Source: Lineus longissimus
Taxonomy: Eukaryota; Nemertea; Pilidiophora; Heteronemertea; Lineidae
Reading direction: 5' to 3'
DNA length: 64,000 bases
Assembly (NCBI RefSeq): GCF_910592395.1
Contig: NC_088315.1
Span: 3,040,501-3,104,500 of the forward strand
Within the stretch, counting starts at the first letter, position 1. Every line of letters begins with the position of its first letter. The notes beneath the pieces are model-generated. The model had not been told where the DNA came from and did not search any database. It was given only the letters and a program-made list of their open reading frames with translations. This document shows, piece after piece, positions 1 to 64,000 of the stretch. The translations under genes were made by a program, and so were the position numbers.

Positions 1-88
1 CGTTGCCAAATGAATTCTAAAATAGGTATTCTGATGTAATTGCCACCAATATGTGACAGTAGCAATGTTTTTTGGGCCTTCATTCCAG

Positions 89-531
89 GGCTGTGCCAGA
101 AAGTTATTTGGGTTCTTTGAACAACACCTCGATATAATCCTCGGGACAAGTGTAGGAGTGGTAGGGGTAGAGGTAAGTGATTACTGAATACTGATTATCT
201 CATTCTAATGACGTAGAGCCTATATGTAAATCCTATCGGAAGAAACCTTCAATAATCAAACATTCAAATGGTATTGCCATCTTTTGTGAATATCGTGAAG
301 TCTGACGGCAAGCAGATCCCGCTTCATCCTTCCCATTATTTTTTCCAATGCTCAACAGAGCGAGTTCCTCCACGCACCAAAGAGATTGTGTGGAATTTTA
401 GGCAATTCTCATCATCAACATTCAACTAATCATCGCCTACATCACTCTTTCAGCTCCTTGGGATGATCTGCTCAATGATCCTATGCTGCGTGATATGTCG
501 ACAGGGCGGCTATCGGTACCGGAAGGCCTAG
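89..531 (+). CDS. Tetraspanin, C-terminal two exons (partial)
   Basis: These are the last two coding exons of a four-pass membrane protein; the 5' part lies outside the window. Exon 89-172 follows a CCAG acceptor, ends at GAG|gtaagt, and encodes GCARKLFGFFEQHLDIILG followed by a glycine/valine-rich helix. Exon 454-531 follows TTTCAG and encodes LLGMICSMILCCVICRQGG, then a short basic tail and TAG. The intron is phase 0. A Gly-Cys pair ending the large extracellular loop, an amphipathic helix, a fourth membrane helix with juxtamembrane cysteines (likely palmitoylated) and a very short tail are the tetraspanin signature. Tetraspanins organise membrane microdomains with integrins and proteases. 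I cannot assign a subfamily from the last roughly 53 residues. A second frame is also open through the last exon but does not join to the previous exon in phase. Confidence 0.8.
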
Positions 532-2520
532 CAGGAAGCCGAGATGGGGGAGCGACATTCAAGCACGTGCGGCGCGAGACTGAGCGTCAACAGTTGGAGG
601 AATGAGGAACATTTGTCCACACACCATATGTCCACGCCTGTATAACCCTTGAGGGCCTAAGAAGAAAAAGGATACCTGTATTTTCAGATACTTTGGGAAA
701 TTAGCTTCGTCTTTGGGGTTTTCTGAAATTTTGAAATGAAAATACTTTTTCTGGTTCTTTAAGGCTCACACCTCAAGTGCTGATTGGACAACGAAAGATA
801 TATATGATCTCAGGGAACGCTTACCCCATCTTCGAACCAACGAAATACAATCCATCAAACCCCCAATAGGTGTCGTCACTTTGTTTTAGACTACTATTTT
901 GAGATGCACAGAATTGACGTTTTTATCATTTCATCACAAAGACACATCATGCTTAATCTTTGACATTTAAAGATCGGAGCAAACGTTACAAGGGCTTCTG
1001 TGTAGTTAGAGGAAGAGTTGCGTTATCACCCCAATATTACAACTCTTTGATGTAAATACAACACATGGCACTAACTTCTTATAGGTGGACTATAAGCAGG
1101 GCCTGGGGTCTAGTTGGCGATTTCCTGGCGACTAATATGCTCGATTGGAAAGTGGGTCTTGTTTGACTTTGAGTGAATAGTGGTGATGTACATTGAGATA
1201 GTAGAGCCACCTATAGGCAACTTCATGAAGTCTGACCCTCCTGGCTCCTGCCAATAGTCTCCCTTTAAATGAAAAAACATGGAAATAGAACTAGGAGTTC
1301 TTTTCAGGGGAAACTTCTCACTTCTCGAGTGCAGCAGCAGTTTTTGTCATCAGTTTCGTGGGGGTTATATTCATGGGTTTAATATTTCTGTAAAACCCAT
1401 CAATACAGTTAATATATCAACTTCGTCATATTGAACTAAAATATCATGTGACATATTTTTGTACAGAATGTGTTTGTAATATAACATGTAAGTCTTTTGT
1501 ATGTCTTGCTGAGAAGGGTGTGTACTCTAGAACTGGTGCCCAAGTCAATGGTACCTCAGAGTGGAACTCACAAGGCTGGACCAAGGAGATGTTTTCGTGG
1601 TCAATAGAACAAAACTCATGGTCAGTGTCAATGGTTTAAGTCAACACGGTTCCTTCGGCCAAATGTTGCATCAGAAAACCACTCCCACCATTCATTTAAA
1701 ACTTTAATGTGCCATAATTCTTAATGTGATATTTTTTTAAGTATAGGATTTTGCTTTATGTTGCAGTTGTAATTCTAATTACTACATGTATGACTGTACA
1801 GCATAAACTGTAGTCGTAGTTCCACCTATCATAAAAACCCCGTGTTTTTTCAAGACCCGTGTCTTCGCCGTGTGTCAAAAAACCCTGGGCGCACTTGCGC
1901 CTATCAGTGGTGTTAGATAATGGTTAATAGCCCAGGCGACAGGTGCGCTGTAGGTAGGGAGCTCTTCTGTGTTTCTTTCCCGTTGGAGGGGAATTTCGCA
2001 TGCGCAATCCGAGGCAACTACACCGCGCCATCTGTCGCCGGATCACAGAACTTGCAATTGTCGTGTCTATTCAGACATGTCAGATTCCACCTCAAAAAAC
2101 CCGTGTTGAACACGGGTCTAAATTAGCCCCTGATTAGCCCCATCGAGCTCGATGGGGCTAATAAACACGGGGATTTGACACACGGGTCTATTTAGACACG
2201 GCAATTCATAGGTGTAAGCGCAAAAGACAAGGGGATATGATAATCTCCATGGTTGGAAGTACGACTTTGTACTTCTTCTTTCTTTCCTTCTGTGAACCCT
2301 GTGCTTGTTTTTTGGTCGGACTTGTCCTCAGAATGAAGTCATTGACGTCAGCTCTGTGGATCATTTGCCCACCAAGGGTTAACACCTTGTATAGTACAAT
2401 TTATACCCATGCTAAGACTCCCTCACTTTATCATTAACAACTCAAGATTGTATTGCATTCTACAAATTGGCAAATTTGTAAATATTTTGACATAAACCAG
2501 AAACTGCATTTACCTTGTAA
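532..2520 (+). other. Probable tetraspanin 3' UTR and flank
   Basis: No convincing coding exon was seen. The stretch follows the tetraspanin stop codon and ends near the poly(A) signal at 2521, so it may be a long 3' UTR, although an earlier poly(A) site cannot be excluded. It contains the CCGTGT-rich inverted-repeat element at 1822-2215. Confidence 0.35.
1822..2215. mobile_element. MITE-like element rich in CCGTGT motifs
   Basis: A stretch of about 390 bp is bounded by short inverted ends, CACCTAT (1823-1829) and ATAGGTG (2208-2214). It carries several copies of CCCGTGT/ACACGGG in opposite orientations near both ends. Inside are a 19-bp hairpin centred on 2108 (arms ACCCGTGTT and AACACGGGT) and a perfect 26-bp palindrome at 2135-2160 with TAGCCCC arms around GAGCTC. 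No transposase is encoded. It could be a non-autonomous DNA transposon or simply a local array of hairpins. No clear target-site duplication was found, so the ends are approximate. Confidence 0.4.
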
Positions 2521-2526
2521 AATAAA
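2521..2526 (+). terminator. Candidate poly(A) signal for the tetraspanin gene
   Basis: A canonical AATAAA on the + strand follows the tetraspanin coding end by about 2 kb and precedes the convergent ADAR 3' end. The assignment is inferred from position only. Confidence 0.35.
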
Positions 2527-3130
2527 GACGTTTTCATAGAATAGATATTAGTCCTCATTTCATTCACCTGCTTGTAAGTGTCCGACTGACTCCAGTGAAT
2601 AAAAGATTCCCGAGGGGTATACTGACTTGTGCTGGTGAGAGATTAGCACCAATAAGGATGGTAAAAGCCCAATTTTAGAGAACAATTGAAAAGAAGCTCC
2701 ACCCGAGAGGGGTCCTGATGTTGTCCCAGATACATGAGCCACCTCACCAAGGGTAGGCCTACTTATGTTGCCTTCATAGCCAGACTGGGTATGTCTTCAA
2801 GAGCAGGTTGAGATAACTGGATAATGTCGAGATAGTTTTTATCAATTGCACTACACTTACATGTACATCATGTTTCTGCGAAAAGAATTCTTCAGTTTTA
2901 TCATGGAGTGGACAGACACTCCAACTAATTCTGCCTGGGTGAAAAGAACAGTTACAGCCTCATTGTAATGACTATGGCACAGAAGCTAACATGTTGCAAC
3001 GATTTACAAGAAACAATAGCCAAGCTTATTTCTGCGACTCTCTGGGGGCCGATGAGCCTGAAACCTAACATTTCCGAGCAGAACTCATGGAAACTGTTCC
3101 TTTTGATCAGATGTGTTGCCTCTTCACCCG

Positions 3131-3136
3131 TTTATT
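3131..3136 (-). terminator. Candidate ADAR poly(A) signal
   Basis: AATAAA on the minus strand lies about 130 nt downstream of the ADAR stop codon, giving a short 3' UTR. It is the nearest canonical signal after the stop. Confidence 0.5.
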
Positions 3137-3267
3137 CCGACTAAAGGGATGAAGAGATGGTTGGGTCATCAGTCATATAGGACTTTTGGTTGAATATAAG
3201 AACAAACAGATACAACCACTTGGATACAGACTAGTTGGTGACACCCAACCACAGCGCAACCTCTGTT

Positions 3268-6200
3268 CTAAACGAACATCTTTTCTTCCATAGGTTTCTG
3301 CACCCACGGCCCAAGTTTATTTTTACGCAGTCGCTCGATCATGACTTTTTTCACGGCCTGAAAGTCTTTTGCTTCCCGCTTTGCCGCATAGTAGTTGTCA
3401 GCCTCGAGCAACTCAGATTTGTTGAACTTGACGCATAACGCTTTAAAGGACTCGTAAAGGTTCTTCTTGGCGACTCTTGAGATAACGTTTGTCCTAGACC
3501 TGAAATTGTGAAAAAAGAAGTTTTATCACCCTACTACATGTACACAAATCCACAATTTGAAAGCAATCCTAATTTGAAGGCACTTTTTTGAAATGCAGTC
3601 CTTTGTGAAACTTACTTGTCAATGACCTGTCCTATTGCCCCATCAAGAACCTCAGCCCCTGAATCCCCAGCACACCAGTTCAGACTAACAGACTTGGTCT
3701 TCTCTGTGCCCCGCTGAGGCGCGTACATCGTCACTCGGCCGAGGTGTGGGTGGTTCAATTTGTAATATGGTGGCAGTAAGTCTTCGATTGGTGGTTCTCC
3801 TCTGGAGAGACGACAGCAGAGTGCCCGGGCTAGATGGCCATGGTCATAAAGATAACCTGAATGAGAAATACAAAGGCCTTTGCCACATTCATTGTTGACG
3901 CTGTGTTTTCCACACTAAATTCTTGTCTGGCACACATTTGGATGAAGGTGTGAATTTCCCTTCCTGGGTAAAACACGGTACTCTGGGTCTATGCAGTCAA
4001 AGGAAAGTAAAGGTAATTGACAACAGTATGGGAAACAGCAAGCATCAAAGCCATATGAATTTACCTAATGTCAAAGTGCTCAAATAAATCGGATCCAAGA
4101 AATGTGTCAAGAGTGCTCCTTGCATCCCAAGGATATTCCAACGGCACAACTTATCACTACAAGACATCGTCCTCAGTCGCTCTCCTCTTAGGATACCATC
4201 CCATGTTTGGCCCATAAATCCCGGCTCGAGCGGTATTGTTCCCTCGCCTCCCTCGATCTTGGTTCGTACGATCCCCTGGACCGCAGTCGTAAAAGTTGGC
4301 GTGTGTTCGATTTTGTTTTCGCCTTCTTTGACTGTGGCACCTTCGGCATCTCTACAAAAAATACATTATAGTATTGCCACAAATTCCTTATACAATTCAA
4401 CAGGAATTTTTCTACTTTGGCATATGTTAGGGATGTTTTAGAGTCAAGGTACCCAGAATATTATACCAAAGGGCTAATATAGAATTTTGTCAAATCCAGG
4501 TTTTTCACTTCTTCAGAAAAGTTTGGCCTGGCAACAGATTATGTAAGGATTGCTGGTTTAGCACACATTCATCATAGGTTTAACTCCCGACTTGTACTGC
4601 AGGTATGGGAGCAGCATTATCGGGGCCAACGTGACACAGATAGTCCAACACTTCCTGCTATACATTAATGAGAGCTCTAACCATAACACCACTCAATGAC
4701 ATCCCCACGAAACTTTTACCTTGGTGAAAATAACGCACCATCCCCACACGGTGCTGTTGAAATATACAAATGGAATGTGATGCCATCCTTGATCTTGAGT
4801 TTTCCTGACGGACTAGGCTCGAATAGACTGTCGGCAGAACCTGGCGTGTCAGTCTCCAGGTGCTTGTAGAGGAACCGTATGAAGCCCCGGCGTGTTACGA
4901 TCTCTGCGTGGGAATCGTTGACAGTGTGGCCTTCGAGACTCATCTGTGGTCCGGTGATGCAACGATTGCCTGAAATTCGAAGTGTTAAGGTTGCAGAGTT
5001 GTTGGACATATTGGACGACACTATCCACTATTTTGCTAGTGATGCACCACTCTCACCTAAATTCTGCACTGTGTCAACTTACCTGTCCCAAGACTGACGA
5101 CAGATCCCCCGTCATTTGGACCTTTCTTCATCACAAGTGCAGCCAAGACTTTCCGTCCGCTCAGGTTTTCCATGATGCGTGCAGCGAGCGTATTGAATGC
5201 AGAATGACTCAAGGCCGCCACATTATCAAAATGGGTCGCTGGAGCATTTGGCATGGGAATCTTTGGAGTCTGGAATAGAAAACATACTGTTGTCATATTA
5301 CACGGCTCTTTATTTTGACGATTTGTCAATAGAATCGTCTGCTAAACTGTCAACAAACTATTGTGGAAGAAATTTAAAGGAAAATTCTTCACATAGTAAA
5401 TTCGATCAACTTTTCTTCAATTCTTTTTCAAACCCATCCCGGAGTATTCTAGGAAAAGGTGGATAAGATATCATCTGCTCATGTCTACTGAAGTTGTTTT
5501 TTACCAGAAATATATAACCTCACCTCGTTTTATTTCATTTTACTCACATTCACTGTCTTTTCCTTATTGCTTTGATACTTCCCATCAGCCATCAGTGCTC
5601 TTAATGCAACATCAGCCGCCTCTTTTCGACAATCCTTCTTATTCGTACCACAAACGGCAGGGAAGCGTTCCTTACCAACAAAAGCAGCCATCTGGAACCT
5701 CTTCTTGTGCGCTGGTCCACTTTCCCCGACAATTTTAATCTGGAGTTGGAGTTTCCGTGTCTGTGCGTATTCTGATAAAGCGCTGATTGGATTCTTATTC
5801 AACATGTTGAAACTCTCGCTGCTGAATCCCGATCCTGAACTTCTGGAGCTATCCATATCGTTGTGGGTAAGTCCGGTTATTTTTGTTGACAACATCGTAC
5901 TCTGAGCAACAGGTGCACTGCTCAAACCAAGAGCGGGCCGGCCAGGTAAACCAGACCTAACATTAGAACCATTGTCAAAGTTCAAGTTTGAACCAAAATT
6001 TGAACCAAAGTTATTTGAAATACCGCCAAAATTAGAACTGTTACCAAAGTTCTGTATATTATTACCAAAATTTGAGTTCTGAGATTTATTTCCAAACTTC
6101 AGTGAATTTTGACCAAATTGAGATTGTGAAGTGTTTTCGTTGGTTGGTACATTTAATGCGGACAGAAATGCATTCTGTGCCTCGATTTCTGGACTTTTGT

Positions 6201-8550
6201 CCTCAAGAGGTTCAGTGGTACCTGTGCCCCAGGTTGTGGTGTTTTTAACAAGATCAAATGGAGTTGGCGGCAGTTTGAAAGATGAGGATGATGATGGTGC
6301 TGGTTTGGAATGAGATAGTGCCACAAGTGACTGAAATGCAGGTTTGTTACCGATGGCATTTTGCAAACTAGCTACAGGATACCTAGATGGTTGATCAGTA
6401 TTTTGGACAGTTTTGGTCTGTTGATTCAATCTTGTCCAAGAATCTGGAGGCAGAGGAGGAGGCACAGAAGGTAGAAGCTTAAGGGTCTCCAATTTTGACG
6501 CAGAACACTGCAAAGCACCACCTTGCCTTGGACCTTGTTGTACACCACCAACTGGCCCAGAATTATGGGATCCAGCACCCACATGCCCAGTACTCTGGAT
6601 GCTCCCACGACCTCTGCTTTGTGTCCAAGGACTTGGGGTCAACAGAGGAGCAACATCACCAGTCGGTGAGAACTGTTGTCTCACCTGACCGGGAATACTC
6701 AACTGGCTTGCAATGATTCCTCTGCCCCGCCCCACACCAGGCAAGGGCTGAGGCTTGTTGTAGGTCTGTTGAGAGAAAGCTTCCTCAGCAGCGAGGGGTA
6801 GTTCACCTCGCATACGCAGCCACTCGTGTGGAGGCAATGGTCGACTGAAAGAGCCAGAAGATGACAAAGATGATGCCCTCCCTCGGCCAACAGTTTGAAC
6901 TGGAGTGTGCTTCTGTGACGTTTTGAATGGCAGCATACCAGTTTCTGTCGGGACATCAAATTCTTTCTGCCGTTTTATTTGGGGAGACGGTCTCATCATA
7001 GCCATCAAGACAGCATTGTCATCAGTAATCCGTTGTTTCTTTGCGACGTGTTTAACAATCTCGGATGTTTCCATCTTACCATCATAACCAGGATCTTCCA
7101 ATTCAAGCTTTACAGCCGAAATATGCCGATTATGATTTATCAGGTCTTCCTGAGTTTCGTCTGTCTGCGGGTCTTCTGAAGTTTTGTCTGACGGTGTGTC
7201 TTCCAAAGTTTTGTTCGAAGCATTGTTGCCACACTCCATATTTTCAACTTCAGATTCCTGTATGTTTTCATCAAGAGAGTCATCTTTAGTTGGGACTGAT
7301 TCCTCCACGAGCCGTTTGAGTTCGGCCAGAGTCTCATCATTCACGCCAGAACCCTCAGAATCGGAGATAGCACATGAATCTGGACGCTGAAAAGTAGTCT
7401 CCATATCCTCTGGAGATTCCTGCAGATCATGCTCTGGCGTTTTTGACTCATCAAAATGTTCTATCAGGCCAGCACCATCAATTAACATCTCATTATTACT
7501 CTTCACACTTTGGTTATAGTCAGCTTCATCCCCAGGCATCGACACTTCAAGATTTAAGTCGACATTTGGCACACTGTCATCAACTAGTTTAGTTACGTTA
7601 CTGACATCCTCCATTTCTGATGCAATGGTTTGCTCCGATTCAAACATCGCATCTCCACTTGGCTTCTGATCAGATTCATCTGACGAGGACCCGCTACTAA
7701 GGGCATGCGGGACTAGTGCCCACTCAACGGGTTTCTGCTTCACCTTTGACACAAAGCCTCGGTTTTGCATCAGATAGAGTGTTTGAGTCACTTGCGATGC
7801 AGCATTTAACCCAACACCTTTGGCGATTTTGAGTGGTCTTAACGGGTAGTTATATCGCTTTAAACAATCAATGATCTTCTGTTGTAGATCTGGATTTACC
7901 GGACTTGTGTTGCCCTGAAAAAATTTATTCGATATTGGTTGATAATGTCCCAAGATCTGGAATTCCCTTCTAATCTTTGAACTTTCAATGTTGATGTCAC
8001 CATCACGGCATCAGACATCGGCTTGATTGCAGAATCCTTGACAAATGCTTTCAGTTTCAAGGGAGGTTTTGGTTGGGCTTAATACGGTAGCCACTGGATT
8101 GTTGTAGTCGTAGAGGACAGACGTGAGACGATCAGGGACAGGATAATAGGATTACTACCACCGCAGAATATCAATATATGGGCAAATGTGAATTTTCATG
8201 CACTGTATGTGCACAGCCACAGGTAAGTCTATACCTCTACGGGCTACACTTCCCATACCTACCCTAGAACTTGATTTTCGCATTCTGGCGGTGGGCATTC
8301 CTAACTGACATTGTGCAACTTGTCCGTGAGGATTCGGGGAATCCCCACCAGAAACGAAACCGGAGTTCAGGACTAGTTTCCACACTGGTGGGCTTTCCTG
8401 AACCTTTTCAATAAGGTTCTGACGCTTGAGCTTATAAAGCTCTACGTTCACTTGCTTCTTAGGTTTATGAGCGATCTTTAGGATATCGGCAAGGGGCCAT
8501 GCCCTGCCAGGATCGCTTTGAAAATTCAACAAAATTTGACTGTCGGCCAT
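3268..8550 (-). CDS. ADAR: ADAR1-like double-stranded RNA adenosine deaminase with two Z-alpha domains
   Basis: The gene encodes an enzyme converting adenosine to inosine in dsRNA. Exons: 8550-8263, 7914-5548, 5269-5083, 4969-4720, 4351-4065, 3856-3616, 3499-3268; 3,852 nt, about 1,283 residues. I start at MADSQIL (8550), which places the first fold at the N-terminus. Domains: Z-alpha 1 (about 1-65) with the Asn and Tyr of [11 protein letters not shown] and the Trp of PPVWKL; Z-alpha 2 (about 97-165) keeping Tyr and Trp but with Thr in place of Asn; a long acidic then FG/Asn-rich disordered region in one 2,367-nt exon; one dsRNA-binding domain (about 804-875); a deaminase domain with HAE in [15 protein letters not shown], zinc cysteines in [12 protein letters not shown] and [11 protein letters not shown], and SLNWCAGD near the C-terminus. 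Vertebrate ADAR1 has three dsRBDs; I see one. The exon 1 donor is the least certain junction. Confidence 0.96.
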
Positions 8551-11500
8551 TTTGGAAATTAGTGATGAGTTGGCAATGGATTGTAAATTCACCCTCCGTA
8601 TCCGAATCACAGTTGGCCTACGGTTTTCCCTGTAAACTTTCCGACTGTTAAAAATTTCATTGACCTGTTTCTATTCAATGAATCCGAGCCTTGAAATGAT
8701 TATCGTAAAAAATTGGTGTTGTGCAGAGTGATTGTGCAGTGTTTTATTTGAATATCAGAGGGGGCCAGCTGGCCGGGCTGGCTCTGCTTCTGTAGAGTCC
8801 ACTCATCCAGCTGGTTATCGGATCCGATTGATTCCGCTTTGGATTTTGCCATCCGTTTTGCCGCCTAAGTCTGGTTCCACCGAACCACGACAGATGGCGC
8901 GGTGCCGGAGTCACCACGCCATCTGTCGTTGGTCAGCTGCATCAGACTGCTGCCGTACAACCCGCCCGGACGCGGACAACACTTAACCCGACTTCTCCGA
9001 CCTGGGTCTTGCGCATCGCACAATTCCACAAATACCATGAGCATTGATCAAAAAGAAACTTAACTTTTTCCCTTTTTGAATACCCAAATTGGATATCCCC
9101 TTTTTTATAAGTACGTCCGATGATATTCTGCTGTATATTTATCATGATTATTTGCCTGAATAGGAATCGAATCTCCAACAGTAACTGTGAGTGCCATAAT
9201 GGGCTTATCATTATATCAAGAAAACGAAAGAATACAACAAACTAGTTGATCTCCTCTTTTTTACAATAAGATTTATATATTTTAATAATTTGCACAACAA
9301 AGTTTTGAGAACAATGTATTGTGATGATGGTAGGATCAGCATACAAATACAACCGTCACACTTGATACACCTCTAGAACACTAATGTACAAAATACAGAG
9401 CTGCTTTATCAGGTCGGAGCAACGACATTCTGGGGACGTCCTTCATCCCAGTGTCGATCCCAGATCAAGACAGGATGACACACACTTTCTAATCAATGTA
9501 AACGGAATTTGCCAGTGCTGTGTGCAGAAAAAGAAAAATTGATGAAAATAATATTTCAAGGTTTGGCTCGAGTGTTTGGATTCGAGGTCCAGCACACTGA
9601 GGATTGATTGTATGACGAACACACCAAAAGATGTTCCACTGAAGAAGCTGGAAATCACATAACTAAGTCATGCATTCCATAACAGCCTGTTCAACTTAAA
9701 AAGAAACACTTCTTGATGATTAGATATCGTGCATCACCATGGCATGAAGAAGGCATGACGACAAGGACTTGGGGAAACTCCAGAATGAAGCCGTATCGAT
9801 CCGCATCTGGACTGACTGCTTCTAACAGAAGCGTAAGCCTGCTGCTATAAAACAGTGCCCTACATTGGAGAGGAAGATAAATTCTGAAAAAATGTGACAG
9901 AAACCAAAAAATTTAAACGTTCCCGCAGATAGACCCTATGGGTCATTATCTTGCCCTGGTCCTGTTGGTTCAAGCTACCCAGTTCCCCTGATCATGTCAC
10001 AGACGCAAGACAAATCGAGTGCATTTCTTGTAACATTTGCACACATAAAGCTGCATTATTTCAGGTGAGCTGACGCCTAAACCTTTGGGACAGACAGAAA
10101 GATCTAATTTTTTACTGAAAAACTAAAAATGCTGTCACTGTTCTCATTTGCTCTAATTTCGAAGTACTCGTACTCGGAGAACTTGATATGGTTATCAAAA
10201 AATGCCCGTCTACAAATGTTTAATAGTGCAGCCTGTCATATGGGGCTAGGACTTAAACTTTAATCAAGATAACTAGAAAACCCTGTATATCAAATACACG
10301 TTCTATCTGAAATATACAACTTCTCTGACAAACTTGAATTGAAGTCCTATCTTGCGGAAACAATATTATAAGAAGTAAAATTAACTATATGTGACATAAC
10401 AGAAATAGCTCAATGTCATAAAAACACAACATAAAACATAAAATCATTACACAAGTTCTGTCGCTTTTCTTAAATAAAAGACAACCAAGCAAAAAAATAA
10501 CAGTATGAACGGGAATAGAGCCAGTCTCAAAGACCCAGCCACCGGTCAGGTCCACACCTGAATGGAAACAATGTAATTCCTCGGGACCAAATGAACTTCT
10601 GAGTTACGGATTTTAATTCATATACTGGTTACTAGCCACAATAGATTTGCCAGAATCATTTGTCCAGAAGGGTGAAAGGTAATCCTTTCAGTTCCGTTCG
10701 CCTTTCAACTACAAGACGCAAACTATTCTGGCTACCCTGTCCATCTGTAGCAGGGACGACAGCGGTTTCCGAGCAGGCCTTTTACTCGAATCCTGGGAGT
10801 GGAATAGAAACAAAGACACCACAAACCAAATTAAATATCTACAATGAATTAAAGATATGTTTCAAGGTTAACACCTTTGGTACAGACAAAAAACTTTGCT
10901 GAAAATTGAGAAATTTGAATTTGATGTAAAACTTTGGTTGAAATAAAGTCATCTGCAGTAATTCTGAAGAGGTTAGCTTAAAAATGTACAACATATTTTT
11001 CAGTTCAGTTGTTTTTTGTCAAGGTATTTCTGATCAAAACAACTTATTGTTAAATCAGCTGCATGACAGGTATAATGTTAAGATAGTTCAATGTCAGTTA
11101 TCAATTTTGATAGATTTACAAGAAACTTCAGATTTTCACAATTTTCCATCAAGTTTATTGAGACATGGAGGGTATGACGGGTAGTGTTTGTGCGGTCAAA
11201 GCTGCAAATGATACCGTAGTGTTCCTTTGTTGTACTAAATTATAACATACTATTTAGTACTGACAATAAAATTTTAATAGCCTTAACAAGATGATAACCG
11301 AATTTCGTTTATTAGTAAACTTTTGAACATGCAACCGAAAGACTGTCCTAATTTTTTTTATTACAAAAGACTTTGTAAACATTACTTCTAAGATTGAAGG
11401 GTTAAGACAGCATTCTGCGAAACTTTATTCACCTAATTTTCTACTAATTCATGAGAAATAAAACATTATTTGCTTTGGGAGCTCAAGAAGATAAATGAAA

Positions 11501-14500
11501 AAGACAGCGATTCACTGCAAAACACAGCAGGTGCCGTCACGACTTTTCGGTGGTCCCCGACTAATTTCACAGTAATTTATTACAGCATGTCTGCTAAAAT
11601 CAGCCACAACTGTATGTAGAAGTTAACCACTTCACTACGGTCGGAGGTGCCATGACGTATACAGTTCATGTGAATCAACTAAATCCTGTTGTATTTCAGG
11701 TGGAATAAAGACCACCCATCATGGCTTTACCAAGCTGGCTTTAAGCAACCACCAGTGGCATGAAATGGGACTCTGTGTTGATAGCACTGGAGAAATATTG
11801 CAATATAAGCTTGGCAAATGTAACCAAGTCCAAATTAGTTTCATATCATTTGGTCACAGATTTGATTATCTTACAAATAATGCGTGTCTCTCTGTAGGTC
11901 TTTCCTTATCCTGATTTTTTTCTTCATAAAAATATATGTGCCTAACAAAGACAGTATTAAATACAACAAAATGAACAGACAGAGGCAAGCTAGTTCTTAA
12001 CTGACTCGACTGTCTGTCTGACCAGAGCAATATAAGAAAAGAAACCGGGAAAATTTATAAATTTCTTGAAAACTTTTAAATTATGTAAGACATGACAGAG
12101 AAGGGTTAATTCCGAATAAAAAAATTAACGCTCTTGTCTCCGATATTTCAATATGGACAACTATCTGGGCTTGAAATTCACCATGGGACAGTTTCCTTGC
12201 TATTTTCCGCATTGGGACTTTTTCTCTCCATTACCCACAAGAGAATGATGGAATATCTCGACCTCAAAGTGGAACTTCAACCCCAGAACTTGCAATAGAT
12301 TTGCACATTACTTAGGATGAACGGACACAACTCCCATTTTCCCCCACAGACCTCGCAGCACGGTATTATAACTGTCATGTCGCAGACAACAGGTTTCACA
12401 GACCAGGTCATACTTGCTCTGAAATCCAACTTCAACATAAAATGTGACCCATTCCCCGCTTTCCTTCCACTGAAACTGAACATTTTCAGCTCTATTTTGA
12501 AAACAAACTTCACAATCACCTTACCGCTTTGACCGCTCTTTACGGATTTCAGAAATCGGGGAACAGACTATATTTTAAGAGGTCGAACGTGTCACTTATT
12601 TCACTCGGATTATCTTTGGGTCAACCGGGGGCCATTGGAAATTTGCAAAACGCAGCTTGCTTGCTGATGAGACATGTTATAAGCGCTGCTGACAACTTCG
12701 GAAATTCTGTAAATTCAACCAGGAGACAACTTTCAAGGCAGCAGTCATAGTAGCTCCCGGCCGGTTTTACAGTAAGTAGGCGAAGTGAGAAACTCGACAC
12801 TTTCCTTTTTAACCCAGCCAACCAAAAGCGATGATATTAGCAATTCCCTTGGTAAAAAAATAAGTGTCTATACACGAGCCTGGAAATCCTGCCAGGCTTA
12901 GAGGGGACTTATCCGCGTACTGCATTACTGTCAAACGGCATTCAACTTTGTGGCGACAACACATGTTTCATCAGAAGCACAGCTTCGATGATTTAAAATG
13001 GCTTGAATTGAATGTTGGGATGTGCTGTAACTCTTTCCCTTAGAAGGCCCGAGGTCAAACTTGGGCCCACAGAGGCAACATGCACTCATGTCAGATTGCA
13101 CTATCAGATAGCGAGACTAACTGAAAATATTTGAACTTGTGATGTTTCACCGGGGCACAAGTACAACCCCCACAAAGGTTAAGAGAGCACTTTGACAGAT
13201 TTCACAGTACCGGGATAACTTTATTGCTGAACGCAAGATGTCAAGCTGCACAGTTTGCATATATCAAAAAGTCCTAAAAATTTCCATCGTGAAAAATTTC
13301 GATACCATTTATTTATAGGTGGTAAACATAAACGAAAAGACACATGAAAATGACCCGACAATTTGCAACAGGGTTCACGATTGGTTGATTCTTGTCCAAA
13401 TGCTAGTATTGACCAATGATAATGCTTGTTACACTTCATGTCTGGTGATTTTTTTTCATGATTCCCCCCATTCAAGACATAAACGAGCTTGAAGCTGTAG
13501 CAAGTGTTAAGATCCCGTCTACACAATGCTACTAGCACATGGTATCTAATAGGCTAGGTTACCAAGCCACCGACATCCATACGACCGATATCAGGACTTG
13601 AATCCAGAAGAATATTACAGCTCTTCAAAACCAACCAAAGAATACGTTAGTAAGCTGCTGATGAAACTTGACCAATCACTTGCACAGAAAATGGTGTACA
13701 CTGATTGGCTGAATTTTCACACTTTCTGTCATTGACCGCTTAAAATTGACAAAATCGTAGATATCGGCCATATCACCTCTCTGGCTAAAGCAACCAAGTC
13801 TAGGCATCTAACTACAATCCTCAACAACTATAGTTAAATAACAAGAGTTTAAGAATCTGAATCAGACTCTTAAAATGTTAAAATTGCACTAGGTCCTTTG
13901 ATAGTATCAGACTCTCTAAGTATCCATAACTGACATTTGTTTATCTAAATAGAGAATGGTATGGCCAACTTTGCTACCTGAGGGGTAACTTCGTAATCCC
14001 TCAAAATATCTGCAAAGGACAGTTTAGGGGTATCTTTTATCACTAAAAAGTAAATTTTTAAAGAACACGGTCTTTTGTATTTCAATGGTAGGCGATGTTT
14101 ACTCCACAGGAGGCAAAGCTGGCACATTTGATGGTAGCAAAGCACATTCATGTTAATCACAGCGGGACTCTGCTACAGAGGCATAATTACTTCTTAAAAC
14201 CGAAATAAAACTGAGGGGAATCAGATCTATGCTTCCAAAGTGGATTTTTCTTCTTGAAATTGACGAAATGTTCGCAGAGCCGTAGTGGTATAGTGGCTGG
14301 GGTCTCTTAAGTAGCAGCAAAGATATATAAGGTGAGGTTATCAATAATGGAGAACACCCAACATAAAGCAGGTATGAAATGACCCAGAAAGATGTTTATT
14401 GTACTTTATTTACCAGATTTTGCAATTGAAGAAGAGAATTCCAACTTTAAAACACTTTGCTATTACCCTCAGTATCATTTAAGTTAGCTCATGACTATGG

Positions 14501-15248
14501 GTTTCGACTACACAATAATCTGGGACATTCTCTCACATACGACCCTACAATCTTTATTTCCAATATTACTGTACAGAGGGTGTTAGGGACAGGCATTTCT
14601 TCATTACCAATCAGCCATCCGCGACTGCCTCAATCTCCAAGCAAGTGCAAATCTACAGCGCCATCTGTTGGATGCATTTATAACTATAACCTTCATCCAT
14701 GAATAAGACGGACATACAGAAGGCTGCGAAAGTCAAACAATATATACCGAAGTGATCCATTTGGGATTGATTGTTGGCTCGAACATATACCAGAAGCAGA
14801 CGTCAAGGAGACGACAACCATTTTATTCAAATACTATAACGTGTTGCTGTTTTCAGAAATTCAATGTCTGGTATGCCTATAAACAATAATACAAAACAGT
14901 CGACTTGATGTGGCAACCGGGAAAAAAATCACCACATTCTCATTCTTGGATCAAAATCTGAAATTCCCAATTAATGAAAAATGTTGCTCGAACAAAATGT
15001 AGAGTTCTTTAATCAATTTTACGATTCTTAGAAACATTTCTACAGTAGACTTGGGAAGATATATTGCTGGACATCGCTGCACTTTGAACCTTAAAAGCCT
15101 TAACCTAACAAAATCCATACTAACAACACGACCCATTCGAAAACAGGCCCAATAACCACCAGCTCTGGGTGGATCAAACCCACTCAAGTCAAAATACAAT
15201 TACAACACACGACGCTTGTGGCTCTCTGGCAGCCATATACCAATCATT
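8551..15248. other. Intergenic region upstream of ADAR, no gene seen
   Basis: I found no exon chain with consistent splice sites and phase here on either strand. The stretch immediately above 8550 must hold the ADAR promoter and 5' leader. The sequence is AT-rich and unremarkable apart from the hairpin at 8884-8933. A tRNA-like stretch near 14280-14310 (GTAGTGGTATAGTGG) has no convincing B box and is not called. Confidence 0.5.
8884..8933. repeat. Imperfect inverted repeat in the ADAR upstream region
   Basis: Arms 8884-8904 and 8912-8933 are inverted copies sharing CGACAGATGGCG, with 7 bp between them. They lie about 340 bp upstream of the ADAR start. A related GCGCCATCTGT word also occurs near 2034 and 14656, so the arms may contain a recurrent factor-binding word. 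No function is assigned. Confidence 0.45.
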
Positions 15249-15757
15249 GTTACCTTGGCAAACATATACATCTATGGCAACCATAATCCCTTGGTTTCCA
15301 TGCCAACCAAACTAAGTCAAGGTTACCACTGAGACCACACAATGGTCGTTTTTTCCATGGCAACCATCATGAAGTTACCATCCCATGGCAACCATATAAC
15401 TTCTGTTTCCATGACAGCCATACAGATGGGTGCCACAAGTGTGTAACATTTGCCAGAATATACATGCATTATAGTGACTTCAGAACACATTAACCATATC
15501 TAAACAAACTAGGTGTTTGCACAATCCTTATCTTTAACTCGTGTTATACATCAGCTTTACCTACATTAAACCACTTTATTTGAACTAGCAAATCAACGCT
15601 ATCCACTTTTTATGCTTTTAAACAATCATGGATAAAACTCTCCACAAATTAAGTGTAAGTCAAGTGTGTAGAAGAAATAAAACTAAGCCATAGCAACAAT
15701 CAAGTATTGCCACAACAACTGGTTGCTATGGTAACAATTGATTTGTTGCCTAGCAAC
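15249..15757. promoter_or_regulatory. Cluster of RFX X-box-like motifs
   Basis: At least eight copies or close variants of the RFX-binding X-box lie within about 500 bp: GTTACCTTGGCAAAC (15249), CTATGGCAACCAT (15272), GGTTTCCATGCCAACC (15293), TTTTCCATGGCAACC (15351), CCCATGGCAACCAT (15382), GTTTCCATGACAGCC (15405), GGTTGCTATGGTAACA (15721) and GTTGCCTAGCAAC (15745). The last two fit the GTNRCC-N(0-3)-RGYAAC consensus best or nearly so. The cluster is downstream of the Pur-alpha stop and about 7 kb upstream of ADAR. It could be an enhancer or a degenerate tandem repeat built on this word. Motif matches are visible; binding is inference. Confidence 0.5.
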
Positions 15758-15916
15758 CAACATTTCATGTCCATGAAAATGAGGTTTGTTTTTATCATGT
15801 TCTTACCTGGAGACAGATTGTGTGGGTTTCAAAACGAGCGAAAACTTCCGGAAAAACATAAACCAAGAGGTGTGGGAAAGTAACGACCTAACACGGTAAA
15901 ACCTTTCCCCAACATC

Positions 15917-15922
15917 TTTATT
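15917..15922 (-). terminator. Candidate Pur-alpha poly(A) signal
   Basis: AATAAA on the minus strand lies about 570 nt after the Pur-alpha stop, and the downstream minus-strand sequence includes U/G-rich stretches. Pur-alpha genes in other animals can have much longer 3' UTRs, so this may not be the only site. Confidence 0.4.
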
Positions 15923-16490
15923 AACAATACAAGGAAGTAATCCCTCGTTCAAAGTATTACAATCTGTCCCAAGGCAACAACAGAGTTTGCCGGTAAAAAG
16001 GAAATGTGCCGTATCACTTATAGTTCTAAAAAGGTCAAGGTCAAAAAGTCATGTGCTCATGTGATCAACTTGACCAGTTTACGCTGTTAACCGGGCTTCA
16101 ACAGACATTAACGACCGAAGAGATCATTCAGAAAAAACTGATGTCCTAATCTTCCATTGACGCGACTTAAATAATTTTAATAATAATAATTATACAATAT
16201 AATAAAGAGTATTTGTCAGTTTTTCATGAATAATCCTTGTGCGCCGTCAACGCAGGGCGTGTCAACACGCCAATGTTCAGCTATGGCCGACCTTCAGTTT
16301 GTTTCTGAAACACACACTAACGGCATCATCTATCAACAAGTGTTGGCGATTACTTGTACAACTTCACAGGGCGACAGTCACGTCGTGATGATGTCATCGC
16401 GATCTTATAGCGGCGTTGCGCAGCACACGTGGCAACGTCGCGTAGCACATTTCCAAATTCCTGCTTTTCCCCTATCCATCCTCGACAACG

Positions 16491-19400
16491 TTAGTTATCG
16501 TCCTCTTGTACTTTCGACACTTGATCAGAGAAGTCGCACATTATATCGCGAAACTTGGCCCAAGACCGTTCTGGAATGGTTATGGCAGTGCGAAAGTGGC
16601 TCCTAACCTGCAAGTGGACGACAAATGAGTTTAGTCATGTTCCTTTTCTCCCCATTTAAATACCCCACATGTCTATTTTTGTGGAGTGTTTTTGTGGAGT
16701 GGCCCAAGTGAACCCAAAAGAACTCCTGTTGTGATCGAAACACTACACAAATCATCATCCCAAGGAGAGAGATCTCCTGGTGTTCGACTTTCATTGACAT
16801 TCATTGCAAAACAATGAAATTTCAGAGATCTGAATGAATTTATTCAAACTTACTTCTGATATACGCATGAATACACCCCGTCTGTTTGAGCCCACATCGA
16901 AGTAGAATGTCTTATTTTCTACACGCATTGATCGAGACTCAGGAAGGGGGTGTTGATGTTCTGCAAGAAGAGGAGAGTCAGTGTCACAGTGGTTGAAGTG
17001 CCTGGCTCATAATTAGTGGTAGCGGGAAACTTTGGAGGAATGACACGTCGACGTATGCACCAGTTAGGACCAAAGGTTAAGTTCGGAGGTGATATTAACC
17101 AGCGACATGATTTTGCAACTGAGCAGACACCACTTACCCTGGTCACTTGTTCCAAAGTCAAGTAATAAGTCTGTGAGGGCGTCTCTGAATTCTATCAGCC
17201 CCTGGGCGGGAATGGCGATTATCTGTTGTTTACTCTTTCGTGGAATGACTGTTGATACCTGAAAAGAAACGCAGCCAGAAGATGATGAATTGGGAGTTTA
17301 AACTGACGAGGTATTGCATCAATTACCTCCTTTCTGCGTGTAACTGGTGGTTGAGGTTCTCTGAGGAACTCATACAGTTGACACAACATACGGAGTAGTG
17401 GGGTGGAAAGATGAGACAATTGCCAGACCATAATCATTGACACAGCTGGCCACCTTGCTAATGATTTGTGCTTACCAAACATGGATGGCCCTCTATGTTT
17501 GTTAGTGGTGTCTCTAAGAGCAGCACCAGAGTGACAGCCTGACGGCCACACAAAATTACCGGATAGAACCCAGAGTTTAGATTCCAAGTTTACCATCAAA
17601 CTTGCTGTGAAACACCTGATTCATCCACACATACTTCGCTCATACTATAATGTAAGACGCTTACGTTTTGTAAACCTACCCATATCTGCCTCACTCTCAG
17701 AAATCGTCCACGTTCATTTTCCTTCAGATCCAAGTAGTATCGCCTGTTATCCTTAACTATTGTCTCACTCTTTATCTTGCCGTCTTCTGGTATATTTTCA
17801 GGACTTTGGGGACCTGCAATGAAGTACAAAAATTTGGAAGTGATTTAAGGCCTTTTGGGTAGACAGAATCAGGAATGAGAATCTTAGGGAATGGAAATGA
17901 CCAGAAAAGACCAGGCAACATACTTTTCATAGTAGTCCAAAGTGGGAGGAGTTGAACACCCTAAACACCATGTGGAGGCCTCTTGGTCACGAGTAGTCAC
18001 TAGACCATCTCCTTTTTAACAACCTCTCTTTCCTCCCATGTATGACTTTTAGACATTTCATCCCTTGCACTGTTCAACTTACCTAACTTTGCATAGTGTT
18101 CACTAAACTCTGAGAGGTAGTCCCGAAATTCTGCGGCAATTGACATACTCATTAGAATCCTACTCTTCTTCCCCCCAGCCTTTACCTGAAACACAATCAA
18201 AACAAATGTTTAGAAACTTCTCCCTTGTCCCATCATAAAGAAAATGCTCTAAAGACTATAAAAATATATCAGCAACTATCTCTAAAACACAAAATATACT
18301 CATCACACATCTTGTACACAACAACACAGCAGGAACATATCGAAATGCATTCAAAATGTCTGAAAAAAATCAAATTGAATTTTTGCGCTGTTGATAAGAG
18401 TCTTTTTCTGAACCACAGTGATAGTGGAATGAAACAGAGTTATATATTTTTCATGCAGAACTGAGAGCATTGTATATGTACATACAGAGATATACTGTAC
18501 AATAAGCTCAGGATGCCTACACACTACTTGGCAGATCTCCTATTGATCTATCGGAGAATTTACTACACAACTTCGATCAATCGAAATCATCATAATAGTA
18601 CGACACTGCACTTGGGAGTGCAACCCTGGAACTCAACAGAACCAAGCGCTTTTTTTAGGATAGCAGGAATTCGAATAGTTCCCAACTATCTTTTGACAAG
18701 ATATAAGGTGCACTTGTAGCCTTACCAAAGCTGGCAACCCCCTCTCTTTCCTCCCCCGGGAATCCTATCAATGCCCATGGCCAATATCTCCAGGGTTTTA
18801 TCAAGGTCAGCCGATGTCAGAAGTAGTATAGTCGCTGCTGGAAGACAGAACCCAGGGAAGGAGAGACACCAGACACTCGAAATTCACCCTTGCACCGAAG
18901 CGAGTCCCCCCATCAAAAGATACAGAGCTTATTGGACTTTTTAGATCAAGGTCAAGCTCTGCAAGTGCAGTGGACAGCGGAACAGATTTTGTGGCACACA
19001 ACAGACTACTTGCTTGCCCAATGCTGGTAAAAACATTCTCATCGGCTTGGAGTAAGATGGGTGTAGAGCACATGAAATATCAGGGACATGCGAGTGTAAT
19101 GAATTACCTGGGAGAGTGGGAGTAGTTGTTGAACTCCATAGTAAGCTTATCGATAAATTCCAATACATGTAGGTGGTAGGAGCCTGAGGCATGCTTAACA
19201 TGCAATGTTTACAGCAGGCAGAGATTTATGCAATCGTAATGTAACATGCATAATTGAAGCTGCATAGCTCAAGTAAGATATTTTGATAAAAAGTATATCA
19301 TAAGCCTTTGTAAGTAACAAATGGCTGTGCTACAATGAAATAAAAGAATAACTTCTCTTTATGCCACCCTGGGATCAACAAATGCTGTCCTTATTTACAG

Positions 19401-22400
19401 AGGTACCCTGATTGTTAATTTGGCTCCGAGGCCAAACTTAATAGCATTTTACTCTCATTATCAATAGAGGGTGTGTCCTGTTGTTCAAGTTAAATTTAAG
19501 TGTTCAAAAAATCGTCTTATAGTACAGCTGACTACTCAACACAACAGTTGATTGGTTGTAAAAAGGCCTTTGGGATCTTTTTGATACACATCACGTTGCC
19601 ATGGAAACAATTGTTGAAGGGAGAAGACTACTTTGAAATAAAGCTTGTAATAATGAATGTCAGGTATTGTATGTCATGTGCCACTTCAGTCCATTATGTA
19701 CAGAACTTTAATTATTGTACGGTTAAGACATTTTTTTCAAATCGTTTTCCAAATTTGGAGTAGCCGACAATAACAATAAGGTCTGACATAAAACCTTTTT
19801 AGCTTATTAGAGTAAGATTGCTTTTTTTCATTTTTTAAACCCTTCAACTCTAATGTCTCCAGGTGAATACAGGACACAACGTCCCCATTTCGAGGTTAGT
19901 GTGTTCTTGCTGGATCTGGTAAACATTTAACCAGGCCTAAAAACAAATATATACTAAGGTTAGAACACACACCATCAAGGATACGCGTGGGCCAACGAAG
20001 GCAAATGAGACATCACAAGATTAGAACCATCCTCCTATGTTGCCAATGGTTACTTTATACAGTGACGGCTTGTAACCAGGAGAAGGGTGGGAGCCTGCAT
20101 TATTTTATTTTGACAGCAGCAGAATGCCAGCAGTAAACTGTTCAGGATTTGACAAAAACTTGTGGCATTGACTCGAGCTGTTCTTAGCTAATCCCTGATG
20201 TGCTATAGAAAAAGCTGCAAAAAGCTGCTTGCACCAACTTTTAAACAACTTCCAAACATGATGTTCGTGTACATTTGTATGATGGCAGAAAAATTGAGAA
20301 ATTCAGTCAGGTGCCCTGTCATTGACTTCACAGCCAAATGTGTTATAAACATTAATCCAAGAACCATTGAAATATAGCTGGTAACATGACATAAGTCATA
20401 AAGTCCCCCCAGTTGATGACCAATGCACTTCATGACCTATTGATCCAGACACACTAATCTCAGAACTGTCAATAGGCGGCAGCTATTTTGCCTCACCATT
20501 GAGATGTTTCATGGATAAAACTTCAGCATTTTGCGATATCAGTTCAAATTGATGGTGACAAATTCCTGTCATACCCCTAAATGAAGAGTAGGCATTGCAA
20601 GAGTACATTCATTATATTGATGTATTCTGTAGTCAAAGGAATGTTACGTCATGAAGGTCTTGATGTGCTCCACACATTAAGACATAAGATAAGAAACCAT
20701 GCCCGAAAGCAGACCAAACACTCTAATCATTCCAAAAACCTCAAAACTTTGAAGAACTGAAACCATGACTGCGTGGAAGCGAACATTTTGTTTCTTACCG
20801 GTACCTCAGCAATCTTGATGAACCTTCCCCGTCTGTTCTGCTTGACGTCCAGATAGAATCGTTTCTGTTGTATCTGCACCACCCGTGTCGCCAACTCTTG
20901 CTCACCACCAGAGCCTGGAGAAGAAAACAGAGAAGCCCATCAAATCGTTAAAAGCGCCCCCTATTTGTAAAAAACTCTAAAAGAACTGAGTGGGCCCAAT
21001 GGAGTCTTTAAGATAGGTTGTACCAAGGGGTTATTAGTGTTCGAAGGCATGCTATGCATTATGTAGTTCCCCTGACTATTTTTCTTCAGAAGTTTTAGGG
21101 AGGTAGACATGCTGGAGTAACGAGAACAAAATGTGAGGACACTGGCTGAACGACAATGTAGGTCTTCAGCCCAAATTGACAAATCCAACTTTTTGAAGGC
21201 CCCTCAAATCTTTTACAAGTTCAGAAGCTGGTGCAATGTACTTCCACCACCAAGTCTGAAAACTGATGTAACAGATTGAATTGAAAGATGAGGCAACAGG
21301 CAACAAAGGTGCCAGTACCACTGAAAACAGCAAAAAGGCTTCAAGCGATGCTGATAAGTTTTGGACAGTGTTCAACTAACACGACCGAGATTGGGGTTAT
21401 TAGCATTTATAAGGCTATGCTCAGAGTCAGATTAACAAAAGGTGAATGCAGTTTTGGTTAGGCCTGGCAGGGGGCAGGGTAATGACTAATGTGATCACAT
21501 AGCATCAAAGCACCTGAAGGCATTTGTCACAAAACGAACTGGGATACACCGACAATTTGAAAACTATACCCAAAGCTTGTGAGAAACTCGAGTTAGGACC
21601 CCTTTCCTGGCTAGCCTAAGTCTCAATACAAACAAAGCTAGATAGACATTTTTTTAAACAAATTTGAAGTGAAAGGTGAAACATATCTGGTAATATTTTT
21701 GGATTCACCAACAAAAGCTCAGAAGGTCTTGACAAAAATTACTTGCTGTCAAGAAGGTTTTTTTTTAAAGGACTTCACCAACGATCGATTTCTGTCCTGC
21801 AACCTGCAACATACATGTAGCCATGACAACATGACAGTTTACTGCGATTACCTCATCGACAGCTGCTGTCCAAGTCATGCCTACCTCACAGTGACAGAAA
21901 TCGCTCATTGCGAAGAGCTTGAAAAAAGACAAAAATAATATTTTAGTAATTTCACACAAAATCGCGATCGCTTCTCGCCAATAGTGAATCTCCACATCCT
22001 AAACATGAACATCATCGTATGTTAGTGCATGAGCCATTGATTTTGCCAGACAGGAAAAAAAGCGCCTTTCCGAATATCGCATCAATAAAAGGTCAAAGGT
22101 CAAGGGAAATATCTTACTTGTGGTTTCCTCCTCTACATCTCCTGGAAAACCAAATGTTAGAAGGGTTAAAAAAAATATTTGGGTGTGACCTCCGCCACTC
22201 GGGAAAGAATATTGGAAAAACACTACTAGAACATTCAGGTGCAGCAAGATTTTAGTTGTGTGCATTAGCGTAGCTCAGGTTCTGTGGCAACTGCGTTGTA
22301 AGTGGCTCCCTATCATTCATGTTTCCCCTACTCTCACAGTGAGTGTGCACACACTGAAGCTGAAACACAGCCAGCAAAAGACTTTACAACAGCGCAGTGG

Positions 22401-25128
22401 ATCTTGCAAGACGGGCTGGTTTTGCCGTGGTTCTTTCATCTCATTCTTTTTTTGGTATAAAACAAGTCTTGAAAAGGTACACCAATGATGGCGGCCCCTG
22501 GAATTGAATGGCCACGACCTCATTGTACAGATGAAAAATGATAAGTGGCAAAGAGACAATTGAAATATCAAAAAAATATCAATCAAAATACTAAACTTCA
22601 CTGACACTGTACAGCGATCAAGACAGAAAGCATAAGAAAAGCATAACATTTTAATTGTAGGGTGAAAATGAAGTGTTATCGATGCACAGACACACAGATT
22701 CAAGAAAAAGGAGTAACAGGAAGGTTTTGCTAAGAGTAAGACCCCCAAACGCCAGTGCAAACACTGACCTATCTCAGTCAGTGTTGAGGTCAGCGTTGGA
22801 CATCCTGATCATCACGTCGCACCATGTAGTAGTAGGGGTAGGCGTTTGATGTTTCAGGGGTTAGGGTTTTGTGAAAACTCAACACATTTTCAATAATGAC
22901 ATAAATGAGATTATAGGACACTCCAAACTTGCATCAGCATCGATTTACCAGCAGACTTGCAACTTTCACTTTCAGTTCTTAAAAGAACCATGGCTCAGTT
23001 CCAACTTCCTGATATGCTCACTGAAGGTCTACTCTAAGGACATGAAACATGCCGAATGATAACAAATGGTACTAACCTGTGCTGTATTGTTCACCGTGGT
23101 GAGAATCTGTTGGAGAACTGGCTGTGGACAGAAACAAAAAGAAATGATCAAAAATACGCCTGATAACATCCGAGAGTGATCATCTGTCCCCCAACTTCTC
23201 GAGCAACAGTTATCCAGCTTCTCGGGTTAAAATATAAACAAGGTGGTTCGAATCGGGTCCGATTCCAATGCCAATGGGTATGCATCTTGACTTCAGTTTA
23301 GTAGTTATGAGAAGGTCCCTGAGTTTGATTTACCTGCCATTTATAGCGCCATGTGAAATTGGATTTACTGGGGAATGGACTCATGGAGCATGTAAGTGTA
23401 CTGCAGAGATACCACTTCAGACAGCTCGGCCAACAGCTGTACAATCCTAGTCTGCTACTTCAGAATTATCATGTTGTGTCTCTTGACTTGAACATGTAGA
23501 GTGAATTACTACTTGCACAACTACTGCTCTATGGCAAAAGGCAGTAACTGACATTTTACCCCAAATGAGGTTATCAAAAAGAAAAAATATTATTGATATG
23601 GTTCGGTGTAAATGATGAATTGAGAAAAATGATTGTTTGGCCCAGCTGATTAACATTGTGGTTTGATAGAGCGGGCAAAACTGCCTATCTGCTTGCTTTC
23701 TATGCATTCAAGTGAGTCTATCATTCGTTGTTGAAAGCAACAGGTGTGACATGATTGAGTCATTGTGAGGCAAGTTGCTGCAATCAAAAGTGACATTGAC
23801 AGGCAATCATAAAACAAGTTTGAGAAGTGGACAGCTACAGCCTGTACAGGTCTAACAATACACGTCCATTAATAAAAATGACAGTTCAGAACTATGGTAC
23901 CGGATATGAAGTTGGTACGGTTCATGCATAACTGACCAATCAGCTAACAGAGCCAGCAAATGACCTCAATCACCTGATTATGCATGATTTACGTCATCGG
24001 CTTGCTCTGTTAGCTGAGTGGTCAGTTATGCGAGAACCGCACCATTGTCATATCCGGCGCCAAAGTCCTGAACCGTCAAGTTGAACTTTAGGCGCTCGGT
24101 ATCATCTGGAAAGAGGTGAATTATGAGAAGTAGGCCATCATTTCGTAAAACCCTGACCAACTCAAATATCATTGGCCTTCCATCATACAAATTTATAAGG
24201 CCTCAAAGGAGGGCATACTACAAATACAATGTATGGGCATAGCCCTGTACATAATGTATAGGGCTACAGCAGCGACACCTATCAGCTGATTTTGACCAGC
24301 TGTGAACTGACAGTTCTCAGAACACCCGGTTATTTCGACACGAATTTCCTTAAAAATCGACCACATTTTCTCTATCAAAACCAGTCAAATTACACAGGTG
24401 GCTTCAAGGAGAAGTAATAAACAGTTCGTGACACTAAAAGCGATAGAAAAATGAGCCAGTTTCCCAGAAGTTTACTTCGAAGTGAGGGTTCTTTCAATCG
24501 CTGCCAAGGTCAGGGACTTGCTAAAAAAGGAGGCGGGGCAGCTCGTTTGACATGGCTTCTTCGGGGAGTTATTTCCCAAAACTCGCCATCAGAAATGGGC
24601 TGAATCTTTGTGCAATCTAAAAAAGGGTATATGAGCTAAGGCTTGTCAAGATAAACATGGCAGTTCGATGGTCACAGAAAATATTTCGAAGCGTTGAAAT
24701 AATAATTTGAGCCTCCCGGTTCGCCATTTTGAATATTTAGACGACTCGAAACTAACGTCAAAAGACACTGTTCTAAGTGCGTTGTGAATTTGTCAGCTTT
24801 TAAACGATTGATTATTGGACTTGGCACATACAAGCCTATCCTTCCGGGATATTGCATGGCTCGATTATCCATCTGTACAGGAGTGAAAATGCATTTTGAT
24901 AGAGAGTTCCACACGCCATCTTGCGCGATGGGCCCGGAGAATCGAGGAAATGAAAATAACAGGCCGACTTTGGGGGGCTCGTTCTCGGTGCCTGTGCAAC
25001 AAGGGAGACTAAAATTTGTGGTGGGGTTCCGTAGGTATCTTGACTAGATAATGCACTCCAGACAACAAGAATAGATTACCTCTGGCTTGCCCATCCTGCT
25101 GTTCATCACCGCTCTCTCGGTCCGACAT
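16491..25128 (-). CDS. PURA: Pur-alpha, purine-rich single-stranded nucleic acid binding protein
   Basis: PUR proteins bind GGN-rich ssDNA and RNA and act in transcription and mRNA transport. Eight coding exons: 25128-25080, 23121-23077, 20914-20805, 18185-18083, 17813-17680, 17258-17138, 16960-16854, 16607-16491; 786 nt, 261 residues. The start [17 protein letters not shown] is the only in-frame Met before the family match. PUR repeat I includes [20 protein letters not shown] and [12 protein letters not shown] (about residues 36-100); repeat II includes [20 protein letters not shown] and [13 protein letters not shown] (about 113-186); repeat III includes [18 protein letters not shown] and [11 protein letters not shown] (about 197-255). 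The glycine-rich N-terminus and Gln-rich tail of vertebrate PURA are absent. Exon 2 is only 45 nt, in frame, and could be skipped. Exon 3 has two donors 6 nt apart. The gene is head-to-head with the + gene starting near 26.5 kb. Confidence 0.96.
19595..19608. promoter_or_regulatory. Consensus RFX X-box in a Pur-alpha intron
   Basis: GTTGCCATGGAAAC is a textbook RFX/EF-C site. It sits alone in the large intron between Pur-alpha exons 3 and 4. Regulatory use is inferred only from the match. Confidence 0.4.
23879..24078. mobile_element. 200-bp inverted-repeat (foldback) MITE in a Pur-alpha intron
   Basis: The two halves are imperfect inverted copies. The left half begins TGACAGTTCAG and carries GCATAACTGACCA and CAGCTAACAGAGC; the right half carries the reverse complements and ends CTGAACCGTCA. 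Arms are about 85 bp with a short AT-rich loop. The size and full-length folding fit a non-autonomous DNA element. No target-site duplication is clear. Divergence between the arms suggests an old copy. Confidence 0.6.
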
Positions 25129-26485
25129 GATGCTGCCCTCCCTGCTAAAGCAATCGCGAGCCTCCTTCTGGTCCTAATGAATTATTAATGATTTGATGAA
25201 TATTCATAAGTCGACTCTGCACCATACTCAGCCACTGTTGCAAGAGAACATTGTTTCTTTCTATGCATAACTGGAAACATGTGTTTCTAATGATATAACA
25301 TTACATTAGCTTGACGTTTGGATGCGGAAATATGCGAAAATTGTTGAGAAAATGGTAATTTCTTCAGATTTCATTCATGCCCACACTTCCAGGGTCATCT
25401 GGGTCTTGCACTCTGATTGGTTATTAATCCTGACGTCACAGTCAAAGTTTATTTTGAACTGGGAGCACATGGCAATTTCGCGGATTTTTGCCCCATTCTG
25501 AGATTTTTAGGGAGCGAACGGCCGGCCAGGAAAGTTGCGCTAGGGGGTAGGTTGTGCGGACCCCCCCTATCTCGGCCACCCAGGCTTCCTGAATGGAAAT
25601 AATTAACCCTTGTTGCTGAGCTAATCACTTCCGCACCGAACTGGTGTTGGCAGCATTATAAAAGCTTGCTTCTCCCAAATTGATCTTTTAAGGACAAAGT
25701 CACAACCAGTCTTTTCTTTTTACTGCAGGCCTGTGCAACTCACTACCATATATATGGCAGATCACTGGTCATTGATACATTAAAAACCACTAAGTCCTTA
25801 GGAAATCAAGGACTAGCGTTCTCTCCTAAGGCCTTGCACACTCGAAGCCCCTGCACACACACCCCTGATTTCATCAAGATGCCAAAATGATGCACTCTCC
25901 CACAACTATACCCACTGCTTAAATACTAAGTATTTTATTCCTGTACATTCTGTGTCGTCTCGCAGTTCTGGCCGCAACGTTCCTCTATGTCAACCCTGGT
26001 CTTGTGCGCGGACACGTTTCCACGGGCCACGCCCAACCTTGGCAACGACAGTTGCCAGGGAGCAAAATGTTACTGGCAAAATAAAAGGCGGGCATTTTCG
26101 TGAGTATATATATAAGCTATAGGCCATAAGCCCTAAGCTACAGTGTGCCGTTTTCTTTTCCTCTACTATGAAGACATAACAGTAATCGTCGTGCTCCTGT
26201 GAGAAGTCAGTGAACTTCTTGAAATAATTAAAGAGACCTGAACGACCACCCCAACGACCACACAGGGAATTACCCGCATTGCCTAGAACAGTTTCACAAT
26301 CACTGTTAACAGTTTCTCAATGGTTGTCGGGGAAAAAAACAGTACGGGGTAGGCCGCTACCATTCTGACTTAGATGGTGGTAAGCTATTTTCTACTTGAA
26401 ACTTGCTTTGTCTGGTCCTTCCGCCTATAGGAACCCAGACCAAAACTTGCTCAATCCGCTCACAGAACTGCAATTTGCGGCAAAC
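25129..26485. promoter_or_regulatory. Divergent promoter region between Pur-alpha and the + strand gene
   Basis: This region of about 1.36 kb separates two head-to-head genes. It includes a locally GC-richer stretch (about 25510-25590), paired GTTGCC/GGCAAC half-sites in CTTGGCAACGACAGTTGCCA (26038-26057) that resemble RFX half-sites, and a TATA-like run at 26107. A candidate non-coding exon for the + gene may end at GGTG|gtaagc near 26371. No coding exon is seen. Confidence 0.4.
26107..26116 (+). promoter_or_regulatory. TATA-like element
   Basis: TATATATAAG lies about 380 bp upstream of the first candidate ATG of the + strand gene, in an otherwise mixed-composition region. This is a plausible core promoter element, but such runs are common by chance. 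Confidence 0.3.
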
Positions 26486-26561
26486 ATGGCTGACACAGAT
26501 CTCGATCCCCGTCATAATGCCCCGCATAATGCATTGTGTTTTTTTACAACTTCACAATCAG
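26486..26561 (+). other. Candidate first coding exon of the + strand gene
   Basis: The ATG at 26486 has a favourable GCAAACATGG context. It opens a short frame (MADTDLDPRHNAPHNALC...) that ends at CAATCAG|gtaaaa (26561), after an acceptor-like CCTATAG near 26431. It leaves phase 1. I could not connect it in phase to the long frame beginning at 26648, so either an intermediate junction is missed or it belongs to another transcript form. Confidence 0.3.
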
Positions 26562-26647
26562 GTAAAAAGTTTTGATCACCAAACCAATCAACATAGACTG
26601 ATTAAAGACAGGCATAGGACTACATGACGAAAAACTGAAAAGGTACA

Positions 26648-28860
26648 ATGTTCCAGCGCATCCAGCCTAGTAGTATCCTGTCGTGTGGGATTTTGTGTGG
26701 AAGGAGGTACTCCGATTACAGGGCCACTGAGGGTCTGCGGGAACAGTCGATCCCGTGCTTCCAATCCTGCCACTTACAGTGCGAACAGGCCGGTGACAAA
26801 GGCGACATCCTGTCAATGGAACTGACGTCATCGGATGGTGTCTCAGCTAAGTGTGATGACAAGGGATGTCATGGATGTGATCTTGAGCGAACACTGAAAC
26901 CTTTTATTTTCGATTGGGCGGATTGTTTTGCTGAAATACGAATTCCGGCGACGAACCCCTCTTCAACTGAACGGGTAAGTAGGACTCCATGAGCGCATGC
27001 GACTGCTGGACGGGCGCCTGCTAAGAGTTGACTATAGTCTAATGATAATCAAATAGTCTAAGAGTCCAAGATTGAAAGTTATTCTGATTAGCACAATTTG
27101 AAGACAAATAGTAGTCATGTGGGTCGATTTTCATTTCCGTCTTAGGATATCCGAGGCTGGGAAACGTGTACGCCAATGGACGTTGAAATTTCTTCAAAGG
27201 AGGTCCGGAGCCCGCAAAGCCGGGGGACCAGTGCGTCCCACACCATAAAGACCGTCCAGCGGGTTCCAGATATGAAGAATGTCCGGGTGACGAGCGGACT
27301 ATACAGACGGAAATGCTCTAGTGCCGACTTCACAAAGGAAAGTGTCTTGAGCGTAGATGATCAGTTAGAGACAGCCCTTCAGCCACTGACGAAGATTGCC
27401 TATAATTTCCAACATTATCAGTCGTCCAAAAAGTATATTGAACAATACAGGCAAGTGAGTTAATTAGGAACCAATCCGTTGATGTGAATGTACGCCTATG
27501 GTCACAGGCACGTGAAAATAAGAGCTTTGGTGTGTCTTCAGTTTGGGGTGTCTTCAACTTGTGAAACAGAAACTTACATTGTGCATTTTACTCAGACTGT
27601 CCCGTCATCTTCCAGGTGTAATTACACTTACGGAAACCTTGGGGAGAAATTGAAACAGCGCCAATGTCGACATTCTTCCCCGATGGGGAATGGGCAGGTG
27701 AAGCTCGTGAAGAGCGCTTGGGTGCGGTGCATTGAGGTCCGAAACGGCCGGATATCCAAAACACCTTCATCGGAACAGGATACAGTGACGCACGAGGTCA
27801 CATCAGCCAGCAAGGATAGGGTAAATTTAAATGTTCGGGGACGGACTTCCTGACAGAGCTACGGGCTTCAGCTTTCTGAGTAGGCGTAATCAGCGGGGAG
27901 GGGGGTCAGGGTGCCATTGCCCCCCCCCCCATGTCTCCGAAAAAACATGTTTTATTTATACAGATTTGGGAATTTGGTACGTTTAGGGAAGTGGTGTTCA
28001 TTCCATTTTAAAACTAAATGACTCGTGATACATACCCTTTAATAATCTCCTTCGGTGACGTTCCCTTTCAAAATGAAACGACTAATGCTTTAACTAACAC
28101 TCAGGAGACCTAAACTGAATGAAATCCTCTTGCTTTTTCAGTGGATGCCTTCTCCAGTGCTTCCGAAGAAGGTAGTCCAGAACTTTAACACCTTGAGTAT
28201 CATCCCAATCGTTATACCTTTCGGGGTGAATGGGGAAGCGGCCAAAGGCTCAGTCATCAACAGGAGCAGACCCTCCATACCCAGCAACTATAAAGGCAAG
28301 ATATGTACAGAGACCATAGAATCAAAGAGATACTTTGTACAGTATTCAAAAGGTATGAATCACTGTCCACAGGATGATGCACTGAATTCCAATGGGACAC
28401 ACTAGATGACTAGATTCCAATGCCTGCATACTGGTTGGGATTCCAATGGGTAAAGCTTATAATACATGTATATCCATTTTTGCCATTGCTTCAAATTTTT
28501 GAATATATAGGAAAATTAACGAATTGGTTTATCATGTAAGTTTTACTGTCAATAGTCTGAATTGTCTAAAATTGGGAAGATGGATCAGTCATGGTATGGT
28601 ATGGTTAACCCAAAAATGTTGGACATGGCAAGTGTCCCTTTTTGCAATAACACTTAAAACGATCATTTCCAGGGAATGGTTGCCGGAAGACACCCAACAC
28701 GACTGGTCAGAGAGGTGCTGCAAAGCTTGGCATGTCCAAGGAGACCAGCACTATAGTAGCACCAACTATCAACAAACGACCAGCCAGTGTCGTGGGCTAT
28801 GTGGGGTATCCGAGCAAAGATTCAAAAAGCGAGCACAATCATCCGACAGTGATTTCCTGA
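26648..28860 (+). CDS. Unrecognised five-exon protein, about 419 residues
   Basis: Exons 26648-26974, 27146-27454, 27596-27820, 28142-28352 and 28673-28860 join with consensus donors (CGG|gtaagt, CAA|gtgagt, AGG|gtaaat, AAAG|gtatga) and acceptors, in phases 0, 0, 0 and 1. They total 1,260 nt to TGA. Visible content: a Cys-rich N-terminal part (KCDDKGCHGCDLE); a basic/polar second exon with KTVQRVPDMKNVRV and SVDDQLETALQPLTKIAYNF; a basic third exon; a hydrophobic stretch IIPIVIPFGVNGEAAKG; and a basic Ser/Thr/Lys tail. No signal peptide or membrane helix is clear. I recognise no family. The start is uncertain: an acceptor-like CTTACAG at 26772-26778 could open the first exon later, and an exon at 26486 may precede it. 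The open, phase-consistent chain is the main evidence. Confidence 0.6.
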
Positions 28861-29603
28861 TTGAGAATGCTGATTAAAACCTTTTTTTGCTTTGCCCCAT
28901 GTCCTTTTTTTCGACTCTGAGACAGAGGAAGACAAATGCCTTTTTCCATCCCTCCATCTTACCTGCAGGATGTGTCGAGCCCCTCTGTGTAAGGGAATCC
29001 CTGAAACATAATATACATAATATACATAATAATACAGCATATAAGCATATATGCATATAAGCCCAAAAAGACCACCAATTGGACCCCTGAGCCCCTCGTT
29101 TTGTGCCGCTTAAAAGAAAATTTGCAGTCAAAATAGATCCTTTCAGTACATTGCACTTTCAGTCCTTTCAGTACTGCAGACAGAACTATATATAATTGAA
29201 AAAATTGATCAACAAGACTGATACATAAGATAGATCAGTTTAATAGTACAACATACCAAACCCTTAATGATTATAAAATACACATTCAGTATAAAATATT
29301 TGACAGCTTTCTTTGGCAAAAAATGTTTTTATTAAGGTAACAATCTTTTTGGGACATGATATAATTTTGAGATATTTGTATTCTCAGGGAGGAGAGTGTT
29401 GTTGCCAGTACTCTGAGACACAAGGGACCATCTCAAAAATACTGTGCAACAAAACCCTGTTGATAGTGTCCACCTGTCCTTGTGTATATTTTTGCAAATA
29501 TCTCAAATATCAAAATATCATTGAAAATAGAGAGTAGAACAGTTAAAGTAGAGAAATGATAACAAAATAAGGCAGATTGGTGCAGTGAAATAATAGGTGA
29601 ATC

Positions 29604-29609
29604 AATAAA
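29604..29609 (+). terminator. Candidate poly(A) signal of the + strand gene
   Basis: AATAAA lies about 750 nt after the TGA at 28860 on the same strand. It is assigned by position only. Confidence 0.4.
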
Positions 29610-30502
29610 TTTATGATTTATTATGTACACATTGTCAAGCATTTGATTAGGTTACCAATCATACCAGTTATTTATTTACACAAAGGTAAGAATAGATACA
29701 GTACTCTAAAATTACAGAAGCCCTCATATTAGACACTAGTGACAATGCTGCATGCATGATTTAGATAGTAATATATTCATTTCGATAGCACCACCAGAAA
29801 CATTTCAGATTGAACTCTGGTGATATCTTTCAATGTAGGCATGTCAACTTCAAATCTGAATCATCGGTGATCATACTGATATCCACGAAATCAAATGTTC
29901 CCATACAAAAATAACACAGTAATTCTACACAGGGTGTCTGCAGATAAGACACTATGCACTCATCATCATCATCATCATCAGGCATATCAGTGGCCACCCT
30001 GGGTCCTCGCCCTTTCTCAGTGTGTAATTCCCAGACCTTAGCCGATTTTCAGGAAAAATCAGATTCAACACCCACGCCCCCTGTGGACCCAACACGAACC
30101 AAATATCGTCAGTGATTTTGTCCTCGAAGCCCAGAAGTCTATTAGTTGGACTGGCAACCTGTAGATGGCTCCCCAATCGCATTTGCGATAGTCAATAGTG
30201 AACGAGAAACTGGTTTCGGCATCACCGTGTATATGCGATAGCAGGATCTGGGAATATTATGAAATCCGTGTATACACGGTCATAGGGCTGAAAGAGTTAA
30301 GTACGTAGGTTGGTCCCTTTTTATGATCTTCATAAAATGCATAAAGTTAATTTGAGATGAAGCTGAGATTGTAAATAAACTGATGATAGGTTAAGCTGAT
30401 TGCTGGAACTCAGCAGGTCATGATTTGAGCAGATTCAGACTAGGTAAAAGCACAGACCCTTTTACACAGCACCAGATATTAAAATAGTTACTAATTTACA
30501 TT

Positions 30503-30508
30503 TTTATT
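30503..30508 (-). terminator. Candidate poly(A) signal of the SEC14/spectrin gene
   Basis: AATAAA on the minus strand lies about 750 nt after the stop codon at 31261. A second AATAAA at 29676-29671 would give a longer 3' UTR overlapping the convergent gene. Confidence 0.4.
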
Positions 30509-31260
30509 ACAAAGAGAATAAGGAATTGGAAAAAACTTACAATTCATTTTAGAAGGGATTCTAGTGAAAGTTTCACCATTTTGGCAGTCAATCATACCAA
30601 CTAACACACTGTTGTACTACATCATTGAAACTACTTGTAAATTACAGCCCAACGGCATAGAAAAAATTCAAATTGACAGTTTTGGACCCCAATCCATCTT
30701 ATCAGAGGCAGGACATTTATCAAACGGAAGGAATTTTACTCGAGTTAGAATTGCAATAAGGCACTTTTTACAAATGCATATAAAAGTACTACTTCTCTAG
30801 CAATAAAAATCTGGACCCAAATACCGAGTATACTCCAATAAAAGATAACTTGATAAAAATATTATGACAAAACAGCACAGGCAGTATCTTTGGAATAAGC
30901 TAAGCTTGGAATACATATACAGGTATTTACAGTATAATACAAAATGAAACATCCCATCTAGTGGTAGTCTGGCTAATAAAGCACTCCACTTGCAGACTTG
31001 GGGACGTGCCAAATGAATTATCACTCAGCACAAATTTGAAGAGATGGCAGTTGCACAAAAAATATAGCATCCTACTACCCTGGACCTGAAATGTCAAAGG
31101 ATTAGATGCCATGGCAGACTTCTCCCTATGAATAATAAACTAGATCATCCGAAGTGTCAGGAATAGTCTGAATGCCCTAAACATTTTGAAACTTCGAACT
31201 GGTTTGCATAAGGCATACTTGAATTAATTCTGGGAGTTGATTTTGAAGCCAGTGTTCCTC

Positions 31261-34200
31261 TCAATAAAAGAAGGCATCGTGCTGTTGTTCATCAGAATGG
31301 GCAGAATCTGAAAGAAGACAATCATGTTCAGTAGATTGGTCTCCAAGTCAACAGATTTGTTGCAAATTCAATAGAGTGCAAGATAAATTTCCAGGACTTA
31401 GTAATCCAAGTAATCCAAGTACGAAATGTTAAAAACGGTGCCAGCCCCAAGGGAATTGGCCCGAAAGGTACCTGCTAATTTGTTGCAGATCCCATCTTTG
31501 TAATGACCAGTAGAACATACACATACCTTGTGGCGTCGATAAGCCAATATCGATCATATCCCTCAGCATGCGTTCCCGAGATTGTTCAATCATGGCCTTC
31601 CGCTCCATCAAGGCATGTTTCTTCAGTGTGTTCTCTAGGTTCTCAATCTCCTTCAAATCTGGGATGTTATCGCTGATGCTGTCGTTCAAGTCGGACGCGT
31701 TTCTGTCCGTGTTTGATGCAATGCCAGTGTAACCACTGTCAGATGCAACGGCCTTCCTGTCATATCTGTAAAGGTATATTGGCACTTTTAAATAGCCGAC
31801 TTGGAACGTGATACAGGTATTTTAGCTGACTCACAGTGTAACATTTTGTTTGTGTCATAGTGCAAAAGCTTTTAGTTGTCACCATTGACATTGCATTTTT
31901 CCAGAACAGCAGCTCATATTTGTGACCTCACATCTGGTCACACCAAATTGTGAGACTGTGATATTTTGAATGATTCTGTCCTTTCAACCTTCCACTACTA
32001 CTGAGCTGACAGCCCTTGTATGGTGAGATTAGAAGTGACTTCCTTTTTCGGTAAAATAATAACACACACAAAACTGAGTGCAAAGATGTTGTCAAAACGT
32101 GACGTGCATCAGTTGGACATCAGAAGCAAAAGAAAAACATACATTAAAATGTCTGGGTGATTTGGTCCAAATATGGATAGCAAAAAGAATATGTGCTATG
32201 CATAAAAGCTAAGTGACAACACAAAAATTTGTGAGACTTAGCAGATGTTTACCGAAACTTCCTCAAAAGGAATTCTGTAATAAGAAATTGGACACATCAT
32301 TTATAAACACATGTTGCTGAACTACTGAGACTCGGCAACTGAATCAGTGAAAGATCCTTGAAGCATTCTCATTTTCACCTTAGCTGAACAGGTGCGTAAT
32401 AGAACACCAGTCACAACTCTGGCCCGAGAAATAACTACTCTCCGACTTACAACAAAGGTACAGGAATAAGCAGAACTCTGGCCATTACTCCTCGAAAAAG
32501 TAATCTAGAAAAATACACAAGAAGAATACCTTTGGACCCACTCCTTGACACTCGACGCATTCCCATTCTCCATCACACGATTGCGGTTATAGTCTTCCTC
32601 CGGCTTCATGGAGGAATTTGCTTCAGAGCCAGAATAATCACTGTCCGTTCCATAGATGCCGTTCTCTCTATTTTGGCGAGGGCTCGTCTGCTGTAGGCGC
32701 TGCAGGGTGTAGCCTAACGGGTCATCATGGCTCGAAACGGGGGAGCGTGGCATGGTGTGGGGAGAGCGTTGTCTTGTCCCGTCCTAAATACAAAGTATTT
32801 AACATAAATTAAGAGCTGCAAAGAATGTATTTTGTACAGTATGCCACTAATGTGTACCCCGATACCAAAAAAACTGCCTTGATGTTTTTTCGCAAGTATT
32901 AAGAATAGATTCTTTCATCTAGACTGGTCTTCACTCACTTTTCTTGACTTTACTGATGGCAACATCCATCGCCAAATGCAGAAGACAGAAACTGTATCGC
33001 AGTTATAAAGTGTTGAGTTGAAGCCTATTGAAATTATCATTTTGTGTCATGAACTGTTTCAGTTTGGTGTCAATCATGGACCAGTAGCCTGACATTGACT
33101 GACAAGAAAATTACTGTACCTGAATGACCTTTTCTGGACTTCTGTACTTCTGCTCGTTCTTAGACGGTGATGTCATCTGCTCATCAATCTGATGTAACTT
33201 CTGACGATTTCTCGCCAAACGGAGCTGTTCTTGACGTCTGCAAGTACACAAGTTTTTTTGTATTAGTCATTGCAACACACAAGCCATAAGCAGTGCACTG
33301 GTATAGGTGTCCTGATTCACAAACCAAGAGTCCTATGGGGGAAATGAGGTGACCTACTACGAAGCTTAAGTGCAGCAGTGTATCAACTACTCCTAGCCTT
33401 AGTTGCCTCTATGAAGTTGAATAAAAACACTGATGACTGGTCAATAAACTAGTTCTAATCCTCACCTAGCCTGTATAGCCTCATTTAGGCGTTTAACGTC
33501 CTCATCTGTGCTGGCCCCAGCATTGCTATCATCTTCCGATTCCTCCTCATCTGAGGTTCCACTGCCCTCATTATCTTCTTCTTCATCTCCTGGGCGGTTG
33601 AAATAAATCTTAGGTGTTCGCTCCAGGTTGTTGGGGCTGTTGCCTGAAGTAAAGAGAGAAACATTAAAACACTAAAAGCTATCACGACATAAATGGTGCA
33701 AAAGAGAGTGCTATTTCAAAGCCTAACAGCCAACTACCAACTTATTTGATTTGACCATTTTATTTTCCCTCTGAACAGCTCAACAGGCTGATCGAAAAAA
33801 TCACGATGTAGAAAATGTGTGTTACCTGTCCTCCGATTCATCTCTTCTCGATAATATCCCTCCTGCTTCTTCTTCTCACCCTTCTGTTTATCCAGAATCT
33901 CTCGCACGAGATTCTGCTCCTCCGTTGTAAGACGCAGATTATTCGTCACATGCGCATTGGGAACCTTCACAGGATCCACCGCACCCGGTCGCCGTGGAGA
34001 CCGTCTCCCAGGATCCTCATTATCCAACATGGCTGACATGAGTTCCAACTTCTCTGCAGGCAGTAAATTACTCTGAGAAATCTTATTGAGATTTTCCTGT
34101 GTCATACTCAGACTATCGTCTCTCTGCATTGTTTGTGGCAGGCGTAAATCTTTCGCGATTAGATTTGGCAGACTAGAATAGAGTGGGTTAATGCGAGCCC

Positions 34201-37200
34201 CTGCGTGAATCCCTGGTTCCGTGTAACCAATCCCAGAATCGTAACTGTCCTCCTTTGTGCGGAATGCCGATGGTAAACTCTGATTGCCTCTGTAGTTTGA
34301 TTGACTAGAACTTGCTCTCTCACCACCGAGAAAGTGTGGGGGTGGCGAGCATGGAAGAGACAGCGGCTCAGATGGGAAGTTCAATGATATGTAGCGCTCC
34401 CTAGAGTCCCGCAGTGGAAGCGTACTTGAGCTACTCTGCCCAGAAAACACACTATCATCACAATTGTCCGACTCTCCATAAATCCCGTAATCGTTCCGAT
34501 CCACTGGATTCCGATGGAAGCTGAACGTCCGTTTATTCGTGGGATAACTCAACTCGGTATCCTCACTGTCATCGCCAACATTCGACTGGGAATGATTCCG
34601 TGACGATCTCTGATCTCTGGCTTTAACAAAACGCCGCCCTGGTGTGTGTTTACTCGAGTGTTTCGGCACAAGACCCTTCCTACCGATGCTGTCCCGATCA
34701 CGTGAAGTTTGGCGATTCAGATCTGGATATGTTTGTGGCTGATTTACAAGCGGCTGGGACCTGAATCGTCGTAAATTTGAATCTGGATCAGCATAAAGCT
34801 CATGCACTTTCTGATAACGATCCATCGTGGCTGATAAACCGAGCCGTGGGCGCAGCCGCGACTCCATTTCTCCTCTGTCGAAATCTACTGCATCAGAACC
34901 CCTTCGTGGCGCATACAGGGAACTAACACTCCTAGCTCTGGAGACAGGGGGTTCCATATCCGTCATTGAACCAGCTTGGTGGGAAGGAGGCAGTCGTGAA
35001 AGGGTGGCACTCATACTGAAATGATGAATTTAAGTAATTCAAACAGCTATTGAAAAAGGCCTCAATTTATTACCGGGTGTCGGCCAATGCCAACCCACGG
35101 TGTAATTTGGGGGAGATTTCTGGTCAATTTTGCTTGTGATAACAATAAAGTATGGCCTATCAGAACAAAAAATTCCATTTATGTGGCCTACATAAAGGGT
35201 GTTTAAATTGGTCACAGCTGTGATGAGAATTACCAATAGTTAATGTAAATTTAATTGGGTACATTTCAATTATTCTACAGCCAATCAACTACACATTACT
35301 AGGGCAGTGTCAGCAATGACAAGATACAACTGATATTTCAATGAACTGTCTATACACACATTCTTCAGAGCTAATAAATCAAAACGTCTGCTTGTTAGAT
35401 GCTCGCATTAAATTCCAAAAACGACAACAACTGTCCTTACTTATGGTGTCTGTATGCAGATTCGGCACGTTGAATTCTCGTTAGATCTGGCATGCTCCTT
35501 GAAAGGTCATTGTCAAGGTCATCATAGCCACGAAGCACCTTTTCCTTCAGTTTGAGCAGATCGATGTAGTCAATGACTTTGATCTTTCCCTCGACGAGGA
35601 GGTTCCGCAGTAAGCCCACCCTGGAGAAGAAAAATATGGTAAAATTATTTTTTGAGGTCGGGCAATCAATCAATTAGGGCACTATTAATAGAGTGTCTTG
35701 TGGCCTGTCAGTGTCCCCTGTTTGTCAGTATATGTCTTTACAACAACCTATTCGCCTCATGATTTCAAAAACAACTTGAAGATTTTTCAAACTTGCCTGT
35801 GTACGAGAAGTCTGGCTTGGTTTCTGTTTCTCATGTTCGACACCAGGGGGACACCCTCCCGTATCTTGTTGAGGTGTTCCAACCTTGGTGCTGGGTGCTT
35901 GTAAAGGTATTTGTTAACCTCAGCATTCCATTCCTGGCAGAGTGGGACGAGGTCATCGTGGTCGTAGTCAATGTAGTGAGATAGGTACTTGATGGGCAGG
36001 AAGGTCAGAGTACGGCGATACCAGCGGGTTACCTGAAGGAAACAATATGACACTTAAAAACAGTCGAATCCGGACTGGGTGAAAACCCAGTTGTTATTCA
36101 GTAAACGCAATGATTACTGGACTACCAAATCTTTGAAGCACCAGTTTTTTATATCGACCATCTCGAAAAGGATTGTTGACATCATGATGTGTAGCATGCA
36201 GGTGCTGCCCCTAAAGTAGGGATATTGTCTACCTCGATATGTATCCTTACCTTCCCCGAGAGCAGATAGAAGTGATAAATATCCAAGTACTTTCTCAACC
36301 GTCGTTCAAGCAGTAGTCGGAATTCAGATATTTTTGATTGGAAGTTCCTTGAATATTCGACCGTTTCTTGGATCTCTCTTGATGTATCCAGGGCCATCTT
36401 TTCCATATTTTCTATCAGTTCCTCAGCTTCGTACAACGTTTCCTGCGAATGAAAATAATAGATTTACTGATGAGAGCAAAGCATTGGCCGTCGTATGACA
36501 CAATGGTGCACTGTAGTAGAAGACCCAGAAGTAGTTGATTTTTGGATTCTCAGCAAAGTTGCCAGTAGAGCAAGGTCCATGATGACTGGTGTCCATTACA
36601 ATAGCAAGATATGCAGTCTTTTCTTCTTGTCTACAGGGTATCACTTTTCTGACACAACATCGTAACACCTGTGAGAATTGTTATCATGACCTACCTTTGC
36701 TGTTGTATAAAATCCAGCCTCGAAATGATTCTTCAGAGTTTCAGCCTGACTTAGACTATCTGCTATCTCAACTGGCTCTTTGAATTTAGGCATGCCAACT
36801 TCATTTAACCATTTAATGATCTAGAGAGACAACAAAAAGTTAATCATAAATTCTTGCAAACTTCTCACATATATTCTAATCTAAACACTGTTAAGAAATG
36901 ACGAAATAACGGAGCACTGCTTTAGAGGTGTTTTTGGTTTTGTCATTAAATATTGAAAAATTCCTTCCTAATTTTATAACAACACAACTACCTTTTCTGT
37001 TTTCTCCTTATACGAGCGGACATTTGAAGCCTTCTTGAGACGTTTCTCAGCCTCCTGCCATGAGACCTGTAACTGGTTACGGGACGTCACCAGGCGCACG
37101 TGATGCTTCTCTAGAGTGATGATGGCGTCTTGTAACATGAAATTATTCTGTAAGTCACTGTAGATGGCGTAACTATCTGGGTTTTTGCATTTTGTGACCA

Positions 37201-40200
37201 TGTTTTTGCACTCATCTATCACTGCCTCGATGTTCAGTTCTCTGTGGAAGGAAAATAGAATACTTATGGGGAAATTTGGCACCTCACGCCTGTGATTTGG
37301 CCACCAAGTCCCCTGTGCCATCAGTCACAGTGACATAAAACACCACAACATTAGTTCCGCCAAACACCTGACGATGTCACTACCAGTACCAATCATACGG
37401 CCAATTTCCCCAGACAATGTCTGCCTATTATCACAATGAAAGGATGTTTGGGAAGCAATAACAAATGAGTTACAATTGTAGGTCAAATTGTCCTAGGCCT
37501 GCAGTGTATTTCTTGGTCGACAGCCAAATAATTTAACAAGATCCGCAAAGAAAATAGGATATTTTAGATATTCTGTTTACACTGCTTTCAACGAAAGGTA
37601 ATCATGTGAACCTTCCATAGAATATCATAATACTTTCCAGAGGAAGTCAACGGGTTGACCAAATGCAGATAGGGACTTGATTATTTTCGACAGTCTGGCA
37701 CCCTCATCACTGCGCCGTTGCAAGAAATTAGCTATGTCACTTACTTCATGACATCATGGTATCTATTCCTGATCCAGCCAAGCAGTTGTTCGAGCTCCTC
37801 ATTCGTCTCAGGAAGATCATACTCCTTGAGCATCTCGATCTTGTCCTGCGTGGACGGCACACTCTCTAGCACCCGGTCGATATCCTGATATAGGCCCTCC
37901 AGATCCTGATTAAAAGAATTAGGAATTATAAATGCCGGGGCGGTTTGGTTAAGCGGTATTAGATGTCAAGACTCCTAATCTAAACATCATGGATCCAACA
38001 CCTGACACGCCACATTTTCAATTCCAAGCATATTTCAAAAAGGTTTGACGAGACTGGCAAAGTTCTTTCTTAACTTACCTGTCGGAACAGAATCCATGAC
38101 TCTATATGAAAAAGTAGCGTGCCGCCAAATTCGGTGGTAACTTGTCGCCCCTCGATGTACCGGTAAAGCTCGGTGAGGTCAGTCATTAGCACACTCTGTA
38201 AGGAAAAGAAGAAGAAACCTAAGGAAGGAATACAAAAGTTCAGGTGGGCTACACAGACTTTGACAGAGGAGCACAGAGCCTGGTCAGGTCTCAGGAAAGA
38301 AACAACTTAGTTTTCATGACCATGTCTCTGAAGTTGTTTTGGTTGGGGGTTATAAGGGCTTTGAGTTATACTATTGTCATAATATTCATTCAATTCAAGG
38401 AACGGCACAATAGGTTTCGGCAGTTTACATGACTTGCCTTGAAATAAACCCAGTTACCATAAGTGGAGCATAGGTCACCAACAAGGCAATTGACAGTACC
38501 TTGAATATACAATTGTTTCTGCCTCTCTGACTCTCCAGTTTGTAAGTAGATTTCTTGAATGGAAGCCGCAGTCTCCGTTTCTTGTCTTTCAGACCCAGCA
38601 GCTTCTTGAGGAACTTGCACGCCTCCTTCCCCCGCGGCTGGAGGCAGTAAAATACAGCCACACATCCTTGGTTCTCTCTCTGAAAACGTACAAAGGATAT
38701 TTTAAGACTCTAGATGGGAACTTTTCAACACATTTGTGAGGAGGTGCCTGGTATATGGGGACACCCACGGATGTCAGGACAAGTGGTCCACCAGGTTAAA
38801 TAGTGGACAAAATACTGCCAAATCTTTTTTTGGAATTTTTCCCCCATATTTAATAGCATGGTCTTTGCCAGAGGAAATGTTGGGTACATGATGAAACATA
38901 CCCAAAAGGAATCTGAGGGTGGAAACCCTAATTATCACCAAAAGTCAATTAGATTTGGTTTAATCCCCTTTCTCTAAGTACACGTACATCTCATTCAGTA
39001 GATCTCATTCTTTCTATTATTCCACCCATGATTCATTTCCTTGTTCCACCCAACAGTCAATAATTGTTACCTGGAATCAGGTTTCACCCATTCAGTATCC
39101 AGCCGTTACAAGTGCGTGTCCATGAAAAATAACCCACGAGTATTATTGATATCAATTACTCATAGCTTGTTTATGAATAATGCTTGTCCACAGCTGGTTG
39201 CGATTCACCCTCAAGGTTTTATTATTATCAGTACTTGCCTAGCCCGGTAAATGACATCCACTATTTCACCTGGCAAAAAAACAAGTCCATTCCCCAAATG
39301 CACATGACAATTTTACACGTATAAATAAACACTGATACTCCTGTTCCTATTCCTAATGATTTACGACAACAATTTTACATATCAATCTATTCTCCAGGAT
39401 GGAATGGGCGGAATTTATTGAAATTGATTGCTGATTCTGAAACAGCTGTTCACGAGTGTTTTCTGACGAAGGCATATGTTGAACTGTACATGCATGACTA
39501 TCACATGCAATGTACGCACAATGTTCAGTTGGGACTTCATCAACTGACTTTCGAAACACTTTTCAAGAAGGGGATGGGCAACTTAAAACTGCACAAAACA
39601 GGACGTTCCGAAAAGAATTCATGGTCAGTTGAATATGCAGTTAATTGTAATGTATCCAATCAGCATAATTAGCGGCATGAGTGGGTTGATATCCTTGATG
39701 AATTTTCAACAATACCCGGGGACAATTTTGCTATTGTATTGTTGGGACATTATTTCCATTCCAAGACGAGTGTGCCCTAATTCACAAACCAAGCTAAAGG
39801 AACATTCTACAAATCTAGCAAGACCAAGTGCTCTCATCTTTTACACAACTTGGAGAAATGTCCTGTTTCCCAAAATGCCAGGGCCCCTCTTGCACTTGAG
39901 TTGCCCAGCATCAGGAAATTGCTAGCTCTTACCTGTAGAGTCTCTAATGTCTCCACAACGATATTAAACAGCTGGACATTAGCGACCTTGAGATCAATAA
40001 GGAAGGCGAAGCCATTGAGCCGTTGCCCTGGGCGTGTAATACTGATGTAATATTTGATGAGTAAGCAGATTTCAGAGACTTTGGTTCCAAGGAGCTGTGT
40101 GTGGGACTTGACTGGGAAGACGATGAGCGGAAGGCCGAGAGTGTCGTGGCTGCCTGAAAATTGAGAATGAGACGTGATTACATGAATTAGCAATTTTTTG

Positions 40201-41897
40201 AATATGGAGGCCAGTCCGCAGTTGAATTGCAAAACAAACACTTGAGTGAGAGGATGGGCTCAATTATGCAACTAACAAGACCTGGTTGCCTCAGGTGACC
40301 ACATGCACTGATCGCTGCTCTCCTTTGCTTTGTACAGTTTTGCTTTGATATCTCCTTCCTTTAATATCTATCATGTGATTGACCCTGAGACTTACCTGGG
40401 AGTATGGCTATGCCACTGTGCAACAAATCATCACTAGGCTGCGTGGGTATCGCAGGGAATCTCCGACCTATAAAATATAAGGTGAGAAATGTGTCAAAAA
40501 CAACGATGAAGTTTATGGCCTGATAATAAAAAGAAGAAGTTGTATTGAAAATTTCCCAATCAAGTTCAATCAAAGCCATCACCCTGAGAAAAAAAATCCA
40601 ACCACACCAAATCCTGCTTCGATTTCAAAGCCCAGAACCTCCGATTCAGGAAACTTTCACCAGTTATGATTTCAATTCCCCAACCAATGAACCTACTTGG
40701 CAAACCAGTCCCAATTTGCAAATTCCCATTTGTATCCAAATGGACATCCTTATTGATAGTTATGTCAGTTTTTAACTTATGTCTGCAAGTACAATTCAGC
40801 TGTGCTCGTGGTTTCGGCCCATCAGGACAAGTCTCTCTCTGCCCATCTTTTTGGTGATGGAGCATCCCGCTAACAGTACACGTACACTCTATGGCAGTCT
40901 CTGGGAGGAAGTTAAACGTCGCCTCGGCAACTGCGGGAATATTGCACCCACATAACTCTGGACATCGACAGGTATCACAGCCGGAGTTCACCGGAAAGAA
41001 GTCTCCATGATCAGGCTGTACTGTGCCGGGATAAGTGTCGTAGATGTTACCGGTAAACACCCCTGAATCTTTCGAGCCCAACATTGTCATAAAAGTTTGA
41101 CTAATTTCAACAAATCCTGATAAAAGATCCAGTCACAGGTTAAGGTCGGAATCCATGGCTGAAATATCTCTGACCGTATCCAGTTCAAAACACACTGACA
41201 GAGTTCAGTTCAGTAAAAAAATTTTACTGCGATTTCGCATCTGAGTTTCTGTATGATATGAAATAGTTTGAAAGATGCAGTTCTGTATGAAATGTATGGA
41301 AGGCATCAAGTGGCCACTTTTAATTCTGATGATTGATTTCCAGCTGGGAGCAACATTCCACAATTTTAAATTGACTTCGTCATCAACAGATCAGAGCTCA
41401 CAGATTGGTTGGCTTCTGTATTGATAGGTTCTTCTCGACCCTTCAAAATTGAGAGGCTTCGATGAATAACTCTCCAGCACTGTGGCCTACAGTATGCACA
41501 TCTGCAGACAATGCAAACTATAATCAAGTGAGTGGGACTTGTTTTCGGAGATGTTTTCTTTGTATTCATCTCTCTTGTTAATAATCAGAAATCTACTGCT
41601 ACTGGGCGTGTCTGATGTCGAAATTTTGCCGATTGAGACATCACTTCTTGGAAGGCAGTGACATTACTCAGACACTGCCAAGCCAACTGTGATCAATATC
41701 ATTTTTCACGGGTTCTATGTCGCATGCAGGGGAGATGACGCTCTCTCAAATTCGGAACTTGTTGAGACGGGATGGTCGCAACAGAATCAACATTCGATCC
41801 CAACAGCAGACATGGAAACCTACTCACCAGTCAACTTAATGCGGAGACCAGTTACATTATGCGTCGCCTTGGACGCAGATGAGAATTTCCTGATCAT
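31261..41897 (-). CDS. SEC14 (CRAL-TRIO-like) and spectrin-repeat protein without a visible RhoGEF domain
   Basis: Seventeen phase-consistent exons give 1,276 residues with the short first exon: 41897-41828, 40467-40396, 40153-39933, 38679-38500, 38195-38079, 37905-37745, 37241-36992, 36820-36695, 36442-36251, 36032-35797, 35620-35441, 35015-33826, 33643-33466, 33237-33120, 32783-32530, 31765-31527, 31307-31261. Residues about 30-215 look like the SEC14 module of the Trio/Dbs/SESTD1 superfamily (RLNGFAFLIDLKVANVQLFN, then TELYRYIEGRQVTTEFGGTL). Residues 220-600 are helical, spectrin-repeat-like. The rest is a Ser/Arg-rich disordered region (one 1,190-nt exon), an acidic DEEEDNEGSGTSDEEESEDD stretch and short coiled coils. 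I see no DH or PH domain, which separates it from Dbs, PLEKHG4 and Trio. Likely a cytoplasmic lipid-binding scaffold; exact orthology is not established. Confidence 0.8.
40583..41090 (-). other. Alternative first coding exon of the SEC14 gene, Cys-rich
   Basis: An open frame begins MTMLGSKDSGVFTG and ends at CAGG|gtgatg in phase 1, exactly the phase required by the exon at 40467, as is true of the other first exon at 41897-41828. It adds 169 codons, including a cysteine cluster (CDTCRCPELCGC, then ECTC, TCPDG and CTC) that could bind metal or form disulfides. With it the protein would be about 1,422 residues. It may alternatively be a chance open frame; phase match and length favour a real exon. 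Confidence 0.5.
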
Positions 41898-44603
41898 AGC
41901 TGCTTCAAAGTGGTGACAGTGTCAGGTGGCGAAACTGGGGAGACCTCGAAATAAACGTCAACTTCACACAGTCAGGGTGACACACCCCATCTTTACTCAA
42001 TATCCCTGAACAACTAGTCCACACTGTAACACACTGCACATGCTTCAAGATAATCCTTAAGTTTTGATCCCAATTTTGTTGTTTTATTTGAACAAACGTC
42101 ACCAACATATCAAAAGAATTTCATTACGTAAGGTTGTATTTCGTGTATTTGTTGATCTGATCTTTAGTCCAAATGAAAACCAATGCCAGGTCACCAGTTT
42201 TGCCTAAATAGGCCTACATCTACATGAATGTAATGTAGTCGAACGAAAAGTTAAACTATGGACAATATTTAGGCCTACACTAAATAGCCAATCATTCTGG
42301 ATAATCAGCCATGATGATGTCATCATAATCACGGCGGAGAGTGAAACACCAGATTGCACGATGATGCAATTAGAACTTAAAAGGGTAATAAAGGCATGAG
42401 AAAGTCTCTTTTTCTCTCGATTATTTCAAGCAATACCTGATATATTTTCATATTGCCAAATATGAGGTTTATTTAATTAAAAATGTAATTTGAAGATTCA
42501 AACCCAACGGAATAGCCAAGTACTTCTCTGTTTAATTTTGTTTACTTGTGGTTGATTTGACCACTCTGTCTTCATTGCACAATCTTATTACCATCTTGGC
42601 CACAACACCTCCAAGCCTTTTCCTCAAGAAAGTAGCCAGCCCTTTTCAAGCACATGAAGTTTGCCAAGGCTCTAGACTTCAAAGTACCTCCAGCTGCACT
42701 CACTACTGATGCCATAACTGCATACAGTATCAAGCACTGATTCTCGGAACCACTAAACGTTGAGTCTGAGATTGAACTGATGGTTCTTGAGTTTTTAGAG
42801 ACAGCTGTTTATTAATAGTGGTCATAGTTCTACTTCTATGACAACTAGGCCCATGCACCCAAGCCGCCCTTGTGAGTTACACTGTTTAGAGAGGAAAGTA
42901 GGCCACGATGTGAAATTATAAGTCAGGCTCTCATCATCACCGAAAGACAAATGATAAAATATTATACTTTGGTTTTTAGGTCTAGGAAACAAATGCCTTG
43001 CCATTGTTGTAAACTATCAACCATGTCTACTGTACATCAATTTGTGAGACCAAGAATTGATTTCAATTGATTTAATTTTACAATTTATTCAGGACTTAAG
43101 TTAACAGTATGCAATTCATCATGAACCGTCTTAACCGGCATTTTAAAAGGCTTAGGCCTACGAGCTCAATGAGGAACGGGCAAAGCGCTTATAGAATCAA
43201 CTTGCTTTATTTGCTAGGATTACATCAAACTAAGATCAGATTATTCTTGGATATGTTGTATTATGCAAAGCAAATAACACCTAAATCAAAATAATGAGCT
43301 ACAAATTACAATCCTTTTTTTGTCGAGATAAATCAGGTCTATTCTTCTTTGTTATTCTGTGGAAAACATCTTCTCATCGCCATTAAATCCCCTTGGCCTG
43401 CCCAGAGCTAGACCCCTCAAAATCGTCAAAGGTACCTGTGGTCTGCTCGGCTTCAATGGATGTACGATTTTGAAGAAATGGGTGTTGACCAGTCATGCGT
43501 TTCACCTGGAACAAAAGGTCACAGTGGCTGATGGCATTGCCCAAATTTTGCTTTGGTCTTCTGAGACTGAGTGTGTGCATTTCACCATTTCGTTGTTGAA
43601 AAGGTCCATCAGGCATCACTCCAATGGCTTCAGCCTCCGACTTACTGGTGGAAGGGCAAGGCTGAATATTGTAAGCTGTGAAAGGTGGAGAGAATCTGAA
43701 TGAGACGGAAGTATGAGACACAGACACAGACATGCTATACACTTGACACACAGAGAGAATACACAGCTGCAGGAGAAGCAAGACAAGATCAGACAGGATA
43801 GGACTAGGGAGGACAGTCACTGAGTCAGTTGAGCTTGAGTCACAGTGCATTTTGCAGTGGACAGTGAACCACAAAGTAAACAATGATCATACCAAGACGC
43901 CCCTTCTCGTCAGTCATTTTGCTGCTACCTCTGTTTCTTCATCTAAATCGGTTATAACTTTCTACCGGTCTCAACTAATCCTGGTTGGCTCTTATTTCTT
44001 AAACTGGCACACTTTTCGGAGTGAAAAATTGAAACCTGTTGAACTGGCCGCCATCATGGGCACTGATGACGTTGTATGAATTCGAAAGGTGGCAGCACCT
44101 GGCGGTGGGTGTGGGATGAGCGGTACACTCCCGTGGCAGTCTATTGCGTTATCCTAATTCGATCTCCTTGTGCGACAGGACGAGGCAAGTCCACAGCGTT
44201 CGGAGTGTAATGGGCGGACTTCGTAAGCATGGCTCAGGACTGATTTATAGTAGGTCTTCAGTTATTGAGAGGGCCAACTAGTTTGGTCTAAAAATCGATG
44301 ATACTGTATTGTCATTCAAATAAAAGAGATTTTTAAGAAATTTTTAAGAATGTGACTTGGACTCATCAGAAATATGAAAGTTGGAACACAAACTTTGATA
44401 ATCAGTCTGCATTGCATCCCATGAGCAGAATCTAAACCCAGAAAAGCTTAACTTGTGTTTGTCTTGGTCAGTCAAGGGGGTGGGTTATTGAGCTCCTAGT
44501 GCAGCTAGCCAATTACCTAGCCTCGATACGCTACGCTGTACAATAACGGACTGCCCAAAAACAGAGGTCGACACATCCACACAATATTCAAAGTGAAAAA
44601 ATT
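41898..44603. other. Region between the SEC14 gene and the snf 3' end
   Basis: This is promoter-proximal DNA for the SEC14 gene plus intergenic sequence. One minus-strand frame (43883-43383) is open for 166 codons, with a hydrophobic segment near its start. It contains acceptor-like TTTCACAG (43684 downwards) and donor-like CCAG|gtgaaa (about 43505), so part of it may be an upstream exon. It resembles no protein I know and is not called as a gene. Confidence 0.4.
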
Positions 44604-44640
44604 AACACAACAGACAGTTTTCACGACGAGTATTTTTATT
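44604..44640 (-). terminator. snf: snf polyadenylation site: AAUAAA plus GU-rich element
   Basis: On the minus strand AATAAA (44640-44635) is followed 18-31 nt later by CTGTCTGTTGTGTT (44617-44604), a good GU-rich downstream element. It is the first complete canonical signal pair I found after the snf stop. It lies about 250 nt downstream of the last U1A-type hairpin. If used, the snf 3' UTR is about 2.1 kb. Confidence 0.6.
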
Positions 44641-44885
44641 ACAAAAGATGTCAACTTCATACAGTTTTTACATGATAAATGCTCGACTCACCGTTCAATA
44701 GAAATGCAGTCTGTACAAATATTATTGATATTTACAACAAATATTGGGTAAAAATTTAAGTTACAATTATACAGATTAGCGCCAGCCACATTTGGACACT
44801 ATCCAGCCTGAATAACTTGCATACCTGGATACCTACACTAATGTCCAACTTAGGATCAGTGAAACAAGACCATTTGCCTGAAATC

Positions 44886-44907
44886 CCAACTGGTGGTGCA
44901 ATGTTGG
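44886..44907 (-). promoter_or_regulatory. U1A/SNF-type RNA hairpin 4
   Basis: On the minus strand: stem CCAAC/GUUGG (5 bp, extendable by a U-G pair), loop AUUGCACCACCA (12 nt), C-G closing pair, followed by GAUUUCAG. The stem sequence differs from the other three hairpins but still pairs, while the AUUGCAC loop is unchanged. Confidence 0.65.
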
Positions 44908-45007
44908 AGAAATCAAATTAAGAATAAATAAACTTAAATAATCTGAATTGATAAGCCAAGGGGTGGCAGAGTATCATGGTCACTGATGGTTTCATTCAAT
45001 CTGAAAG

Positions 45008-45033
45008 GACTGGCGGTAGGTGCAATGCCAGTC
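45008..45033 (-). promoter_or_regulatory. U1A/SNF-type RNA hairpin 3
   Basis: On the minus strand: perfect 7-bp stem GACUGGC/GCCAGUC, loop AUUGCACCUACC (12 nt), C-G closing pair, preceded by UUUUCU and followed by CUUUCAG. U1 snRNA stem-loop II presents AUUGCACUCC in the same arrangement. Confidence 0.7.
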
Positions 45034-45116
45034 AGAAAAGATGTCAGTGAAGTCCACCAAATCGCCTCAGACAAACCCACAGCATGCCCAGCCTGAACAT
45101 GGCTGCCCTGAAATAA

Positions 45117-45142
45117 GACTGGCAGGAGGTGCAATGCCAACT
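45117..45142 (-). promoter_or_regulatory. U1A/SNF-type RNA hairpin 2
   Basis: On the minus strand: six-pair stem GUUGGC/GCCAGU including two G-U pairs, loop AUUGCACCUCCU (12 nt), C-G closing pair, followed by CUUAUUUCAG. It is the weakest stem of the four. Confidence 0.6.
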
Positions 45143-45230
45143 GGATGGCTTCTTGAACAGTGCATCTACTACCAACATGAATGTTTTCATCCGAGATAGC
45201 TGAGCAGAACATTCTGTAGCCATCTGGAAG

Positions 45231-45256
45231 CACTGGCGGGGTGTGCAATGCCAGTG
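45231..45256 (-). promoter_or_regulatory. U1A/SNF-type RNA hairpin 1
   Basis: On the minus strand: perfect 7-bp stem CACUGGC/GCCAGUG, loop AUUGCACACCCC (12 nt), C-G closing pair, preceded by UUUUCU and followed by CUUCCAG. It is the first hairpin met in the snf transcript, about 80 nt past the foldback element. Confidence 0.7.
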
Positions 45257-45338
45257 AGAAAATGAATATTAATGTACACTTTATACAATATACAATGAAA
45301 CGCCATTGCCACAGCCAACCAAATAACATCTAGGAATG

Positions 45339-46426
45339 GGGTGTATACAAAACCAAGACCTAAGACATAAGACCTAAGACCTAAGATCCCCCGAAGTACA
45401 AAACTAAGACCCGGGAGGCCAATTCCAAACTAAAATTTTGAAGAAAAATATCAGAGTCTTAGTTTTGTACCTCGGGGGATCTTAGTTTTGTACATCAGGG
45501 GATCTTAGTTTTGTACGTACAAAACTAAGATCCCCCGAGGTACAAAACTAAGACCCAATTCCAAACTAAAATTTTGAAGAAAAATAACAGTGTCTTAGTT
45601 TTGTACATCAGGGGATCTTAGTTTTGTACGTCAGGGGATCTTAGTTTTGTACGTACAAAACTAAGATCCCCTGATGTACAAAACTAAGACCCATGATTTC
45701 TTTCCAAATTCTGCCCCTCTTTCGAATTCATTTTGATGTAGTAATATCACCTTTGAGATGCATGCAGTTGCTCCATCTGAATAATACCTCCATATGCACT
45801 ATGCAGGCACGACCGGTCATCACTCTAGCATATACTCTAGCATATAAGGCCTCCATCCAGCTCCACAAAAAGTGGCGAAACCGGTGCAATACTCCTTTGA
45901 GTCATTCGGAGGAGCGCCGCCATCGGAAGAGTTGGAACGAGTAAAATATGAACGTTTTCTTAACCATCAATTACATACTAACCGAGTCAAACAACGTTAT
46001 TGCAATATAGGCCGTTATTTAATGAATTCGAAAGAGGGGCAGAATTTGGAAACTAAGATCCCCTGATGTACAAAACTAAGACTCTGATATTTTTCTTCAA
46101 AATTTCAGTTTGGAATTGGGTCTTAGTTTTGCACCTCGGGGGGATCTTAGTTTTGTACGTACAAAACTAAGATCCCCTGATGTACAAAACTAAGACTCCG
46201 ATATTTTTCTTCAAAATTTTAGTTTGGAATTGGGTCTTAGTTTTGTACCTCGGGGGATCTTAGTTTTGTACGTACAAAACTAAGATCCCCTGATGTACAA
46301 AACTAAGACTCTGATATTTTTCTTCAAAATTTTAGTTTGGAATTGGCCTCCCCGGGTCTTAGTTTTGTACTTCGGGGATCTTAGGTCTTAGGTCTTATGT
46401 CTTAGGTCTTGGTTTTGTATACACCC
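45339..46426. mobile_element. 1,088-bp foldback transposon with 9-bp target duplication, Mutator-like
   Basis: The direct repeat CTAGGAATG flanks the element (45330-45338 and 46427-46435). Both ends begin GGGTGTATACAAAACC and read inward as inverted copies through AAGACCTAAGAC repeats. The roughly 350-bp arms consist of reiterated words such as TACAAAACTAAGATCCCC in alternating orientation, so they contain nested palindromes centred on GTACGTAC. A perfect 29-bp inner inverted repeat (45704-45732, 46021-46049) bounds a unique core of about 290 bp with no transposase. A 9-bp duplication with long inverted ends is typical of Mutator-like elements. The element lies between the snf stop codon and the hairpin array, so it is probably transcribed in the snf 3' UTR. 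The very similar arms indicate a recent insertion. Confidence 0.85.
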
Positions 46427-46740
46427 CTAGGAATGTCCTGGAGTGAAGTATTTGAGAGGTAAATCAATGTCAAATTCTTATATGCACAACCTGTCTTTCA
46501 GTTTCTCGCTAAGAACTTTCATGTAAACAGCAAAAGGGGACCCTCACACAACATGAAGACTGTATTTCTTAGGGACCACTTCAAATTTACTTGAGTTGAG
46601 GTAACAAAACATTAGTTGCAAAATCTACAATTTTAAATTTTCCAACATGTTTAGTCTTAGTAGCTGAAGCATATTTGAGATGGTCCCAGACAACGTGACC
46701 GAATATTGTTCTACCCTTTCTATACCACCATGTTAACCAA

Positions 46741-48830
46741 CTATTTCTTGGCGAACGAGATCTTCATAGCATTCTGTGGAGTGATCTTGAATCCCTGCAG
46801 TGCTTCCTTGGCAGCATGTGACTGTCCCTCGTTCTCGAACTCGACAAACGCAATGTCGTGGCGACCGGGCACCAGACGCACCTCCTTGAACCCAGGGAAT
46901 CTAGAAGAAAACACAAGAAATGGGTCAAATAAGGGATACGCGAGGATATCAAATATGATAAGGAATCATGCGGGTCTTTTGATCCAGGGGAGGAGAAACT
47001 TACTCTTATTTAGTCTCTGTGTCTGTGCTGAATGCTCCCACTCGCCAAAAATATATGCCACAGGAGTAAACCACACAAATTTATGTAGCATCATAATGAA
47101 ACACAGGCCCTGTACAAGGATTACCTATGTCACTTTTAGATGCAGGTACATGTACCACAAACATTTTCTGGCGATCAATTTTTTTCCTTGTGGTACAAAT
47201 AAAGGGTGTTTAAAAACTGAAAACCAGCTGTTACGTCAAGTGATCTTGACACCAATCATGGAAAAGTTTCAGAATGCTAGGATTTATTAAACTCCATAGT
47301 AAACATCTGAGTACTTACTGATTGAACAACATAGACAACATCATTTCGTTCGTCTCCTCGGGTAGGTTCGTCAAGAACAGAATCTGGTTGGGTGGTTGTT
47401 CAGGCATCGTGGTTGGCTGTGCTGGGGCTTGTTGAGCTGGAGCTAAAAAAAGTTTTGAGATTACATGAAATGTGTTTCTTTGAAGAAGATTGGACAGTTA
47501 GTTCAGTGTTTATGTGTTCGTATCCAATTGTAGCGTGAATTTGCAGAGGCAGTAACATCATTAAGTAGTATAGAATATTGAGATAAGTGGTAAAAATGCA
47601 TGTCTGATTCGAACTGATGACAATATGATACTAACCAACAGGAGCTGGTGGCTGTTGTACAGCAGGAGTTGGCATATTGACGGCAGGAGCTTGTTTCTGT
47701 TGCTGTACTCTAAAAAGAAAAGACGCGAAACATTAGTAAACAATTCGGGACCACTCGATTACAAACGGCATTGTCGTTTCAACATCTACATTGTAAATGA
47801 TCAACTTAATCCCTCTGGCTATATAGTAGACAGAAAAACCCCTTTCCAAGGATATAAATATGGGAAAGGCAACAAAACCATGGAAATGAGTCTTTTTGTC
47901 CCAGTAACCTTTTTTCAATACTTCTTTCATTTTATTTCGAACTGCCTTTCTATATCATATGCAATTTCTCTAGCCTCCATGCTGAGTTACGTTTGATAAA
48001 GAGAAAAGTTGTTGCAACACCCACCTCTGTTTCTTCTTTTTCTTGTCAGGTGCTTCTTCTTCAACCGGAGCTGGTTTCTTCTTCTTGGGCCGCTCAACAA
48101 AAGTCCCTTTCATCCTGGCAATCAGGTCTGAGTCAACCTTGGAGTAGGAGATGCGCTGAAGTGATATTAAAAGATTTTCAGATGAAATATGGAGTGAAAA
48201 ATAAAACAAGGTTCGAATGACGATGGCTGAATAAGTGAATTAATTGATTTTGTACGGTCAGTTCACTACTGGTCAAACATTTAATTTAATTTCTTACATT
48301 AATACACTAAGGGTCAAAACAATTAGTGAAAACACTTTTTGTTCTGGAATGAATTTGGTTGGAAAGTTATGGGAATTGGTGGTCATTCCAGAACATGTTT
48401 GGCGGGCAAAGAGTTAAAGCCACCCTACTCACCATAGGTTTATCATAAAAGGGAAATCCTTGCATGGACCTCATAGCATTGGTAGCACTGCTGATTTCCT
48501 TGAAGATCACGAAAGCTTGACCTCGCATTCTTAATGTTTTCAGCGCTACGATGTCCAAGATTTGTCCAAACTGTGAGAAGATGGCGTACAGTGATTTCTT
48601 CAACTCTGAAAAGTATATCAATAAAACATGAACTGCTTGAAATTTTCCTCTTGAATCTGGCTGAAAGAGGCCATCACAGTGAAGTGAATGGGGAGAGAAC
48701 TACCTACCCTCTGGATATGGGAGAACTTCTCACAATCTTAATCTCAACAATGTCAATAATACTTACCATCTTTCTTAATTTTCTCGTTTAAGTTGTTGAT
48801 GTAAATTGTGTGGTTTGGCCGGATGTCCAT
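46741..48830 (-). CDS. snf: U1A/U2B''/SNF snRNP protein
   Basis: This is a spliceosomal protein that binds U1 snRNA stem-loop II and U2 snRNA stem-loop IV. Exons 48830-48767, 48605-48433, 48155-48025, 47709-47636, 47442-47319 and 46900-46741 total 726 nt, 241 residues. RRM1 (about 8-90) has RNP2 IYINNL and RNP1 RGQAFVIF, with [20 protein letters not shown] nearly identical to the human proteins. The loop [10 protein letters not shown] resembles U2B''/SNF rather than the SRS loop of human U1A, consistent with one dual-specificity gene outside vertebrates. A Lys-rich linker, a Gln/Pro/Ala-rich linker and RRM2 ([20 protein letters not shown] to MKISFAKK) follow. A 5' UTR intron is likely, because an acceptor (TTTCAG, about 48853) sits just before the ATG. 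The 3' region carries four hairpins matching this protein's own binding site. Confidence 0.97.
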
Positions 48831-48936
48831 GGTTTACGTTACTACGTGTTTCTGAAATACACAAAAGAACAGACTTTAAAGTTCTGGCATTCATTCACTG
48901 ATAGTGATATAGGCACATAGTCATAGGGATAGGCCT

Positions 48937-49182
48937 AATACTTGACTTGCCAAACTCAGCTCGACGCCGAACTGCAGCGCCACTCACGGACAAAGATAGA
49001 ACAACTCGACATTTTTTTCACCGGTTTCTCGCTGCGCATGCGTACCAGCGTCATCTTTTGTTGATTTCCGCTGGTACGCATGCGCAGCGAGAAACCGGTG
49101 AAAAAAATGTCGAGTTGTTCTATCTTTGTCCGCGAGTGGCGCTGCAGTTCGGCGTCGAGCTGAGTTTGGCAAGTCAAGTATT
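48937..49182. repeat. Nearly perfect 246-bp palindrome upstream of snf
   Basis: Arms 48937-49050 and 49069-49182 (114 bp each) are inverted copies with a single mismatch that I could see (CACTCACGG against CACTCGCGG), around an 18-bp loop. It lies about 110 bp upstream of the snf ATG, within the region where its first non-coding exon or promoter should be. The arms include GCGCATGCG and GCTGCAGTTCGGCG. No target-site duplication is obvious. It may be a recent foldback insertion or an inverted duplication of promoter sequence. Such a structure is also a known source of assembly artefacts. Confidence 0.8.
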
Positions 49183-51012
49183 CTAGGTTGGTGTTCAAGA
49201 TTGTCCGAAGTTGTGTCCAACTCAAAGTCTAACTGCGAGAAGATGGCGCATATCAATAACAAAACCGCCCTGGCCTTGCCATCTCGGACCAACCTCACGC
49301 ATGAAATGGTCATGCCTATAGACCTGCGAGGCTAGACACTCCAGCTGTATGGGCCTTAAAATGTATTCAACAATAAAGGGGGACTTCTCTATGGAAATAT
49401 ATGGGCCTAATGGGGACTAAATTTACTCTCAGTCACTACACTATGCATGTTGCAATACATTTGCACGCAAGAAGTACGTTTTTCGTTTGTGAAAGGGTCT
49501 CCGAAAAAACCTCAGTAAAGGCATAAAAAAGAAAAAAACAGCAAAACTTGTACAATAATTGGGACTGTCGTATCCAAATAAAACATATGAAACATCAGTA
49601 TTAATATCAGATTAGAAGATTGCCTTGATATTTACGGATTTTGCACAAAGAATTTTGAAGCAGCCTTTACAAAATTTTGAGCGACACCTATGCTCCGATC
49701 GTCACACTAAAATCACGAACGAATAAGCAATTTTATCCAAAAAAACAGCTCGTATTAGATGTTAAATGTATTTATTTCACGTGTTTAAGATCCTTCTATA
49801 AGAGTTTGTGTGAGCAAACTTGTAAAATTACGCAATTTTCAATAGTGACCTCGCGATTTTCCGAAAGGTCACGAGTCTGCGACAAGTTCGCCATATTGCG
49901 AGGCGGAAAGAGGAAGCGATCGAAAATGGTAATTTTCACCTTCTTTTTTCGCGCAAATACAATGAAAATGTCAATTTCGTCTTCGTTGTATGAAAGATCA
50001 GTATAAACTCCAGTAACACCCAAATTTTCAAAGTTCTAGAAGGTCGTTCTAATACGGAACTTTGACCTAAAAGTTGCAAAATATTGTATCGCGATTTGTT
50101 CAGCAATGTACACGAAGTCCTGTACATTGACCGGTCAATGCACTAAAATGTACTAGCGAAGGGGTGTGTGCAAAATGGGTGACATGAAAATGGTGCCAGG
50201 AAAATAGCAGTGAAAACGAAAATGGAGGTTTTCATTCATCAGTCAGCAAATTTAGTGTTTAAAAGTTGGATGCTAAAGGATTAGGCGCAAGAGCTTGGGC
50301 CTTGGTCAAAACAAACAAGAGAGAGGTTGGCAGAGATTTCGTTCGTGAAACCGGTCAGTCGGCTTCCGTGTTTATAATGAACAGTTGTCGTTCGCATTGA
50401 ATCACAAACAGGCATCGCCAACTAACGACATAGATATCCTTGGACCAGTTGGAGGTTGGCGTTCAAAGCAAAAATAAACTAATACTAGAAAGTAGAACAC
50501 ATGGTGATGCGACTGTGGCAGTGCAACTGCAAGCACTCCTGTCTTTTGATTGTTACCTGCTGGTTTGTTGTGGCCTTCAGCGATTTCCTCCAACGTAGTG
50601 AAATGACTAAGATGAGACTGTGAAGCAACATTAGTTGTCAAACCTTTTTATCGTTGATTGTCTCTATCTTTTGAGATTCTTTGCCAGGTGATGATGAAGT
50701 TGGCATGTTGTCAATGCAGATTTCCTCACAACTGTCAACTCATGTAGAGAATTGGTTGAAGCTGCATGTTTTTGTTCATGTGTATATTTGTATTTGTTGC
50801 ACTATTCATTTCGGAATGAAAGGGTCTTTAGTACTGTACCTAGTACAAGATGTGATGCGGCCAAAAAACTTCTTTTTTGTTGTTATTTTTTCTTCATATT
50901 TTATTTATTTCTGTTGATTGTTTGTGTCTTCAGTTGAGTTTAGTTTTTGGCTTGTGCACATTCCAGGGAACAATTGTTGAATAGGCATATGTTTCAATAA
51001 AAGCCCCCAAAA
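49183..51012. other. Upstream region shared by snf and VPS26
   Basis: The snf and VPS26 genes are head-to-head. No coding exon is seen here. The VPS26 5' leader must lie at the right end, just before the two-codon exon at 51013. The rest is AT-rich with no feature I can name. Confidence 0.4.
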
Positions 51013-54000
51013 TGATGGTAAGTCCTATCTTTTAGGAAGTTGCATCCACTTTTCTCAATTTGAGTTTTCTCTCACTTTACCCTTACATTGTATGTTCCAA
51101 CCTTCACTGACACTAACACTTCATTAACCACTGTGTACCCAAGAGCTTGTTCAGGACACCTTTGCTAACACTTGTCGTCATAGTATACTGAGAGACAGCA
51201 CAATTAGTGCATAGCCTATCCGCCTTGCAGGATTGAGTGTTTGAAATTCGTTTTCTCATACCATCTGCAATATAATTATAAATAAATACCGGTACTCTTA
51301 CTGTTTTTGAAAAAGATTCAACACCTAAAACATTCATTCTACAAGAGTACATCAATTACCACCTAACCAATGCTTCTTGCATGCGGGACCGTTGTTAAGA
51401 CCTTGGCTCGTAATACCGGTACTCACAATACTCACATGTACACAGATGGTGATATATCCTGCAGTTCAAATGAAAACTGTCCTCATGTTCTGGTGTGTGT
51501 GTTTCATTTGGTCATGGATGTGTTTTTTTGTGGTATAGGCAGCTTGGCTTGGAGTTGGAGACGTTCCATCAATAAAATAAAACAAATATAATGACTAATA
51601 TTTTGATAAACAGTGTTGTCAAGAATTTCTCCTTATTCAGCCCCAAAGTAGTTTAAATCATTTTGACAGTTCTGCTTCTGATTTCTACTAACAATTTACT
51701 GTTGGTATGGTATGTACTTGTTTTGTGAATATTTAACCTTTTATTTCAACTGTGTAACACGTATCCTCAGGGAAAGTACCAGACAACCAATAGTGGTTAG
51801 TTCATGTACATGTACCATTATTGATATTAGAGCTATGTTCAGCCTACAAGTAACATTTCATCACTAAGTCAATACGTCTGACTTAGTTGCTTGTAACCAT
51901 CTTAGATTTGTTGTGCCAAAGGTTTGTTGAATGATGTGGAATGACTGACTAACCACTTGGTGTGATTAATTTGGGTTTATGAAATGACCAGTTCCTCAAT
52001 TTCACTTTGAATGAAAATTTGTGCATAAGTATGCATGTCTCTCCCCTTCTTTCTTCCTTTCCATTCTGGGACCCAAACGTGCCACCGGCCGCTTTTGGTG
52101 AGAATGAACGTTTCACCCACAAAAAAGCTCTCAATCTTTGGTTGTATCAAAAAATCGCACTGTCTGCACTTCACCATGCAAAACAAGAGGTCCTGCAGGC
52201 CTGCATCAGTATTGAAGCCTGTGCAATTTTGGAAATGAGTTTTCCCTGATCTTTTGATATTTTTCAGAGTATCTTTGGATTCGGCCAGAGCGCCGATATC
52301 GATATTGTTCTTGACGGGCAGGAGGCAAGGAAGACTGCCGAGGTGAAGACAGAAGATGGTAAAAAAGAACGTTACTACCTCTACTTTGATGGCGAGAGTG
52401 TCTCGGGCAAGGTAGGAGGTTCTTCTTGTATAAGTAGGGACATCTGCAAGCGCAGTTAGATGAAGCAATGAAGTGGGAGGTCTTCAATCTTCAAGTACAA
52501 TAGAAAATGAGCTGTGTAGTAGTTGATTGGAAATCTATCCACTCCAATGGCCCAGTTCACCTTATTAGGCCTATTTGACTCGGCCTGATATGATGGGCAT
52601 TGACCCAATTCCACCCAACTTTTATTTTGCTGTTTTATTGTTCCGGTGTAAAAAAACAAAACACACACTGTTTCTATACGCCTACTCTGATGGCTGTTTC
52701 AGTTATGGTTTGGGTCGGGGGGGGGGGGGGGGATCTGGGATGGATTGGGAGTTATAAAGATCTCAAAATATGTACTTTACAGGTGAACATCACTTTGAAG
52801 AAAGCTGGCACAAAGTTAGAGCATCAAGGAATCAAAATAGAATTCATAGGACAAATCGGTGAGAAAATGTCTTGGTAAAGTGAGCTCTAATATGCTTATG
52901 GTTAAGGAGGGTGAGCTCTCTATGACACATTGCAAGTCACAATCTCAACTTGTGCTTTCATCATGTCTTGCAAGTGGTAAACTCCAGAGGATGAATGTAT
53001 CTGATGGTGTAGCGCCTTCTTTAACGATAAACCGTCAGTCTTTTAATCAGAGCAATCTTTAATGATGTGATGTGGCCGTGACTTGTCCAGTTCAAACCAG
53101 TATATATATCACTGCTCTAAATGTCTGTTTTCTTTTTCAGAGCTCTATTATGACCGGGGTAACCACCATGAATTCACCTCGCTGGTCAAGGAGCTGGCAA
53201 GACCCGGAGAGATGACACAAAATGCAAGCTATGAATTCGACTTCGCCCAAGTTGAAAAGCCTTATGAATCATATACAGGAGCCAATGTTAGACTACGGTA
53301 AGGGTTTGATGCCAATGTTAGACTACGGTAAGGGTTTGATGCCAATGTTAGACTACGGTAAGGGTTCGATGCCAATGTTAGACTACAGTAAGGGTTTGAT
53401 GCCAATGTTAGACTACGGTAAGGGTTTGATGCCAATGTTAGACTACGGTAAGGGTTTGATGCCAATGTTAGACTACGGTAAGGGTTTGATGCCAATGTTA
53501 GACTACGGTAAGGGTTTGATCAGCATGTGCTGCATGTTAAAGTGGTGAACAATTCTAAATCTTTGCAGTCATCAAATGTTTGTACTGTACAGTTTGATCA
53601 TTGCATTCAGAACAAGTCATGGGCAGCTTTCGGTTGGGGCATATATCTAAATGTAACCAGCAGTGTGACGTTCGTCTGTTCTCCAAGTATTTTTCTCCAG
53701 CTAAAACCTTGCTAGAGTCTCATTCGTGAGTTTTTCTTTCAGGTATTTCCTCCGAGTAACGGTAGTAAAACGGCTAAGCGATGTGGTGAAGGAACAGGAT
53801 ATAGCGGTCCACACGTTATCCACGTACCCTGACATGAATAATAGTATAAAAATGGAAGTGGGAATTGAAGATTGTTTACATATAGAGTTTGAATACAACA
53901 AATCAAAGTAAGTCTGTCCGTCAATTAACATGATTGATGTGTAAGGGAAAAATGATAACATCTGTTGCTAAGTGCAGACGCTGAGCCTCTGTGGACTAGA

Positions 54001-56716
54001 GGGTCATACTCTTGGCCAATGGGGCTTGTCAAGAGGTCTCAGGTTCAAACCCCAAAGTTGACATGAGACTCAGGCAGGTCCCCTTGTCTAACCTGCCTCA
54101 CTCTACCCAGGTGTAAAATGAGTTGACGCTATCAATTACCCGTCAACAATGTAGGCACAGAACTCTTTTGTCGTCATAAGCTGTCTCCTCTTCCTATTCT
54201 CTAATCCTTCCATTATGCAATCTATATAGGTACCATTTGAAAGATGCGATAGTTGGCAAAATATACTTTTTGCTGGTGAGAATTAAAATCAAGTATATGG
54301 AGCTGGCGATAGTGAAGCGCGAGACCACCGGCTCAGGTACCACGTCAATCCTAGACGAACATGTTGTTGTTTCCGTGTTTTCAGTTTGATTTCTTTTAGA
54401 GTGAGCTTGGTCTGCAGTCGTTGGTTCTACGGTGGATCTCGGGTCAAGACTAGAGTTGATTGTTGCTTACAGGGCTGATACTCACTGATGTTGTCATATC
54501 TTTTTGAGGCATGAATAAATTTTCTGTCTCAAAACATCATAGAAGCGTGAAATTTGTATTTGACCATGAAAAAAGTGTTCATTTGCAGATTTTGCTGCAA
54601 TACTTGTAACGTAGTGTCAGCCCTGACCCTGTTCTTACACTGAGATCTACTTCAATATCACAGGAATTGGCCAGTGAGTGGCCTGGAGACTTGAATAGAT
54701 ACTTCCTTTGCTTGAATCTCTGTTTAGTCCTCTCAGGCCATTAGGAAGTGCTCTGGGTAATTCCTGTGATATCCTGTCCTGTATTGTATCCCTGCAGTTT
54801 CTTGTGCCTTGCCATTCTGGAAGGGGCAGGAAGCTGTTTTCAAATGTCCCAACCTGATTGACATTGTATGATCAGCCAGTTTTTATTCCAAAAAGCCAAC
54901 TCTAAAAACATGAAAAAAAGGAGAGAAAAATCTGCTGAACCTAATTTCTGTCATTGAGACTATTGTTACATGACGTGTTCCTCTTATGAAATATTTGTTA
55001 GCAAACAAATGTTGATCAGGTCGCGGCTGAATTGTTATTGTGACCATGGTAATCGTTTGATGTGACGTTTTGTTTCTTTTGCATGCAGGTATCATTTAAA
55101 AGATGTGATTGTTGGCAAGATCTTTTTCCTGCTTGTAAGGATAAAGATTAAACATATGGAGATACAGATAATCAAGCGAGAGACGACGGGGTCAGGTACT
55201 AATCGTTTTATTACTCCTACCCGTACGAACAGGTGGCTCGAACGAGACTACTGGTCTTAGCTGAATGAGATGAAGTTGCATGATTGTATCTCGCACCACA
55301 TCAAAATGGACTGATTCAGACAGAAGTGGCCCTGACCAGTCAATTTGTTGGAAGGAAGTTGATTTTTGTTTTCCTGAATTTCCTGTATTTTGACTCTTCT
55401 TACGAGTGTTTTTCAGTGTTGATAAGTCAGTTCCTCAGTAGTGTTGTTATGGAGATATTCTCGGGGCTTTCTATTTATTTCCTTTCTTTGTCGTTGTTTA
55501 GTTCTTTCTTTATGTATGTGGTTAAAGTTTCCTGTTCATGGGCTCTTCCAATTATTGCGAATAATTTTTGGCAAGTGGTTCTTCCTTATTCAATAGTCTA
55601 GATCTTTTGGTTTCCTCAGAAATCTTTCTTGAGGATCTTTGGGTTGGGGACAAATTTAATTCACGACTTTGAGTTGATGAAGATCGGATGGGACTAGAAC
55701 AAATGCCATTATACCTCATCATTGCCTAACAGAATCCTCTGTAAAGTTCTCTGAATCTTTGTTAAATGTGATTAAATGTTTTAAGGTTTATCCCACATTT
55801 ATTGTTATAAATATCTCTGGCTTTCAGGTCCAAATACATTCAACGAAAATGAAACCATAGCAAAGTATGAAATAATGGATGGTGCCCCAGTCAGAGGTGG
55901 GTAAGAAGAGATGTTTATTGAAGCAGGATGAGATAACAGAGCCAGCCAATGAGAACATAGCGATGAAATGGATCCAGCGAGATATGGTTGCTTTCACTCT
56001 TGTGGTTTCATCTCTGAGGTTTTTCTTGTGTAAAAACCGAAAAGTCCTGACTCACTGTGCCTTGGAGCGAGTTGGTTACTGCACAATTGGGGTAGTCAAG
56101 GCTTCATCAGCATTGGTCGCATCAGTAGACTATCCTATGCCTTCCATGTCCCATCTTGGCTGGCGTGATATTCAGATTCTCAAATTCTATCTCTCTTTCC
56201 TCAGGTGAATCAATTCCAATCCGTTTGTTCTTGAGTGGTTATGAACTCTCGCCGACCATGCGTGACATTAACAAGAAGTTTTCCGTGCGATATTACTTGA
56301 ACCTGGTACTAGTGGATGAGGAAGAACGGAGGTACTTCAAACAGCAGGTTAGTAGAAAGTTGCTGTGTAACAGGCATGGCATATAAGGAGTGAAACTAGA
56401 CTGGCAAAGCTCAAAGGATGGGTTGTATGAGCAGACCTTTGATACTCCAGGGTGACCTCTGTGGAGACCTATTGGAGCGAAGTTTTCTGTTTGTCGCTTT
56501 GATGTGAGATGTAAAAAATTTCTTCAAAATTACATGTCATTTCAAATATTTCATCACTGACGCTGAAGTTTATTCGCCTTGCAGGAGATCACAATATTCC
56601 GCCGGGCAGACAAACAAAGAAAAAATCTACAACAGCAATTAAAACGCGCCCCAGATACGCCGCATTCCAGCATGATGCCTGCTACTGCCAGTCCAACAAG
56701 TCCCACTAGTCAATAA
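51013..56716 (+). CDS. VPS26: VPS26, retromer cargo-recognition subunit
   Basis: VPS26 is the arrestin-like subunit that, with VPS35 and VPS29, sorts endosomal cargo. Coding exons: 51013-51018 (ATG ATG only), 52268-52411, 52783-52858, 53141-53297, 53743-53907, then either 54230-54336 or 55089-55195, then 55828-55896, 56205-56347, 56585-56716; 999 nt, 332 residues. Recognisable family segments: SIFGFGQSADIDIVLDGQE at the start, KLEHQGIKIEFIGQIELYYD, HHEFTSLVKELARPGEM, YFLRVTVVKR, GESIPIRLFLSGYELSPTMR and NKKFSVRYYLNLVLVDEEER. The tail is short and Ser/Thr/Pro-rich. Sequence between 200 and 300 is closer to VPS26B than VPS26A from memory of the family. The two alternative sixth exons and the donor-containing minisatellite at exon 4 are described separately. 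Confidence 0.98.
53281..53520 (+). repeat. Eight-copy 30-bp minisatellite containing the VPS26 exon 4 splice donor
   Basis: Eight back-to-back copies, nearly identical, of a unit that starts GCCAATGTTAGACTACG and continues GTAAGGGTTTGAT. In the first copy the first 17 nt are the end of exon 4 and the last 13 the start of the intron, so each copy contains a GTAAGG donor. Copy 3 has one T-to-C change and copy 4 has ACAGTAAGG in place of ACGGTAAGG. The other frame reads as a repeated peptide and should not be taken as protein. Confidence 0.95.
53985..54180 (+). mobile_element. tRNA-derived SINE-like element in a VPS26 intron
   Basis: A tRNA-like head with a B-box match, GGTTCAAACCCC (54048-54059), follows a weaker A-box-like GTGGACTAGAGGG about 55 nt upstream. 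It is followed by CTCTACCCAGGTGTAAAATG (54101-54120), a phrase common in tRNA-derived invertebrate SINEs. Boundaries are approximate; I see no clear tail or target duplication. It lies between VPS26 exons 5 and 6a. Confidence 0.5.
54230..54336 (+). other. VPS26 alternative exon 6a
   Basis: This 107-nt exon (acceptor ATATAG, donor CAG|gtacca) encodes YHLKDAIVGKIYFLLVRIKI then KYMELAIVKRETTGS. It is homologous to exon 6b, with the same length and phases (2 in, 1 out). Confidence 0.9.
55089..55195 (+). other. VPS26 alternative exon 6b
   Basis: This 107-nt exon (acceptor GCATGCAG, donor CAG|gtacta) encodes YHLKDVIVGKIFFLLVRIKI then KHMEIQIIKRETTGS. It differs from 6a at about eight positions. 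The KHMEI..IIKRETTG form is closer to vertebrate VPS26B as I recall it. Including both exons adds 214 nt and shifts the frame, so only one can be used. Confidence 0.9.
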
Positions 56717-58608
56717 CGTTCGAACTTATCCATAACCCTGTGGAACGAGGCAATGTTTCGGGGAAAATTTTGATGAACAATGTCTCCGAAAGAGAAAAAT
56801 ATTGGTCCAGATGGAAAGCTCATGGAAGAGTTCCCCAGATAAAGTAGCAATGTTGTGGGGTCTGAATGCATTTATCATGCATTCTATTTCATGTTTTAGG
56901 ATAGTTGCCATTATCATTTGACTCCATATGACCTGTTTCATGTCGGATGTATTTCTGTTCTAATACAGGGTTGTATGTTCTGTGGACTCGAAACGTTAAT
57001 TTTAACATGATTGATTATGCCTTTGTGCTATCAGTGCCGACACAGCAACTCTCGGCACTGGAAATTATCGCCGGGTGCTGTGGTCAGCGCACAGAAGATT
57101 GAAATATGTGTGTCTATATAGGCCTAATAGTAAATTATGGTCCAGAAAAGCTCTTCGAGGCTTGGGACGGAATGTGGGAAGCAGTGATGCAGTGTCAGTC
57201 CAAACAGGAAGTTAATGTGTATTGGAAAACAGCTGCATCAAGTGATTGCTGGAGTTTATTGCAGGGAACATTGCATGTGGAAGCCACTGGTATACTATCC
57301 GTCTTTCCAGATAGACCGAATTTTAAAGACTTGTGTATGGTGCAATGAAAAGAAATGAATGATTGAATTGTTGGCGCTAGTGACCTTGTAAGACTGGTTC
57401 CCATTCCTACTGATCAGATGGGAACTGCATTTCCATTTGAGGTTGGATTTGGGACCTGTTCGTGGTAAAGAAACAGGATAAATCTATGGTTGTGCTGTAT
57501 TAATCCATGGTTTGACCACATCTAAGATTTGCATCTTAAATTCTGTTTTGCAGTACAAAGTATATAAGTTGATGTAAAGCACACATGAGAGAGTGTTTGA
57601 TGACATCCAGATAGTTTGATTATTTGTACCGCCAAATCTGATTTATAGTGGAGCAGTGAGGGCGAGGGCAAAAGCTTCAGGAAAGAAATATTTGAAATGT
57701 TGGCTTTGTTGAAAACTGAGCAATTTTCATAGAATTTTTGTCCTGGTCTGCACTTCTTTAGATATTTAACTTGTACTGTCTTAGTTTGAGTGGAGATATT
57801 TTGTACAATGCTTTTTCTGTACATTGCTAATCAGTTTAGTTAAAAAATCTTCTGGTTTCTCAACGGCCATACATCATCTATAATTGACACCTGTCAATTG
57901 AGGCCTCCATTTAAAGACTCCAGTGTATGATGACATAAGTTCTGCTTCATCAGATCGGTCCTGTTGAACAATACAGTTTAATGTGATTCCTGAGAGTAAA
58001 ACAATTTCCAAACCATTGGAACAAGCTGCCAAAATATTGTTATCTGTGACGTTTGAAGGTATTAGTTTCAAAGCCTTGTTTTGTGCATGTTTTATGTTTT
58101 GCAGTTGCTGAAAACCTTTAGAATTTTGTGGTTCGTCCAGCAGATGGTTGTAATATATTATTATGATTCAAATGACAGGTATTTGGAATTGAAGAATTAA
58201 AAAAAAATTACAATAGGAGGCCTTAACATGTCATCAAGACAAGAGCTGCCAATCATTTGGGGTAACAAAGTGTGTCTGCTAGAATTCTAAGAAGGGCAGA
58301 ATAGGTGATAATCTGGTTGCTATCTTGGAAAGATCATGAAGAAATTTTAGGAACAGTGAGTGTGACTTACCCATATTGTTCCGTTTTGGCAATTTAGAAC
58401 ACTTTTCAGTGTCTTATAATAGGCCTTAAGCAGATAGCGTTCATTCACACACATAGGGGAAACCATGTCAGTAGTGTTACAGTTCCAAGGTTAGTTCTAC
58501 GTATATCATGTTCAGCTGATCAAAGCTCGAAATAGGAAAGAAGTTTTTCATCATCTTGATCAATCTGCGTGACAATAATAACGATTGGGTATAAATAACC
58601 AATTCCAT

Positions 58609-58622
58609 GTAACCATGGTAAC
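58609..58622. promoter_or_regulatory. X-box consensus match
   Basis: GTAACCATGGTAAC fits GTNRCC-N2-RGYAAC exactly. It is isolated in the region downstream of VPS26. Function is unknown. Confidence 0.3.
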
Positions 58623-59610
58623 CAGAGGAATATAACTTCAGATGATTTATCATAACTATTTGGAATGAATAATGTAAAATGTATCTCATGTTGGTTTGGA
58701 GGAGGTCACCAGGTGTGCTGATAGGGCTGTGTGTTGTATTGTCAGTACTGAAGATAACCGCACTTGTCGTGCTTGAAAAAATGCATCTACCGTTCCACTG
58801 TTGGTGCTGCTCCTGACTGACTTTGCAGTCTGTGACCTCAAAACAGAATATGAGAGACTATTGTGCCAAGCAGTAGAATACAGCACCTGACAGAGTTTGT
58901 AGCCTTTGACCTCTTCCAAACCGATTTGAGAGAGTATAGTGCCCTGCAGTATAGTATGCAGAATATTTGCTAAACTCCTGTACATTTTGTAAAGTACTCT
59001 TAATAACATAAGCTCTGTAAATATTGAGTATACTTCAGTGTTGTTTGTAATGGTTGCAGTTAACCCATTGACAGCCAGTTGGAATTGCCCTATCTGATCT
59101 TGCTTGAGGAGTGTCAAGGAAAATGGAAGAAGTGTTGAAAATAATGGCTAGGTTGTTCGACTACCAGTTCAACCAACATACTCGGGTGGGAGATGTGGCA
59201 TGACTGCAGTTTTCACTGATGGCAGTAATCACTAGTAATAGTATAAAAAATGTTCTACCTGTCAAAATTGAAGTGGTGTGACGTTTTGACACCATAGTCT
59301 GTCACCGCCTTTACAAATGTTGTTCAGCGTGGAGGTAAACACTTGCATTCAATTTGAGAATGGGCACTACAAAGCAGATAAAAAAAAAACAAGACTGCAT
59401 CAACTCAATAATTTGGTACAAAATTTTGTGATCTGGAAAATTTTTATTGAATGACCTTTGATGCCTTCTCATGGGAAAATGAACTGTTCATGTGATGACA
59501 TTGTAAAAATTACATTAAGATTATATCTAATATGACATTTTTATATCCATATATATTTGATTTCTTTATTTCAACCTCATTACTCTGTGTATTCAATCAC
59601 AAAGAGGCAA

Positions 59611-59684
59611 GCCACGAGAGACTTTTGCCACGAGAGACTTTTGCCACGAGAGACTTTTGCCACAAGAGACTTTTGCCACAGAGG
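59611..59684 (+). repeat. 16-bp tandem repeat
   Basis: Four copies of GCCACGAGAGACTTTT, the fourth with one G-to-A change, followed by a partial fifth. Intergenic, with no coding frame of interest. Confidence 0.9.
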
Positions 59685-59783
59685 ATCAGATGTTGCCGTG
59701 AAAAGATCCATTGAAAAATGCGACCGGGCCCATGTCAATTTCATAGTCGTATCGTATTGCCAGCAGTGGCAATGAAGTATCTC

Positions 59784-59789
59784 TTTATT
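59784..59789 (-). terminator. Candidate poly(A) signal for the helix-rich gene
   Basis: AATAAA on the minus strand lies about 270 nt after the stop codon at 60059. It is assigned by position. Confidence 0.45.
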
Positions 59790-60058
59790 GATGGCCTTTT
59801 CTACCGTATACTGGAAGCCACTTTATTTTCACAGCCTTATATACATGTAAGCGGAAAAAGCACCATTTTCAGACTTGACGTTCATTCATTACAACATATA
59901 CGTTGTAAAATATGCTTTTTGCCAACGTTTTTGGCGCAGGTTGGCCAACCTGGACTCCAACAGTCATCAGCAGTTGGTGTTGACGTTACACTGTTTGCAT
60001 AGGCGTTGAAAAGGTACACTCCTCACTTGGGCATCTACAGGGATGTATCGGAATTCCA

Positions 60059-62754
60059 CTACCCCATTTCTTGCACTAGCATTGTTTTCAGCTCACGACA
60101 GTTTCTGAAAGAGACAATGAATTGTGAATTATGATCTATATCTTACAGGAGATGGGGTCACCCGATGTAAAGGGTGACCTCCATGGACCGGTGAGGTGGC
60201 AGGAATGGCCACCAAAACATGACAGCGCCCACAGTAGCCATGTGACCAGGATATCTGCTCAAGAGTTTCTGTGTTGTTTTAAATGCTCTTTGTGATGACA
60301 GTAACGAAGAGCAATGCAGCTTTAATGTACTTACCGTATAATAGCATGTATATCGACGTTCTTTTTCTCGGTGGCCTTCTTTGCTTTGGGCATTAGTTCT
60401 GTGCACCTTTTGATCTGTTTCATCCAGGCTTCTACGACCTTGATCGCCTCTCTTAAAGTCTTTCTCATGGTCTCCATTTCGACCCGGTCTTCTTTCCAAT
60501 TCTCGGTCCTATATTTAGGCTCATCAGCCAAATCTCGGTTCAACTTCTCGAGAACATGATTCATATCTCCTAACAAATTCCCAACACTTTTATCCAGCTT
60601 CTTCAGAGCCTTTGCGAGAGGTTTCACCTCAACTTCCTTCAACTCCGATACACTGTCAGAATAATTTCTCAGCCTTTTTTTCACCTCTCCACTTGACCTC
60701 TCTAAGGATATCCCAAAGTCTTTGTTGAGACGTTCGAAAATGCCGTGAAAAGGTGGTGACTTTGGTTGCATTTCCTTTGGAAGCTTTCCTGTTAGACTTC
60801 TCATATTTTTCTGCAGTCTCCTGATCCGTTTATTATGAGGGTTTTTCTTCAGGCCACAGAATATCCCGCAAAAATGGGAATCTATTCCATTGAGCCGAGT
60901 AGACATGTCGATGAGACGGGACACAGCACCTGTCACAGCTGAAAATATACCGTTAAAAATTGTGTAAGGAGTGAGTTGAACTTTCGAACTTCTCGGAAAA
61001 ATGTACTGTTGTAAGCTTATGTAGAGAGTATCGATTAATGTCGTCATCCTATTAGGAAGTTGCAATCTCAGCCACCTTCAGTTGCAACCGTACCTGAGAA
61101 GCATTGTCCTGGGGTATCTATACATGCATGTTGTTACCTTGATGGTATGGGTTGAAATTTTCATATCAAATCAAGTATTAAAACAGCACCTTGCTGGCAA
61201 ACAGAGTGATGCCAATTGGACTTCGGCTGAATTGCTTTCTACTTTCCAAATTGGTCCCCGTTCTGCATTGCAAATACACAGTATTCTATCAAAAATGTAG
61301 AGAAAGTCAATACTTTTTCTCAAACTGGTACTGCCTCCACTTCGTCGCAATGGGTCAACCGTGATGTCTGGTGTGTCAGTCGGCTCAGGAAGTTCATCTT
61401 GTATCTCTGGCTCTGCTTGTTCTGGTGTCACTTGAACAACCGTCATGTCTGGTGGGGCAATCAGCTCAGGAGGTTCATCTGGTATCTCTGGCTCAACCAG
61501 GTGTGGTAGATCTTGTTTTGCCAATAGTGCCTTCCACCTGGCATTAGCTATAGGTAGCTCCTCAGCATCCCTCCAAGCCTGTTTTATTGCCTCATTTGGC
61601 ATTGGGTTACTGGTGTAGTAAGAGTCGATGGTATGTCGTGTTCTCACCAGGGTGGGGTGGTTTTCCGAACAAAGTAAGGAGAGAGCCCTCCATCTGAAAT
61701 ATACAACTTGAGATGTTTCCAAAAAGAAAAATATGGTGCATAGTGGAATATCCCCACGAAGGACCCCCTTAGGCCTGACAAATGGTGTCCTCAGTGGTCG
61801 CAGGGCAAATATTGGTGGCAGGTAAAATTCAACGGAATGATCTGTTATGGGCCAACGGCAGTGTCCTTAGAGACGTTTTCCTGCAAACAGGTGTCTGCTA
61901 AGGGATGATCTAATGGTCATGTTTGAATTACTCCAGTATAGATTCACTCCAATTCATGAATTGTATACCCTGAAACACTACATTAAAACTTCTTATTGTA
62001 GAAGGAGACACCATGCCATGAAATCACTATGCACTCCAATGAAAGTGCTGAACACCCACCTTGCTAAATACAATTTGACATCTGGCTGATTTATCAGTTC
62101 TTTCCAGTACTTCTTCTGGTCTTCCTGTCTCAATCTCTCTGCATCTTGGCGGTTCCGCGCCATCTGGGGCTGAGCTACCTCCTGACATTCTCGCAACCAC
62201 AGTTCCACCTCGGGGGCCAAGTCACGACAGTACTCCTCGATCAAGTCCACTTGGGACTTTGCCGCATCTAGAGTCTGGAGACAAAGTTCCAAGGTCCTTG
62301 TCATCTGCTTTTGAGGCGGACTGGTGATGGCGCGAGCTTGCCGAAACTTGATCTTGGTCTGGGACAACAGCGCTGACACATGTCCGACTCTCTTCAGCAT
62401 TCCCCCCAGTGTTGTCTTCAAGGAGTCCATCTTAGTGAAAGCCATATCTGGGACACCATCAATCAGGTAGAGATAGGCAATGTGCAAAGCTTCAACAATG
62501 TCTTTGGCTCCTGTCTTAAAATTTGTCGAGACCAAGATAAAACCGTCACAGATTTTAACGAAGTCGAATAGAAGGTCTTGTGCTTTGATGTGAACGTCCG
62601 CATTTTTTGCAGAAGCATTCGTTGCAACATATAGTATTCGCCCGGCATCCTGTAGGGCCCCAACAACAAGAAGGAGCGGGAACTTGTAACGGAGATTGTT
62701 CTTGGCGTCTCGCACGAGGTCAGCTGGCACGTCGAGGCGAGTATCGTCGAACAT
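60059..62754 (-). CDS. Unrecognised helix-rich protein, about 570 residues
   Basis: Exons 62754-62060, 61693 to about 61314 (or 61332), 60938-60335 and 60104-60059 join in phases 2, 1 and 2 and end at TAG, giving 568-574 residues. The N-terminal about 230 residues are mixed hydrophobic helix (KFPLLLVVGALQDAGRILYV, LLFDFVKICDGFILVSTNFK) then long amphipathic helices. The middle has two copies of an acidic Pro-rich phrase (EPEIPDEPPELIAPPDMTVV and EPEIQDELPEPTDTPDITVD), suggesting a short internal duplication. The third exon is strongly helical and basic (LKEVEVKPLAKALKKLDKSV, KTLREAIKVVEAWMKQIKRC). No signal peptide or certain membrane segment is visible. I recognise no family. The exact exon 2 donor is unclear because several phase-1 GT sites lie close together. 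A 5' UTR intron is possible (TTTAG 8 nt before the ATG). Confidence 0.65.
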
Positions 62755-63639
62755 TGTGGTTCTAAAGGAAGATGATACAGAAGTAATATAAAAAAAAGTT
62801 TTTCATGCAGAGGTGAACAAAAGATGAAGCAACAGGGCAAGAGCTGGTTTCCTCTCCTGGTGACACGGCTCATATGCGGTTTGGAAGGGTCTGAGGTTGT
62901 GCTCATGTACTGATGACTATTGGCACGTACTGGATTGGTGCGACTTAGTCTGGCCCACCCGGTCCTGCCTCCTGCTAGTAAAGGGTGGGAGTCAGGGCCT
63001 AAAAGCTATAGTTTGCAACTGAGCACTGCCAAGTGAAAGTGAAATGTGCACAGCTTCCTGCAACGGATAGTTGATCCAACACTCCCATAGATTTCAATTG
63101 ATGATTATTGGTCATTAAGCATTCTCTGTCAAAATCTGTATGCCAGAGTCCCCCCCCCCCCCCATTACCTCAGAAGCTGGCATTCCCTTTACCAATCACC
63201 TACCTCAGTCTTGGTCCTATACGGCACATCAAGGAAATGATAGAAACATATAGTGGCAAAATGCCATGTGGGGAAAACCCAAGATATCATGGTCTATTTT
63301 GATCAATACCTGTATTAGCCTGTCTGAGCCCATGATTTTTGTATGACAAACATACCTAGAAATACCTCTGCACTGAAACTTTGTACATCCAGAACATGTG
63401 ACATTAGCCTACAAGCCCTAAACTAGGCTTTTTTTGGAAATTCAGTATTGATTTTAGTTGATGCACTTGGCCTTAAAACTCACTGACACAATGATAACCT
63501 TAGTCAATGGATATCATGATAGGGAAGTTTATTTGACATGGTGATCTCATTCGGATATCCCATGGAATTCCTCTCTTATAATTAATTATCCTGTGATATT
63601 TCCAAATTAGATGCTTTCTCCAGGATCAGACGAGCAAAT
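62755..63639. promoter_or_regulatory. Divergent promoter region at the right end
   Basis: About 0.9 kb separates two head-to-head gene starts. It holds a C-run (about 63151-63164) and no recognisable core promoter element. No coding exon is seen. Confidence 0.35.
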
Positions 63640-64000
63640 ATGGCTGGCTACACAACTTCAGGTCCCAACATTTCCCAAGCAAAGGATACAACCCCAGGTA
63701 GAATCACTTCCTTGGACAAAAGTAGGGCCAAAATTCCCTTATCCTGTGGAGTTGTGCCGGTGAACAGTTTTTTGTTCAGTGCATGCTGGTACTAATTGCG
63801 TCGACAACTTATGCAGTTGTTCTTGAATTTGTTATGAAATCGCCCATGAGTGGTGTCCATTGATATGTTACAGGTCTGGCTGATCATCTGCTTGAGCTAT
63901 TGCGTGAAGTCCACACCATCAGCTGGGCGACTTATCGAAAGGGTATGATGTATTCCAACACCCATCTTAAACGTTTCGACCAGCTCCTGACGCGTTGCTG
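63640..64000 (+). CDS. N-terminus of an unrecognised gene running off the window
   Basis: The first coding exon begins ATGGCTGGC (63640, context AAATATGG) and ends CCAG|gtagaa at 63697 in phase 1. The next exon follows TTACAG at 63874 and is open to the window edge in the matching phase. The joined product starts MAGYTTSGPNISQAKDTTPG and continues LADHLLELLREVHTISWATY and KRFDQLL. An acceptor (TTCTCCAG) precedes the first coding exon, so a non-coding exon probably lies upstream. About 61 residues are visible, mostly helical; no family is recognised. Phase agreement across the junction and the start context are the only evidence. Confidence 0.45.

What the first reader, a model, noticed from the sequence alone, without database searches (positions are those of the whole stretch)
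44886..45256. Array of four U1-stem-loop-II-like hairpins in the snf/U1A gene's own 3' region
Seen: four hairpins on the snf sense strand, each with a loop of exactly 12 nt starting AUUGCAC, closed by C-G, with stems that vary but keep pairing (CACUGGC/GCCAGUG, GUUGGC/GCCAGU, GACUGGC/GCCAGUC, CCAAC/GUUGG). The AUUGCAC boxes are 114, 109 and 124 nt apart. Each hairpin is followed within a few bases by YUUYCAG or UUUCAG, and three are preceded by UUUCU. Known: AUUGCAC in a loop closed by C-G is the U1A/SNF binding site in U1 snRNA, and human U1A represses polyadenylation of its own mRNA through two such boxes. Inference: this invertebrate snf gene has a four-site autoregulatory 3' UTR, apparently built independently of the vertebrate bipartite element, ahead of a strong poly(A) site. 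The repeated CAG-containing flank also raises the possibility that splicing of the 3' UTR is controlled.
Basis: partly seen in the sequence, partly recalled or inferred. Interest (0 to 1): 0.93.

Follow-up and report, generated by a model that had tools for sequence, protein, structure and literature searches.

The report
Splicing protein's self-binding RNA hairpin array
In the bootlace worm, the gene for a core splicing protein carries, just past its coding part, four hairpins like the one this protein grips in the splicing machine, so it most likely measures and limits its own production, with a layout different from the one known in vertebrates.

Summary
The window is Lineus longissimus (Nemertea); its minus strand carries an intact snf/U1A gene. 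Past the stop codon lie four hairpins, 114, 109 and 124 nt apart, each with a 12-nt loop beginning AUUGCAC, a C-G closing pair and a 6-7 bp stem that differs in sequence but mostly keeps pairing. Shuffling gives 0.00025 such hairpins per region. In the 391-Mb genome, closed pairs at this spacing occur 5 times: 3 here, 2 elsewhere with 1-2 bp stems. The worm's own U1 snRNA has the same AUUGCAC, C-G-closed site; SNF keeps most RNA-contact residues. Spacers show no detectable similarity, so a recent tandem repeat is unlikely. UUYCAG follows each stem within 1-4 nt and occurs nowhere else in that stretch: the unit is a hairpin plus a 3'-splice-site-like tail. Most likely SNF binds its own terminal exon and lowers its own output; whether through poly(A) addition or splice sites is open. 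No RNA, binding or other-species data were available. An ATTAAA lies upstream of the array, and in silico only hairpin 3 folds robustly in every context. A new variant of U1A autoregulation.

The parts
46741..48830 (-). snf/U1A coding region, 6 exons (48830-48767, 48605-48433, 48155-48025, 47709-47636, 47442-47319, 46900-46741), 241 aa
   Evidence: assembled into one open frame; 100% identical to Lineus longissimus U1A-like protein P0002
45231..45256 (-). hairpin 1: CACUGGC / loop AUUGCACACCCC / GCCAGUG
   Evidence: alone -10.5 kcal/mol
45118..45141 (-). hairpin 2: GUUGGC / AUUGCACCUCCU / GCCAGU
   Evidence: alone -6.2 kcal/mol with a competing 10-nt loop
45008..45033 (-). hairpin 3: GACUGGC / AUUGCACCUACC / GCCAGUC
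   Evidence: alone -11.1 kcal/mol; robust in context
44885..44908 (-). hairpin 4: UCCAAC / AUUGCACCACCA / GUUGGG, stem sequence unlike the other three
   Evidence: alone -5.3 kcal/mol
45224..45229 (-). UUCCAG after hairpin 1 (3'-splice-site-like)
45108..45113 (-). UUUCAG after hairpin 2
45001..45006 (-). UUUCAG after hairpin 3
44878..44883 (-). UUUCAG after hairpin 4
44819..44827 (-). 5'-splice-site-like (U1-pairing) sequence CAG|GTATGC, score 8.7
   Evidence: simple consensus score with recalled frequencies, post hoc
44686..44694 (-). 5'-splice-site-like sequence ACG|GTGAGT, score 10.5, above the five real donors of the gene, 45 nt before AATAAA
   Evidence: post hoc; 0.17 such sites per kb on this strand, so about 4% for one in 244 nt
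44635..44640 (-). AATAAA poly(A) signal, the only AATAAA between 47000 and 44300; T/GT-rich stretch follows
45338..46427 (-). 1,090-nt foldback (palindromic) mobile-element-like insertion between stop codon and array, flanked by ATTCCTA on both sides; contains ATTAAA at 46023

Best explanation
The array is a set of four SNF (U1A/U2B'') binding sites in the terminal exon of snf's own pre-mRNA. When SNF exceeds what U1 and U2 snRNPs can take up, free SNF binds the AUUGCAC loops and interferes with productive processing of that exon, so less snf mRNA is made: a negative feedback that holds SNF in balance with its snRNAs. Shown here: the sites, their rarity, the matching site in the worm's own U1 snRNA, the largely intact RNA-binding face of SNF, the UUYCAG tail of each unit, and the position before an AATAAA. 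Inferred: transcription through the array, binding, the sign of the feedback and the step affected. For that step I put about 0.4 on blocked polyadenylation/terminal-exon definition, perhaps helped by U1-like sites before AATAAA, about 0.35 on control of 3' splice sites in which the hairpins sit, and the rest on stability, export or translation.
For: Four C-G-closed 12-nt AUUGCAC hairpins against 0.00025 expected; stem changes that keep pairing; genome-wide, 3 of 5 closed pairs at this spacing are here and the other 2 have 1-2 bp stems (10 pairs with the pattern read backwards); 3 of 6 GGC-AUUGCAC-N5-GCC cores in 391 Mb are here, the other 3 have 5, 3 and 3 bp stems and no second hairpin in their 3-kb loci (control 0). 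Lineus U1 snRNA stem-loop II reads CC-AUUGCACUUC-GG. SNF RRM1 is 86 of 103 identical to human U1A; Y13, N15, N16, E19, K20, K22, L49, R52, Q54, F56, K80, R83, S91 and D92 (human numbering) are kept (contact list partly from passages, partly recalled). PMC2203988 (passages): U1A contacts AUUGCAC plus the closing CG pair and selects AUUGCAC in a variety of loop sizes or in linear RNA. PMC6884704 and PMC9977717 (passages): human U1A represses its own polyadenylation.
Against: No RNA evidence that the snf transcript reaches 44885; an ATTAAA at 46023, inside the palindromic insertion, could end it earlier. In-context folding is robust only for hp3; hp2 and hp4 alone are no more stable than shuffles. 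Loops are 12 nt, U1's is 10. Two residues named as U1A contacts in PMC9977717 (Ser46, Ser48) are Leu and Thr here; human U2B'' has the same Leu and Thr. hp4 is 244 nt from AATAAA and the sites are over 100 nt apart, unlike the compact vertebrate element. The linker after RRM1 does not obviously carry the human polymerase-inhibiting stretch (alignment; the place of that stretch is recalled). No second species could be checked.
Confidence: 0.74

Rival explanations
1. Splicing switch. Each unit is a 3' splice site with an SNF hairpin set between branch point and AG. SNF, as free protein or U2 component, either blocks or recruits these acceptors, so a terminal-exon or 3'UTR splice, perhaps followed by decay, sets snf output.
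For: UUYCAG 4 of 4 just after the stems and nowhere else in 45330-44701; 1.44% background per span. Pyrimidine run before 3 of 4 hairpins; CTCAC and CTGAC branch-point-like words 31 nt before the AG in hp1 and hp3. Donor-like sites scoring 8.7-10.5 lie in the last 250 nt before AATAAA, and one of 9.2 in the last coding exon. Drosophila SNF is reported to suppress Sxl exon 3 splicing directly and its RRM1 to self-associate (PMC2731243, passages). U11/U12-65K is a parallel of snRNP-protein control through its own 3'UTR (PMC5473595, abstract and section 13).
Against: hp2 has no upstream pyrimidine run or well-placed branch-point word; the 17 nt before the CAG hold 3, 8, 5 and 5 U against 8-12 at five real acceptors of this gene, of which only 2 end in CAG; each unit has an extra CAG in the 3' arm or at the loop edge; no spliced RNA was seen.
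Confidence: 0.32
2. The array belongs to another transcript, or works as a decoy that soaks up SNF, without feedback on snf.
For: Transcript continuity over the 1,090-nt insertion is not shown; AATAAA is 2,100 nt after the stop codon; ATTAAA at 46023 precedes the array.
Against: Position right behind the gene of the cognate protein, on the same strand, before an AATAAA; no second array of this spacing and loop length found in the genome.
Confidence: 0.07
3. Debris of a tandem repeat or of U1 pseudogenes with no function.
For: hp1 and hp3 are 85% alike over 41 nt; the genome has many CATTGCAC tandem repeats and a large U1 gene array.
Against: Spacers are not detectably alike (12 flank comparisons outside the tail, shuffle fraction 0.07-0.96; an old duplication would escape this test); stems differ with pairing kept; stems unlike that of U1. 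In 7 of the 25 loci fetched the AUUGCAC sites have 0-3 bp stems on a 12-nt loop; one lone site in L030 has 6 bp on a 10-nt loop.
Confidence: 0.03

Closest known systems
Vertebrate U1A polyadenylation inhibition element (PIE; Rfam number recalled as RF00460)
   Same: U1A-family protein's own gene, region after the stop codon, AUUGCAC-type boxes, more than one site, poly(A) signal downstream
   Different: Four separate C-G-closed hairpins about 115 nt apart instead of two boxes in one compact folded element; 244-616 nt from AATAAA; 3'-splice-site-like tail on every unit; no match to it among Rfam hits up to E 10
U1 snRNA stem-loop II (Lineus U1)
   Same: AUUGCAC at the 5' side of a loop closed by C-G
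   Different: 12-nt instead of 10-nt loop, other stems, outside U1 snRNA
U11-48K / U11/U12-65K feedback through snRNP-binding elements (PMC5473595, abstract and section 13)
   Same: Spliceosomal protein controlled through sites in its own non-coding sequence that engage the splicing machinery
   Different: There the U11 snRNP binds a splicing enhancer; here bare SNF-type hairpins
Drosophila SNF acting on Sxl (PMC2731243, passages)
   Same: SNF as a direct regulator of a specific pre-mRNA with several sites
   Different: Poly(U) tracts of another gene, not AUUGCAC hairpins of its own

Membership tests
Vertebrate U1A PIE | AUUGCAC-type U1A boxes in the U1A-family gene's own 3' region | tested here: met
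   four boxes on the snf sense strand after the stop codon; that they are transcribed is not shown
Vertebrate U1A PIE | two boxes in one compact bipartite fold that binds two U1A molecules | tested here: not met
   four separate hairpins 109-124 nt apart; no Rfam match
Vertebrate U1A PIE | inhibits poly(A) polymerase via bound U1A | not testable with these tools
   needs biochemistry; polymerase of Lineus not examined
U1 stem-loop II type U1A/SNF site | loop starting AUUGCAC closed by C-G | tested here: met
   4 of 4; same in Lineus U1
U1 stem-loop II type U1A/SNF site | 10-nt loop | tested here: not met
   12 nt in 4 of 4; human U1A is reported to accept various loop sizes (PMC2203988)
U1 stem-loop II type U1A/SNF site | bound by U1A/SNF | not testable with these tools
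   no binding assay; most RNA-contact residues kept
Functional 3' splice site | branch point, pyrimidine tract, AG with observed splicing | tested here: inconclusive
   UUYCAG 4 of 4, pyrimidine run 3 of 4, branch-like word at 31 nt in 2 of 4; no RNA data

The most novel reading that the evidence does not exclude
An invertebrate evolved its own SNF feedback element, unlike the vertebrate PIE: four hairpin/3'-splice-site units in which bound SNF directly controls acceptor use in the terminal exon, with U1-type donor sequences before the poly(A) signal tying splicing and 3'-end formation together. The dual U1/U2 protein would thus read the balance of both snRNPs on its own transcript.
Probability: 0.3. 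Interest if true: 0.85.

Novelty: new variant of a known kind. Interest (0 to 1): 0.72.

Why it matters
Autoregulation of U1A is a textbook case known from vertebrates, where U1A and U2B'' are separate proteins. A four-site element in a lophotrochozoan snf gene would show that the circuit is either far older than its vertebrate form or was built twice, and would give a natural case in which a protein shared by U1 and U2 senses its own excess. (That Lineus has one such gene only was not tested: the genome search for paralogues did not complete.) Of eight paper searches answered, six bore on this (on other points); the listed titles and abstracts named no invertebrate example. The lists were capped (30 of 52, 15 of 168) and the library holds open-licence papers only, so this is weak evidence of absence.

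Tried and rejected
Chance: rejected by shuffles and genome pattern searches. Repeat family: not supported. Recent tandem duplication of about 115-nt units: not supported, spacers show no detectable likeness. U1 pseudogenes: rejected, stems differ. A protein-coding reading of the array (131-aa open frame): no Pfam match for 44937-45329. A switch in which upstream sequence captures hp1: complementarity -21.6 kcal/mol, shuffle P 0.03, and the other hairpins find similarly strong partners elsewhere, so dropped. Rfam: nothing at gathering score in the window, two chance-level hits (E 3.7 and 9.5) in 44500-45400. SNF relatives in viral contigs: none. Not obtained: paralogues of snf, copies of the array region by DNA search, and copy number of the palindromic insertion, because the genome search did not complete (last tries). 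Guan 2007 (PMC2080603) and DeKoster 2014 (PMC4119282) are not held; what I say of a U1 site in the human U1A gene is recalled, with only the title seen in a reference list.

Full report
Identity of the place. The window is G000:C8:3040501-3104500 of a 391,118,348-base assembly. The encoded 241-aa protein, joined from six exons, is 100% identical to the Lineus longissimus (bootlace worm, Nemertea) U1A-like protein on a contig of the same length as C8, 20,961,375 (taxonomy; published span 391 Mb, PMC8593623, abstract and passages). It has two RRMs and matches human U1A and U2B'' over both. The gene is on the minus strand; the stop codon ends at 46741.

The observation. Four hairpins follow at 45256-45231, 45141-45118, 45033-45008 and 44908-44885. 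Each loop has exactly 12 nt, begins AUUGCAC and is closed by C-G. Stems are CACUGGC/GCCAGUG, GUUGGC/GCCAGU, GACUGGC/GCCAGUC and UCCAAC/GUUGGG. The window holds 16 AUUGCAC against 11.8 expected, so the word alone says little; with a 6-bp stem on a 12-nt loop there are 4 in the window, all here, against 0.025 expected (200 shuffles) and against 0.00025 in 20,000 shuffles of the 451-nt region. A covariance model of the four finds them with E below 2e-6, by construction; the next hit in the window has E 0.062. Pair counts: 92.9% of cells paired, 5 of 7 pairs with a change on both sides, 0 of 500 shuffles as high on either; 36 of 500 reach the count of further pair types. Only four sequences, so this is support and not proof.

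Genome-wide. The core GGC-AUUGCAC-N5-GCC occurs 6 times in the genome (control 0): hp1-hp3 and three lone sites with 5, 3 and 3 paired bases. With the closing G of a 12-nt loop asked of both, 5 pairs remain (control 10): the three of this array and two on C2 and C15 whose stems are 2 and 1 bp. So closed pairs as such are no commoner than the control; what is special is three in a row with real stems.

Own U1 snRNA. 39 U1 matches were found, 37 over the Rfam cut-off, 29 of the 39 on C12, many at a 595-base period (42 of 6,821 candidates scored). The AUUGCAC sites printed for L007-L018 all read CC-AUUGCACUUC-GG in stem-loop II. Of 8 further matches fetched, chosen among variants, 6 have AUUGCAC, one of them with a changed closing pair. 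So the worm's U1 offers SNF the same heptamer and closing pair as the snf hairpins, with a 10-nt loop and another stem. The seventh loop base is C, the U1 type, not G, the U2 type (distinction from PMC5992148, passages).

Protein. RRM1 is 86 of 103 identical to human U1A. Contacts named in passages or recalled are the same except in loop 3 (S46 to L, S48 to T, K50 to R) and Q85 to S. Human U2B'' has the same Leu and Thr. Leu46 of the worm aligns with human L49 and, by position, with Leu46 of Drosophila SNF, which stacks on the U1 closing pair.

Unit structure. TTYCAG starts 7-10 nt after the end of each loop, 1-4 nt after the 3' arm, and occurs nowhere else in 45330-44701; a random span on this strand contains it with 1.44% probability. 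TTTCT precedes three hairpins. Branch-point-like words lie 31 nt before the AG in hp1 and hp3, 35-40 nt in hp4 and not at a useful distance in hp2. Of five real acceptors of this gene 2 end in TTCAG and 3 in TAG, and they are richer in U. Outside the unit no pair of spacers is more alike than shuffles allow (fractions 0.07-0.96 in 12 comparisons of about 50 nt). The simplest reading is that the unit, not the spacer, has been kept.

Downstream. The only AATAAA between 47000 and 44300 is at 44640, 244 nt beyond hp4. Between them are two donor-like sites, CAG|GTATGC (8.7) and ACG|GTGAGT (10.5); on this strand sites of at least 10.5 occur 0.17 per kb and of at least 8.7 0.61 per kb. This is post hoc and mild, but a conserved U1 site inhibits cleavage and polyadenylation in U11/U12-65K (PMC5473595 section 13), and a U1 site is reported for the human U1A gene (Guan 2007; title only).

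Against. Folding in context: hp3 pairs at 0.80-0.99 in all four contexts; hp1 forms with 40- and 100-nt flanks but not with 75-nt flanks or in 738 nt; hp4's inner pairs range 0.03-0.82; hp2 is near 0. In the 451-nt minimum-energy fold hp1, hp3 and hp4 form, hp2 does not, and the whole is not unusually stable (z -1.43). U1A is reported to select AUUGCAC also in linear RNA (PMC2203988), which softens this. There is no transcript evidence; a 1,090-nt palindromic insertion with a 7-nt flanking duplication separates stop codon and array and carries an ATTAAA at 46023 that could end the transcript before the array. No other species was available: the tool states that this genome has no relatives there.

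Reading. Four SNF-type sites behind SNF's own coding sequence, with no second such array found by the patterns used, are best explained by feedback. By precedent (PMC6884704, PMC9977717, passages) the effect would be repression of 3'-end processing. The UUYCAG tail is not explained by that precedent and argues for, or at least adds, control of splicing; Drosophila SNF is reported to suppress an exon directly and to self-associate (PMC2731243, passages). I hold feedback at 0.74 and leave the step open, with polyadenylation slightly ahead.

Noticed in passing
45338-46427: Foldback element of 1,090 nt with long arms mostly 96-100% complementary and ATTCCTA on both sides, inserted between the snf stop codon and the hairpin array; it looks recent and would fold into a long double strand in the transcript.
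   Followed up: partly
48937-49182: Second inverted repeat, 114-nt arms 99% complementary with 18 nt between, just upstream of the snf start codon (48830), probably in its promoter or 5'UTR.
   Followed up: no
G000:C12:6716516-6750652 (L007-L018): Tandem array of U1 snRNA genes, many at a 595-base period; some copies seen carry a changed or replaced 5' end.
   Followed up: no
45300-45323: Stretch upstream of hairpin 1 that can pair with it (-21.6 kcal/mol, shuffle P 0.03); could compete with the hairpin.
   Followed up: partly
44819-44827 and 44686-44694: Two good donor-like sequences in the last 250 nt before the poly(A) signal of snf.
   Followed up: partly
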